From Gelidibacter algens (GTDB lineage Bacteria > Bacteroidota > Bacteroidia > Flavobacteriales > Flavobacteriaceae): a stretch of DNA of 48,093 nt. Below are positions 1-48,093 of this stretch, in pieces. Each line of letters starts with the position of its first letter. Position 1 is the first letter of the stretch. A model generated the notes under the pieces. That model was not told the origin of the DNA. It searched no databases and was given only the letters and a program-made list of their open reading frames with translations. Made by a program: the position numbers and the translations under genes. The stretch spans positions 1 through 48,093 of the forward strand of contig NZ_LZRN01000031.1 of the NCBI RefSeq assembly GCF_001678675.1, read 5' to 3'.

Positions 1-5
1 ATATT

Positions 6-50
6 AAAATGTCGAGTAAATAAACAAAACGTTAATCTACTCGACATTTT
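6..50. terminator. Inverted repeat, likely terminator of the surface-protein array
   Basis: A perfect 13-bp inverted repeat (6-18 with 38-50, core TGTCGAGTA/TACTCGACA) encloses a 19-nt loop. It lies about 75 bp beyond the stop of the leftward surface-gene remnant. A T-run follows the stem on the + strand and a shorter T-rich stretch follows it on the - strand, so it may work in both directions. Confidence 0.6.
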
Positions 51-123
51 TCTTGGTCGGTTAATTTTTATTGCGTAATAAAATAGTACAACGAAGGTTT
101 GTAAGACTTGCGTTGAAAAAAAT

Positions 124-1180
124 TTAATTGACAATCAAATTATATGATGTAACTAAAAACTGTTCAGTTCCAATGGTTGTTTTTTGGACATATATCTCTA
201 TATAGTCATTTTTAACTACATCTACAGTTCCAATAATTGATACTGACTGTCTTGCGTTGGTTTGCAGTACATCAGCAATGACATCGCTTCCAACTACCTT
301 TGCACCATTTTTATAGATCGAAAAGGTATATCGACTTCCAACTGTAGCAGTAAAAGATAGTGAACCCAAAACATTTATCGCTCTTCTGCCTTCTCCTTCA
401 TATATCAGCCGATTTTCACTATTTACACCTGTACCCTCTGCAGTGCGGAATAACCTAAGAGCATTTGTGTTAACTGGCAATTTGAATGGAGTTGTAATAC
501 TAAGAGTTATTATAGTGGAGCTATCATAATATAAATTACCAGTAGCCTCACTATCAATTTCCTTTGGGATACCAGGTGAATCTACAGACCAGACATTACT
601 AAAGTTAAACCCTGTATAAGAGCCTGTAGTATATCTTTTGACGTACTGCGTACCAGTTCCACTAAAACTAACACCAGATAATACGGCCTTGGCTACAGTT
701 GGATTGGAACTTACATCGATACCTTTTGCTGTACCATCAATGACCATAAACCCGCCTTGTTTTTGAATAAAGTCAAAAGTTCCAGTAAACGTTTCATAGG
801 TTCCAGCATTATTAGCAAACCAACCTATATTACTAATGAGTAGTTGTTTGATGTTTGCAAAAGTGATTCCTGTAGTGTTGCCTACATATTGTGCAACACT
901 CATAAACACCATTCCATAATTAGAAATAGATCCAACCGATGCTGAACTGGCAATAACTAAATCCCTGAGGATTAAATTTTGCGCTTCACTCCCTGTCAAA
1001 TAGCCGCTGGGTTGTATTCATTCTAGGCGCTAGCATACCTTTTGTTGTGGATTTTACATCCAACATGGCGGATGCTTCTGGAGTCAAAGTTCCGATACCC
1101 ACTTGTGAGTAACCAGTGGTGCTCAATAAGAATAAAGCGATGAACTTTATGGTGATAAGGGGTAGTTTTTTCATTTTCAT
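124..1180 (-). pseudogene. Broken paralogue of the 'VGIGT' secreted surface protein
   Basis: The 5' part (1180 down to 986) encodes a signal peptide and the start of a Bacteroidota surface protein (GYSQVGIGT, then a GMLAPRM motif), nearly identical to the start of the gene at 1574-2995. It meets a stop after about 64 codons. The rest of the protein continues in another frame from about 999 to 124, about 290 codons, with no ATG of its own (first usable codon TTG). Compared with the intact paralogue, roughly 100 codons between the GMLAPRM motif and the LRDLVIA/IQDLAIA motif are missing, so an internal deletion probably caused the frameshift. The C-terminal part matches the paralogue in pattern (DYIEIYV against DYLEVFI). 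It is probably a non-functional relic, though the long open 3' part suggests recent loss. Confidence 0.75.
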
Positions 1181-1398
1181 AATTAGTATTTTAGGATTTT
1201 AGTAGATTTTTTTGAGGTTTCTTTATTAAGAACAACAATGTAAACGCCTTGACTTTTATTAAAGGGAATGCTGATGTTGCTCTGATTGTTTAGGTTTTCT
1301 GAGATGGTTAAAATATGCTGTCCAACTACATTATAGATGTCAATGCTTTTGACTTCTAAATGACTTGGTTTTGTTACCACAATTTGGTTGTTACCATT
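1085..1398. repeat. 314-bp near-perfect direct repeat, copy 1
   Basis: Matches 2900-3213 at a constant offset of 1815 bp with no gaps and only two mismatches in my reading. It spans the end of a T9SS sorting domain, a 2-bp gap and the signal peptide of the next gene. Sequence outside the repeat is strongly diverged between copies, which points to gene conversion or homologous exchange confined to this segment. Confidence 0.9.
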
Positions 1399-1560
1399 TT
1401 AATAAACCAATGTCTTATCTAAATATGTGGCGCTTATGTAAATAGAATCTTTAAAGTTCTCTTATTCTTTGATCATTAATTGATGCTTTTTGATGCTTGA
1501 TATTGTTACGTCTATTGGGAATTCCATAAAGTTTAAATTTCTATCAACGCCTTATATGAT
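1183..1560 (-). pseudogene. C-terminal remnant of a duplicated T9SS-sorted surface protein
   Basis: Positions 1380-1183 encode a 65-residue T9SS type A sorting domain that differs at only one or two residues from the C-terminus of the gene at 2998-4971. Upstream (1400-1560) the reading frame is lost, but homology to 3360-3500 of the intact gene can still be followed: the translation EFPIDVTISSIKKHQLMI matches EFPIGLIISETGTHQLMI, then stops. There is no signal peptide or promoter, and further upstream the gene is replaced by the intact VGIGT gene. This is the 3' stump of a second copy of the cargo gene. Confidence 0.8.
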
Positions 1561-1573
1561 AAACTCAAATGTT

Positions 1574-2995
1574 TTAGTCAGTAACTCTAAATTGTAATTC
1601 ATCTACCCTAATTGATGAGGTATTTAGATTATTTCTGGATATAAAAACTTCCAGATAATCACCAGCAACCAAATTTACTTCGGTATTTAGAATAATTTGA
1701 AAAGACTGATTATTTGTAGCGGCCGCCATAGAAGATACAGGTGCAATAAGCGCAGTTCCATTTTTACCAAGACCAATTGAAAAATCAGCGTTATTAGTTG
1801 GCGCTTTTGCACTGATCACTACTGAAACTTTGCCGACCATAGGTTCTACGCCATTATATGTAATTTTATTATCACTTGCAGTAAATCGCTTTTGGTCAAC
1901 AATGGTAGATGCCCCAGCTATTTTAAAAAAAAGATTCGTTCCACCTGTAAAATATGTCAGTGCAGTATTGCTATTAAAGTAAATAAAACTAAACGCTCTT
2001 GAATCTGGTATATTGGTGTTTTGCTGCATACTCCAACCAGGAGCGTAAGAGTCTATCCCGCTTAAAGGAGTTGTAACACCTCTAAACATATTGGTGGTCA
2101 TTCGCCCTCTATCTATAGTACCTGCTACCGTGATACCTGTACCGCCAGCATAAATGAAATAATTATTTGACAAATCAATATCATCAACTGTCAATCCAGA
2201 CAGAAATTCCATTCCAGAGCCGCTGCTACCAATACCTTCAATAAAGTTCAAACTAGCGGCAAATTTGCCTACATTGCCAGTTACTTTTACACCATCGCTT
2301 ACTTTCCACAAATTTTTAACAAAGGTAATTGCCTTAAAACCAGAAATTTGACCCACTCCTTTTGATGCAACAAGTTCCACTATCGAAGCCCCCGAGAAAG
2401 AGTTGAAATACATTGTACCTGTGCTATCTGAAACATCATACGCCTTAGTGCTAGCACTATTAAGTGCTATTGCTAAATCTTGAATGAATATATTCTTATT
2501 TGTACTTCTCAGCACGGCACCGTTTACGTTAGACACTATCATATCTTTTTGTGGGTCAGTACCTCTAAGTCCTGCCCCATTGATATTAATATAATTTACA
2601 CCAATGTTAACCATACCTGAAAAAACATACATTTTATTTCCATCCAGTGTAATACCACCACTAACAGGGGTTGGTAAATCAGTCAGTGAATAAACATAAA
2701 CAAGGTTAGAGTTTATAGAAAACGAAAAAGATTTCCAAACACCATCGCTATAGATATCTGATGAATTGTTGGTGGTATTATAAATCTGTAATCCTTCCGC
2801 GGGTTCGGATATGCCATTTCTTTGAATTTCAGTCATTCTAGGAATTAGCATCCCTCTCGATGTGGAATTTATATCCAACATTGCTGATGCATTGGGCTCC
2901 AAAGTTCCAATACCCACTTGTGAGTAACCAGTGGTGCTCAATAAGAATAAAGCGATGAACTTTATGGTGATAAGGGGTAGTTTTTTCATTTTCAT
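1574..2995 (-). CDS. Secreted 'VGIGT'-type surface protein (function unknown)
   Basis: 473 residues. A signal peptide (basic KMKK start, hydrophobic core, likely cleavage after GYS) leads into QVGIGT and a GMLIPRMT motif, the hallmark N-terminus of many Bacteroidota exported proteins. The middle is rich in Gly, Asn, Ser and Thr and looks like beta-helix or beta-sandwich repeats (for example SNNYFIYAGGTGITVAG). The C-terminal 120 residues resemble a jelly-roll domain. I see no T9SS sorting domain. It starts 2 bp after the stop of the upstream cargo gene, so the two are probably co-transcribed. A broken paralogue lies just downstream. The role (adhesion, matrix or tail-spike-like) cannot be told from sequence alone. 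Confidence 0.8.
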   Translation of the reverse strand: MKMKKLPLITIKFIALFLLSTTGYSQVGIGTLEPNASAMLDINSTSRGMLIPRMTEIQRNGISEPAEGLQIYNTTNNSSDIYSDGVWKSFSFSINSNLVYVYSLTDLPTPVSGGITLDGNKMYVFSGMVNIGVNYININGAGLRGTDPQKDMIVSNVNGAVLRSTNKNIFIQDLAIALNSASTKAYDVSDSTGTMYFNSFSGASIVELVASKGVGQISGFKAITFVKNLWKVSDGVKVTGNVGKFAASLNFIEGIGSSGSGMEFLSGLTVDDIDLSNNYFIYAGGTGITVAGTIDRGRMTTNMFRGVTTPLSGIDSYAPGWSMQQNTNIPDSRAFSFIYFNSNTALTYFTGGTNLFFKIAGASTIVDQKRFTASDNKITYNGVEPMVGKVSVVISAKAPTNNADFSIGLGKNGTALIAPVSSMAAATNNQSFQIILNTEVNLVAGDYLEVFISRNNLNTSSIRVDELQFRVTD

Positions 2996-3213
2996 AATTA
3001 GTATTTTAGGATTTTAGTAGATTTTTTTGAGGTTTCTGTATTAAGAACAACAATGTAAACGCCTTGACTTTTATTAAAGGGAATGCTGATGTTGCTCTGA
3101 TTGTTTAGGTTTTCTGAGATGGTTAAAATATGCTGTCCAACTACATTATAGATGTCAATGCTTTTGACTTCTAAATGACTTGGTTTTGTTACCACAATTT
3201 GGTTGTTACCATT
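2900..3213. repeat. 314-bp near-perfect direct repeat, copy 2
   Basis: Partner of 1085-1398. It covers the last ~70 codons of the intact T9SS cargo gene, the 2-bp gap and the first ~30 codons of the following gene. The two differences seen are G/A in the codon after the signal peptide region and T/G giving Lys to Thr in the sorting domain. Confidence 0.9.
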
Positions 3214-4971
3214 ATAAAACACCACTGTGTTCTCCAAATCAGGGGTTGCTGTAGCTAAGGTACCAGCGGGCTGGAATACTAAAGAATATCTATTGAGGTG
3301 CTCTCCCAATGGAAGGCTAATATCGAATTTAGATTCGGTGAGGTTATGGGTAACGTTTAACACATTGTCTTTTAAATAAACAGTGTCAGAAAAATTTTCC
3401 TGTGCATCTATCATGAGTTGGTGTGTCCCGGTTTCTGAAATGATCAACCCTATCGGGAATTCCATAGCTTCTGAAAACCTATTGACACCCTGAATGGTAT
3501 AACGTTTGGTCGCGTTGCCTTCAATCACAAAAAACATGTCATCGGCTCGTGTTCTAAATTGAATGGCATCATAACCTGCGTTATGATTTAAGTCTGCCGT
3601 AGTATTGGGTAAAAATCCCAATAACAGCTGACGGTGGAAGCCTTCGGGATTTCTATATCCAACCCTGATGTACTGATTGGCATCATTTAGAACCTTTGAA
3701 TTTTCTAGTGACTGTTCTGCATTTTTTTGTGAGGCTTTTGCATTTTCAACCTCAAAAACACGCTGGGTATTTTTAAAATTAATAGTTCCTGTACCTTTGG
3801 CCTCAATGAAAAAAGCTTTGCCAATAGGCACATATCTAGTGGGCGCTGTGATGTTACCCGCCGTGCCAACACCGGCAATAAGGGGAGAGGCTACAGAAGG
3901 CACCGTGCCACCTGTTAGGTTTTTTGTGGCGTAACCTCCAAAATAGTCGGACAAGTAATGCGACGTGGTGCCGCCATCAACCCAAAAATAAAGGACATCC
4001 AAAACAGAAAGATTATCGCTTATAAAACTTTCTGCATTAAAATCAGAAGGATAGGGATTGCCCAATAAAATATTCTCTCCTGCAGTAATTGGAAAGTTGT
4101 AATCTCCGCTGTTTGGAGCGCCATAAAAAACATAGTTCTGATCTGAGGTTACCGCATCGGGGCCTTTCATGGTATACCCTTCCCCTGGCATCAAAGCACT
4201 AGAAGCATTTAAGGCTATCCACTCTGAATAGGCACCCGATCCTTTCGCATATTGGTAAAGCCAGCGTTTGTTGACAGTTAACGCTTCAATAACATTACCT
4301 GGCACATCAATCGTGGAAGGCAAGCCATTGTAAGGACTCCCAGAGCCAACTTGGATTGCTGTGGGGTTGAAAGGATTAATTGCGGCATCAGACCCATCAA
4401 ATTTCCCTCCTCCAATTGAAAAAGTACCGCCATTATTTACTGGTGACGACCAATAATCATATTGATAAGGAGAGCTCGTGCCCTGCTGGTCAATCAATAA
4501 TTTTCCAGAAACAACGGTGTTTTTATTCGCCCCAGCATGTACTTGAATCAGCTGAGAGTTGCCAACCATTCTCAAATCGCCACTTTTAAAAAGAAGCGCA
4601 TTGGCTACCTCCAATCTAAATTCATCGGCCACTGAGACGCCTTTCTTACTGGGCGCGGTGACATCAATCTCTAAATTATAAAAGTTGACCTTTTGGCTAT
4701 CGCCTGTTATGGCCAGCACACTATTGGTTGCACTTTTAAAATACGTTGTTCCGGCGCTGGCACTGGTTAGACCATGATTGATAAAATTGTTGTTTAAATA
4801 AAAATTGCCATCACTCACATGGTTTCCAGTGGTGGCATTTGTGTATTCATCTTGGAAAGAAACGATGGTACCTGATCCAATTTTAAGTACCCCCTTATTT
4901 ACAATTTGCGACTTTGCCAAAAAGCAAAAGCAAAAGATGAAAAAGAGTGAAAGCGTAGTTTTTAGGTTCAT
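2998..4971 (-). CDS. T9SS type A sorting domain surface protein
   Basis: 657 residues with a signal peptide (hydrophobic residues 6-18, AKSQ cleavage region). The C-terminal ~70 residues are a typical type A sorting domain (IDIYNVVGQHI, then GVYIVVLNTETSKKSTKILKY-like end), which directs outer-membrane passage by the Por/Gld machinery and attachment to or release from the cell surface. The central region has the layout common to large Bacteroidota secreted proteins of unknown function (YDYWSSPV, LLGNPYPSDF). It lies 32 bp downstream of the response regulator gene on the same strand with no terminator visible, so it may be the effector end of the signalling operon. Ligand or substrate is unknown. 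Confidence 0.85.
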   Translation of the reverse strand: MNLKTTLSLFFIFCFCFLAKSQIVNKGVLKIGSGTIVSFQDEYTNATTGNHVSDGNFYLNNNFINHGLTSASAGTTYFKSATNSVLAITGDSQKVNFYNLEIDVTAPSKKGVSVADEFRLEVANALLFKSGDLRMVGNSQLIQVHAGANKNTVVSGKLLIDQQGTSSPYQYDYWSSPVNNGGTFSIGGGKFDGSDAAINPFNPTAIQVGSGSPYNGLPSTIDVPGNVIEALTVNKRWLYQYAKGSGAYSEWIALNASSALMPGEGYTMKGPDAVTSDQNYVFYGAPNSGDYNFPITAGENILLGNPYPSDFNAESFISDNLSVLDVLYFWVDGGTTSHYLSDYFGGYATKNLTGGTVPSVASPLIAGVGTAGNITAPTRYVPIGKAFFIEAKGTGTINFKNTQRVFEVENAKASQKNAEQSLENSKVLNDANQYIRVGYRNPEGFHRQLLLGFLPNTTADLNHNAGYDAIQFRTRADDMFFVIEGNATKRYTIQGVNRFSEAMEFPIGLIISETGTHQLMIDAQENFSDTVYLKDNVLNVTHNLTESKFDISLPLGEHLNRYSLVFQPAGTLATATPDLENTVVFYNGNNQIVVTKPSHLEVKSIDIYNVVGQHILTISENLNNQSNISIPFNKSQGVYIVVLNTETSKKSTKILKY

Positions 4972-5003
4972 ATGGGAGATTTGGTTAAAATTTAGGTTAA
5001 GGT

Positions 5004-5450
5004 TTAGATAATCTTTTTGAACTGTTGGGGATGTTCAGTGTCTTCGGGTTCATGAATAAATTTTTTAAGCTTTTCCAATGTCAAAGGTTTTATGATATAG
5101 CCTGAACAATGGGTTTCTTTTTGTGCCTTAATGATATCGTCCGGACATATGGAGGACGACAGCATGTACACCGCGATCTTGTGATCTTTAATAACTTTTA
5201 ATTCTTTAAACTCTTTGAAAAAATTAAAGCCGTTCATTTCTGGCATATTGACATCAAGCAGAATAATCTCTGGTAGAGACAAAGACTTGATGTTGTTATT
5301 TGCCTCCAAGAGTTTAAAAAAGCTAAGCGCCAAAACAGCGTTATTAAAAGCTCTCGTTTTCACATTAGGATCATATTTTTCAATGACTTTTTGACTGACA
5401 TACACATCAATTTTATTATCGTCAATGAGCATCACGTTTTTAATCATCAT
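5004..5450 (-). CDS. CheY-like single-domain response regulator
   Basis: 148 residues, a receiver domain only, with no output domain. The acidic pocket is D10/D11, the phospho-acceptor is D66 in LLDVNMPEMNG, the switch residue is S98 in MLSSS, and the conserved lysine is K121 in IIKPL. It overlaps the upstream histidine kinase gene by 11 bp, so they are almost certainly partners and translationally coupled. Without a DNA-binding domain it should act by protein contact or in a phosphorelay. Receivers of this stand-alone kind next to PAS kinases are common in Flavobacteriia. Confidence 0.9.
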   Translation of the reverse strand: MMIKNVMLIDDNKIDVYVSQKVIEKYDPNVKTRAFNNAVLALSFFKLLEANNNIKSLSLPEIILLDVNMPEMNGFNFFKEFKELKVIKDHKIAVYMLSSSICPDDIIKAQKETHCSGYIIKPLTLEKLKKFIHEPEDTEHPQQFKKII

Positions 5451-7332
5451 TTTGGTTTTCTTCTTTTAGGTTTGGTAATATCACTTCAAAGGAAGCGCCT
5501 TGGTTGAGCTCACTTGTAACTGAAACTTTACCCTGAAAAACTTCAGCAATTCTCTTTAACATATAAAGTCCGAGTCCTGTGCCATTAGAGTTTTGATTGC
5601 ACACTCTGAAATAGAGATCAAACACTTTATCAAGATGCGCACTATCAATGCCGATCCCATTGTCTGATACAATTATTTTAACTTCCTTATCTGCAGCTAC
5701 TACAGTTACACTTACGTAAGAAGTTGCGTTGCTGGTTTTGGGTTTTGCAAAACCTACGGCATTGCGTAGCAGATTTTGAAAAACGCAATCCATAAGTTCT
5801 TGATTGAAATGAAAATTTGTTGTTTGCTGCACATCAATCTGAAAATTTATGCCTTCAAAATTTTCCATTTCCTGTACGGCACTCATGGCATCAGTAATCT
5901 TATCTTCAAATACTATAGGGGTAATCTCTCTACTTTTTTCTGAAATGATCGAAGCAAAAGCCAGATCATCCAGCAACGACCGGCCTATTCCTAAGGTTTC
6001 ATCTATCATGTTGACCAATACTGAAGCTTTTTCATTTATTTTCTCGTCCTTTAAAAGGAGCAGCAGGCCTTCAGCAGATGTTAAAGGTGCTTTTAAGTCG
6101 TGGGCCGATCGGTATAAAAACAGCTCCAAATCTTTGGTTGTTTTTCTTAATTTATCCTCTAATTTTTTTCGTTTGGAAACATCAAGCATGATGGCACAAT
6201 AAAAACGTTCCTTTCCATTTTCCCAATGGCTCATGGTAAGATCTACCGGAAATTCTTCTCCAGACTTTTTTAGCCCTATCATCTCGATACTTGCACCAGA
6301 TAAATCATTATCCAACCTGTCTTTTGCTTTTCTGAGCTCCTCAACGCCAGTATCCACATGCTTCTTTGAAATTATGACTGTTAAATGCTCACCAATAATT
6401 TCAGTATCAGTATATCCAAATGCCTTTTCTGCCCCTTTGTTCCACTCTATAATGTTTCCTTGACTGTTGGCTACCACTATAATCCCCACATTTATAGAAT
6501 GGAATATGTTGGTGTATTTTGTTTCTATAGCCTTGAGGGCCTTATTGACCTTGAGCCCATCTTTATGCTTCTTTGATTTTAACGTGGCATAAATGACTTC
6601 ATTTTGGAGATTAAAAACAGGCCTTATTTTTGTCACAATAAATGTCTGGCCCCCTTTAAAAGTCAATCCTATGGACTGGTAAGTACTGACTTTCCCTTCC
6701 GCAAAAACTTTGTGTATTTGCTTGCTGAGATACTCATGATTTGCAGGGTTTATAAAATCATAAACATAAGACCCGATAATGCGGTCAGACGTATTATTTA
6801 AAATGCTCTGGGAGGTGTTAAAGATCTTTCCGTGTTTTGTTATAAACAATGCATCTTTGGCGATGCTTTCTAGCAATTGTTTGTCAGAGTTATAAACGGA
6901 ATTATTGTTAATTTCTTTACAATAATAATCAGATATGTTATTACTGATTGCCACGTATTTAACAACATTGCCGAGTACGTCCTTAACAGGTGTAATAGAA
7001 GTTTCTAAACGATAGTTTCTATTTCTTAAACCTTTGTGAACTAGTACACCCTTCCACTTTAATCCTGCCTGCATGGTCTTACAAATTTCCCAATAAAGCG
7101 CTCTGGAATTCACTAAAGACTTCAACAATTGGCTAGATTGCAGTACATTACCACTATATGACGCCCGAAAAAGTTTTAAAAAGAGAGCATTGGAGTCAAT
7201 TATGATCCCGTCGCCATCTAAAATGACGGTGATATAATTAGTTCTCACAGATGCCAGCACATCTTTATCGTGAAGATTCGAGACTTCCTTATTAACCTTT
7301 GTCAGCATAGAATAGATTTTGAGATTCCACAC
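5440..7332 (-). CDS. PAS-domain sensor histidine kinase (soluble)
   Basis: 630 residues with no membrane segment, so it probably senses a cytoplasmic signal. Three PAS-like regions (about 25-135, 145-255 and 270-390) lead into a HisKA domain with phospho-acceptor H411 in SAHDLKAPL. The ATPase domain has an N box at NLLRNAVGF (521-529), G1 DNGIGID (557-563) and G2 GTGLGL (584-589), so all catalytic motifs are present. The ATPase closely resembles the bacteriophytochrome/PAS kinase group. It overlaps the small upstream gene by 41 bp from this start. The second Met (position 9, 7308) would shorten the overlap and is equally plausible. The likely partner is the response regulator at 5004-5450. 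Confidence 0.9.
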   Translation of the reverse strand: MWNLKIYSMLTKVNKEVSNLHDKDVLASVRTNYITVILDGDGIIIDSNALFLKLFRASYSGNVLQSSQLLKSLVNSRALYWEICKTMQAGLKWKGVLVHKGLRNRNYRLETSITPVKDVLGNVVKYVAISNNISDYYCKEINNNSVYNSDKQLLESIAKDALFITKHGKIFNTSQSILNNTSDRIIGSYVYDFINPANHEYLSKQIHKVFAEGKVSTYQSIGLTFKGGQTFIVTKIRPVFNLQNEVIYATLKSKKHKDGLKVNKALKAIETKYTNIFHSINVGIIVVANSQGNIIEWNKGAEKAFGYTDTEIIGEHLTVIISKKHVDTGVEELRKAKDRLDNDLSGASIEMIGLKKSGEEFPVDLTMSHWENGKERFYCAIMLDVSKRKKLEDKLRKTTKDLELFLYRSAHDLKAPLTSAEGLLLLLKDEKINEKASVLVNMIDETLGIGRSLLDDLAFASIISEKSREITPIVFEDKITDAMSAVQEMENFEGINFQIDVQQTTNFHFNQELMDCVFQNLLRNAVGFAKPKTSNATSYVSVTVVAADKEVKIIVSDNGIGIDSAHLDKVFDLYFRVCNQNSNGTGLGLYMLKRIAEVFQGKVSVTSELNQGASFEVILPNLKEENQNDD

Positions 7333-7705
7333 AATACGCTAAAGCCGCCTCCATTTGATTAAAAATTCTAATGTTTGCATTGTTACCAAAAAGTCTACTA
7401 TAGGAACTTATAAGAAGTTTTCCGTTTAAGGTATCTGCAATAAAGACTTGAGAAATAATAGTTTTCAAAATTGGGCTATCTGCAAATAGTTTTGCAGCTG
7501 TTGGAGAGAAGTTTCCAACAAATTTCCGAACGTCTATAACAAAAGGCACAGGTTCCCCTTTGGTTATTTCCTCAATTTTGGATAAATAGGTAAGTATCCG
7601 ACTTTCTGATAAATAACAATCCGTATGGTTAAGTGTACAAAATAATATACCATTTTCAATCGAAAGTTTTGAACTTTCAAATTGATTGAGAACATTTGTT
7701 TCCAT
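7292..7705 (-). CDS. Small STAS/SEC14-like protein, function unknown
   Basis: 137 residues, no signal peptide, no membrane segment. The alternating strand and helix pattern (VPFVIDVRKFVG, then a helix, then KLLISSYSRLF, then RIFNQMEAALAYC) resembles the STAS/SpoIIAA-like fold often found beside sensor kinases in Flavobacteriia. I assign it from pattern and context, not from a recognised signature. It is the first gene of the kinase/regulator unit and overlaps the kinase start. It could be a regulatory partner or anti-sigma-antagonist-like switch for the kinase. The upstream region carries palindromes and a -24/-12-like element. Confidence 0.6.
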   Translation of the reverse strand: METNVLNQFESSKLSIENGILFCTLNHTDCYLSESRILTYLSKIEEITKGEPVPFVIDVRKFVGNFSPTAAKLFADSPILKTIISQVFIADTLNGKLLISSYSRLFGNNANIRIFNQMEAALAYCVESQNLFYADKG

Positions 7706-7741
7706 GCTATGTCAATTTTGGTGTATTTGGGAAAAACTTAC

Positions 7742-7758
7742 TGCCAACATATATGCCA
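7742..7758 (-). promoter_or_regulatory. Candidate sigma-54 (-24/-12) promoter
   Basis: On the - strand the sequence reads TGGCATATATGTTGGCA, close to TGGCAC-N5-TTGCA. The -24 half is good. The -12 half has an extra G, so its GC is one base further away than ideal. It lies 37-53 bp before the ATG at 7705, with two palindromes about 90-145 bp further upstream, which is the usual distance for sigma-54 enhancers. The assignment is an inference from layout. Confidence 0.4.
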
Positions 7759-7849
7759 AAACCAAAACAGATGCTTCAAAAAAATGATAACGAACTGAAT
7801 ACTAGCGCGATAAAATTTCTATAAGTAATTACACGAACAGTCAAGAAAC

Positions 7850-7861
7850 ACGGTATACCGT
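7850..7861. promoter_or_regulatory. 12-bp palindromic operator/enhancer candidate, copy 1
   Basis: Perfect palindrome ACGGTATACCGT, identical to the core of the second copy 39 bp away (centre to centre). It lies between the sigma-54 activator gene and the promoter of the downstream sensor-kinase genes. Dyads of this kind are typical binding sites for Fis-type helix-turn-helix dimers such as the one at the C-terminus of the activator. Confidence 0.65.
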
Positions 7862-7887
7862 ATTAAAAAGCCGATGAAATACACTTC

Positions 7888-7901
7888 CACGGTATACCGT
7901 G
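7888..7901. promoter_or_regulatory. 14-bp palindromic operator/enhancer candidate, copy 2
   Basis: Perfect palindrome CACGGTATACCGTG, containing the same 12-bp core as copy 1. It ends 5 bp before the stop codon of the activator gene; a further CACGG half-site overlaps that stop (7907-7911). Confidence 0.65.
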
Positions 7902-7905
7902 ACCA

Positions 7906-10900
7906 TCACGGTTTTTCAAGACCTAATTTTTTCATTCGGTCTCGCAATGTACTGGGCTTCATCTGCAATAATTCTGCTGCGCCCTCTTCTCCATCAATTT
8001 TCCAATGGCATTCTGTTAGCACCTTTTTTATATGAATTCTTTGCACGTCTTCAAGAGAGAGCACTGTAGAAGAAATTAACGATTCTTTTGACGACGATTT
8101 GAAGTTGGGGATCACCAGTTTTTCATCATTGGAGAGAATGACCGCCCTTTCCACAAGATTTTCAAGTTCCCTTACATTTCCTGGCCAGTTGTAGGACTGT
8201 AAGTTGCTCTTGGTGGCATCAGAAATGTAGGTGATTTTCTTATTGTATAATTTGGTGTATTTATTGACGAAATGCTCAATTAAAATTGGAATATCTTCAA
8301 TACGCTCGCGCAAGGGCGGAACGGTGATGGGAAAAACGTTAATCCTAAAATAGAGGTCTTCACGGAAGCTTTTTTCTTTTATTGCCTTTTCAAGATCTCT
8401 GTTTGTAGCTGCTATAATCCTGATATCTACCTTTTGAGTTTTAGTTCCACCCACCTGTTCAATTTCAGATTCTTGAATGGCTCTCAATAGTTTTGGCTGC
8501 ATCTCCAAAGGCAATTCGCCAATCTCATCTAAAAACAGGGTGCCTCCATCTGCCAATTGAAACTTTCCCAACTTGTCACTAATGGCTCCTGTAAATGCTC
8601 CTTTTTTATGACCGAACAATTCACTTTCAATTAACTCTCTGGGGATGGCAGCACAATTCACTTTTATTAATGGCTTATTTTTTCTTGCGCTAATATTGTG
8701 TATCGCCCTTGCCAACAACTCTTTCCCCGTCCCTGATTCGCCTAGCAATAATACGGTTGCATTTGTGGCAGCAACGCTCTCAACATCAGTAAGTACTTGA
8801 CTGAACGCTTTACTGCCATAAACCATTTCTTCATAATTGAAAACCAAACCGATCTCTTCTCGTAAATAACTGTTTTCGCGCTCTAATTCTTTCTTTAGTG
8901 CTTTCAATTCAATATTAACGGCTTGCAACTTTTCATTAGTATTGATGAGCTGAGTTTCGGCCGCCATACGCTCCTTACTCTCTATCATCAAAGATATAAT
9001 TGTGGCTACTGAAGCCGCAAAGTTTTCTTCTTCATCAGTAAACAGATGTTTCTTACCATGACTTTCAAAACTCAGCAAGCCATAATTCATACTCTTACCA
9101 TAAATAACGGCATCAACACATGAGGCTTTTTGTTCTGGTGAGTGGGCAATTTTTGCGTAGCGTTCTTTTGTTGGGTGCATATCTATGTCGCAGTTTTTTA
9201 AAACAGATTTAGTATCAAATACCCCAAAATATTCTGGAAAATCTGATCTGTTCAGTGTCAGATCTTCCTTCACCAAAATCCCTTTTTTAGCATCATAAAA
9301 AACCTTGCTTGCCAATTGATTGCCGTCATCTTTAAATTTCCAAACTCTCACGTAATTGGCATTTAAAGCTTCAGAAGATAGCCGCACGATATGCTTTATG
9401 GTAGCGTCATAATCTTGACCCATCATACCCACCAATTCAGAGATGATCTCTTTTCTCTTTTGTGAAATCTGGATACGGTGTTTTAAGGCTTCCTCTTCAT
9501 TTATTCTATTGGTGATGTCACTAATTGTAGCAAAGTATGCCTTGGTGTCGCCATTTTTATCTTTAATGGTTGAGAATGCCAGGGCAACAGGAAAACGTTC
9601 CCCATTTTTTCGCATCAGGGTCAGTTCCCTCACATTGCTTGTCGCTATATAGGTGTCACTAAAAGCATGGACTATTTCTTCATAGCACTCTGGTGGCCAA
9701 TATTTAAATGGTAATTTATCTCCAAGCAACTCTTGTTCCGTAAACCCTGTCATTTCACAGAGTGCCTTATTGACCCGGATGATTTTTTTCTCTAAACTCA
9801 CAACCGACAGCCCTTCTACCAGAGAACCCACCAGCTCATCAGAAAATTCCTTTTCTATGAGCAGTTTGTTTTCGATCTTTTTACGTTCAGAGTTTTCTAC
9901 TGCCAAAGATACAATACTGGCAATCATGGTTGCAAACTCCTCTTCTTCATCTGTCCATTTTCTCGGGCTACCGATATGTTCAAAACAAATGACTCCAAAT
10001 AGACTATCCGTACCTTTAATGAAGGCATCCAATAAAGAAGATATGCCTGCAGGTTTCAGATACTCGTTAACAAATTCTTCAGACAAATTACTATCCCATG
10101 CCCTATCAACCCTTATCGTGCTTTTATTATAAAGCGTTTTAAAGTAATTAGGATAATCTTCGGTATAGATTGGCTTGTCATTTTCGTAATTATTAGTATC
10201 CAGATGATAGGCATTTAAACAATGTATTGCGGATTCATCTTTATTGAACTGCCAAATACTTACTCTTTTTACTTCCATAACCTTGGCGGAAATTGACATC
10301 ACTTTTTCAAGTGTTGCGTTGAAATCTCTGCCGATGAGGCCCATCAAGTTTAAAATTGCGTCTTTTCTTTCTACAGATTTTTTGGACTTTTCTTGAAGCT
10401 CTTTCTGATACCTCAGCCGTTCTGAGATGTCAACAGCGGTTGAAAAATATCCAATAGTTTTATTATTGTGATCGGTTATTTTTGTAGAAGCAATGGCCAC
10501 TTCAAATCTATCGCCATTGGCCTTTACCATGGTCAGCTGTTCTCTACTAAAGCCCTCCTTTAAACCACGTTGTATGTAGTCTTTAATGGTATCATAGTGC
10601 TCAGGTGCCCAATGTGGAAATGGCACTTTAGTACCCACAATATCTTTTTCTTCAAATCCCGTCATCTTGCAATACGCGTTATTGACTTTGACACAGCAGA
10701 AGTTGATGTCCAATACCACTATAGCCTCAGTCATACTATTTAGTAAACGATCAGAGAAATTATTGGCGACACAGAGCTCATTTTGTACTTTTTTTAAATC
10801 GCTGATATCTAAAATTGTAGAAATAATATATGTGTCCTTCTCAAATTCAATCGACTGAAAAGTCGCTAAGCCATACGTAACTTCTCCAGCCTTTGTTTTA

Positions 10901-11193
10901 ACTTCCAGTTCCTGATATTTCAATAATTGTTTTTCAGTCAATTCTTCAGTTATGGCATCTTCTCCGTTAAATGAAAAAAGATCTAGGGCTTCTAAAGAAT
11001 GCCCAACAACTTCTTTTTTTGTATATCCTGTAAATTTCTCCCAAGCCTCATTGACATCAATAATTTTCTTGTCATTGCTGTCGAAGAGCCATTGAGGTGC
11101 CGGGTTATTATGGAAAATTGTTGGATAGATACCTTCACAGAAGGGAAATATATTTAAAGATGAAAGATTGTCATTTTTTTTGGAGCGACTCAT
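7906..11193 (-). CDS. PAS-GAF sensor sigma-54-dependent transcriptional activator
   Basis: 1095 residues. Order: PAS (about 20-130), PAS (145-265), GAF (275-440), PAS (445-565), GAF (575-740), a short coiled coil (745-775), a sigma-54 AAA+ domain (790-1020) and a Fis-type helix-turn-helix (1050-1095). The AAA+ domain has Walker A GESGTGKE (818-825), the sigma-54 contact loop GAFTGA (865-870) and Walker B GGTLFLDE (883-890), so it should be an active enhancer-binding protein. There is no receiver domain, so activity is probably controlled by the PAS/GAF ligands. The two PAS-GAF pairs are similar to each other ([11 protein letters not shown] against [11 protein letters not shown]) and suggest an internal duplication. 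The region after its stop holds two palindromes, likely its own binding sites. Confidence 0.9.
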
Positions 11194-11396
11194 AGTAATG
11201 AATTTAAGAAGAGCTTAGGGAGTTTTTGGCAATCATAAAATATCTTAGCATGATCACATATACGGTCTTAATGCCATACTTAGCCGTTTTAAGATAGTAA
11301 TTTATTTTGAATATGAAAAATGGACCGAAAGATTATTTTATAAATGGGGTGTTTTAGAAAGTAAAAAAAACTCTCCTGATAATGACAGATGGAAGG

Positions 11397-11437
11397 GGTA
11401 TCACTGCGTTTATCTTAACGTTCATTCAGATGAATTA
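11397..11437. repeat. Degenerate ~41-bp direct repeat, copy 1
   Basis: Begins GGTATCACTGCGTTTA and contains TTCATTCAG. It aligns without large gaps to 11552-11592, about 75-80% identical by eye. Part of an AT-rich spacer between the sigma-54 activator and tRNA-Asp. Confidence 0.6.
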
Positions 11438-11551
11438 AACACACTATTTAATGGTACTCGAAAATTTCAAAACCACCCTAAAACAAAAAAGCATCCCGAT
11501 TCTGTTAAAAACAGAAAAGGAAAGCTTCTCATCGGAATACCAAATTGCTCT

Positions 11552-11592
11552 GGTATCACTACGTTTACCCAAACTTTCATTCAGGTAAAACA
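11552..11592. repeat. Degenerate ~41-bp direct repeat, copy 2
   Basis: Begins GGTATCACTACGTTTA and contains TTTCATTCAGG. Partner of 11397-11437. Weaker similarity extends a further ~30 bp upstream in both copies, as expected for an old duplication or a dispersed element present twice. Confidence 0.6.
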
Positions 11593-11655
11593 ACACAACT
11601 TCTTTAAAGCGCCAAAAAAAGCTCCAAATTTCTTTAGAGCTTCTTAGCATTATTG

Positions 11656-11729
11656 CGGTCTGGACGGGACTCGAACCCGCGACCTCCGCCGTGACAGGGC
11701 GGCATTCTAACCAACTGAACTACCAGACC
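11656..11729 (-). tRNA. tRNA-Asp (GTC)
   Basis: 74 nt with a perfect 7-bp acceptor stem (GGTCTGG with CCAGACC), D-arm AGTTCAGTTGGTTAGA, anticodon loop CTGTCAC giving GUC, T-arm GCGGGTTCGAGTCCCGT, and discriminator G73 as required by aspartyl-tRNA synthetase. The CCA end is not encoded. It decodes GAC/GAU. A clear promoter lies just upstream. Confidence 0.97.
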
Positions 11730-11747
11730 GTTGCGTTAATGCGAGTG

Positions 11748-11778
11748 CAAATATACACTCCATTTTTAATATCGCAAA
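11748..11778 (-). promoter_or_regulatory. Bacteroidota-type promoter of tRNA-Asp
   Basis: On the - strand TTTG (11778-11775) is followed after 19 bp by TATATTTG (11755-11748), matching the sigma-A consensus TTTG/TAnnTTTG of Bacteroidota. The start of the tRNA is about 19 bp downstream of the -7 element. Confidence 0.75.
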
Positions 11779-11809
11779 TATTTTATGCCATTTTTTAGAA
11801 AATAATTAC

Positions 11810-12739
11810 TTACTTAAATTTCCCGCGTTCTACCATGTAGGTTGTCAGGATTTTATCAAAATCCTTTGTAATATCGGCCTCAACATATTTAATTTGATAC
11901 TGGCCACATTTAAGCCGTAGATCATCAAAATAAGAACCCACGGCCTTTTCATAAGCGTCTTTCATCGTTTCTGGGTACAGATTGATATGTGCCCCCGTCT
12001 CAACATCTACAAACCGTTTTGGTGTGTTCTCAAAATCAAAGGCTAATTCCTTTTCTTTATCAAAGACGTGAAATAAAACGACTTCATGCTTTTTATGCTT
12101 TAAATGCCTAAGCGCCTCAAACAATTTGGTGTCGTCAGCGGACGTTTGAAACATATCCGTAAAGAAAAAAATCAATGACCTCCTATGAAGTTTTTCTGCA
12201 ATTTGATGTAAATAGGTATAGGTATCCGTCTGTTTGTTTAAGGGTCTTGAAACCACGGTTTTGCTCAATTCGCCCAATAACATTTGATGGTGGCGCTCAC
12301 TTCCTTTTTCAGGAGCATAATACTCATAAGCATCACTATAAATACTCATCCCAACCGCATCACGTTGCTTTTTAAGAATGTGCATCAAACTTGCTGAAGC
12401 CAAAGCTGAAAACGCAATTTTATTCAAGTGATCAAGTGAAAACGTCTTCATTTCGGGATAATGCATGGAGCTGCTATTATCAATAATCAAATGGCAGCGC
12501 AAATTGGTTTCCTCATCATAACGCTTGGTAAACAACTTATCAGTTTTGGCATACAACTTCCAATCAATATGCTTTGTGCTTTCGCCCTGATTGTAAATTT
12601 TATGCTCTGCAAATTCTGCTGAAAACCCATGAAACGGACTCTTATGCATGCCAGCAATAAACCCTTCCACCACTTGTTTGGCGAGGAGTTCGAGGTTTTT
12701 AAAACCACCTGTTTTATTGAGTTCTTGCTGTAAATCCAT
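11810..12739 (-). CDS. DUF58 domain protein (von Willebrand A-like)
   Basis: 309 residues, soluble. Contains the DUF58 signature (HIDWKLYAKTDKLFTKRYDEE at about 58-78) followed by a VWA-like fold with a metal-site motif DNSSSM. DUF58 proteins normally work with MoxR AAA+ ATPases and VWA/aerotolerance (Bat) proteins as chaperone-like systems of the cell envelope. No MoxR gene is visible on either side here, so its partner must be elsewhere. The ATG at 12739 is preceded by AGGAGG with a 5-nt spacing, an unusually strong ribosome binding site for this phylum. That site is formed by a GC-rich palindromic repeat (12742-12773). Confidence 0.88.
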   Translation of the reverse strand: MDLQQELNKTGGFKNLELLAKQVVEGFIAGMHKSPFHGFSAEFAEHKIYNQGESTKHIDWKLYAKTDKLFTKRYDEETNLRCHLIIDNSSSMHYPEMKTFSLDHLNKIAFSALASASLMHILKKQRDAVGMSIYSDAYEYYAPEKGSERHHQMLLGELSKTVVSRPLNKQTDTYTYLHQIAEKLHRRSLIFFFTDMFQTSADDTKLFEALRHLKHKKHEVVLFHVFDKEKELAFDFENTPKRFVDVETGAHINLYPETMKDAYEKAVGSYFDDLRLKCGQYQIKYVEADITKDFDKILTTYMVERGKFK

Positions 12740-12741
12740 AG

Positions 12742-12773
12742 TCCCCTCCTAACCTCCCCAAAGGGGAGGAATT
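12742..12773. repeat. GC-rich palindromic repeat (copy at DUF58 start)
   Basis: CCTCCCC-AAA-GGGGAGG hairpin (12753-12769) preceded by TCCCCTCCTAA. On the - strand it supplies the AGGAGG ribosome binding site of the DUF58 gene. Same architecture as copies at 21166, 47555 and 48048. Confidence 0.7.
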
Positions 12774-12825
12774 GTTGCGACATATAATGTTATTAATTTA
12801 TAATTTTGAAAAATTGTAAGAATCA

Positions 12826-12852
12826 AATTCCCCCTTCGTGGGATAGGGGATT
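12826..12852. repeat. Degenerate GC-rich palindromic repeat (after clpP)
   Basis: AATTCCCCCTTCGTGGGATA followed by GGGG. It is a weaker relative of the repeat at 12742-12773 in the opposite orientation, touching the clpP stop codon. The two copies together fill most of the DUF58/clpP spacer. Confidence 0.45.
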
Positions 12853-13398
12853 TTATCGGATTATTTCATCCACAATCCCATATTCCACTGATTCCTCAGC
12901 ACCCATCCAATGGTCACGGTTAAAGTCTTTCATGATCTTTTCCATAGTCTGACCACAGTTTTCAGCCAATAGGCGAGCGCTCAACTCTTTAGTTTTAAGA
13001 ATTTCTTGAGCTGTGATTTCAATATCACTTGCTGGTCCACGTGCACCCCCACTTGGTTGATGTATCATGACGCGGGCGTGAGGCTGTATAAACCGCTTAC
13101 CCTTTTCTCCTGCTGACAACAAAATGGAACCCATAGATGCCGCAAATCCTGTACAAATAGTGGATACCTCACTTTTTAAAGACCTCATGCAATCATAAAT
13201 AGCAAATCCAGAGGTCACATAACCTCCCGGACTATTGATATATAAATGGATGTCTTTGGTCTCTAAAGCATCCAAATACATCAAACGGTCAATCACATGT
13301 TTGGCAGATTTATCATCCACTTGTCCCCAAAGGAACACTTTACGCTCACCTATCAATTTGCTGTCAATGGCATCCTGTATTTTTAACTTCTCACTCAT
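12853..13398 (-). CDS. clpP: ATP-dependent Clp protease proteolytic subunit
   Basis: 181 residues from the ATG at 13398 (MSEKLKIQDA). An in-frame Met 20 codons upstream would run through the trxA terminator and is rejected. The serine-protease triad is S88 (GFAASMGS), H113 (MIHQPSGG) and D162 (NRDHWMG), with the same spacing as E. coli ClpP. It forms tetradecamers that degrade proteins unfolded by ClpX or ClpC. It is not next to tig or clpX, the usual neighbours of the housekeeping clpP, so it may be a second, shorter ClpP of the type seen in Flavobacteriia. It lacks a propeptide. Confidence 0.92.
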   Translation of the reverse strand: MSEKLKIQDAIDSKLIGERKVFLWGQVDDKSAKHVIDRLMYLDALETKDIHLYINSPGGYVTSGFAIYDCMRSLKSEVSTICTGFAASMGSILLSAGEKGKRFIQPHARVMIHQPSGGARGPASDIEITAQEILKTKELSARLLAENCGQTMEKIMKDFNRDHWMGAEESVEYGIVDEIIR

Positions 13399-13422
13399 TA
13401 TTTTAAATTTTTTATCTAAATT

Positions 13423-13453
13423 AAAAAAAGGTTTACCATTACAGCAAACCTTT
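13423..13453 (-). terminator. Rho-independent terminator after trxA
   Basis: On the - strand AAAGGTTT (13453-13446), an 11-nt loop, AAACCTTT (13434-13427), then a run of T. It lies only about 25 bp before the clpP ATG, so readthrough or a promoter hidden around the hairpin must feed clpP. Confidence 0.7.
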
Positions 13454-13565
13454 ATCATTTTTATCTGAACATTATGTTTTTAGATAACAGATGATAACAT
13501 CTCGCAACTAATTCACATTTAAGAGCGCTTTAGTGGTAAATGTATTCATTCTATCTATTATCGAC

Positions 13566-13883
13566 TTATAAAAGTCCGTCAATAGCATCAGTATAAGCAT
13601 TTTTAGGAGCTACACCAACTTGTCTTCCAACAACTTCTCCGTTTTGGAACACCAATACCGTAGGGATGTTACGCACACCATATTTGGCAGCAAATTCCTG
13701 ATTTGCATCAACGTCCACTTTTCCAACTACAGCTTTACCTTCATAATCCTGACTAATTTGGTCAATGATCGGGCCTACCATTCTGCAAGGTCCACACCAC
13801 GCTGCCCAAAAATCTACCATTACTGGTTTATCACTCTTTAAAACCAATTCTTCAAAGTTTGCATCTGTTATTTCTAATGCCAT
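13566..13883 (-). CDS. trxA: Thioredoxin
   Basis: 105 residues, the usual size. Active site WAAWCGPCRM (Cys30/Cys33 region), cis-proline in RNIPTVLVF, and no signal peptide, so it is a cytoplasmic dithiol reductant for ribonucleotide reductase, peroxiredoxins and similar targets, recycled by thioredoxin reductase. It has its own terminator at 13423-13453 and a TAATTTTG -7-like element about 40 bp before the ATG, so it appears monocistronic. Confidence 0.97.
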   Translation of the reverse strand: MALEITDANFEELVLKSDKPVMVDFWAAWCGPCRMVGPIIDQISQDYEGKAVVGKVDVDANQEFAAKYGVRNIPTVLVFQNGEVVGRQVGVAPKNAYTDAIDGLL

Positions 13884-14010
13884 AGTTTCTATACTTTAAT
13901 TGTTTTACTTCAGTTTGATTGACAAAATTAATCAAAAATTTTAGCAATCCTTGTACGCTTAACATTTGTTTTGGTTATCGTTGGATGTGTGGTGGTTATG
14001 ATACCTTTTT

Positions 14011-14112
14011 GGGCGCATAAACCGGGCTTTCCGTTATACCTGCCCGTCCGTTCAGGCGGGTCTTTTTGTTGTAAAAACAACAAAAGGGATGCCACTGCAA
14101 TTCCTTGCGCAA
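14011..14112 (-). ncRNA. Conserved two-copy element, candidate structured RNA (copy 1)
   Basis: Read on the - strand it has the blocks TTGCGCAAGG, TTGCAGTGGCATCC, a variable hairpin (TTTTGTTG...CAACAAAA), AACGGAAAGCCCGG and GCGCCC. The same blocks in the same order occur at 30031-30147 on the + strand while the hairpin differs, which suggests conservation of structure. A second hairpin (CCCGCC...GGACGGGC) is present only in this copy. It lies between dnaE and trxA, in the transcribed direction of both. It may be a flavobacterial structured RNA family or a non-autonomous repeat. Confidence 0.5.
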
Positions 14113-14177
14113 CAGTAGTGACACTCATTTACATATCAATAAAATAATTCCAAGTCATTATACAAAACCTATACAAA

Positions 14178-17100
14178 CTAATTCAACTTATAATACACAT
14201 CCTGATTATTCAATTCATCAAGCAGTTCTTGCGAAATCCTTACTTTTTGCTTTCTACTTGGCATGTGCAATTTCAACTTTTCTTCAGTGTCATAAACCAC
14301 AAAATTAAGAGCGTGGTTTCCTTCGTGCATTTTCAAGACCTCTTCAAGCGCTTTAATCTTACTTTCTTTTAGGTCTTTTATTTCCAATTGAATGGACAAT
14401 TTTTTTGCATACGTATCCATCACATCATGTAATAATTGAAAACTCGTAAACTGCAATCTTGGTTCACTTTTCTTACCCGTTTCCTTGTTAATCCACCCTT
14501 CCTTTACATAAACCTTCACATAAACGAACGAACTTTTTACCAGAAAATGCCTAAACCTTAGATATTCTTCTCCAAAAATCCGAAATTCAAAACTGTCCGT
14601 ATAATCTTCAATCGTAAACATGGCCCAGCCCTTTCCTTGTTTACTTACGCGGTGTTGCACATCTGTAACCACTCCTCCAAAAGTCAATTCTCTATTTACA
14701 TAAGGCTCAAGATTTGAGAAAAGTGCCAACGCGGCATTGCAGAAGGTTTTCATCTCAATTTTAAAATCGTCCAGCGGGTGTCCAGAAATATAAATTCCGA
14801 CCACTTCCCGTTCTTGAGCCAATTTTTCCATGGTGCCCCACTCTTCACAAGGCGGCACTAAAGGCTCCGCAATTTGAACATCACTGGCATCACCAAACAA
14901 ACTGACCTGGGATGAGTTTTCATTTTCCTGATGTTTATTACCATACTTGATGGCCTTTTCCAAAAAGGTAATACCATCGCCTTCATCCTGAAAATATTGC
15001 GCACGATGGGTATTGGTAAAACAATCAAATCCGCCAGCCAAGGCAAGGTTTTCAAAGGCTTTTTTATTGGCCGCCCTTAAGTCAATACGTTTTGCAAAAT
15101 CAAAAATAGATTTGAAATGGCCGTCTTTTTTGCGGTGTTCCACAATAGTCATAACGGCACCTTGCCCCACGCCTTTTATGGCGCCCATTCCAAAACGCAC
15201 TGCATAATCCTTATTTACAGAAAACTTATAATAAGATTCGTTGACATCAGGCCCAAGCACATTCAATTTCATCCGCTTACATTCCTCCATAAAGAAGGTG
15301 ACCTGTTTGATATCATTCATGTTATTGCTCAATACCGCAGCCATATATTCTGCAGGGTAATGTGCTTTTAAATAGGCAGTCTGATAGGCAATCCAAGCAT
15401 AACAGGTAGAGTGCGATTTGTTAAACGCATAACTCGCAAAGGCCTCCCAGTCTTTCCAAATTTTCTCTAACTTTTGAGCATCATGACCATTGGCTGCCGC
15501 TTGGGTGATAAATTGTGGTTTCATCTTATCCAAAACCGCAATTTGTTTTTTACCCATCGCCTTACGCAAAACGTCTGCCTCACCTTTGGTAAAACCTGCC
15601 AATTTTTGTGACAGCAGCATCACCTGTTCTTGGTAAACCGTAATACCGTAAGTTTCCTTAAGATATTCTTCCATGGCAGGAAGATCATAATCAATGTCCT
15701 CATCGCCATGTTTCCGCCTGGTAAAACTTGGAATGTACTCCATTGGTCCCGGCCGGTACAAGGCGTTCATTGCAATCAAATCTTCAAAAACGGTAGGCTT
15801 TAATTCCTTGAGGTGTTTTTGCATCCCAGAAGATTCATATTGGAACACGCCTACGGTTTCACCTTTTTGGAACAGCTCATAAGTCAGATCATCGTCTAAA
15901 GGAAACGTATCAGGATCGAGCAAAATATCGTGCTTTGCTTTGACGATTTTTACCGTATCCTTTATCAATGTCAAAGTTTTTAATCCCAAGAAATCCATTT
16001 TCAGTAAGCCCGCGTCCTCCACTACAGAGTTATCAAACTGGGTCACATACAAATCAGAATCCTTTGCTGTAGCCACAGGAACAAACTTGGTAATATCGTC
16101 TGGCGTAATGATGACACCACACGCATGAATTCCGGTATTCCTCACGGATCCTTCCAGCATCCGCGCCAAATTAACGGTTTCAGATTCCAGCCCAGAGCCT
16201 TCAGCAATATTGAGCAGTTCATTGACTTTTTCTAAATCTTCAGATCTAAAAGCTTTACTGAGTTGCTTTTCATCATATCCAAATATTTTGGCCAATTTGG
16301 ACATGGTCGGAATCAACTTCGCAATTCTGTCCGCATCAAAAAGTGGCAAATCCAAAACCCTAGCTGTATCTCGAATGGAGGATTTGGCGGCCATCGTTCC
16401 ATAAGTAATAATTTGCGCTACCTGATTGCTACCGTATTTTTTGATCACATAATCCATCACCCGGCTTCGGCCTTCATCATCAAAATCAATATCAATATCA
16501 GGCATACTGACACGATCCGGATTTAAGAAACGCTCAAAAAGTAAATTGTATTTGAGTGGATCAATATTGGTTATCTTTAAACAATAGGCTACCACAGATC
16601 CTGCAGCCGAACCACGTCCGGGACCTACAGACACATCCATATGTCGTGCTTCCCTGATGAAATCTTCAACAATTAGGAAGTACCCTGGATATCCCGTATT
16701 TTCAATAACGCTCAACTCAAAATCGATACGCTCTTTGATGTCGTCAGTAAGTTCCGCGTAGCGCTTTGTAGCACCTTCATAAGTTAAATGGCGCAAATAG
16801 GCATTTTCACCACGTTTGCCTTTATCAACAAGATCTTCTTCGTGCTTAAACTCGTCAGGAATTCCAAAGGCTGGCAATAAAACATCTCTTGCCAACTCAT
16901 AAGCTTCTACCTTATCTACCACTTCCTGGATATTGGAAATGGCTTCAGGAATGTCTTTGAAGATTTTTTTCATCTCCTCTGACGTCTTAAAGTAATACTC
17001 CTGGTTTGGCATACCGTAACGATAACCTCTGCCGCGCCCTATTGGTGTAGCTTGCTTTTCACCATCTTTTACACAAAGCAAAATATCATGCGCATTGGCA

Positions 17101-17612
17101 TCTTCCTTTTTGCAATAATAGGTGTTGTTGGTAGCGACCATCTTAATGTCATGCCGCCTTGCAAAGTCTACCAAAACACGATTGACACGATTTTCATCTT
17201 CTTGATTGTGGCGCATCAACTCTATATATAAATCGTCTCCAAACTCAGCTTTCCACCAAAGCAAAGCTTCTTCCGCTTGATTTTCACCAACATTAAGGAC
17301 CTTACTAGGCACTTCACCATAGAGATTTCCTGTTAAAACAATAAGGTCTTCCTTATATTCTTGAATCAACTTTTTATCGATCCGTGGCAAATAGTAAAAT
17401 CCATTCACAAAGGCGTGAGAAGATAATTTAGCCAAATTATGGTAGCCTTTTTTATTTTTGGCCAAGAGCACAATTTGATACCCGTTATCCTTTCTACTTT
17501 TATCTTTATGATCTTCGCACACAAAAAACTCACAACCCAAAATAAGGTTTGATAATTTTTTCTGTAGGTGTTTCACCACGCTCTTCTGCGGCCTTATTTT
17601 TAGCTTCAACAA
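14178..17612 (-). CDS. dnaE: DNA polymerase III alpha subunit, main part (frameshifted)
   Basis: Carries most of the PHP domain, the polymerase palm with catalytic aspartates in MPDIDIDFDD, fingers, helix-hairpin-helix and the OB fold near the C-terminus (GGVVTDVQHRVSKQGKGW). Homology starts at ILGCEFF (17543); the residues encoded upstream of that belong to the other frame. Together with 17530-18567 it makes one gene of 1462 codons, the normal size for the exonuclease-fused replicase of Flavobacteriia. One extra T within CCTTATT (17544-17545) separates the frames. dnaE is essential, so a sequencing error or efficient frameshifting is more likely than true loss. Confidence 0.9.
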   Translation of the reverse strand: MLKLKIRPQKSVVKHLQKKLSNLILGCEFFVCEDHKDKSRKDNGYQIVLLAKNKKGYHNLAKLSSHAFVNGFYYLPRIDKKLIQEYKEDLIVLTGNLYGEVPSKVLNVGENQAEEALLWWKAEFGDDLYIELMRHNQEDENRVNRVLVDFARRHDIKMVATNNTYYCKKEDANAHDILLCVKDGEKQATPIGRGRGYRYGMPNQEYYFKTSEEMKKIFKDIPEAISNIQEVVDKVEAYELARDVLLPAFGIPDEFKHEEDLVDKGKRGENAYLRHLTYEGATKRYAELTDDIKERIDFELSVIENTGYPGYFLIVEDFIREARHMDVSVGPGRGSAAGSVVAYCLKITNIDPLKYNLLFERFLNPDRVSMPDIDIDFDDEGRSRVMDYVIKKYGSNQVAQIITYGTMAAKSSIRDTARVLDLPLFDADRIAKLIPTMSKLAKIFGYDEKQLSKAFRSEDLEKVNELLNIAEGSGLESETVNLARMLEGSVRNTGIHACGVIITPDDITKFVPVATAKDSDLYVTQFDNSVVEDAGLLKMDFLGLKTLTLIKDTVKIVKAKHDILLDPDTFPLDDDLTYELFQKGETVGVFQYESSGMQKHLKELKPTVFEDLIAMNALYRPGPMEYIPSFTRRKHGDEDIDYDLPAMEEYLKETYGITVYQEQVMLLSQKLAGFTKGEADVLRKAMGKKQIAVLDKMKPQFITQAAANGHDAQKLEKIWKDWEAFASYAFNKSHSTCYAWIAYQTAYLKAHYPAEYMAAVLSNNMNDIKQVTFFMEECKRMKLNVLGPDVNESYYKFSVNKDYAVRFGMGAIKGVGQGAVMTIVEHRKKDGHFKSIFDFAKRIDLRAANKKAFENLALAGGFDCFTNTHRAQYFQDEGDGITFLEKAIKYGNKHQENENSSQVSLFGDASDVQIAEPLVPPCEEWGTMEKLAQEREVVGIYISGHPLDDFKIEMKTFCNAALALFSNLEPYVNRELTFGGVVTDVQHRVSKQGKGWAMFTIEDYTDSFEFRIFGEEYLRFRHFLVKSSFVYVKVYVKEGWINKETGKKSEPRLQFTSFQLLHDVMDTYAKKLSIQLEIKDLKESKIKALEEVLKMHEGNHALNFVVYDTEEKLKLHMPSRKQKVRISQELLDELNNQDVYYKLN

Positions 17613-18567
17613 TTCTATTATGATTGCCGACAGCTTTTACAAAATGAAAGGCGCCCATCATGTTGGCATGGTCTGTAAGCGCTACTGCAGGCATGTTTTG
17701 TTTTGCTGCAGCAGCTACCAAATCAGGAACGCTGATGGTGGACTGTAATACGGAAAACTGAGAGTGATTGTGCAAATGGACAAACTCAACTTCTTTTAGC
17801 TCCTTAATATTCTGGGCAATTTCCGTTTTGGAAGGCTCCGCAGATTCTTGTAAGGCTTGAATCTGCTTCTTGATTTTTGCGCTTTCAGCTTTGAGATTGA
17901 TATGTTGTAATCCGATCAGCTGAATCGTTGCCGGATTTAGCTTTTTAAAGTTCTCAAAATAATCAGATGGCGCACCCAGCTGTTCCTCCGAGTATTTCTC
18001 AAGTCTTACCAATTCCAAGAAACAACGGGTTGTAGCCTCAACATCGGCAGTGGCATTATGAGCTTCGGCAAAGGGTTGATGGAAAAGAAATTCGTGCAAC
18101 TCCGTTAAAGTAGGTAGTTTGAATTTACCATAACGACCTCCAGGAAGTTGGCATAAACTTGCCGTATGCTCTGTACAGGTGTCTAAAACTGGAAGTTCCT
18201 GCAAAGTGTTGGCAACATGTTCACGATGGAATTCTGCACCCATAATGTTCAGGTCAAAACCAACATTTTGTCCCACCACAAATTTGGTTTTCGCTAGGGC
18301 TATATTGAATTTCTCCAAAACTTCCGCTAAGGGGATGCCTTGTTGTTGGGCAAGCTCCGTAGAAATACCATGAATTTTCTCAGCATCATAAGGGATGTTG
18401 AAGCCTTCAGGTTTTACCAAATAATCCTGATGCTCGATACAGTTGCCCATTGCATCATGCAATTGCCATGCAATTTGGATACACCTTGGCCAATTGTCAG
18501 TATCAGTGATGGGTGCGTCCCAACGCTTTGGCAATCCTGTGGTTTCGGTATCGAAGATTAAATACAT
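17530..18567 (-). CDS. dnaE: DNA polymerase III alpha: exonuclease and start of PHP domain (frameshifted)
   Basis: 345 codons. Residues 1-175 are a DnaQ-like 3'-5' exonuclease with the DEDD motif start FDTETTG (D6, E8) and a HNATADVEAT motif. This gives proofreading in the same chain as the polymerase, a fusion typical of Bacteroidota. Residues from about 262 begin the PHP domain (FVHLHNHSQFS). After EKIIKP the frame runs into four foreign codons and a stop; the correct continuation (ILGCEFF) is in the +1 frame. The ATG at 18567 is the natural start. No separate function is proposed for this fragment. Confidence 0.88.
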   Translation of the reverse strand: MYLIFDTETTGLPKRWDAPITDTDNWPRCIQIAWQLHDAMGNCIEHQDYLVKPEGFNIPYDAEKIHGISTELAQQQGIPLAEVLEKFNIALAKTKFVVGQNVGFDLNIMGAEFHREHVANTLQELPVLDTCTEHTASLCQLPGGRYGKFKLPTLTELHEFLFHQPFAEAHNATADVEATTRCFLELVRLEKYSEEQLGAPSDYFENFKKLNPATIQLIGLQHINLKAESAKIKKQIQALQESAEPSKTEIAQNIKELKEVEFVHLHNHSQFSVLQSTISVPDLVAAAAKQNMPAVALTDHANMMGAFHFVKAVGNHNRIVEAKNKAAEERGETPTEKIIKPYFGL

Positions 18568-18921
18568 GTAAAAGGTCCTTTTAAATTCCCAGAAGGGGCT
18601 GTTAAGATTAGTCGCTGCTAACTTTTCTTTGTAGTAAAATCCTATTTTATCTTACAGTTCGAATTCATAGTGATTGAAACACGACGCCACCTATTGGAAA
18701 TCCAAGCAAAATGCAATTAAGATTTTAATAGATTCCATTCAATAGCTCCTGAAATTAATATAAACCACTGAATTTCAAATAATTTAAATGGGTTTTTTTT
18801 CCACAGAAAAGTTTTTAAAATTACATATAATTAACGCTTTTATAAAAGGAAAGTTATAAACAGTTTCAAATAAAAAACGCAACCATTTCTGGTTGCGCTT
18901 CCTTATTAAAGTATCATAACA
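18568..18921. other. 354-bp spacer upstream of dnaE
   Basis: AT-rich with no credible gene on either strand. It should hold the dnaE promoter. I see no match to TTG-N19-TAnnTTTG that I would defend. The right end carries the terminator of the DUF2383 gene (18872-18900). Confidence 0.5.
18872..18900 (-). terminator. Rho-independent terminator of the DUF2383 gene
   Basis: On the - strand CGCAACC-AGAAAT-GGTTGCG followed by six T. Lies 22-50 bp past the stop at 18922. Confidence 0.88.
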
Positions 18922-19371
18922 TTAGGATACTATTTCTTCTTTCATCATTTCAGTATTTATTGCTGACTGAATAGCATTTTTATGTTTTACCAACAAAGCG
19001 TCAATGGATGGTGGCAAGTCTCTCTCTTTTATTAAATCATTGTAGATTTCCAAACTTGATTTCTCACCTCTAATCGCTTCCTCCAAAACTGCTTCTTCAT
19101 CATTTGAAGAAAAGGTTGATTTAAGCGTCATCCAGTTTCTATGCATCGACCCCTTAAAACTTCCTGAATCCTCTGGAGTTTCTCCATATTGCAGGATTTC
19201 AGTTCGTAGTTCTTTAGCAAATTCGCTTCGTTCTGAGGCTCTTCGTTTGAAAAACATTTTTAATCGGTCACTATCCACATTATCTATAGAATTGAGATAC
19301 CCTTTCTCGGCATCATAATTTTTGATTAATAATTCATTTAATTTATTCGAAATTTTTTCTGAATACTTCAT
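18922..19371 (-). CDS. DUF2383 (PA2169-like) four-helix-bundle protein
   Basis: 149 residues from the ATG at 19371 (MKYSEKISNK). An AGAAAG stretch 6 nt upstream supports this start. A GTG 21 codons earlier (19434) is also open and would give 170 residues. All-helical and ferritin-like, with DAEKGYLN in helix 1 and conserved Glu residues (GEKSSLEIYNDLI) as in the DUF2383/TIGR02284 family, whose members are stress-related and of uncertain biochemical function. It stands alone with its own terminator. Confidence 0.8.
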   Translation of the reverse strand: MKYSEKISNKLNELLIKNYDAEKGYLNSIDNVDSDRLKMFFKRRASERSEFAKELRTEILQYGETPEDSGSFKGSMHRNWMTLKSTFSSNDEEAVLEEAIRGEKSSLEIYNDLIKERDLPPSIDALLVKHKNAIQSAINTEMMKEEIVS

Positions 19372-19554
19372 ATATCTTTCTGTCAATTTAAATTTCAATA
19401 GGTTTTTTAAAGATGCGTATTGTTTCACATCCACTTTTAATATACCAAAAATTGTAGGAAAAATCTATGTATTTAACGTTTTTAACAGAATTATGGGGTT
19501 TGATGTGAAAGTAGGCGCCGCTTAATATGCTTGTTACTGATCTCTTCAATTTTC

Positions 19555-19588
19555 ATTAAACAATGCTATAAATTAAACAATGCTATAA
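19555..19588. repeat. Two tandem 17-bp units
   Basis: ATTAAACAATGCTATAA is present twice with no spacer (19555-19571 and 19572-19588). Lies between two divergent genes; no function known. Confidence 0.85.
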
Positions 19589-19798
19589 ATTGAGTGGTGC
19601 GTCAAATTATATTTTGTTCATACCTGCATTGCGGAGCAATTAAACTCAACATCATTTCCGGTCCCCTTCAATACAAACACTGCAATCAACCAATCTATTC
19701 ATTGAGTTCATTTAAAACCCATTACTTAACAACAGTTGAATGTCAATTAAAACACGCGCTATTTTAGAATAAAATATTCAACACTTAAATATTTATAG

Positions 19799-19806
19799 TA
19801 TCTTTG
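19799..19806 (+). promoter_or_regulatory. -7 element of the rpsP promoter
   Basis: TATCTTTG matches TAnnTTTG. At the expected -33 position, 19 bp upstream, is TTCA, one base off TTG. The start codon is 48 bp downstream. Confidence 0.6.
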
Positions 19807-19823
19807 CCCACTTATTAATAATA

Positions 19824-19838
19824 GAGGTCGCGAACCTC
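19824..19838 (+). promoter_or_regulatory. Small hairpin in the rpsP leader
   Basis: GAGGT-CGCGA-ACCTC stem-loop in the short 5' leader, about 15 nt before the ATG. It could affect translation or mRNA stability; no known ribosomal-protein leader was recognised. Confidence 0.4.
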
Positions 19839-19853
19839 ACTAATTAATTTTTT

Positions 19854-20423
19854 ATGTCAGTTAAAATTAGATTACAAAGACACGGGAAAAAAGGAAAACC
19901 TTATTTCTGGATTGTTGCATCTGATGCACGATCAAAAAGAGATGGTAAATTCTTAGAAAAACTAGGGGCTTACAATCCAACTACAAATCCAGCAACTATT
20001 GAATTAGATGTTGATGGTGCTGTTAAATGGCTTCAAAATGGTGCACAACCTACAGATACGGCAAGAGCAATTTTGTCTTATAAAGGTGCCATGTTGAAAA
20101 ACCATCTTGCAGGTGGTGTCAGAAAAGGTGCTTTAACAGAAGAGCAAGCTGAAGAGAAATTTACAGCTTGGATGGATGAAAAAGCAAATAAAGTTGACTC
20201 CAAAAAAGAAGGTTTAGCAAAAGCTGATGCTGATGCTAAAGCGAAAGCGCTTGAAGCTGAAAAAGAAGTAAATGCTAAACGTGAAGCTGATGCTGCAAAG
20301 GTAATTGCTGATGCAGAAGCCGCTGAAGCTGCTGCAAATGCTCCTGCTGAAGAGGCCACAGACGTTGAAGCGACTACTGAAGAAGCTCCAGCAGATGATG
20401 CTGAAACAAAAACAGAAGAATAA
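19854..20423 (+). CDS. rpsP: 30S ribosomal protein S16 with long C-terminal extension
   Basis: 189 residues. Residues 1-82 are the full S16 domain (IRLQRHGKKGKPYFWIV, then ERLGAYNP-like KLGAYNP). The following ~105 residues are an Ala/Glu/Lys/Asp-rich, low-complexity tail, helical up to about 150 and acidic at the end. S16 is usually 80-90 residues; extended forms are known in Bacteroidota. It binds 16S rRNA early in 30S assembly. A terminator follows at 20447, then rimM, the 30S maturation factor, so the pair is functionally linked though partly separated in transcription. Confidence 0.97.
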   Translation: MSVKIRLQRHGKKGKPYFWIVASDARSKRDGKFLEKLGAYNPTTNPATIELDVDGAVKWLQNGAQPTDTARAILSYKGAMLKNHLAGGVRKGALTEEQAEEKFTAWMDEKANKVDSKKEGLAKADADAKAKALEAEKEVNAKREADAAKVIADAEAAEAAANAPAEEATDVEATTEEAPADDAETKTEE

Positions 20424-20446
20424 AGAATTTATTTTTTATACTTTTA

Positions 20447-20475
20447 AACTCCGATATGACCTATCGGAGTTTTTT
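20447..20475 (+). terminator. Terminator after rpsP
   Basis: AACTCCGATA-TGACC-TATCGGAGTT followed by TTTT, a 10-bp perfect stem. It lies 24 bp after the rpsP stop, so rimM needs readthrough or its own promoter. Confidence 0.9.
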
Positions 20476-20639
20476 GTGCAAAATGGTTTTGCACATCCCC
20501 TTGAAAAAGGAATCTCATAAGGATTCTTTGTAGATCCCGCACTATGGCAGTATCTCAAAACTAAATGACTGAAATTTTAGCACTTTAGCTGAAACTAATT
20601 ATATTCATTAAATTTAAGTGTAAAGAAAATATAGAATCG

Positions 20640-21164
20640 ATGCTAAAGAAAGACTGCTTCTACGTTGGAAAAATTGTAAAAAAATACAGTTTTAAGGGAG
20701 AATTGTTAATAAAACTAGACACGGATGAACCGGAAATTTATGAAGACATGACCTCTGTTTTTGTAGACCTCCGCAACAATCTGGTCCCGTTTTTTATTGA
20801 ATCGTCACAATTGCACAAATCTGAATTGCTGCGCATCAAATTTGAAGATGTCGATACTGAGGCGGATGCCGATGCGCTTTTAAAATCAGATTTGTATTTG
20901 CCATTGGAATTTCTTCCAAAACTTGATGATGACAAATTCTATTTTCACGAAATTATCGGATTTACAGTAGAAGATGTCAATTTTGGCAAGGTGGGCATTG
21001 TAAAGTCAATTAACGATTCTACCGCCCAAGCGCTTTTTGAAATTGATCGAGACGGGATTGAAATACTGATTCCGATGAATGATGCCTTTATCAAAAAGGT
21101 GGATAAAAATAAAAAACTTATTTTGGTAGAGACCCCTGAAGGACTTATTGAGCTTTATTTGTAA
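20640..21164 (+). CDS. rimM: Ribosome maturation factor RimM
   Basis: 174 residues, the normal length. N-terminal RimM domain (CFYVGKIVKKYSFKGELLIK) and C-terminal PRC-barrel (FYFHEIIGFTVED, then VLIPMNDAF-like ILIPMNDAFIKKV). It helps assemble the 30S head near S13/S19 and h31/h33b of 16S rRNA. It is downstream of rpsP as in most bacteria, 216 bp apart, with a terminator between. A GC-rich palindrome separates it from trmN6. Confidence 0.95.
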   Translation: MLKKDCFYVGKIVKKYSFKGELLIKLDTDEPEIYEDMTSVFVDLRNNLVPFFIESSQLHKSELLRIKFEDVDTEADADALLKSDLYLPLEFLPKLDDDKFYFHEIIGFTVEDVNFGKVGIVKSINDSTAQALFEIDRDGIEILIPMNDAFIKKVDKNKKLILVETPEGLIELYL

Positions 21165-21165
21165 T

Positions 21166-21198
21166 CCCATCCTAAATCCTTCCCAAAGGGAAGGACTT
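21166..21198. repeat. GC-rich palindromic repeat (rimM/trmN6 junction)
   Basis: TCCTTCCC-AAA-GGGAAGGA hairpin (21177-21195) preceded by TCCCATCCTAAA. An 8-bp stem with a 3-nt loop, starting immediately after the rimM stop and ending 10 nt before the trmN6 ATG. Same layout as 12742-12773. Confidence 0.65.
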
Positions 21199-21205
21199 CA
21201 CTCCT

Positions 21206-21940
21206 ATGGAAAAATTATTTAAATTCAAACAATTTACTGTAAATCAAGACCGATGTGCCATGAAAATAGGTACGGACTCAGTTTTGTTAGGGGCTTGGAC
21301 ATCGTTGGACAACCATCCGGATGCTATTTTGGATATTGGTGCCGGAACTGGGGTTTTAGCTTTAATGATGGCACAGCGCAGTAACGCTGAACTTATTGAT
21401 GCCATTGAAATTGATGACGCTGCCTATGAGCAATGTGTAGATAATTTTGAACACTCGCCGTGGGGAGATCGGCTTTTTTGCTATCATGCCGCTTTAGATG
21501 AATTTGTTGAGGATCTCAATGATGAAGAATCAGGAATGGATGATACTTATGACGTGATTATATCAAATCCACCGTTTCACTCAGATACCTACAAAAGCGA
21601 CAATGAGCAACGGGCTATGGCACGATTTGTTGATGCAATGCCATTCCGACACCTCATTGAAAGTGTTGCAAAACTACTTTCTGAAAAAGGCACATTCTCT
21701 GTAGTTATTCCATTTTCAGAAGAAAAGGATTTTATAGTATTGGCATCCAAAGAAAATCTGTTTCCTAAACGGATTTTAAGAGTTAAGGGAACCCCAAAAT
21801 CAGATATTAAACGCAGTTTAATTGAGTTTTCATTTCAGGAAACAACTGTGGATCCTAAAGAACTTATTATTGAAACGGCCCGACACCAATACACCGATGA
21901 TTATATAAAATTGACCCAAGACTTTTATCTCAAAATGTAA
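21206..21940 (+). CDS. trmN6: tRNA1(Val) (adenine37-N6)-methyltransferase
   Basis: 244 residues, class I SAM methyltransferase. The SAM loop is DIGAGTGVLAL (about 43-53), the acidic ribose contact is E in AIEIDD, and the amino-methyltransferase catalytic motif is NPPF in IISNPPFH. Family: YfiC/TrmN6, which makes m6A37 in tRNA1(Val). Starts 41 bp after rimM, so the two are probably co-transcribed. Substrate is inferred from family only. Confidence 0.85.
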   Translation: MEKLFKFKQFTVNQDRCAMKIGTDSVLLGAWTSLDNHPDAILDIGAGTGVLALMMAQRSNAELIDAIEIDDAAYEQCVDNFEHSPWGDRLFCYHAALDEFVEDLNDEESGMDDTYDVIISNPPFHSDTYKSDNEQRAMARFVDAMPFRHLIESVAKLLSEKGTFSVVIPFSEEKDFIVLASKENLFPKRILRVKGTPKSDIKRSLIEFSFQETTVDPKELIIETARHQYTDDYIKLTQDFYLKM

Positions 21941-22177
21941 TCAAGCATTACAAACCCAGTTATCTCAAAGTAATGATATGGTGAAAGCTAAAACTAAATA
22001 ATGACTATTTAAAAAACTTTAATCCAATTTTGGCTCGCTTTCTGGAACGTTGCGTTTAGACCATTTCAGAATCACAAATCGGTTTAGGAATTGACAACGG
22101 ACTTTTCAACGCAATAATTCACCTATTACCAAAATTTGACTTAATTTTAAACTATCAAACTTTTTAAATACACCAAT

Positions 22178-23210
22178 TTGAGCACTCCTAAAATAGATAT
22201 TTCAGGTATTAATTTAATAAAGACATTTTTAATAGTGGGAGGTAGTTTAGCACTTTTCTATTTTGGAAAAAACTTGATCATGCCTTTGCTGGTTGCGGCT
22301 ATTATTGCCATTTTACTTGACATCCCCACTCGAAAGCTAAAAAAAATGGGACTCCCCAATTGGCTTTCCATCACCTTGTCTCTAATTGTGATGATAATAT
22401 TCTTTTTTCTACTCTCTTGGCTCATAAGTTCACAAGTAAACGCGATGGCCGATGACTGGCCTACTATAAAAGAAAAACTTACCGAGAAATTAAATGGATT
22501 ATCGCAATGGGCGAACCAAGAGCTGAGTTGGAACTATAAAAATTATATTGATAACAACAAAAACATGGTTCAAAAGGCTGAATTATTTTGCAAGCTCTTT
22601 TTTATCTTCCCTACTAAGCTTACTATCACAATCCTTTATTATTTTTGTGTACGTCATTTTTCTTTTGATGCAAAAACAGCGCTTCATTAATTTCTTTTTC
22701 AAACTTTCCTCAAATGATGTTGCCATTGGATCTCTATTAAAAAATTCGGCAGTAGTAACTAGAAGATATTTTGTGGGAAAAGGAAAAATTATGCTCTTCC
22801 TTTTTGTTATCTACTACTTGGGGTTCTCCCTTAGTTCCGTTCCTTATGCCTTGTTTTTAGCGCTATTTGCAGCACTCTTTTCAATAATACCTTATGTTGG
22901 AAATATTATTGGTGGTGGCGTAGCCGTTATTCTCTCTTATTTATACTCAGGAACTACACCAGCGTTAATAGTTATTGGAGTTGTGAGTGCAGCCCAAATA
23001 ATAGAGAATTATTTGTTGACGCCTTGGATCATAGGTGATGAAATCAATTTGAATCCGTTCATGACCATTTTTGGTATCATTTTGTTTTCCTCCTTATGGG
23101 GTATTGTGGGTGCCATCATTGCTCTGCCACTCATTGGTATTTTAAAAGTTATTTTTGAACATACCAAAAACATGGAACACTATGCCTATTTATTAAAAAA
23201 AGGGGATTAA
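22178..23210 (+). pseudogene. AI-2E family (PerM-like) permease, frameshifted
   Basis: The first part (from TTG at 22178) encodes the hydrophobic N-terminus of the family (LIKTFLIVGGSLALFYFGK, membrane segments at about 12-28, 33-50 and 62-85). The second part, in the +1 frame from about 22585 to 23210, encodes the conserved C-terminal half with PYVGNIIGGG and a final LPLIGILKVIFEH. The frames change near 22578-22590, consistent with one inserted base (or two deleted). Restored length is about 344 residues, normal for AI-2E/PerM exporters. Whether this is a real null mutation or a base-call error cannot be told here. Substrate in Bacteroidota is unknown. Confidence 0.8.
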
Positions 23211-23376
23211 TGGTCCAACATAAAATCCTATTTTTTGCTGTTTTCGTGCTACTCTATTTTTATAAGGCGTTCAACTATAGCACAATCTAGGATATTTTTG
23301 ATATAAAACATCGATGTAGTTTCAGATTTTTTCTACCATACTAACAAAAGCCGATTTCTAAATACCAATCATTAAA

Positions 23377-23407
23377 TTGTTATCTGAAAACGATTTCGTT
23401 ATCTTTG
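23377..23407 (+). promoter_or_regulatory. Bacteroidota promoter of the acyl-CoA dehydrogenase gene
   Basis: TTG (23377-23379), 20-bp spacer, TATCTTTG (23400-23407), then 28 bp to the ATG. Good match to TTG/TAnnTTTG. Confidence 0.75.
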
Positions 23408-23435
23408 CAACTCATTAAAAATTAAATCCAGAGTA

Positions 23436-24614
23436 ATGAAACCAGATTTATTCCAAGCACCAGATTATTACAATATTGACGAGTTATTAACTGACGAACA
23501 CCTTTTGGTGCGTGATGCCGCGAGAGAGTGGGTTAAACGTGAAGTTTCTCCAATAATTGAGGAGTATGCCCAAAAGGCAGAATTCCCAAAACAAATCATT
23601 GGTGGACTTGCTGAAATTGGTGCTTTTGGTCCTTACATTCCGGTCGAATATGGTGGTGCTGGTCTGGATCAAATTTCTTACGGATTGATTATGCAGGAAA
23701 TTGAGCGTGGCGATTCGGGCGTAAGAAGTACCGCGTCTGTGCAATCTTCCTTAGTGATGTATCCTATCTGGAAATACGGCAACGAAGAACAACGCCAAAA
23801 ATACTTACCAAAACTGGCAAGTGGCGAATGGATGGGAAGTTTTGGACTTACAGAGCCTGATCATGGTTCTAATCCCGCAGGCATGACTACCAATTTTAAG
23901 GACATGGGAGACCATTATCTTTTAAATGGTGCAAAAATGTGGATTTCCAATGCTCCTTTTTGTCAAGTAGCCGTAGTTTGGGCTAAAAGTGAAGAAGGCC
24001 GCATCCACGGATTAATTGTAGAGCGCGGGATGGAAGGTTTTACCACACCAGAAACCCATAATAAATGGTCATTGAGAGCCTCATCAACTGGAGAACTTAT
24101 TTTTGATAACGTTAAGGTTCCTAAAGAAAACTTATTACCAAATAAATCAGGATTGGGTGCACCTCTCGGATGCTTAGATTCTGCACGATATGGTATTGCG
24201 TGGGGCGCTATTGGTGCTGCAATGGATTGTTATGACACCGCATTACGATACAGTAAAGAACGGATGCAGTTTGGGAAACCCATAGGGCAATTCCAATTAC
24301 AGCAAAAGAAATTGGCTGAAATGATCACCGAGATTACTAAAGCACAACTGTTGGCTTGGCGACTTGGGGTGATGAAAGAAAATGGCACCGCGACCACAGC
24401 TCAAATCTCTATGGCAAAACGCAATAATGTGGATATGGCTATTAATGTTGCGCGAGAAGCACGTCAAATGCTTGGAGGCATGGGAATAACCGGAGAATAT
24501 AGCATTATGCGCCACTCCATGAATCTTGAAAGTGTAATTACTTATGAGGGCACACACGACATCCACTTGTTGATAACAGGACTGGACATCACGGGTTTGA
24601 ATGCATTTAAGTAA
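23436..24614 (+). CDS. Acyl-CoA dehydrogenase, glutaryl-CoA dehydrogenase type
   Basis: 392 residues. Three-domain flavoprotein with the FAD/substrate motif FGLTEPDHGSNPAGM, WISNAP flavin contact, and catalytic base E371 in ITYEGTHDIH. In this subfamily the base and the SSLVMYPI region match glutaryl-CoA dehydrogenase, which oxidises and decarboxylates glutaryl-CoA to crotonyl-CoA in lysine and tryptophan breakdown. The position of the decarboxylation-specific residues was not checked, so a general short-chain acyl-CoA dehydrogenase remains possible. Single gene with its own promoter and terminator. Confidence 0.9.
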   Translation: MKPDLFQAPDYYNIDELLTDEHLLVRDAAREWVKREVSPIIEEYAQKAEFPKQIIGGLAEIGAFGPYIPVEYGGAGLDQISYGLIMQEIERGDSGVRSTASVQSSLVMYPIWKYGNEEQRQKYLPKLASGEWMGSFGLTEPDHGSNPAGMTTNFKDMGDHYLLNGAKMWISNAPFCQVAVVWAKSEEGRIHGLIVERGMEGFTTPETHNKWSLRASSTGELIFDNVKVPKENLLPNKSGLGAPLGCLDSARYGIAWGAIGAAMDCYDTALRYSKERMQFGKPIGQFQLQQKKLAEMITEITKAQLLAWRLGVMKENGTATTAQISMAKRNNVDMAINVAREARQMLGGMGITGEYSIMRHSMNLESVITYEGTHDIHLLITGLDITGLNAFK

Positions 24615-24701
24615 AAGCTTAAAGATCATTTAGGCATCTGATTCCGCCAGCATTTATGGCGCGAAAGTTTAAAATCATATAAAGATTTAAAAGAATAAGA
24701 G

Positions 24702-24730
24702 AAGCGAGCCATAAGGTTCGCTTTTTATTT
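24702..24730 (+). terminator. Terminator after the acyl-CoA dehydrogenase gene
   Basis: AAGCGAGCC-ATAA-GGTTCGCTT followed by a T-rich run; a 9-bp stem with one G-T pair. A weaker hairpin (CGCCA/TGGCG) occurs at about 24646-24661. Confidence 0.88.
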
Positions 24731-24890
24731 TTTAATCACAGATGGCTTACTTTGACTTTATAGAATAAAGAATTTTTAGAAAGTACGAAGCGCTATTGTC
24801 AAGATCTGAAAAACCTTTAAAGACCTTAGAAATACAATTGCTCTTTTTAAATTATGCAGATTTTGATTGCCTGTAAATTATTTGATTGAA

Positions 24891-25223
24891 TTAAGATTCC
24901 GGAGCAAGTTCTACCTCCAAACCTTCCAATTCTTTAGTGATGTGGATTTGGCACCCTAACCTTGAGTTGCCCTTTACATAAAAGGCTTCAGAGAGCATCG
25001 CTTCCTCGTCATCCTGCATTTCTGGGAGTTCTGTGTCGCTTACAACATAACATTGACAGGAGGCACACATGGCCATTCCGCCGCAGATACCAATTGTACC
25101 TTCTGGGGCTAATTCATAGCTTCTTACCACCTCCATAAGGTTCATTGCCATATCTGTTGGCGCCAATACTTTGTGGGTAACTCCTTCTCTATCTGTAATT
25201 TTTATGGTAATATCTTGTTCCAT
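24891..25223 (-). CDS. 2Fe-2S ferredoxin (adrenodoxin type)
   Basis: 110 residues. Cluster ligands are in GICGGMAMCASCQC (three of four Cys) and LGCQI (fourth). The acidic surface (PEMQDDEEAMLSE) is typical for docking a ferredoxin reductase. The TrxR-like reductase gene lies 70 bp upstream on the same strand and is a likely electron donor. This group of ferredoxins serves Fe-S assembly and P450 or other oxygenases. The start region AAGGATGG is preceded by an imperfect TTCCC/GGGAA palindrome at 25230-25247. Confidence 0.93.
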   Translation of the reverse strand: MEQDITIKITDREGVTHKVLAPTDMAMNLMEVVRSYELAPEGTIGICGGMAMCASCQCYVVSDTELPEMQDDEEAMLSEAFYVKGNSRLGCQIHITKELEGLEVELAPES

Positions 25224-25293
25224 CCTTAGTTCCCAAGAAAAAGGGAATCTTTTTATTTATATCCTTAAGGTTTTTGATACCCTTTCAATTAGA

Positions 25294-26355
25294 TTAATCA
25301 ATTGCTTTGATAACTTGCTTTGGTGCTTCCTTCCGCGTTCCGTCAAAACCATTTACACCACTAACTGTGGTATATTTGAGGACGTATTTTTTTCCTGGGT
25401 TGATAATTTGATAAGCCGCCTGACACATTAACGTTGCTTCATGAAATCCACATAAAATCAATTTCAATTTTCCGGGATAGATATTTACATCACCTATAGC
25501 AAAAATCCCCGGAATGTTGGTCTGATAGTCCAACGCATTGTTGACTACAATGGCGTTCTTTTCAATTTCGAGACCCCAATTGCCAATTGGACCAAGTTTA
25601 GGAGATAATCCAAACAAAGGAATAAAATGATCGCATTCAATTTCAAATTCCTTTTCAATATTTTTAGATTGGGCTACCACGACAGCTTCTACTTCATGGT
25701 GTCCTACAATATTGATCACTTCTGCAGGCGTGACGAGATTGATCTTTCCCAAATTTTTCAACTCTTGCACTTTATCCACAGAATCTAAAGCACCCCTAAA
25801 TTCATTTCGCCTGTGGATCAAAGTAACTTCTGAAGCAATATCGGAAAGAAAGATACTCCAGTCTAAAGCAGAATCACCCCCACCAGAAATAACCACACGC
25901 TTGTTGCGGTACATTTCAGGATCTTTTATAAAATATTCTACACCGTTACCTTCAAAAGAAGAGATATTATCAATCAACGGCTTACGCGGTTCAAAACTGC
26001 CCAAGCCTCCAGCAATTGCAACTACAGGAGCTTGGTGTTTTGTACCTTTATTTGTGGTGACAATAAAACTGCCATCCTTTTGTTTTTCAATAGTCTCAGC
26101 ACGTTCTCCCAAAGTAAAACCAGGTTCGAATTGCTTGCACTGCTCAAGAAGATTAGTGGTCAAATCACCAGCCAATACTTCAGGAAACCCAGGTATATCG
26201 TAAATAGGTTTTTTAGGATAAATTTCAGAACATTGACCTCCAGGTTGTGGCAGAGCGTCAATAAGATGGCATTTCAATTTAAGTAATCCTGCTTCGAACA
26301 CAGCAAATAATCCTGTTGGTCCTGCGCCAATAATAAGAATATCTGTTTTAATCAT
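25294..26355 (-). CDS. Thioredoxin-reductase-like ferredoxin-NADP+ reductase
   Basis: 353 residues. FAD-binding GAGPTG (11-16) and NADPH-binding GGGDSALDW. It lacks the CxxC redox centre of thioredoxin reductase between these sites, and it carries the C-terminal extension typical of the TrxR-like FNR family found in Bacteroidota, Chlorobi and Bacillus. It transfers electrons between NADPH and ferredoxin. The ferredoxin gene is just downstream and Nfu and Mrp are just upstream, which supports a role in Fe-S metabolism. Confidence 0.92.
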   Translation of the reverse strand: MIKTDILIIGAGPTGLFAVFEAGLLKLKCHLIDALPQPGGQCSEIYPKKPIYDIPGFPEVLAGDLTTNLLEQCKQFEPGFTLGERAETIEKQKDGSFIVTTNKGTKHQAPVVAIAGGLGSFEPRKPLIDNISSFEGNGVEYFIKDPEMYRNKRVVISGGGDSALDWSIFLSDIASEVTLIHRRNEFRGALDSVDKVQELKNLGKINLVTPAEVINIVGHHEVEAVVVAQSKNIEKEFEIECDHFIPLFGLSPKLGPIGNWGLEIEKNAIVVNNALDYQTNIPGIFAIGDVNIYPGKLKLILCGFHEATLMCQAAYQIINPGKKYVLKYTTVSGVNGFDGTRKEAPKQVIKAID

Positions 26356-26557
26356 ATATAAACCCTGAAAGTGGGTAACTCATTTAATTCAACTTCATTT
26401 TAGAATACAAAAATCCAAAGAAAGAAACGCAAATTTCATGACATTCATCATATTATACATACTCAAAATTCACCTGGATTTGCATATCGGGACCCCATTT
26501 TTATCATTATTTCAAAAGCAAAACTAAACTATTTCTGAATTTATGATTGCCAAGGGA

Positions 26558-26809
26558 TTAAGCCTCCACATTGATGACATGCTCAATTTGGGGCGCATAC
26601 TTTTTAATAGTCATTTCAACGCCCGACTTCAAAGTCATTTGATTGACTGAACACCCGACGCAAGCACCTTCCAACTGCACTCTAACGAGTTTATCATCTT
26701 CAATGGATAACAACGAAATATCGCCACCATCACTCTGAAGAAATGGCCGTATTTCATCTAGTGCTTTTTCAACATTAATTCTCAATTCTTCACCTGTCAT
26801 CTTTATCAT
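26558..26809 (-). CDS. NifU-like Fe-S scaffold/carrier (Nfu domain)
   Basis: 83 residues, consisting of the Nfu domain alone. The CVGC motif binds a 4Fe-4S cluster at a dimer interface (GACVGCSVNQMTLKSGVE). It accepts and delivers Fe-S clusters. It lies 38 bp after mrp on the same strand and before the ferredoxin reductase. It has no A-type N-terminal domain, unlike E. coli NfuA. Confidence 0.95.
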   Translation of the reverse strand: MIKMTGEELRINVEKALDEIRPFLQSDGGDISLLSIEDDKLVRVQLEGACVGCSVNQMTLKSGVEMTIKKYAPQIEHVINVEA

Positions 26810-26847
26810 ATTAAGGTATGCATGAAACCATCTACAAATTTTTTCAA

Positions 26848-27984
26848 TTATTTTTTAACCGCCGAGCAACCAGCCATAGTGGTAATTTTTATTGCTTCAG
26901 TAGGTGGCAAATCATCATTACGCCGCACTACTTCTTCCACAACATTCTGAGTTATTTTCTCAAATGCCATTTGCAACGGTGTAGCGGTTTGCAGCGCTGC
27001 AGGTCGGCCAATATCTCCAGCTTCACGAATGCTTTGTACCAACGGTATGTCGCCCAAAAATGGTACGCTCAAATCTTCTGCCAGATTTTTGGCGCCCTCT
27101 TTTCCAAAAATATAGTATTTGTTATCTGGCAATTCTTCGGGTGTAAAATAGGCCATATTTTCAATTATTCCTAACACAGGTACATTGATGCTTTCCTGCT
27201 GGAACATGGCCACACCTTTTTTAGCATCAGCCAATGCGACATTTTGTGGCGTACTTACAATAACCGCTCCTGTAATCGGTAGCGACTGCATAATACTCAA
27301 ATGAATATCTCCAGTACCGGGAGGCAAGTCAATAAGCATAAAGTCAAGTTCTCCCCAATGTGCGTCAAAAATCATTTGATTTAAGGCTTTTGCCGCCATT
27401 GGTCCTCGCCAAACAACGGCCTGATCAGGTTGGGTAAAAAATCCGATGGACAAGATTTTTACGCCGTAATTTTCTACAGGTTTCATTTTAGATTTTCCGT
27501 CGATGTTAACTGCCGTAGGGCGTTCCTTTTCTACGTCAAACATGATTGGAATAGAGGGCCCGTAAATATCAGCGTCCAGAATTCCAACTTTAAAACCCAT
27601 TTGAGCCAAAGTGACCGCTAAATTTGCAGTGACGGTAGATTTACCCACACCCCCTTTACCAGAAGCTACAGCAACAATGTTTTGAATACCAGGAATAGCC
27701 TTCCCTTTTATGTTATTGGCCAACGATTTTGCAGGAGCATCTACTTTCACATTGACTGTGATTTTGGCTTTTTCATACACCTTATCATGAATAATTTTCA
27801 TGATTTCAACTTCAGTTTTCTTCTTGGCCTGAAGACTCGGATTATTAATGGTAATGTCAACGATAACTTCATCCGCAAATGTGACTACATTTTTTACGGC
27901 ACCACTTTCTACCATATTTTTACCTTCGCCAGGAGCAGTGATATTTTCGAGTGCTTTAAGAATATCTTGTTTATGTAATTTCAT
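26848..27984 (-). CDS. Mrp/NBP35-type Fe-S carrier ATPase
   Basis: 378 residues. N-terminal MIP18/DUF59 domain (1-90) and a deviant-Walker P-loop ATPase (SGKGGVGKSTV at about 108-118; DLPPGTGD as Walker B/switch). ApbC proteins carry Fe-S clusters to apo-enzymes with help of Nfu, which is encoded immediately downstream. The C-terminal CxxC that binds the cluster in E. coli Mrp is absent: that loop reads FTPEELPDNKYYIFG. This appears to be the usual form in Flavobacteriia. A CAAATATA (rc TATATTTG) promoter element is at 28081-28088. Confidence 0.9.
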   Translation of the reverse strand: MKLHKQDILKALENITAPGEGKNMVESGAVKNVVTFADEVIVDITINNPSLQAKKKTEVEIMKIIHDKVYEKAKITVNVKVDAPAKSLANNIKGKAIPGIQNIVAVASGKGGVGKSTVTANLAVTLAQMGFKVGILDADIYGPSIPIMFDVEKERPTAVNIDGKSKMKPVENYGVKILSIGFFTQPDQAVVWRGPMAAKALNQMIFDAHWGELDFMLIDLPPGTGDIHLSIMQSLPITGAVIVSTPQNVALADAKKGVAMFQQESINVPVLGIIENMAYFTPEELPDNKYYIFGKEGAKNLAEDLSVPFLGDIPLVQSIREAGDIGRPAALQTATPLQMAFEKITQNVVEEVVRRNDDLPPTEAIKITTMAGCSAVKK

Positions 27985-28080
27985 GTTTTTTGAGCTACTA
28001 AAAAGATAAAGGATAAGCCCGTCATAATGAACCAGTTTCCTTACGCTTTTCTTGATTTAATTAAGAATCATTCTAAAGTG

Positions 28081-28088
28081 CAAATATA
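28081..28088 (-). promoter_or_regulatory. -7 element upstream of the mrp/nfu genes
   Basis: TATATTTG on the - strand, about 97 bp before the mrp ATG. No good TTG at -33, so it is a moderate candidate. Confidence 0.5.
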
Positions 28089-28189
28089 CTCAATAAAGGT
28101 TGAAGACAGAAGTCAGAAGCTTGAAGTTTTTTATGGTGTTATAGAGTGATTCTATATAAGGGGTTTTGAGGATTATTTGCGAATTTTTC

Positions 28190-28240
28190 AAAAAAAATTC
28201 CGAAAAAAGATCCTATAAAAAACATGCTTCGGAATTTTGA
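28190..28240 (-). terminator. Terminator of the lysE-like/atl operon
   Basis: On the - strand AAAATTCCGAA (28238-28228) pairs with TTCGGAATTTT (28204-28194) across a 23-nt loop, followed by T residues. It starts 13 bp past the stop at 28251. Confidence 0.75.
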
Positions 28241-28250
28241 ATAAGACATT

Positions 28251-28580
28251 TTATAGTTCCTTAATTGGCTCCCAAAATACCTTATCAAAGTCTTGGACTT
28301 GGTTGTCTTTTACAGCAACCCCTTCACTTTCCAATAGTTGCTGCATGAGGTTAGTGCCCTCAAAATGGTGTTTGCCAGTAAGCAATCCCTTCCTGTTGAC
28401 CACACGATGCGCCGGAACATCCTGTGCCACAGAACCGTTTAACGCATAGCCAACCATTCTTGCACTTCTTGCAGCTCCTAAATAGATGGCAATCGCACCG
28501 AAACTAGTGACCCGACCATATGGAATTTGTTTGGCCACTTCATACACCTTATCAAAGAAATTGAACGTTTCAGGTTTCAT
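28251..28580 (-). CDS. Alkyltransferase-like protein (MGMT family, no active Cys)
   Basis: 109 residues, only the DNA-binding domain of O6-alkylguanine-DNA alkyltransferase. Helix-turn-helix with GRVTSFGAIAIYLG and arginine finger region ARSARMVGYAL. The PCHR active site is VPAHRV here, so the alkyl-accepting Cys is replaced by Ala and no direct repair is expected. Such ATL proteins bind alkylated bases and flag them for nucleotide excision repair. Overlaps the exporter gene by 4 bp (ATGA), so the two are translationally coupled. Confidence 0.9.
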   Translation of the reverse strand: MKPETFNFFDKVYEVAKQIPYGRVTSFGAIAIYLGAARSARMVGYALNGSVAQDVPAHRVVNRKGLLTGKHHFEGTNLMQQLLESEGVAVKDNQVQDFDKVFWEPIKEL

Positions 28581-29206
28581 AGTTCTCTTAAAACATTGAT
28601 CAGCGTCACAATAGCAATGATCCCTGTAATTGTCCCGATGATGTAGTTCATATTCTTTTGGGACGTCAGATTATTATTCTTCATTTTATCAAAGAAAAAG
28701 ATATAGACATACAACATGACAAAAGTACCTGATACGGCACCCGAAACATAAGAGATGATCATGGTTCTGTTAAATTCCAACCAACCAAAAGAGGCTAACG
28801 TAATAGTCATATATGCTTGATAGGGAATAGGAAAAACATTGATGGCCGATAAGAACATGCCATGAAAAAAACGACTATGCTTACTTTTTGACTGTGGATC
28901 AATTTCAGTTGCAGAAGTCGCCTTTGCGATGAGGAGATAATACACCGTGATCAATATAAATATTACTAACGCTACACGCTGCAATACCTCAACCACATCT
29001 TGATGGTTGGTCAAATATCTTGCAAACATTGCAGCGATATATGTTTGCAAAAAAACCACCACACAAACTCCAACAGAGAACATAATCCCTCTCACATGTC
29101 CTTCTTTCAGGCTGATTTTGGCAGCCGTCATATTCAACAATCCGGGAGGAATAACACCTACAAGCGCGATGATCATTCCGAGAAAAAATATGACAGTAAT
29201 ATTCAA
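28577..29206 (-). CDS. LysE/RhtB-family exporter
   Basis: 209 residues with about six membrane segments (5-25, 38-60, 72-92, 116-138, 146-168, 186-206). The first helix shows GVIPPGLLNMT, the PGP-like motif of the LysE superfamily, which exports amino acids or related small molecules. It starts 3 bp after trmB and overlaps the ATL gene by 4 bp, so all three are likely one operon. Substrate unknown. Confidence 0.82.
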   Translation of the reverse strand: MNITVIFFLGMIIALVGVIPPGLLNMTAAKISLKEGHVRGIMFSVGVCVVVFLQTYIAAMFARYLTNHQDVVEVLQRVALVIFILITVYYLLIAKATSATEIDPQSKSKHSRFFHGMFLSAINVFPIPYQAYMTITLASFGWLEFNRTMIISYVSGAVSGTFVMLYVYIFFFDKMKNNNLTSQKNMNYIIGTITGIIAIVTLINVLREL

Positions 29207-29208
29207 GA

Positions 29209-29883
29209 CTATTTAATTTTAAATCTAATATAGGTAATTGCTTTATTCTTTTCTAAATATTGACCTTCATAATAGGTCTGTATTTCCGTAACTTCAGTAG
29301 GACTTCCCTCTTGCTTATACACATTATGATTGGCGTAAAGCACCTCATGGCCAGCACCGTGCAATAGGCCTAAAGTGTATCCATGCATAAACTCACTGTC
29401 TGTTTTTAAATGCACCACACCCTCAGGTTTTAGGATGGATTTATAGCGCTCTAAAAAGGTAGCATTGGTCATGCGATGCTTGGTCCGTTTATATTTTATT
29501 TGCGGATCTGGGAAGGTAATCCAAATTTCATCCACTTCATTTTTACCAAAGGCGTGATCAATGAGTTCTATTTGTGTTCTTAAAAACGCGGCGTTAGAAA
29601 CTCCGTTCTCAACAGCTGTTTTGGCACCTCGCCAAAATCGGGCACCTTTAATATCAATCCCTACAAAGTTTTTGTTAGGATATCTATTTGCTAATCCAAG
29701 GGTGTACTCCCCTTTTCCACAACCTAATTCTAAAACAAGAGGATGTTCGTTTTCAAACACTTTGGCATTCCAATGGCCCTTTAATTCGAAGTCGCCATTG
29801 ACCAATTCGTCACGTGTTGGTTGATAGACGTTTGAAAACGTTTCATTTTCTCTAAATCTTTTGAGTTTGTTTTTACTTCCCAC
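29209..29883 (-). CDS. trmB: tRNA (guanine46-N7)-methyltransferase
   Basis: 224 residues from the GTG at 29883 (VGSKNKLKRF), which matches the usual N-terminus of flavobacterial TrmB. The frame stays open to an ATG at 30054, but those 57 extra codons include part of a repeat element (30031-30147) and look unlike protein. SAM site ELGCGKGEYT, catalytic region WITFPDPQIKYKRTKHR. Makes m7G46 in the tRNA variable loop. First gene of an operon with the LysE-type exporter and the ATL protein. Confidence 0.9.
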   Translation of the reverse strand: MGSKNKLKRFRENETFSNVYQPTRDELVNGDFELKGHWNAKVFENEHPLVLELGCGKGEYTLGLANRYPNKNFVGIDIKGARFWRGAKTAVENGVSNAAFLRTQIELIDHAFGKNEVDEIWITFPDPQIKYKRTKHRMTNATFLERYKSILKPEGVVHLKTDSEFMHGYTLGLLHGAGHEVLYANHNVYKQEGSPTEVTEIQTYYEGQYLEKNKAITYIRFKIK

Positions 29884-30030
29884 TTTTTTAGTATTTGCAA
29901 TTCTTGTATACCCTTTAAAATAGCCTGAGCTACCCTTAACTTTAAGGTTTCGCAAAATTAAGGAAATATATGGAAGCTCAGATATTCTTATCTTTGAATG
30001 TTCCAGCGAATTTTTGAATGATTGCTGGAT

Positions 30031-30147
30031 TTGCGCGAAGGGTTGAAGCGGCATCCTTTTTTTGCCGCGCTATAAATGTTCACTATATAAATACTCCATT
30101 TGGCAAAAAAAGATACAGCGGAAAACCTGACCCTTGTGGTCGCGCCC
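30031..30147 (+). ncRNA. Conserved two-copy element, candidate structured RNA (copy 2)
   Basis: Blocks TTGCGCGAAGG, TTGAAGCGGCATCC, TTTTTTTGCC, then a variable AT-rich loop, GGCAAAAAAAGATACAGCGG, AAACC and GCGCCC. Same order as at 14011-14112, with the central stem base pairs changed but pairing kept (GCC/GGC here against GTTG/CAAC there). It ends 8 bp before the glycosyltransferase ATG at 30156, so in this place it would form the gene's 5' leader. Confidence 0.5.
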
Positions 30148-30155
30148 CATAGAAG

Positions 30156-31211
30156 ATGAAGAAAAAAATTTTAGTTGCACCATTAAACTGGGGATTGGGT
30201 CATGCGGCACGCTGCATCCCGATCATTAATGCCTTATTACAGCATAACTTTACACCTGTTATTGCGAGCGATGGAGCCGCTTTGTCACTTCTAAAAAAAG
30301 AGTTTCCTAGTTTGGAAGCTTTAGAATTACCGTCTTACAACATCACTTATTCTAAAAAAGGATCGCTGTTAAAATTGAAGCTTTTTAAAGATACGCCACG
30401 AATTTTAAAAACCATTCGTTTAGAACAGTATGCCATCCAAACTATTGTAAAATCACATGCTATTGACGGCATTATTTCAGATAATAGATTTGGCCTTTAC
30501 CATAAACATGTGCCTTCAGTGTTTATTACCCACCAATTGAAGGTTTTAAGCGGAACTACGACATGGTTGAGCTCCAAACTACACCAAAGAATCATCAAAC
30601 GCTTTGATGCGTGTTGGGTGCCGGACCACTTTGAACAACCACATTTGAGTGGCAAAATGGGACACATTGAAAACGCCAACTTCAACATCACTTATATCGG
30701 CCCGTTGAGTAGGTTTCAAAAACAGCCATGTAGTCCTGAATTTGCTGTTATGGTATTGCTATCAGGCCCTGAGCCACAGCGTGAGATTTTAGAGAAAAAG
30801 TTGCTCAATGATTTTAAAAATTATGATGGAAAGGTTCTTTTTGTAAGAGGTATCATGGAAGAAACACAAGTATCTTACACCTCTGAGAATTTGACTGTCT
30901 ACAATTATATGACCTCTGAACTTTTAGAAAAATACTTAAATTCAAGCACGCTAATTGTGGCACGTTCAGGCTATACCACAATCATGGATTTGGCAAAGCT
31001 GGGCAAAAAAGCTTTCTTTATTCCTACCCCTGGGCAATTTGAACAGGAATATTTGGCGAAAACACTGGCAGAAAAAAAATGGGCGCCTAGTTGTACCCAG
31101 GAAGATTTTAGTTTAGAAAAACTGAAGGCGGCGGATGATTATACTGGCTTAGAAACTAAGGAGACAGAATTTAATTTTAAGGCGTTATTTGGCCTTTTCG
31201 AGGGTAAATGA
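30156..31211 (+). CDS. Glycosyltransferase family 28-like (MJ1255/VC2487 type)
   Basis: 351 residues, GT-B fold. N-terminal nucleotide-sugar-transferase loop PLNWGLGHAARCIPI, and C-terminal donor-site region ARSGYTTIMDLAKLGKKAFFIPTPGQFEQEYLA, typical of MurG-like/UDP-glycosyltransferases in this family. No signal peptide; acts at the cytoplasmic membrane face or cytosol. Acceptor and pathway are unknown. Its 3' end overlaps the convergent kinase gene by 27 bp. Confidence 0.82.
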   Translation: MKKKILVAPLNWGLGHAARCIPIINALLQHNFTPVIASDGAALSLLKKEFPSLEALELPSYNITYSKKGSLLKLKLFKDTPRILKTIRLEQYAIQTIVKSHAIDGIISDNRFGLYHKHVPSVFITHQLKVLSGTTTWLSSKLHQRIIKRFDACWVPDHFEQPHLSGKMGHIENANFNITYIGPLSRFQKQPCSPEFAVMVLLSGPEPQREILEKKLLNDFKNYDGKVLFVRGIMEETQVSYTSENLTVYNYMTSELLEKYLNSSTLIVARSGYTTIMDLAKLGKKAFFIPTPGQFEQEYLAKTLAEKKWAPSCTQEDFSLEKLKAADDYTGLETKETEFNFKALFGLFEGK

Positions 31212-32228
31212 GAATTCACTACCAACGCTCAATTCACTTTCAACATAAATTCTTTCATCATGTGCTTCAATAATATGCTTTACAATAGATAGTCCCAGTC
31301 CGGAACCACCTTCTTTACGGGAGCCACTTTTATCGACTCTATAAAACCGTTCAAAAAGACGCGGAATATTAGCTTTTGCAATGCCTTCGCCGTTATCAGT
31401 AACCCTTACAATGACTTTGTTTTTTATCAAGTTTTCAATACTTATTTCAGTAGTACCCTTGAATCTTCCATATTTGATGGAATTGACCACAAGATTGCTA
31501 AGCACTTGACGGATCCGATCCTTATCTGCTTTGACCAATATTGGATTGGAATACAACATGTCAAACGTCAGCGTGATTTTTTTCTTGGCAGACTTCATTT
31601 CCAGCAGATCAAAAACACCTTCTACCACTTCAACGATATCAAAAGTATCAATATTTAAACTTAAATCTCCCACTTCCAATTTAGTAATCATGTCCAGATC
31701 CTGAACAATATAAATCAAGCGTTCAACCCCTTTATTGGCTCTCTCCAAATATTTTTCCCGAAGTTTTTCGTCATCCATTGCTCCGTCCAACAGAGTCAGG
31801 ATATAGCCTTGCACTGTAAATAACGGCGTTTTTAATTCGTGAGAGATATTGCCCAAAAACTCCTTGCGGTACTCTTCTCTAACGGTGAGGGTTTCAATCT
31901 CTAGCTTTTTATCCTTAGCAAATTTCTCGATTTCCTGAGTAAGCGTAGCCATATCAGTAGTTATGGGCTGCCTGCGTAAAGAGGCTGATTCCAATAGTGT
32001 TAGATCATCGTAGATTTTTTTGACACGTCTATAAATAAAACGTTCTACACGGTATTGGATGATGAAGAATGAAACGAAATAACAACATGCAGAAAAACCA
32101 AATAGCACCCCTATGTTAAAAGCTTCGGATACGGACAAAAAAACAGCGATTAACACTGTTAAGACCAGAGTAATAAAGAGTGAGGTTTTGGTTGCGAACT
32201 TATAAGACCTTTTAATGTTTTTTTTCAT
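31185..32228 (-). CDS. PhoR-like membrane histidine kinase
   Basis: 347 residues. Two membrane segments (16-34 and 38-57) with almost no periplasmic loop, then a helical linker, HisKA with H130 in ISHELKTPL, N box NLVVNSIKYG, G1 DNGEGI and G2 GSGLGLSIV. The lack of an outer sensing domain suggests intramembrane or cytoplasmic sensing. It follows its response regulator directly (1-bp overlap). Closest in type to PhoR/WalK of Bacteroidota, where it may be housekeeping. Confidence 0.9.
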   Translation of the reverse strand: MKKNIKRSYKFATKTSLFITLVLTVLIAVFLSVSEAFNIGVLFGFSACCYFVSFFIIQYRVERFIYRRVKKIYDDLTLLESASLRRQPITTDMATLTQEIEKFAKDKKLEIETLTVREEYRKEFLGNISHELKTPLFTVQGYILTLLDGAMDDEKLREKYLERANKGVERLIYIVQDLDMITKLEVGDLSLNIDTFDIVEVVEGVFDLLEMKSAKKKITLTFDMLYSNPILVKADKDRIRQVLSNLVVNSIKYGRFKGTTEISIENLIKNKVIVRVTDNGEGIAKANIPRLFERFYRVDKSGSRKEGGSGLGLSIVKHIIEAHDERIYVESELSVGSEFSFTLEKAK

Positions 32229-32911
32229 TAGTCAACAAACTTGTAGCCCACACCTTTTACGGTCTTGAAGCAGTCGTCGCCAATTTTTTCCCGTAACTTT
32301 CTGATATGCACATCAATGGTCCGTCCACCAACAACAACTTCGTTACCCCATACTTTATCTAGGATTTCTTCGCGTTTGAATACTTTATTAGGCTTGGTTG
32401 CTAACAAAGATAACAATTCAAACTCCTTTCTTGGCAAAATAATTTCCTTGCCTTTATTGGAGATCTTGTATTCTTCTCTATTAATGATCAATCCTCCTAT
32501 TTTGAGGATTGCTTCTGAAGGCTCTTCGTCCTTTAACCTTCTGAGCAAGGCTTTAACCTTGCTGGTCAACACTTTTGGCTTAATGGGTTTTGTAATATAA
32601 TCATCTGCGCCAGCATCAAATCCGGCCATTTGTGAATAATCTTCACCTCGGGCGGTTAAAAAGGTAATAATTGTATTGCTGAGTTCAGGAATTTTACGAA
32701 TTTGCTCACAGGCTTCAATCCCATCCATTTCAGGCATCATGACGTCTAAAATAATTAGCTGGGGGCGTTCTTTTTTCGCTTTCTTAATGGCTTGGATACC
32801 ATTCTCTGCTGTTATGACTTGATAACCCTCAATAGAGAGGTTATAACCAATAATTTCTAAAATATCTGGCTCATCATCTACCAACAAAATCTTTATATCC
32901 TTATTTTTCAT
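32228..32911 (-). CDS. PhoB/OmpR-family response regulator
   Basis: 227 residues. Receiver domain: D12/D13, phospho-acceptor D56 in ILDVMMPEMDG, T86, K108. C-terminal winged-helix DNA-binding domain (about 130-227) ending GDDCFKTVKGVGYKFVD, the standard OmpR/PhoB end. First gene of the two-component operon; the kinase follows. Target genes cannot be read from this sequence. Confidence 0.93.
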   Translation of the reverse strand: MKNKDIKILLVDDEPDILEIIGYNLSIEGYQVITAENGIQAIKKAKKERPQLIILDVMMPEMDGIEACEQIRKIPELSNTIITFLTARGEDYSQMAGFDAGADDYITKPIKPKVLTSKVKALLRRLKDEEPSEAILKIGGLIINREEYKISNKGKEIILPRKEFELLSLLATKPNKVFKREEILDKVWGNEVVVGGRTIDVHIRKLREKIGDDCFKTVKGVGYKFVD

Positions 32912-33100
32912 GAGTCCATTGAATTATAAGGTAAAGATAGGATTATTAACAAATACTTTACAAAAAACTGAAATAATGATAACGTTAAAATAACCTATAG
33001 CAAACAACAGTTTAACCTTTTACTCAAAAATTAACTGTTTAACAAATTTTTGGAACGGGTTTTGTACTAATTTTGTACCTTTATAAAAAGACTCTATTTG

Positions 33101-33433
33101 ATGAAAAACTACTTTTTTATACTTTTTTTAATCTTTGGCCTTGGTTTTGGTGCTACTACATATGCACAAAACGGCCCGTCCAAAATCTCTACCTCAGATG
33201 GCATATCTAATCTGACCATCTATCCGAACCCCGTAAGTAATGGCAAAATATATATTACCACAAAAGACAACTTGACCAAAGAAGTTGAAATTTATGATGT
33301 TTTAGGCAAAAAAATTCTTTCCAGTTCTGTTTTTGGAAAAGAATTGAACATTTCTAAATTAACCGCTGGCATCTATATTTTAAAAATTAGAGAAGGAAAT
33401 AATTCTGCCACTAGAAAGTTGGTGGTGAGATAG
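33101..33433 (+). CDS. Minimal T9SS type A sorting-domain protein
   Basis: 110 residues from the ATG at 33101; the preceding TTG is not needed. Signal peptide (1-23, cleavage near TYAQ), then about 15 residues, then a complete type A sorting domain (LTIYPNPVSNGKIYI, VEIYDVLGKKI, AGIYILKIREG, RKLVVR). There is no room for any other domain, so the protein is essentially a sorting signal alone. It is not truncated: it has its own leader with a TAATTTTG -7-like element at 33068-33075. Confidence 0.85.
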   Translation: MKNYFFILFLIFGLGFGATTYAQNGPSKISTSDGISNLTIYPNPVSNGKIYITTKDNLTKEVEIYDVLGKKILSSSVFGKELNISKLTAGIYILKIREGNNSATRKLVVR

Positions 33434-33640
33434 TTTACGATTAATATCTTTAATGCGACGTTTGTCTTTTTGTAATACAAGAATCTAAGATCTAACAACT
33501 ATTCAAAGTACTACTTTTTAAAATTATTTTAGATTGTCCTGTTCAAATACAGCTGTTTGTCTTCTGAAATTTCATCAAAGTCGAAATTACATTAACCAAG
33601 AAATTGGAGACTTAATAAAAACACTTTTAAAATAACAGAG

Positions 33641-33672
33641 AAGCGATGTCTTAATGAGGTAGCGCTTTTTTT
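33641..33672 (+). terminator. Weak terminator after the small T9SS gene
   Basis: AAGCG and CGCTT flank a 17-nt loop, followed by seven T. Lies about 200 bp after the stop and 20 bp before the next gene, overlapping its probable promoter (TATTTTTG, 33680-33687). Confidence 0.45.
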
Positions 33673-33691
33673 ATTTCTATATTTTTGAATC

Positions 33692-34672
33692 ATGATTTCT
33701 ACGGACGCCATTTTTAACATCCAAACACAAGCCGAATTTGAGTCTGCAAGCCTTGAGGTTTTCAAATTCCAATTCGAAAACAATCGTGTGTACCGATCGT
33801 TTTGTGATTTGCTTTATATCCACCCCAGTGATGTGAAGCGTATTGAAGACATCCCATTTTTACCGATACAATTCTTCAAATCGCATGATATTTTGAGCAG
33901 TTCACAACCGGTTGAACAATTATTTACCAGTTCAGGAACTACGGGCGCTATGACCAGTAAACATCAAGTAACGGATGTTCAGATTTACGAGGAAAGCTTT
34001 AGACGTGCCTTCAAGCATTTTTATGGTACTATTGAAGATTGTGTGGTTTTGGCCTTATTACCATCTTATTTGGAACGTGAAGGTTCTTCATTGATCTATA
34101 TGGTAGAAGACATGATCGAAAAATCGCACCAACCAGAAAGTGGATTTTACTTGCATAACCTCTCAGAGTTGAAAGATATTTTAATTTCGTTAGATGCACA
34201 TGGTAAAAAGGTTTTACTTATTGGCGTCTCCTTTGCACTTCTCGACCTCGTAGAATCATATCAATTTCAATTGAAAAATACCGTCATTATGGAAACCGGT
34301 GGCATGAAAGGAAGACGAAAAGAATTGGTAAGAGAAGAACTTCATGCCATACTTGAAAAAGGCTTTGGCGTAAAAACCATCCATAGCGAGTATGGGATGA
34401 CTGAATTATTGAGTCAGGCGTATTCCAAAGGCCATGGCGTTTTTGAATGCCCCAAATGGATGCAGATTTTAACAAGAGATCCTGAAGATGCATTGACCAT
34501 CCTCCCGAAAAACAAGACAGGAGGCATTAACGTTATTGATTTGGCAAACATCAATTCATGCTCTTTTATTGCCACACAGGACTTAGGAAAGGTGTTACCT
34601 GATAATCAATTTGAAATTATTGGACGTTTTGATAATTCAGACATTAGAGGTTGCAACCTCATGGTATTATAA
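33692..34672 (+). CDS. LuxE/PaaK-like acyl-protein synthetase/transferase
   Basis: 326 residues. Distant member of the adenylate-forming family with the phosphate loop FTSSGTTGAMTS and a EYGMTELLSQAY motif, as in LuxE-type acyl-protein synthetases. Lacks the full C-terminal adenylation lid. Such proteins activate fatty acids or aryl acids; the flavobacterial members have no established substrate. No lux-type reductase genes are near. Followed by a strong terminator. Confidence 0.8.
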   Translation: MISTDAIFNIQTQAEFESASLEVFKFQFENNRVYRSFCDLLYIHPSDVKRIEDIPFLPIQFFKSHDILSSSQPVEQLFTSSGTTGAMTSKHQVTDVQIYEESFRRAFKHFYGTIEDCVVLALLPSYLEREGSSLIYMVEDMIEKSHQPESGFYLHNLSELKDILISLDAHGKKVLLIGVSFALLDLVESYQFQLKNTVIMETGGMKGRRKELVREELHAILEKGFGVKTIHSEYGMTELLSQAYSKGHGVFECPKWMQILTRDPEDALTILPKNKTGGINVIDLANINSCSFIATQDLGKVLPDNQFEIIGRFDNSDIRGCNLMVL

Positions 34673-34997
34673 ATGTTTGTTAAAGTCTGTAATTGCAATG
34701 TAATACATACGACCAAACCAACACTTAAAAAGACTGACATTTTGGGAAGCCAAAAAAAAGTATTCTATAATTAGTAAAAGAAAGAAGTTTTTAAGTTGAT
34801 TGGTTGGTTTTTTAACGCCTGATTGAAGTTTAATTCGTCAGGCGTTTTTTTTTTAGAAAAGCGGCAATCTTTTAAATTTGTAAATTAAATTTCAAAGATT
34901 ACCTAGCTGAACCAATCTCGCTCCCGACACTTCAGGATGGGCGGGATCTTAGTATTCCACCTTTTTGTTTTTTGATTAGGGTTGAAATGACTTCATA
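34673..34997. other. 325-bp spacer between the LuxE-like gene and tyrS
   Basis: No gene seen. Both genes end here. It contains the terminator at 34814-34854 and a second hairpin (TCCCG 34922-34926 with CGGGA 34942-34946), a GC-rich island in AT-rich sequence that may act for tyrS or be a dispersed repeat. Confidence 0.55.
34814..34854 (+). terminator. Terminator after the LuxE-like gene
   Basis: AACGCCTGA, 15-nt loop, TCAGGCGTT, then ten T. The T-run is only on the + strand, so it serves the rightward gene. Confidence 0.9.
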
Positions 34998-36308
34998 TTA
35001 AGAACCCACTTTAACAATATAAGTACTCTTCTTCCCTCTATTGAGAATAATGTATTTGCCATTGATCAGATCCTCAGTTGACAAGACATAATCTTCAGCA
35101 ACTTTATCCTTATTTACAGAAATTGAATTTTCCTTCAAGGCACGACGTGCTTCGCCGTTGGAATTAAGAAAATTGGTCTTTGCAGCAAGTGCCGCAATCA
35201 TATCGACACCTTCATCAAAGTCAGCTTTAGAAATTTCAGCTAAAGGCACACCTTCAAACACTTCTAAAAACATGGATTCATTCAAGGTTTTTATGTCTTG
35301 TTTAAAGGAGTCACTAAACAAAATATTTGATGCTCTTTCAGCATTTTCAAAATCTTCTTTAGAATGTACAAAAGTGGTCACTTCTTCAGCCAATCGTTTT
35401 TGTAGATGGCGCATATGTGGCGCTTCATGGTGCTCAACTATTAAGTGTTCAATGATCTTTCTATCTAAAAAGGTAAAAATTTTAATGTATTTCTCAGCAT
35501 CTTCATCGCTTGTATTCAACCAAAACTGGTAAAATTGGTATACTGATGTTTTATCAGCATCCAACCAGATGTTGCCGCCTTCACTTTTGCCAAATTTAGA
35601 ACCATCAGCTTTGGTAATCAACGGACAGGTCATTGCATAAGCCTTTGCTTCTTCACCAACATTCATACGTCTTACCAACTCGGTTCCTGTGGTAATATTA
35701 CCCCATTGGTCACTTCCGCCCATTTGTAAAACAACATTATGATGTTTGTGCAAATGGTAAAAATCATACCCTTGGATCAATTGGTAGGTAAATTCCGTGA
35801 AGGACATGCCAACACTACCTTCTTCGCCAGATAAACGTTTTTTGACAGAATCTTTGGACATCATATAATTGACCGTAATGCGTTTGCCAACATCTCTTGC
35901 AAAGTCAATGAACGTGAAATTCTTCATCCATTCGTAGTTGTTCACTAAAACTGGAGCGTTTTTAGCGGTAGAATCAAAATCCAAGAATCGGGATAACACT
36001 GATTTTATTCCCGCCACATTCTTTTCCAAAGCAACCTCATCAAGTAAATTACGTTCATCGCTTTTACCAGAAGGGTCTCCAATCATTCCAGTAGCGCCAC
36101 CAACCAAAGCCATAGGTTTGTGCCCTGCTCTTTGCAAGTGTACCAAAAGAATTATTGGAACCAGACTCCCGATATGGAGTGAATCTGACGTAGGATCAAA
36201 GCCAATATAAGCGGTGGTCATCTCTTTATTGAGTTGGTCTTCAGTGCCGGGCATGATATCGTGGACCATTCCTCTCCAACGTAAATCTTCTACAAAGGCG
36301 TTTGTCAT
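34998..36308 (-). CDS. tyrS: Tyrosyl-tRNA synthetase
   Basis: 436 residues. Class I motifs: HIGS (in [11 protein letters not shown]) and KFGKS (in [11 protein letters not shown]). C-terminal S4 RNA-binding domain (about 370-430) binds the long variable arm of tRNA-Tyr. Attaches tyrosine to tRNA-Tyr. Single gene with a TATCTTTG promoter element 30 bp before the ATG. Confidence 0.97.
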
Positions 36309-36337
36309 GAATTCTAGAATTATTTTCTAATGTCCCG

Positions 36338-36345
36338 CAAAGATA
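36338..36345 (-). promoter_or_regulatory. -7 element of the tyrS promoter
   Basis: TATCTTTG on the - strand, 30 bp before the tyrS start. No obvious TTG at -33. Confidence 0.5.
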
Positions 36346-36398
36346 AACATCAGTAGAGAATTAGGAATTAATATGTAATAATTCTTTATTTTAGTCAC

Positions 36399-37427
36399 AT
36401 GATATTAGTTACAGGAGGTACAGGATTGGTAGGTTCTCATTTGCTTTTTAAATTATTGGAAACCAACGCCAAGGTGAAGGCAATTTACAGAAGAGAACAT
36501 AAATTGGAGTTGGTAAAAAAAGTCTTTTCTTATTACACTGAAGACGTTGCCTCACTGTATCAAAAAATTGAATGGATTAAAGCTGATATTACAGATGTAC
36601 CTTCTTTGGAAATTGCCTTCAAAGATGTTGATTACGTTTACCATTGTGCCGCTTTTGTGAGTTTTGAACCTGACAAATACCACCAACTGCGCAATTTGAA
36701 TATTAAGGGTACTGCAAATGTGGTCAACTTATGCATCTCAAATGGAGTTAAAAAATTGTGTTATGTGAGTTCTATTGCAACTATTGGGCATCATCAAAAT
36801 CCTGAGCAGCTCATTACTGAAGACACCCATTGGAACCAAGAAGAGGATAACAGCGTGTATGCCATTACCAAATATGGGGCTGAGACTGAAGTTTGGCGTG
36901 GTACCCAAGAAGGGGTTGACGCAGTTATTTTGAATCCGGGAATTATCATTGGGCCAGGGTTCTGGAATGGCGGTGGCAGTAGCAGTTTATTAAAAAAGGT
37001 CTATAAGGGCATGCCGTATTACACAAAGGGTGTTACTGGCTATGTGGATGTGGATGATGTTGTGAAGGCCATGATTTTATTGATGGAGAGCGATATAAAA
37101 AATGAACGGTTTATTGTCATTTCAGAAAACTTATCCTTTAAAGAGTTTCAGCAGCAAACAGCTTTGGCACTCAATGTAAAACCCGCCCTAAAAGAGGCCA
37201 GCGCTTTTATTTTAGCAGTGGGCTGGCGCTTGGATTGGCTGAACCAAGTCCTCACCGGAAAACGCCGCAGATTATCTAGGCATATGGTAAAAAGCGCAAA
37301 GAGCATCACACAATATGATGCATCGAAGTTAAAAGATGCGCTCAATTTCAAATTTAAACCAATGTCAATTTCTCTAAAGGAAAACGCTCAATTATTCTTA
37401 AGTGATTTGGAGAAAAATCCCTATTGA
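36399..37427 (+). CDS. NAD-dependent epimerase/dehydratase (extended SDR)
   Basis: 342 residues. Rossmann GGTGLVGSHL at 5-14; catalytic YxxxK in YAITKYGAE; a Ser/Thr in YVSSIATIG upstream. This matches the dihydroflavonol-reductase-like SDR group. Substrate unknown: members act on nucleotide sugars, sterols or flavonoid-like ketones. Transcribed opposite to and overlapping the DUF4296 gene by 7 bp at the 3' ends. Confidence 0.87.
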   Translation: MILVTGGTGLVGSHLLFKLLETNAKVKAIYRREHKLELVKKVFSYYTEDVASLYQKIEWIKADITDVPSLEIAFKDVDYVYHCAAFVSFEPDKYHQLRNLNIKGTANVVNLCISNGVKKLCYVSSIATIGHHQNPEQLITEDTHWNQEEDNSVYAITKYGAETEVWRGTQEGVDAVILNPGIIIGPGFWNGGGSSSLLKKVYKGMPYYTKGVTGYVDVDDVVKAMILLMESDIKNERFIVISENLSFKEFQQQTALALNVKPALKEASAFILAVGWRLDWLNQVLTGKRRRLSRHMVKSAKSITQYDASKLKDALNFKFKPMSISLKENAQLFLSDLEKNPY

Positions 37428-37852
37428 GGTAAAGGGTCCTCAATTTCTCTTAGTGCGCCTTTTACTCTTTTTTTAGTGACACCAGTGGAGTCACCAAGTT
37501 CTTGTTCTTCTTTAACCAGCTCTTCGTAAAGGTCCTTATTTTTTTGGAGAGTTACTCTCACGTTTTCAATCATGGCCGAGTAGCCTTCAGTATCATAAGC
37601 ATAATAGGTGTTGCTTTCGGCAAACTGTAAACTATCGATATTATATTTTTTATAGACATAATCTAGGGGCATGACCCCATTAAGCTCCAATATTTTCCTA
37701 TTGACTCCCTTCGCTGCATTAAGAATATACACATCATACATGATCTCCGTCATTTTATCCTTGCCAATCAATTTTGTCGGCTTTTTAGGTTTGTCCATGC
37801 CGCTGCACCCAAAAAGGGCAATCAGAACAATGATGCAAAAGAAGTGTTTCAT
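37421..37852 (-). CDS. DUF4296 lipoprotein
   Basis: 143 residues. Lipoprotein signal with lipobox LFGC (Cys16). The body is a helical DUF4296 domain (KMTEIMYDVYILNAAKG, then YNIDSLQFAESNTYYA), a Bacteroidota-specific family of unknown function. It overlaps the dihydroorotase gene by 4 bp (ATGA) and is translationally coupled to it, an arrangement also common in relatives. Confidence 0.9.
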   Translation of the reverse strand: MKHFFCIIVLIALFGCSGMDKPKKPTKLIGKDKMTEIMYDVYILNAAKGVNRKILELNGVMPLDYVYKKYNIDSLQFAESNTYYAYDTEGYSAMIENVRVTLQKNKDLYEELVKEEQELGDSTGVTKKRVKGALREIEDPLPQ

Positions 37853-39231
37853 CTAATAAAGGTTAATCGTTTCCCGGCTTTGACATCTAAAAACTTGAAA
37901 TTCTTATACACTAAGGCGCCATTCACAAACGTATGAGTAATTCTCGATTTAAAAAGCGTGTTCTCAAAAGGTGACCAGCCACATTTATATATAATGTTAT
38001 CTTTTTTCACCGTCCATGGGCTGTTGATATCCACAATAGCCAAATCAGCATAATATCCTGGTTTGATATAGCCGCGTTTTTCTATCTGAAATAAGATGGC
38101 TGGATTATGACACATTTTCTCGGCAATTTTTTCTAAACTGATCTTACCATTATGATAGCTTTCAATCATAGCTACAAGCGCATGCTGTACTAACGGTCCT
38201 CCAGATGGCGCATCTGTATAAACATTTTGTTTTTCTTGTAAGGTATGTGGAGCATGGTCACTAGCAACCACATCAATGCGGTCATCTAAAAGAGCTTTCC
38301 ATAGTTCGTCACGATCTTTCGCTGTCTTTATAGCAGGGTTCCATTTGATTAATGAGCCTTTTTTCTTGTAATCTTCATCACTAAACCATAAATGGTGAAT
38401 ACACACTTCTGCAGTAATTTTCTTATCCTTGAGCGGAATCTTATTAGAGAACAACTTGGTCTCCTTGCCTGTAGATAAATGGAAAACATGCAAGCGTGCC
38501 CCAGTTTTTTTTGCTAATTCTATAGCTTTAGATGAGGATATATAGCACGCTTCCTCACTTCTAATAACAGGATGGCATTCCATAGGAATATCGTTCCCAT
38601 ATTTTTCAAGATGCTCCTCAAGATTGTTTTTGATGGTAGCTTCATCTTCACAATGTACAGAAATCAACAAGTCAGTACTTTTGAAGATCTTTTCCAGAAC
38701 TTCCGTATTGTCCACCAACATATCACCTGTTGATGATCCTAAAAACAGTTTAAGACCAGCAACATTTTTAGAATCTACCTTTAATATTTCTTCCAAATTG
38801 GTATTGGTACCCCCAAACATAAATGAATAATTGGCGTAGGAGGTGTTTGCAGCAATTTCAAACTTTTCTTCAAGCTTCTCTATAGTTGTGGTTTGAGGCA
38901 CGGTGTTTGGCATTTCTATAAACGACGTGATCCCACCAGCCACGGCAGCTTTGGATTCTGACTCAATAGTTGCCTTATGTGTCAATCCTGGCTCCCTAAA
39001 ATGGACTTGGTCATCGATGACTCCAGGAAACACATAGCTGCCCTCAACATCCACTACAACTACATCAGATGTTTTAGCACTGATAGAATCAGCAACTTCC
39101 TTAATAAACTCTCCTTCAATTAAAATGTCGCCCTCAAAAATGCGTCCTTCATTAACAATCTTTGCATTTTTAATTAAGTACCGTTTTTGTCTTTCATGTA
39201 TTTTTTTCTTATTGTTTTTTAACGGACACAT
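37849..39231 (-). CDS. pyrC: Dihydroorotase (amidohydrolase)
   Basis: 460 residues. Metal-binding motif DQVHFREPG, the likely carboxylated Lys in GLKLFLGSS, His in ISVHCED and HVFHLST, and catalytic Asp in ASDHAPH. Closes carbamoyl-aspartate to dihydroorotate, step 3 of pyrimidine synthesis. Homologues usually start close to the KRYLIKNAKIVNEG region, so the first ~17 residues (MCPLKNNKKK) are doubtful, but no other ATG in frame is available; an ATG in another frame lies nearby. Confidence 0.9.
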   Translation of the reverse strand: MCPLKNNKKKIHERQKRYLIKNAKIVNEGRIFEGDILIEGEFIKEVADSISAKTSDVVVVDVEGSYVFPGVIDDQVHFREPGLTHKATIESESKAAVAGGITSFIEMPNTVPQTTTIEKLEEKFEIAANTSYANYSFMFGGTNTNLEEILKVDSKNVAGLKLFLGSSTGDMLVDNTEVLEKIFKSTDLLISVHCEDEATIKNNLEEHLEKYGNDIPMECHPVIRSEEACYISSSKAIELAKKTGARLHVFHLSTGKETKLFSNKIPLKDKKITAEVCIHHLWFSDEDYKKKGSLIKWNPAIKTAKDRDELWKALLDDRIDVVASDHAPHTLQEKQNVYTDAPSGGPLVQHALVAMIESYHNGKISLEKIAEKMCHNPAILFQIEKRGYIKPGYYADLAIVDINSPWTVKKDNIIYKCGWSPFENTLFKSRITHTFVNGALVYKNFKFLDVKAGKRLTFIR

Positions 39232-39289
39232 GCTGTTCGCAATTAATCATTCCCATGGGTAGTGAATTTTTTAGCATGCTCGTTTCATA

Positions 39290-40012
39290 TTATTTGCTAA
39301 ATAAGCTTTTGAATTTCATGGTAATGACTCCAAAAATAGCTTCGGAAATAATCCCGCCACTCATTTTCGATTTTCCTTTTGCCCGATCTGTAAAAATTAC
39401 AGGAATTTCAATAACATTAAACCCTTTTAAATGGGCTTTAAATTTCATTTCTATTTGAAACGCGTAGCCCACAAATTTAATTGTATCTAAGTTAATAGTC
39501 TGTAAGACTTTCCTTTTATAACAAACAAAACCTGCTGTAGTGTCCTGTATGTCCATTCTTGTAATAAACCGAACATATTTGGATGCCAAATATGAGAGTA
39601 ATATCCTATTCATTGGCCAATTGACCACGTTAACACCCGTGATATATCGAGATCCAATGGCAACATCAGCCCTATCACTCGCACAGGCCGAATAAAGTTT
39701 GCCTAAATCTTCGGGGTTATGTGAGAAATCGGCGTCCATTTCAAAAATATACTCGTAGTTTTTGGCGAGGCTCCATTTAAATCCATCAATATATGCTGTG
39801 CCCAAACCTGTTTTGTCTTCTCGCTTGAGCAAAAATAAACGGTCTGGAAACTCTGTTTGCAACGACTCTACTTTCTCGGCTGTCAAATCTGGTGAATTGT
39901 CATCAACCACAAGCACATCGAAAGCCTTGTTCTGCGCAAAAACTGCTATGATTATAGCTTCAATGTTTTCAATTTCATTGTAGGTTGGAATGATGACAAT
40001 GGCGTCTTTCAT
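39290..40012 (-). CDS. Polyprenol-phosphate-mannose synthase-like glycosyltransferase (GT2)
   Basis: 240 residues. GT2 motifs VVDDNSPDLTA and MDADFSHNP (metal-binding DAD), and RYITG, close to dolichol-phosphate mannosyltransferase Dpm1. No C-terminal membrane segments, so it is the soluble catalytic type that loads sugar from a nucleotide donor onto a polyprenyl phosphate at the membrane. Products feed glycosylation or lipid modification. Divergent from DUF4271-hemD; the 86-bp gap has a TACTTTTG element (40027-40034) for this gene. Confidence 0.88.
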   Translation of the reverse strand: MKDAIVIIPTYNEIENIEAIIIAVFAQNKAFDVLVVDDNSPDLTAEKVESLQTEFPDRLFLLKREDKTGLGTAYIDGFKWSLAKNYEYIFEMDADFSHNPEDLGKLYSACASDRADVAIGSRYITGVNVVNWPMNRILLSYLASKYVRFITRMDIQDTTAGFVCYKRKVLQTINLDTIKFVGYAFQIEMKFKAHLKGFNVIEIPVIFTDRAKGKSKMSGGIISEAIFGVITMKFKSLFSK

Positions 40013-40098
40013 CGGTAAAATTTTAGCAAAAGTAAGTTTTTTTAAAAGATTAATTTTATTGAAATGAACAGATAAAATTTTCTTTATAATTTAGCAGC

Positions 40099-40752
40099 AT
40101 GCTAAGAGACGTCATATCTTACGAATGGTTTACCATATTTATGGTTTTAGGATTGGTTTTCATTGCAATTGCCAAAGTATCCTTCACCAATCGATTTATC
40201 GATTTTTTGGGTGTTTTTGGCAACTCAAAATACCTCAAACTTTACACCAAGGATCAAAAATTTATTGATGTTTTTGATGCGCTCTTATTTTTGAATCTCG
40301 TCATTTCTATTTCCATCTTTGGCTACCTCTCCTATTTGACATTGGAGTCTACACAAACCTTTGAGCTGGATGTGTTTTTAAAGTTTATGCTGGGAGTTAC
40401 CTCCCTGGCTCTGGTTAAAATATTAGCCGAACGACTTATCGGAAGTGTGTTTGAAATTGACCGTTTGATCGACGCTTATCTCTTTCAAAAAATCAGTTAC
40501 AAAAATTTCAGTGGCTTTGTGCTCTTACCCATTAACGCCTTGTTATTGTACACAATTAACCCATCAAAAGTTATAATTTTTGCCGTCATTTCTTTACTAA
40601 TAATTATCAATGTAATTGGATTTATCACGTCGTTTAAAAATCATCAAAAGACAGTGATAGACAACATATTCTATTTTATTTTGTATCTTTGCGCACTTGA
40701 AATTGGGCCTTATCTGATTTTGTATAAAATAATTGTAGAATATAAAGTATAA
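40099..40752 (+). CDS. DUF4271 membrane protein
   Basis: 217 residues with about six membrane segments (12-31, 63-88, 94-112, 133-150, 155-175, 190-212). DUF4271 is a Bacteroidota family of unknown function that is typically found directly before hemD, as here (15 bp apart). A role linked to haem or to the cell envelope is a guess from context. Confidence 0.85.
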   Translation: MLRDVISYEWFTIFMVLGLVFIAIAKVSFTNRFIDFLGVFGNSKYLKLYTKDQKFIDVFDALLFLNLVISISIFGYLSYLTLESTQTFELDVFLKFMLGVTSLALVKILAERLIGSVFEIDRLIDAYLFQKISYKNFSGFVLLPINALLLYTINPSKVIIFAVISLLIIINVIGFITSFKNHQKTVIDNIFYFILYLCALEIGPYLILYKIIVEYKV

Positions 40753-40767
40753 AACCCTCCCTAGCCT

Positions 40768-41517
40768 ATGAAAGTGAAAACAATTTTAGTGTCTCAACCC
40801 GAACCTAAAATCGAAAATTCGCCTTACTTTGATCTCCAAGAAAAGCAAAAAGTAAAAATTGACTTCCGCCCATTTATACACGTAGAAGGTGTTGCAGCAA
40901 AAGATGTAAGACAGCAAAAAGTTGACCTTACACAATATACTGCCATCATTTTGACCAGCAGGAATTCTGTAGATCATTTTTTTAGAGTGGCAGACGAAAT
41001 GCGCTTTAAAGTACCAGACTCCCTAAAGTATTTTTGTCAAAGTGAAGCGGTGGCGTTCTATCTTCAAAAATATGTAGTGTATAGGAAACGAAAAATTTAT
41101 GTAGGTAAACGCAATTTTGAGGATCTCTCTCCTTTGATCAAAAAATACAAAGACGAAAATTTCCTATTGCCCACTACAGATAAATTAAAAGATGAAGTGC
41201 CTGCAACTCTCAATGCATTGAACATTAAGTGGAAAGAAGCAATTTTCTATAAAACGGTAATTAGCGATTTGTCTGATCTTGCAGATGTGTACTATGATAT
41301 TCTAGTGTTTTTCAGCCCTTCAGGAATTGAATCATTGTTTCAAAACTTTCCAGATTTTAAGCAAAACGAGACTCGTATTGCGGTATTTGGAAACACCACG
41401 GCCAAGGCTGTTGAAGAGCACGGACTGAGAATTGATATCTTGGCTCCTACACCAGAAACCCCATCGATGACCATGGCGTTAGAAAAATATATTGAAAAAG
41501 CAAATAAAGGAAAATAA
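40768..41517 (+). CDS. hemD: Uroporphyrinogen-III synthase
   Basis: 249 residues. HemD proteins are poorly conserved. The two-lobe pattern and signature pieces are present: ILTSRNSVDHFF, FFSPSGIESLF and AVFGNTTAKAVEE. Converts hydroxymethylbilane to uroporphyrinogen III in tetrapyrrole synthesis. A TATCTTTG motif lies inside the upstream gene (40684-40691) and might add a second promoter. Strong shared terminator downstream. Confidence 0.9.
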   Translation: MKVKTILVSQPEPKIENSPYFDLQEKQKVKIDFRPFIHVEGVAAKDVRQQKVDLTQYTAIILTSRNSVDHFFRVADEMRFKVPDSLKYFCQSEAVAFYLQKYVVYRKRKIYVGKRNFEDLSPLIKKYKDENFLLPTTDKLKDEVPATLNALNIKWKEAIFYKTVISDLSDLADVYYDILVFFSPSGIESLFQNFPDFKQNETRIAVFGNTTAKAVEEHGLRIDILAPTPETPSMTMALEKYIEKANKGK

Positions 41518-41537
41518 AATTTCTACTTTAAATAACT

Positions 41538-41576
41538 AAAAAAGGCGATTCAAAAAATTTGAATCGCCTTTTTATT
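41538..41576. terminator. Bidirectional terminator between hemD and pckA
   Basis: AAAAAGGCGATTCAAA and TTTGAATCGCCTTTTT form a 16-bp stem with a very short loop and T-runs on both sides, ending the two convergent units. Confidence 0.95.
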
Positions 41577-41594
41577 TTATAGTGAAGTTGTGGT

Positions 41595-43211
41595 TTAAAA
41601 CGCGTAGCGTTGTGGCCCACCTCTTCTGATCTCCTCGCTTGCAAAATTTTCAAATTTCTTGAAGTTTTCTCTAAAGGCATTTGTCAATTTGAAGGCTGTA
41701 GCGTAATAGGCTTCATCATCAGCCCAAGTAGTTCTCGGACTCAATACTTCATCAGGAACACCCGGGCAAGATCTTGGTTGCGCTACTCCAAATACGGAAT
41801 GGATGTGGTAATCTTCATAAGTATAGCCTTTTAAATCACCATTCAATACGGCGTTAATCATGGCTCTTGTGTATTTCAATTTCATTCTTGTTCCTACGCC
41901 GTAAGGTCCACCTGTCCATCCAGTATTTACCAACCACACATTAACGCCAGTTTCTTTCATTTTAGCACTTAACATTTCTGCATATTTTGCAGGATGCAAC
42001 GGCATGAATGGTGCACCAAAACACGCTGAAAAATTTGGTGTAGGTTCTACAACCCCTGCTTCAGTTCCCGCAACTTTGGCGGTATAGCCAGAAATAAAAT
42101 GGTAAGCCGCTTGATTAGGTGTCAATTTGGAGATTGGAGGTAACACACCAAAAGCATCTGCTGTTAAAAAGAAAATATTCTTAGGATTTTTACCAATAGA
42201 AGGTACTTGAATATTATCAATATGGTCTATTGGGTAACTTACACGAGTATTTTGCGTAATGGACACATCATCAAAATCAACATCTCCATTAGCATTTAAA
42301 ATGACATTTTCTAAAATGGCTCCTTTTTTAATCGCTTTAAAAATATCAGGTTCATTTTCTTCACAAAGATTGATCACTTTCGCATAACAGCCGCCTTCAA
42401 AATTGAATACGGAATTTTCTTTGGTCCATCCGTGCTCATCATCTCCAATTAAACGTCTGTTTGGATCAGCAGATAAGGTTGTTTTTCCTGTTCCTGATAA
42501 TCCGAAAAATATCGCAGTATCATCATCCTTACCCACATTGGCACTACAGTGCATTGGTAAGGTGTTTTTAAATACTGGTAAGATAAAATTCAAGGCAGAA
42601 AAAATACCTTTTTTAATTTCTCCAGTATAACCGGTTCCTCCTATAAGCGCGATTTTTCGCGTAAAATCTAAAATCGCAAAATTATGTTGGCGAGTGCCAT
42701 CCACTTCAGGGTTGGCCATAAACCCAGGAGCGTTTACAACTGTCCATTCTGGAGAAAAGTTTTTCAATTCTTCGCCAGTTGGTCGTAAAAACATATTGTA
42801 AGCAAATTGATTGCTCCATGGATACTCAGTAATTACTCTAATATTTAGCTTGTAATTCTCATCTGCACAAGCGTAACTGTCCCTTACATAAATTTCTTTT
42901 CCTGAAAGATAAGCTGTAACCTTATCATATAACTTCTGAAAATCATCCGGATCAAATGCAATGTTGATATTTCCCCACCACACACGGTCTTTAGTAATCT
43001 CATCTTTAACTATAAATCTATCTTGTGGCGAACGTCCAGTAAACTCTCCAGTATTTACCGCCAAGGCACCAGAAGAAGATTCCACACCTTGCCCTTTGGC
43101 GACTGCTATTTCATGAAGTTTTTCTGGAGATAATTGGTAATGTACTTCGGCATTTTTAATACCGTACTCATCTAACGAAATCGATTTCGTAGGTTGGGTG
43201 TTATTGGCCAT
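41595..43211 (-). CDS. pckA: Phosphoenolpyruvate carboxykinase (ATP)
   Basis: 538 residues, normal length. P-loop GLSGTGKTTLS, kinase-specific motif RRLIGDDEHGW (Mn/Mg and nucleotide contacts), and substrate Arg in TGRSPQDRFIV. Interconverts oxaloacetate + ATP and phosphoenolpyruvate + CO2, the first step of gluconeogenesis. Single gene with a TAATTTTG -7 candidate (43236-43243) and a strong terminator. Confidence 0.98.
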   Translation of the reverse strand: MANNTQPTKSISLDEYGIKNAEVHYQLSPEKLHEIAVAKGQGVESSSGALAVNTGEFTGRSPQDRFIVKDEITKDRVWWGNINIAFDPDDFQKLYDKVTAYLSGKEIYVRDSYACADENYKLNIRVITEYPWSNQFAYNMFLRPTGEELKNFSPEWTVVNAPGFMANPEVDGTRQHNFAILDFTRKIALIGGTGYTGEIKKGIFSALNFILPVFKNTLPMHCSANVGKDDDTAIFFGLSGTGKTTLSADPNRRLIGDDEHGWTKENSVFNFEGGCYAKVINLCEENEPDIFKAIKKGAILENVILNANGDVDFDDVSITQNTRVSYPIDHIDNIQVPSIGKNPKNIFFLTADAFGVLPPISKLTPNQAAYHFISGYTAKVAGTEAGVVEPTPNFSACFGAPFMPLHPAKYAEMLSAKMKETGVNVWLVNTGWTGGPYGVGTRMKLKYTRAMINAVLNGDLKGYTYEDYHIHSVFGVAQPRSCPGVPDEVLSPRTTWADDEAYYATAFKLTNAFRENFKKFENFASEEIRRGGPQRYAF

Positions 43212-43235
43212 AATAATTTGTGTTGTTTGTGGCTA

Positions 43236-43243
43236 CAAAATTA
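43236..43243 (-). promoter_or_regulatory. -7 element upstream of pckA
   Basis: TAATTTTG on the - strand, 25 bp before the ATG. Fits TAnnTTTG; no clear -33 TTG. Confidence 0.4.
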
Positions 43244-43270
43244 GCAATTATTTTAAAGTATGCACTCTTT

Positions 43271-43666
43271 TTAAGAATTATCACGTCTCATTTTCAAAAA
43301 ATTGATCAACATTACCACCCATGAAATGATCAACAATAAACCGCCAATGGGTGTAATAAAACCGACACTTTTAAAGTCTATATTGGTTACTGCCATAGTT
43401 GCCAATCCGTAAATAGAACCAGAGAACAAAAACACTCCAAATACAACCAGATAATAGATGATAGCTTTTAATTTTTCTTTAATTAAACTAGTGGTTCCAA
43501 CAAATAAAAGCAACAAGGCGTGATACATTTGGTAGCGCACACCAGTCTCAAAGGTTAGTTGGGCATCCACTGAAATCAATTGCTTTAAACCATGGGCGCC
43601 AAAAGCACCAAGAGCTATAGCGATAATCCCAAAAATGGCCGCAGTTGTTAAAATAATTCTATTCAT
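43271..43666 (-). CDS. DUF423 membrane protein
   Basis: 131 residues with four membrane segments (5-25, 45-62, 68-90, 100-122). The family signature ALGAFGAHGLK at 17-27 and RYQMYHALLL at 43-53 identify DUF423 (YgdD/TMEM256-like), a small inner-membrane family of unknown role. Monocistronic, divergent from the saccharopine-dehydrogenase-like gene with an 86-bp gap. Confidence 0.92.
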   Translation of the reverse strand: MNRIILTTAAIFGIIAIALGAFGAHGLKQLISVDAQLTFETGVRYQMYHALLLLFVGTTSLIKEKLKAIIYYLVVFGVFLFSGSIYGLATMAVTNIDFKSVGFITPIGGLLLIISWVVMLINFLKMRRDNS

Positions 43667-43752
43667 ATAATTGCATTTTTGACTTCATTAACCGCGAGTT
43701 ATTTAGTAAATTCGTAATTCTTAACAACAAAATTACTCAAGAAATCCCAATT

Positions 43753-45117
43753 ATGCGAAAGATTTTAGTCATAGGTTCAGGAAAATCTTCTTCTTACCTC
43801 ATCAAACATTTATTAGATAAGTCTACTGAGGAAAACTTACATATTATAGTTGGTGATATTGACATTCACAATGCCAACAAACTTATTGACAACCACGAGC
43901 ATGGCCAGGCCATTACCTTGGATGTTTTTAATAAACAATCACGCCAGAATGCCATTGAAAATGCTGATATTGTCGTCTCCATGCTTCCTGCAAGATACCA
44001 TATTGAAGTGGCTAGAGACTGCATTACCTATGGTAAAAACATGGTAACCGCATCTTATGTGAGCAAGGAAATGGAAGATTTGGACACTGCCGCAAAAAAT
44101 AAAGGGTTGGTATTTATGAATGAAGTGGGCGTTGACCCAGGAATTGACCATATGAGCGCCATGAAGGTCATTGATAGCATTAGAGCCAAAGGAGGCAAAA
44201 TGGTACTGTTTGAATCATTTACTGGCGGATTGGTTGCTCCTGAAAGTGACAATAACCTTTGGAATTATAAATTTACCTGGAACCCAAGAAATGTTGTAGT
44301 TGCAGGGCAAGGGAGCGCTGCTAAATTTGTTCAGGAAGGTAATTATAAATATATTCCTTACCATCGTTTATTTAGAAGGACTGAATTTTTAGAAATAGAT
44401 GGTTATGGTCGTTTTGAGGCTTATGCCAATAGAGATTCTCTCAAATACCAAAGTGTTTATGGGTTAGACCATATCAAAACCCTTTATAGGGGCACCATGC
44501 GTCGCGTTGGCTTTAGTCGCGCGTGGAATATGTTCGTACAATTGGGAATGACTGACGATAGCTATACTATAGAGGATAGCGAGAATATGAGCTATCGTGA
44601 TTTTGTGAATGCATTTTTACCATACAGCCCTACAGATTCTGTAGAACTTAAATTCAGATTGTCTCTCAAAATCGATCAAGATGACATTGTGTGGGACAAG
44701 CTTGAAGAATTAGATCTTTTCAATAAAAACAAAATGGTAACGCTCAAAAAGGCGACCCCAGCAGAAATACTTCAGAAAATATTGATGGATAGCTGGACGC
44801 TTCACGATGATGACAAGGATATGATTGTCATGTACCATAAGTTTGGTTATGAGCTTAATGGCAAAATGCATCAAATTGATTCTACCATGGTCACTATTGG
44901 AGAAGACCAAACCTATACCGCTATGGCAAAAACTGTGGGACTTCCAGTAGCCATTGCAACATTGGCTATTTTGAACCAAACTATCGTAACTCCTGGGGTT
45001 CAAATTCCAATTACCAAAGAAGTGTACGGGCCCATTTTATCAGAATTGGAAGCTTTCGATATCAAGTTTACTGAAAAAGAAGTGCCGTACTTAGGGTATA
45101 ATCCTTTGAATGTGTAA
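43753..45117 (+). CDS. Saccharopine-dehydrogenase-like oxidoreductase
   Basis: 454 residues. N-terminal Rossmann domain (ILVIGSGKSSSYL, 4-16) and C-terminal substrate domain with NEVGVDPGIDHMSAM, the saccharopine reductase signature. It probably works in lysine breakdown or synthesis of related amino acids. The next gene on the same strand is an Lrp/AsnC regulator, which often controls such amino-acid genes. Alternative: homospermidine synthase or carboxynorspermidine dehydrogenase-like enzymes share this fold. Confidence 0.85.
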   Translation: MRKILVIGSGKSSSYLIKHLLDKSTEENLHIIVGDIDIHNANKLIDNHEHGQAITLDVFNKQSRQNAIENADIVVSMLPARYHIEVARDCITYGKNMVTASYVSKEMEDLDTAAKNKGLVFMNEVGVDPGIDHMSAMKVIDSIRAKGGKMVLFESFTGGLVAPESDNNLWNYKFTWNPRNVVVAGQGSAAKFVQEGNYKYIPYHRLFRRTEFLEIDGYGRFEAYANRDSLKYQSVYGLDHIKTLYRGTMRRVGFSRAWNMFVQLGMTDDSYTIEDSENMSYRDFVNAFLPYSPTDSVELKFRLSLKIDQDDIVWDKLEELDLFNKNKMVTLKKATPAEILQKILMDSWTLHDDDKDMIVMYHKFGYELNGKMHQIDSTMVTIGEDQTYTAMAKTVGLPVAIATLAILNQTIVTPGVQIPITKEVYGPILSELEAFDIKFTEKEVPYLGYNPLNV

Positions 45118-45154
45118 AAACGGAAGCTGGAGGCATTAAGGTAGAAGCTCAAAC

Positions 45155-45185
45155 TTTGGAGTTTGGAGTTTGGAGTTTGGAGTTT
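45155..45185. repeat. Tandem heptamer TTTGGAG x4
   Basis: Four perfect 7-bp units (45155-45182) plus a partial fifth, in the spacer between the saccharopine-dehydrogenase-like gene and the Lrp gene. A simple-sequence tract that could slip in length. Confidence 0.9.
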
Positions 45186-45230
45186 ATAAATTGAGGATAA
45201 ATGAGATTCCCCTCTTCGCGGGAAGTGAAT

Positions 45231-45701
45231 ATGAAAATAGTCAATCAGAACATTCAAATTGATGGTATCGATAAAAAGATACTCCGCGCACTAATGGAAG
45301 ATGCTAGGACTCCTATTTTGGAAATTGCCAGAAAAGTGGGCATTTCCGGTGCTGCAATCCACCAGCGTTTGAGGAAACTGGAAAAATCCGGTTTAATATC
45401 GGGTTCAAAATTTGTCATCAACCCGAAAGTACTGGGCTACACTACCATGGCTTTTGTGGGTATTTACTTAGACAAAGCTGTGAGTAACCCTGAGGCGGTA
45501 AAACAACTTCAAAAAATTCCTGAAGTTTTGGAATGCCATTACACTACAGGCAATTGGAGCATTTTGATAAAAATTCTGTGTAAAGACAATGAGCATTTGA
45601 TGCATTTGCTCAATAAGGAAATTCAATCCATTTCAGGTGTGTCTCGAACCGAAACGTTCATCTCCTTAAATCAGCAGATTGATAGACAGATTCAAATTTA
45701 A
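45231..45701 (+). CDS. Lrp/AsnC-family transcriptional regulator
   Basis: 156 residues from the ATG at 45231 (MKIVNQNIQI); GGGAAG lies 6-11 nt upstream. An in-frame ATG ten codons earlier (45201) is less likely because it would translate a palindromic spacer. Winged-helix domain 12-65 (ILEIARKVGISGAAIHQRLRKLEKSG) and the AsnC ligand domain from 75. Probably senses an amino acid and controls the neighbouring lysine-type dehydrogenase gene. Confidence 0.92.
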   Translation: MKIVNQNIQIDGIDKKILRALMEDARTPILEIARKVGISGAAIHQRLRKLEKSGLISGSKFVINPKVLGYTTMAFVGIYLDKAVSNPEAVKQLQKIPEVLECHYTTGNWSILIKILCKDNEHLMHLLNKEIQSISGVSRTETFISLNQQIDRQIQI

Positions 45702-46012
45702 ACAGTGATATTATAAAACACTTGAAAACTTCAGTAGTTTTTTTATAATTTGTTGCTATCGATCTCGGAAAATTACTTTGAAATAAAATTCCAACACTTA
45801 TTTAAGAAAATACAGCTGGTTTTGTCAAGCGTATTAAAAGAATGTTGAGTGCGCTAAAAAAAAATTGACATAAAACAAATATCAATAAAATTTATTACAT
45901 TAGCCATCGTTCACGAGCACTGAAGCACTTGGACAGACCCAAATCAACCTAAAAAAGTCACTTGTCCTTAAAAAATTGCCAACGTGTCTCTTAACTAACC
46001 TATTTAATTAAA
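45702..46012. other. 311-bp spacer upstream of the lipoprotein gene
   Basis: AT-rich with no gene. It contains a possible TTG...TACATTAG promoter (near 45870-45905, one base off TAnnTTTG and with long spacing) and a roughly 110-nt leader. Nothing else recognised. Confidence 0.45.
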
Positions 46013-46528
46013 ATGAAAAAACTACATTTTATTTCCGTTCTGTTCCTTTCAATGCTTATATTTTCTTGTAGTAGTGATGACACGACTGATGCTCCTACTG
46101 AAGGCCCAAAATTTCAGGCCTCACTAAATGGAGGAACATTTTCAAATTACAGCTTCCAACTTGGCGCTTATGAAGCCACTAAGGGTACCAACGGCAACAC
46201 TTTGAGTATAGACATCGCCGACACCAAAGGGACTGCAATTAGTTTATTCCTGAACAATACTGACGGTTTTAAAACGGGTACCGTGAAACAAATTGGAAAC
46301 ATTGATTCAGATAACTTTATCACTCACAGTGTGATTAGAGATGTGAGTACGGCAGTATCTTATTATTCTAAAACTGGAACGATAAAAATTACCAATAATC
46401 GGGAACATCCATCAAATGCACAACAGCGCCTTATTTCAGGAGAGTTCAATATTGTGGCATCTTCCATAGATGGCACCAAAACCACAACAATAAAAGGTTC
46501 TTTTGAAGAGCTCGCCTATAACAATTAA
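46013..46528 (+). CDS. Secreted lipoprotein, DUF6252-like
   Basis: 171 residues. Lipoprotein signal with lipobox IFSC (Cys19) followed by SSDDTTD; the acidic residues after Cys resemble the surface-export signal (LES) of Bacteroidota lipoproteins. The rest is an all-beta domain ending RLISGEFNIVAS...KGSFEELAY, similar in layout to DUF6252 proteins. Function unknown; no linked partner gene. Confidence 0.75.
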   Translation: MKKLHFISVLFLSMLIFSCSSDDTTDAPTEGPKFQASLNGGTFSNYSFQLGAYEATKGTNGNTLSIDIADTKGTAISLFLNNTDGFKTGTVKQIGNIDSDNFITHSVIRDVSTAVSYYSKTGTIKITNNREHPSNAQQRLISGEFNIVASSIDGTKTTTIKGSFEELAYNN

Positions 46529-46612
46529 AAATATACTAAAATGCTTTCAAAGTTGGTCAATGACATTGTCTTATTCCAGTAAGAAATAATTAGAACAATT
46601 CACAAAAGCATA

Positions 46613-46653
46613 AAACCGAATTTCAACCTACACAGGTGAAATTCGGTTTTTTT
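46613..46653. terminator. Bidirectional terminator between the lipoprotein and metallopeptidase genes
   Basis: AAACCGAATTTCA, an 11-nt loop, TGAAATTCGGTTT, then a T-run; A-run on the other side serves the convergent gene. Confidence 0.93.
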
Positions 46654-46675
46654 ATATATTCTTTTTAGAGGAATT

Positions 46676-47383
46676 TTAATCTCTTCCCCCAAAAACCGCC
46701 ATAGCCCAATATAACAACGAGGCTAGCGCACCAATTGCGGCAACTAAATAAGTTCTAGCAGCCCATTTGAGTGCATCTTCTGACCCTTTGTATTCTTCTG
46801 GCGTGAGCATATTTTTTCCTTTCAACCATGCTAATGCCCTGTTACTCGCGTCATATTCAACAGGTAATGTTATAAAGCTGAACAATGTTGCAAATCCCAT
46901 AAACACCAATCCTGCCACGGCAATATAGTATCCAAATCCAGCACCTGCGGCAGCACCAAGAATCAAGCCTCCAATCACCAACCATTGTGACATGCCTGAA
47001 GTAACACTCACCACGGGCACCAATGCTGAACGCATTTTTAGAGCGCCATAAGCTTGCGCATGTTGCACGGCATGACCACACTCGTGGGCAGCAACTGCAG
47101 CGGCAGCGGCATTACGCTGCTCGTAAACAGATTCACTAAGGTTAACTGTTTTATTTGCCGGATTGTAATGGTCTGTCAATTGTCCTTTTACAGAAATGAC
47201 TTCTACATCACTAATGCCATTATCAGCTAACATTTTTTCAGCAATTTCCTTTCCGCTCATTCCATTTTTTAAATGGACTTGCGAGTATTTTTTGAATTTC
47301 TTTTTTAATTGGCTGCTTACCAACCAGCTGACCAGTGCTATACCTCCAATTAAAATCCAATAGCCTAAACCTATTCCACCCAT
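46676..47383 (-). CDS. Membrane zinc metallopeptidase (YugP family)
   Basis: 235 residues. N-terminal membrane segment (6-22), zinc motif HECGH in AAHECGHAVQHA at about 99-103, and further membrane segments at about 125-150, 155-175 and 205-228. Family of neutral zinc metallopeptidases (YugP), thought to act in membrane-protein quality control; no proven substrate. Monocistronic. Confidence 0.9.
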   Translation of the reverse strand: MGGIGLGYWILIGGIALVSWLVSSQLKKKFKKYSQVHLKNGMSGKEIAEKMLADNGISDVEVISVKGQLTDHYNPANKTVNLSESVYEQRNAAAAAVAAHECGHAVQHAQAYGALKMRSALVPVVSVTSGMSQWLVIGGLILGAAAGAGFGYYIAVAGLVFMGFATLFSFITLPVEYDASNRALAWLKGKNMLTPEEYKGSEDALKWAARTYLVAAIGALASLLYWAMAVFGGRD

Positions 47384-47554
47384 GTTTTCTTTTTTTTAAA
47401 TTTAGATTAAATATAGCAAAAAGTAAGCCAATTTAACGTCAGGAAATTTTGTCAGCTTTCTTACTATTTATCTCGTTCAAAGTGCTGATGGTGCTGAGTG
47501 AGTAACTAATCAAAATCCACCTCGTCTTCTGTTTCTTTTCGGAAACAAAAGACA

Positions 47555-47575
47555 CTCCTCCTTGAAAAGGAGGAG
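47555..47575. repeat. GC-rich palindromic repeat (after leuS)
   Basis: CTCCTCCTT-GAA-AAGGAGGAG, a perfect 9-bp stem with a 3-nt loop, 19 bp past the leuS stop. Same architecture as the copies at 12753, 21177 and 48059. Confidence 0.75.
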
Positions 47576-47593
47576 AATTCCTCATCAGAATAT

Positions 47594-48093
47594 TTATCCT
47601 ACGATATTAACAATTTTCCCAGGAACGATGATCACCTTTTTAGGGGTGCGTCCTTGCAATTGCTCTTGGGTTTTTTCATGTGCCATCACTGCTTTTTCGA
47701 TGTCCGCATTTTTCATATCCAATGGTAATTCTAAAGTGAATTTCATTTTCCCATTAAAAGAAATTGGATAGTTCTTGCTGCTCTCCACCAAATGACTAGC
47801 ATCAAATTCTGGAAATGGCGCTGTTGAAATAGATTCGTTATGTCCTAATTTATCCCATAATTCTTCCGCAATATGCGGTGCATAAGGCGATAACAAAATC
47901 AAGAAAGGCTCCAAAATTGCTCTGCTTGTACATTTTTGGGCGGTCAATTCGTTCACCGCAATCATAAAGGTGGAAACCGTGGTATTGAAGGAGAAGTTTT
48001 CAATGTCTTCTTCCACTTTTTTGATGGTTTTGTGGAGAATTTTGAAATCCTCCCCTAACCCCTCCGAAGGAGGGGAACTGTTGACGTAAAAAC
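47594..48093 (-). CDS. leuS: Leucyl-tRNA synthetase, C-terminal part (5' end outside the window)
   Basis: About 166 codons of the 3' end; the frame remains open to the window edge. It covers the tRNA-anticodon-binding helices (STFMIAVNEL, PYAPHIAEELWDKLG) and the C-terminal domain (QLQGRTPKKVIIVPGKIVN), which places it in LeuRS. Upstream, the frame includes a foreign-looking SSPPSEGLGED peptide encoded by a GC-rich palindrome, directly before FKILHKTIKKV. Attaches leucine to tRNA-Leu; essential. Confidence 0.93.
   Translation of the reverse strand, partial: FYVNSSPPSEGLGEDFKILHKTIKKVEEDIENFSFNTTVSTFMIAVNELTAQKCTSRAILEPFLILLSPYAPHIAEELWDKLGHNESISTAPFPEFDASHLVESSKNYPISFNGKMKFTLELPLDMKNADIEKAVMAHEKTQEQLQGRTPKKVIIVPGKIVNIVG
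48048..48077. repeat. GC-rich palindromic repeat in frame inside leuS
   Basis: CCCCTCC-GAA-GGAGGGG hairpin (48059-48075) preceded by TCCTCCCCTAA, the same layout as the intergenic copy at 12742. On the coding strand it is read as SSPPSEGLGED without stop or frameshift. Confidence 0.75.

Follow-up and report, generated by a model that had tools for sequence, protein, structure and literature searches.

How does a short palindrome come to lie within the gene for an essential aminoacyl-tRNA synthetase and stay translatable there? The question is raised by the end of the window, the whole stretch of DNA analyzed here (48,093 nucleotides of Gelidibacter algens, comprising one whole contig, C31), which stops 18 bp beyond such a palindrome in leuS. 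Most of the remaining gene lies on contig C71 (locus L015, positions 85-3168), where the leuS frame is interrupted near the contig edge, within the first ~200 bases, perhaps by small indels that are assembly errors. The unit is antisense to leuS and in frame with it, and the coding strand around it reads ...FYVN-SSPPSEGLGED-FKILHKTIKKV (Table 1).

Table 1. Features of the leuS end of the window and of the related repeat copies within it
Feature	Position	Strand	Basis or remark
leuS 3' end (LeuRS C-terminal 165 codons)	47594..48091	-	ORF list; aligned with relatives; open at contig end
Putative intrastrand-triplex type repeat in leuS, read SSPPSEGLGE(D)	48049..48075	+	polymorphic in genus
Third strand CCTCCCC, mirror of left arm	48049..48055	+	mirror test
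Linker TAA, 3 nt	48056..48058	+	3-nt linker in 60/69 junction elements
Pyrimidine arm CCCCTCC	48059..48065	+	
Loop GAA	48066..48068	+	
Purine arm GGAGGGG	48069..48075	+	
Second family copy, CCCCTCC taa CCTCCCC aaa GGGGAGG	12743..12773	+	between two - strand genes
Third family copy, CCCATCCT aaa TCCTTCCC aaa GGGAAGGA	21166..21198	+	covariance-model match

A dispersed repeat translated in leuS and other genes

An earlier note, made from the letters of the window, described a dispersed palindrome in frame in leuS, read as SSPPSEGLGED, and this description is borne out. A covariance model built from 14 copies, copies from this genome among them, gave 60 matches in the genome at E<=5 and 52 at E<0.1, a lower bound because 150 of the 1191 first-look candidates were scored; its match to the window unit spans 48049-48079. 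The note had also placed the same unit elsewhere in the window, which is true of the family but not of the exact unit: the window contains a 24-nt pattern of the unit a single time at a tolerance of three mismatches (and 0 of 100 dinucleotide shuffles of the window contain it), and the arms of the other two copies, CCTCCCC and TCCTTCCC, are unlike those in leuS. The third copy occupies most of the 41-bp gap between the + strand ORFs 20640-21164 and 21206-21940. An Rfam scan of 46000-48093 returned three weak matches at E<=1, all under gathering scores and none at the unit.

Elsewhere in the genome, exact copies of the unit were found on C22 (C22:37815), within the EPSP synthase gene aroA (assigned by Pfam) and with the same peptide SSPPSEGLGED, and on C51 (C51:31), directly after a stop codon. 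We placed the 55 best of the 60 matches relative to ORFs, excluding the five weakest, and 18 of them fall inside ORFs 100 aa or longer, among them leuS and aroA. Several of the ORF copies are N-terminal and may not be translated. Internal copies, with hosts named by Pfam, occur four times in leuS (the window copy and three on C71), in EPSP synthase, in a 2-oxoacid dehydrogenase E2 between the lipoyl and catalytic domains, and in a methylmalonyl-CoA mutase/MeaB protein. The same antisense frame is used by seven of the eight 31-nt copies in ORFs of this genome, some of them N-terminal and possibly untranslated, and by our reading four of the six frames of the exact unit are open. The idea that a palindrome entered an essential gene and remains translatable is upheld, with the addition of a preferred frame. 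Several copies in the genome form inverted pairs ~60-165 bp apart.

In another locus (L170, G000 C1:212035-224540) six repeat copies lie one per ~2.5 kb, as if in or between the members of a tandem gene array.

Three-strand anatomy and pairing code

The copies share, with deviations, a layout of third strand (k nt), linker (3 nt), pyrimidine arm (k nt), loop (3-5 nt) and purine arm (k nt), and linker and loop are both 3 nt long in 142 of the 196 distinct elements from all loci fetched. Across 111 hairpins the third strand matched the mirror of the left arm with a mean of 0.678, compared with 0.573 +/- 0.009 with arms exchanged among hairpins (highest value in 200 exchanges, 0.597). The fit is confined to part of the set, with a match >=0.85 in 41 of the 111, and a second hairpin class has no third strand. 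A direct-repeat relation of third strand to arm was rejected, at 0.580 vs 0.562 against the mirror's 0.678 vs 0.573.

Purine-motif triplexes follow a pairing code on the purine strand, with G.GC, A.AT or T.AT triads. The third strand obeys this code. Counts were taken from hairpin orientations with no more than two deviations (261 of 836), a selection that limits the number of deviations and not their type. Deviations from the mirror rule were A for T in 189 of 200 cases; of the 562 third-strand positions at which the mirror rule calls for T, 373 hold T, 189 hold A and none holds C or G, and C is kept at 1398 of the 1409 that call for C.

By this anatomy, a hairpin with a third strand of equal length attached through a short linker, the leuS unit can be classed as a repeat of the BoxC/PIT/TM intrastrand-triplex type and may fold accordingly. 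The cited parts of Holder et al. 2015 (PMC4666352) give the E. coli consensus as CCCTCNCCC N3-6 GGGNGAGGG N3 GGGNGAGGG, with TTA or CCG as the second loop; read as its reverse complement this gives third strand, 3 nt, arm, loop and arm, the same anatomy. Those parts also report inverted pairs for E. coli and triplex formation by the motif in vitro. According to the same parts of that paper, the MG1655 repeats are always intergenic, have no mobility gene at their sites and are of unclear origin. The copies described here differ in lying in frame in genes and in flanking DUF559 nuclease genes (see below). With a third of the placed copies of G. algens inside ORFs, the intergenic habit is in our view a trait of the E. 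coli set rather than a defining feature of the class.

A linker of 3 nt and a loop of 3 nt make the unit 3k+6 nt long, a multiple of three at any arm length k, so no special tuning for reading as peptide need be assumed. This simple structural basis takes the place of the tuning to be read as peptide that the earlier note had supposed.

The earlier note had likened the insert to the palindromic elements of Rickettsia, and its overall interpretation is supported in part: the repeat works like those elements but looks different. Rickettsia palindromic elements (RPE) and intragenic REPs are likewise short palindromes in genes, aminoacyl-tRNA synthetase genes included, that are read as peptide, but they have GTAG or CGTC tags and other sequences, as far as the cited sections of PMC3733652 describe them; those sections give the CGTC tag for RPE-4/6 and state that CGTC REPs have no dedicated transposase. 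Movement as REPs by an IS200-type Y1 (RAYT) transposase might be considered, the genome having two Y1_Tnp genes and intragenic REPs being known (PMC3733652, same sections), but the hairpins detected in the 14.2 kb surrounding the two genes were all of the CATCGGAA type, and neither a GTAG tag in the 14 aligned copies nor a flanking Y1 transposase was found. We consider this very improbable, and a Rickettsia-type element of the CGTC superfamily slightly more improbable still: in-frame insertion in essential genes with a preferred frame would suit it, but the copies and their 10-12 nt flanks have no conserved CGTC tag (although a lone CGTC or GACG tetramer is present in some flanks) and the three-strand anatomy is different.

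Presence and absence of the insert in relatives

We searched 30 genomes for LeuRS and aligned the G. algens protein with 22 others, leaving out seven. The alignment suggested by the earlier note revealed relatives without the insert: within the genus, the peptide is present at the leuS loop in four of nine genomes (G. algens, G199, G200 and G205), and the loop lacks it in the other five (G013, G201, G202, G203 and G204). It is present in none of the 14 further aligned LeuRS sequences. The loop segment measures 114 nt in G199 and G200, 99 nt in each of six relatives and 105 nt in one more, which indicates that the insert took the place of some variable-loop sequence and was not cleanly inserted. 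On the LeuRS tree the distribution of the peptide needs two changes. The leuS of G200 has another site at which this peptide core recurs, as SPPSEGLGEA. In other genera the same loop holds unlike repeat copies in either orientation (L188, L213, L217, L225, L228, L238), and from this variety we conclude that repeats have probably hit the loop more than once.

At an N-terminal leuS site, before YYVLDMFPY (for example in L188, L189, L200, L205, L218, L230 and L234), other, unrelated-looking repeat peptides occur (such as PALSGVEG, PPLSGEMEGA and PVLSEVKG), which suggests that several repeat families use this site. Other short LeuRS inserts were seen (L067, L074 and L063): HSELNSES in G005 and NEAQQSQR in G202, both at the editing-domain site, and MPTGQAGG in G206, before EVEKMSK.

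A DUF559 domain in the same leuS and in other host proteins

The first reading of the window missed three more copies in the same leuS and, inserted in its editing domain, a nuclease domain. One of the three copies is the left border of a whole in-frame DUF559 domain (PF04480, E 6e-33), which lies in the C71 part of the gene between WIGKSVGATVLF and VFTTRPDT. Its closest relative among the named-genome matches listed is in Gelidibacter gilvus. DUF559 matches occur in 89 of 199 Flavobacteriaceae genomes, weak Vsr-sized ones included, and lie inside LeuRS in at least 17 (one split ORF counted); in this family the domain is also found in MetH, in RecG, at the C-terminus of HisD, and fused to HemD and to a PLP-dependent enzyme. 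We took the best 80 of 525 relatives of the LeuRS-type domain found in named genomes. All 80 sit in frame in a host ORF, some of which are shortened by contig ends or stops, and the hosts are 71 LeuRS (70 by motif and L226 by eye), two MetH, one PurL and six UvrD-like helicases (one by Pfam, five by resemblance). One DUF559 group lives in frame inside essential proteins, joined by repeat-encoded linkers and with no sign of splicing. Inteins, too, are in-frame inserts of conserved proteins and bring a homing-type nuclease, but their self-splicing Hint domain sets them apart: the Pfam matches of ten DUF559-bearing host proteins include no intein or Hint domain, which argues against splicing of the embedded domain.

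In six loci (L027, L033, L037, L043, L044, L089) the N-terminus of uroporphyrinogen-III synthase (HemD) carries an in-frame DUF559 joined by linkers that derive from repeats, and these HemD-borne domains form one clade in the DUF559 tree. A GYMTGGNNSH-like stretch precedes embedded domains (A5, L173:4935-5399, and relatives).

The residues E, QH, DF, E-x-DG, H, D and R, of catalytic type, are invariant in all 39 sequences aligned (39 of the best 80 loci). A predicted model of the domain (155 residues, mean pLDDT 73.9) matches the structures 3hrl and 3r3p, the latter being I-Bth0305I (profile E 2.8e-7; TM to target 0.81). In fold and catalytic-type residues the domain resembles the EDxHD/Vsr-like homing endonucleases, and by profile and predicted model DUF559 is a Vsr/EDxHD-fold nuclease family related to I-Bth0305I. 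The similarity to those enzymes is at profile level, and they are group I intron endonucleases, chiefly of phages, in the cited parts of PMC3943268; DUF559 here is instead a domain of housekeeping proteins, with triplex repeats either side. A quite different role, that of a mismatch-repair nuclease, is proposed for a Caulobacter DUF559 protein in the cited part of PMC12907096. In the predicted LeuRS of L173 (mean pLDDT 75.1, pTM 0.60), the insert bridges two strands, with pLDDT <50 in its linkers.

Inheritance, transfer and possible domestication

Seven pairs of the embedded domain gave dN/dS of 0.077-0.144 with dS near saturation, and a decayed pair gave 0.187; the pair L083/L086 yielded no value because its synonymous sites were saturated. 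Such strong purifying selection would be expected if the domain had been domesticated as a part of LeuRS, for example as a nucleic-acid sensor, with the small leuS repeats being unrelated neutral inserts. The same explanation could account for the single editing-domain position that DUF559 occupies in the LeuRS loci, and it would suit an arrival in LeuRS by one entry, which the test of the DUF559 tree does not reject (p-AU 0.18), although LeuRS needs four changes on the best tree. This tree groups the domains by host, with RecG (5), MetH (4) and HemD (6) each on one side of a branch. Domestication also suits the mostly vertical divergence. LeuRS and DUF559 distances correlate at 0.59 across 57 loci, and the inserts of G. 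algens and G205 have diverged as their hosts did (90/107 identical vs 83%), both of which indicate that much of the inheritance is vertical.

The distribution of the domain speaks against domestication. Related domains occur in at least six other proteins. Within the genus the domain is in the LeuRS of only two of nine genomes, and in G200 it is found instead in a class I synthetase of 1302 aa that appears by sequence to be isoleucyl-tRNA synthetase (IleRS-like). Copies in G002 and G113 are decayed. Identity tracts confined to the insert are a further argument: in two LeuRS pairs the inserts are almost the same although the hosts have diverged. Bizionia algoritergicola and UBA5079 (a MAG) share 309 of 318 positions in the insert and 975 of 1120 (87%) in the flanks, with a 338-bp run of at most one mismatch that spans most of the domain and the right repeat; in a Dokdonia pair the figures are 313/318 and 979/1120 (87%). 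Such a tract is strong in these two of the five pairs compared, the other three being weaker or showing none beyond chance, and p-values for the tested pairs are not to be taken at face value because the pairs were picked as outliers among 57 loci. On balance we regard domestication as quite unlikely.

Repeats and DUF559 genes occur together

Repeats are enriched 30- to 50-fold near DUF559 genes, in counts of loci related by descent rather than of independent events. The 38,326 bp that lie no further than 300 bp from DUF559 hold 108 pyrimidine-arm hairpins, vs 15 in the 159,223 bp beyond 600 bp, and of 64 distinct DUF559 loci 51 have at least one such hairpin and 29 have them on both sides. 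At the 80 named-genome loci (best of 525), a set that overlaps the 64 in some organisms, we counted 69 strict triplex elements in 36,000 bp vs 22 in 575,589 bp; 47 of these 80 loci have a strict element and 17 have one on both sides. The elements are oriented, + on the left flank in 32 of 32 cases and - on the right flank in 31 of 37, which is an inverted arrangement with third strands outermost. The repeats thus flank DUF559 genes, often on both sides, and also occur alone and as inverted pairs.

Across 60 genomes of the family, repeats were found in 14 of the 22 with strong DUF559 and in 3 of the 38 without (p=7e-6, by a test that ignores phylogeny). The only repeat of G050 is itself a DUF559 flank, and setting it absent gives 13 of 22 (p=3e-5). 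DUF559 was counted as present at E below 1e-20, so the decayed copy of G002, the fragments of G013 and weak Vsr-sized matches do not count. The three genomes with repeats and no DUF559 match are G019 (nine repeats), G021 and G057 (one each), and 8 of the 22 DUF559 genomes have no repeat match. At 33 of the 80 embedded loci (best of 525) no strict repeat lies within the scanned distance. For junctions without a strict repeat, as for repeats without DUF559, loss and decay are the one explanation available.

The association extends to hairpins of other kinds and to other phyla. The hairpins beside many DUF559 genes lack a third strand, and different hairpin families adjoin different DUF559 groups. 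Among 39 plasmid records from Cyanobacteriota, Deinococcota and Pseudomonadota, ten loci were examined and six have such hairpins (15 in 6,000 bp vs 12 in 37,656 bp). In E. coli MG1655 a full TM element lies 167 bp downstream of ycjD, a DUF559 gene; with the 23 such elements that the cited part of PMC4666352 gives for MG1655, we estimate the probability of chance nearness within 300 bp of ycjD at ~0.5%. Our searches of open-licence PMC papers turned up no link between DUF559 and these repeats, although one may have been published.

A second DUF559 gene class (PAEAFLW type; L021, L039, L042, L049, L107, L111) is flanked by hairpins that lack the third strand, namely CCCCTCTTT...AAAGAGGGG with agct and CCTCCCTTT...AAAGGGAGG with tgg. 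The window has a hairpin resembling these, CTCCTCCT/AGGAGGAG at 47555-47575, directly past the leuS stop (compare L051, adjoining DUF559); it may be an ordinary terminator.

These associations could also arise if DUF559 were a passenger: the triplex repeats would be pre-existing fragile sites or recombination hot spots, nuclease genes would gather at the breaks, and the repeats would spread by replication errors at triplexes. Triplex repeats have been tied to local genome instability in E. coli (in the cited part of PMC4666352), and the repeats in the three genomes without a DUF559 match are compatible with this, as are the embedded domains without a strict repeat. Yet the ordered geometry of the flanking repeats suits the ends of an element better, distinct hairpin families beside distinct DUF559 groups are likewise better suited by element ends than by random hot spots, and repeats and DUF559 co-occur across genomes. 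A passenger role for DUF559 is unlikely in our judgment, if less so than domestication.

A possible class of mobile element

That the repeats flank a nuclease family which is itself built into essential proteins suggests what may have spread them. We think it probable that the leuS insert derives from a mobile element with triplex-repeat ends and a DUF559 enzyme, of which it would be a non-autonomous copy. The ends of this element would be intrastrand-triplex repeats of BoxC/PIT/TM anatomy, and its enzyme would be the DUF559 nuclease of Vsr/EDxHD fold. The nuclease might recognize the repeat or the empty target and then nick or cut the DNA, after which repair would copy the whole element, in a homing-like manner, or its end alone, leaving a short repeat like that of the window. 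With a length of 3k+6 nt and several open frames, repeats inserted in surface loops can survive as peptide. The copy in the window may have been moved by the DUF559 of the same leuS. Several observations weigh against this reading: embedded loci without a strict repeat, repeats in genomes with no DUF559 match and DUF559 genomes with no repeat, flanking hairpins that lack a third strand, largely vertical inheritance, the replaced loop at the leuS site, and the other role proposed for the Caulobacter protein. The arrangement resembles REPtrons, in which a nuclease-like gene is flanked by palindromes that are also dispersed alone, but the enzyme of these RAYT systems is a Y1 tyrosine transposase (cited sections of PMC3733652), as against the Vsr-like DUF559 here.

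More tentatively, and with belief and doubt almost evenly matched, we propose a class of mobile elements in which unspliced homing-type DUF559 nucleases reside in essential proteins, have triplex-repeat ends and shed short translated repeats. Such elements would be the missing mobility system of BoxC/PIT/TM across several phyla, with E. coli ycjD as its relic. Our searches of open-licence PMC papers turned up no mobile-element class that combines unspliced DUF559 with triplex-repeat ends. A named nuclease family beside triplex repeats makes the question of their mobility testable, E. coli K-12 included. If the proposal is true, selfish DNA has a route for adding whole domains to essential proteins (LeuRS, an IleRS-like synthetase, MetH, RecG and PurL).

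The window also holds a 300-bp direct repeat, 94% identical, at 1018-1317 and 2833-3132.
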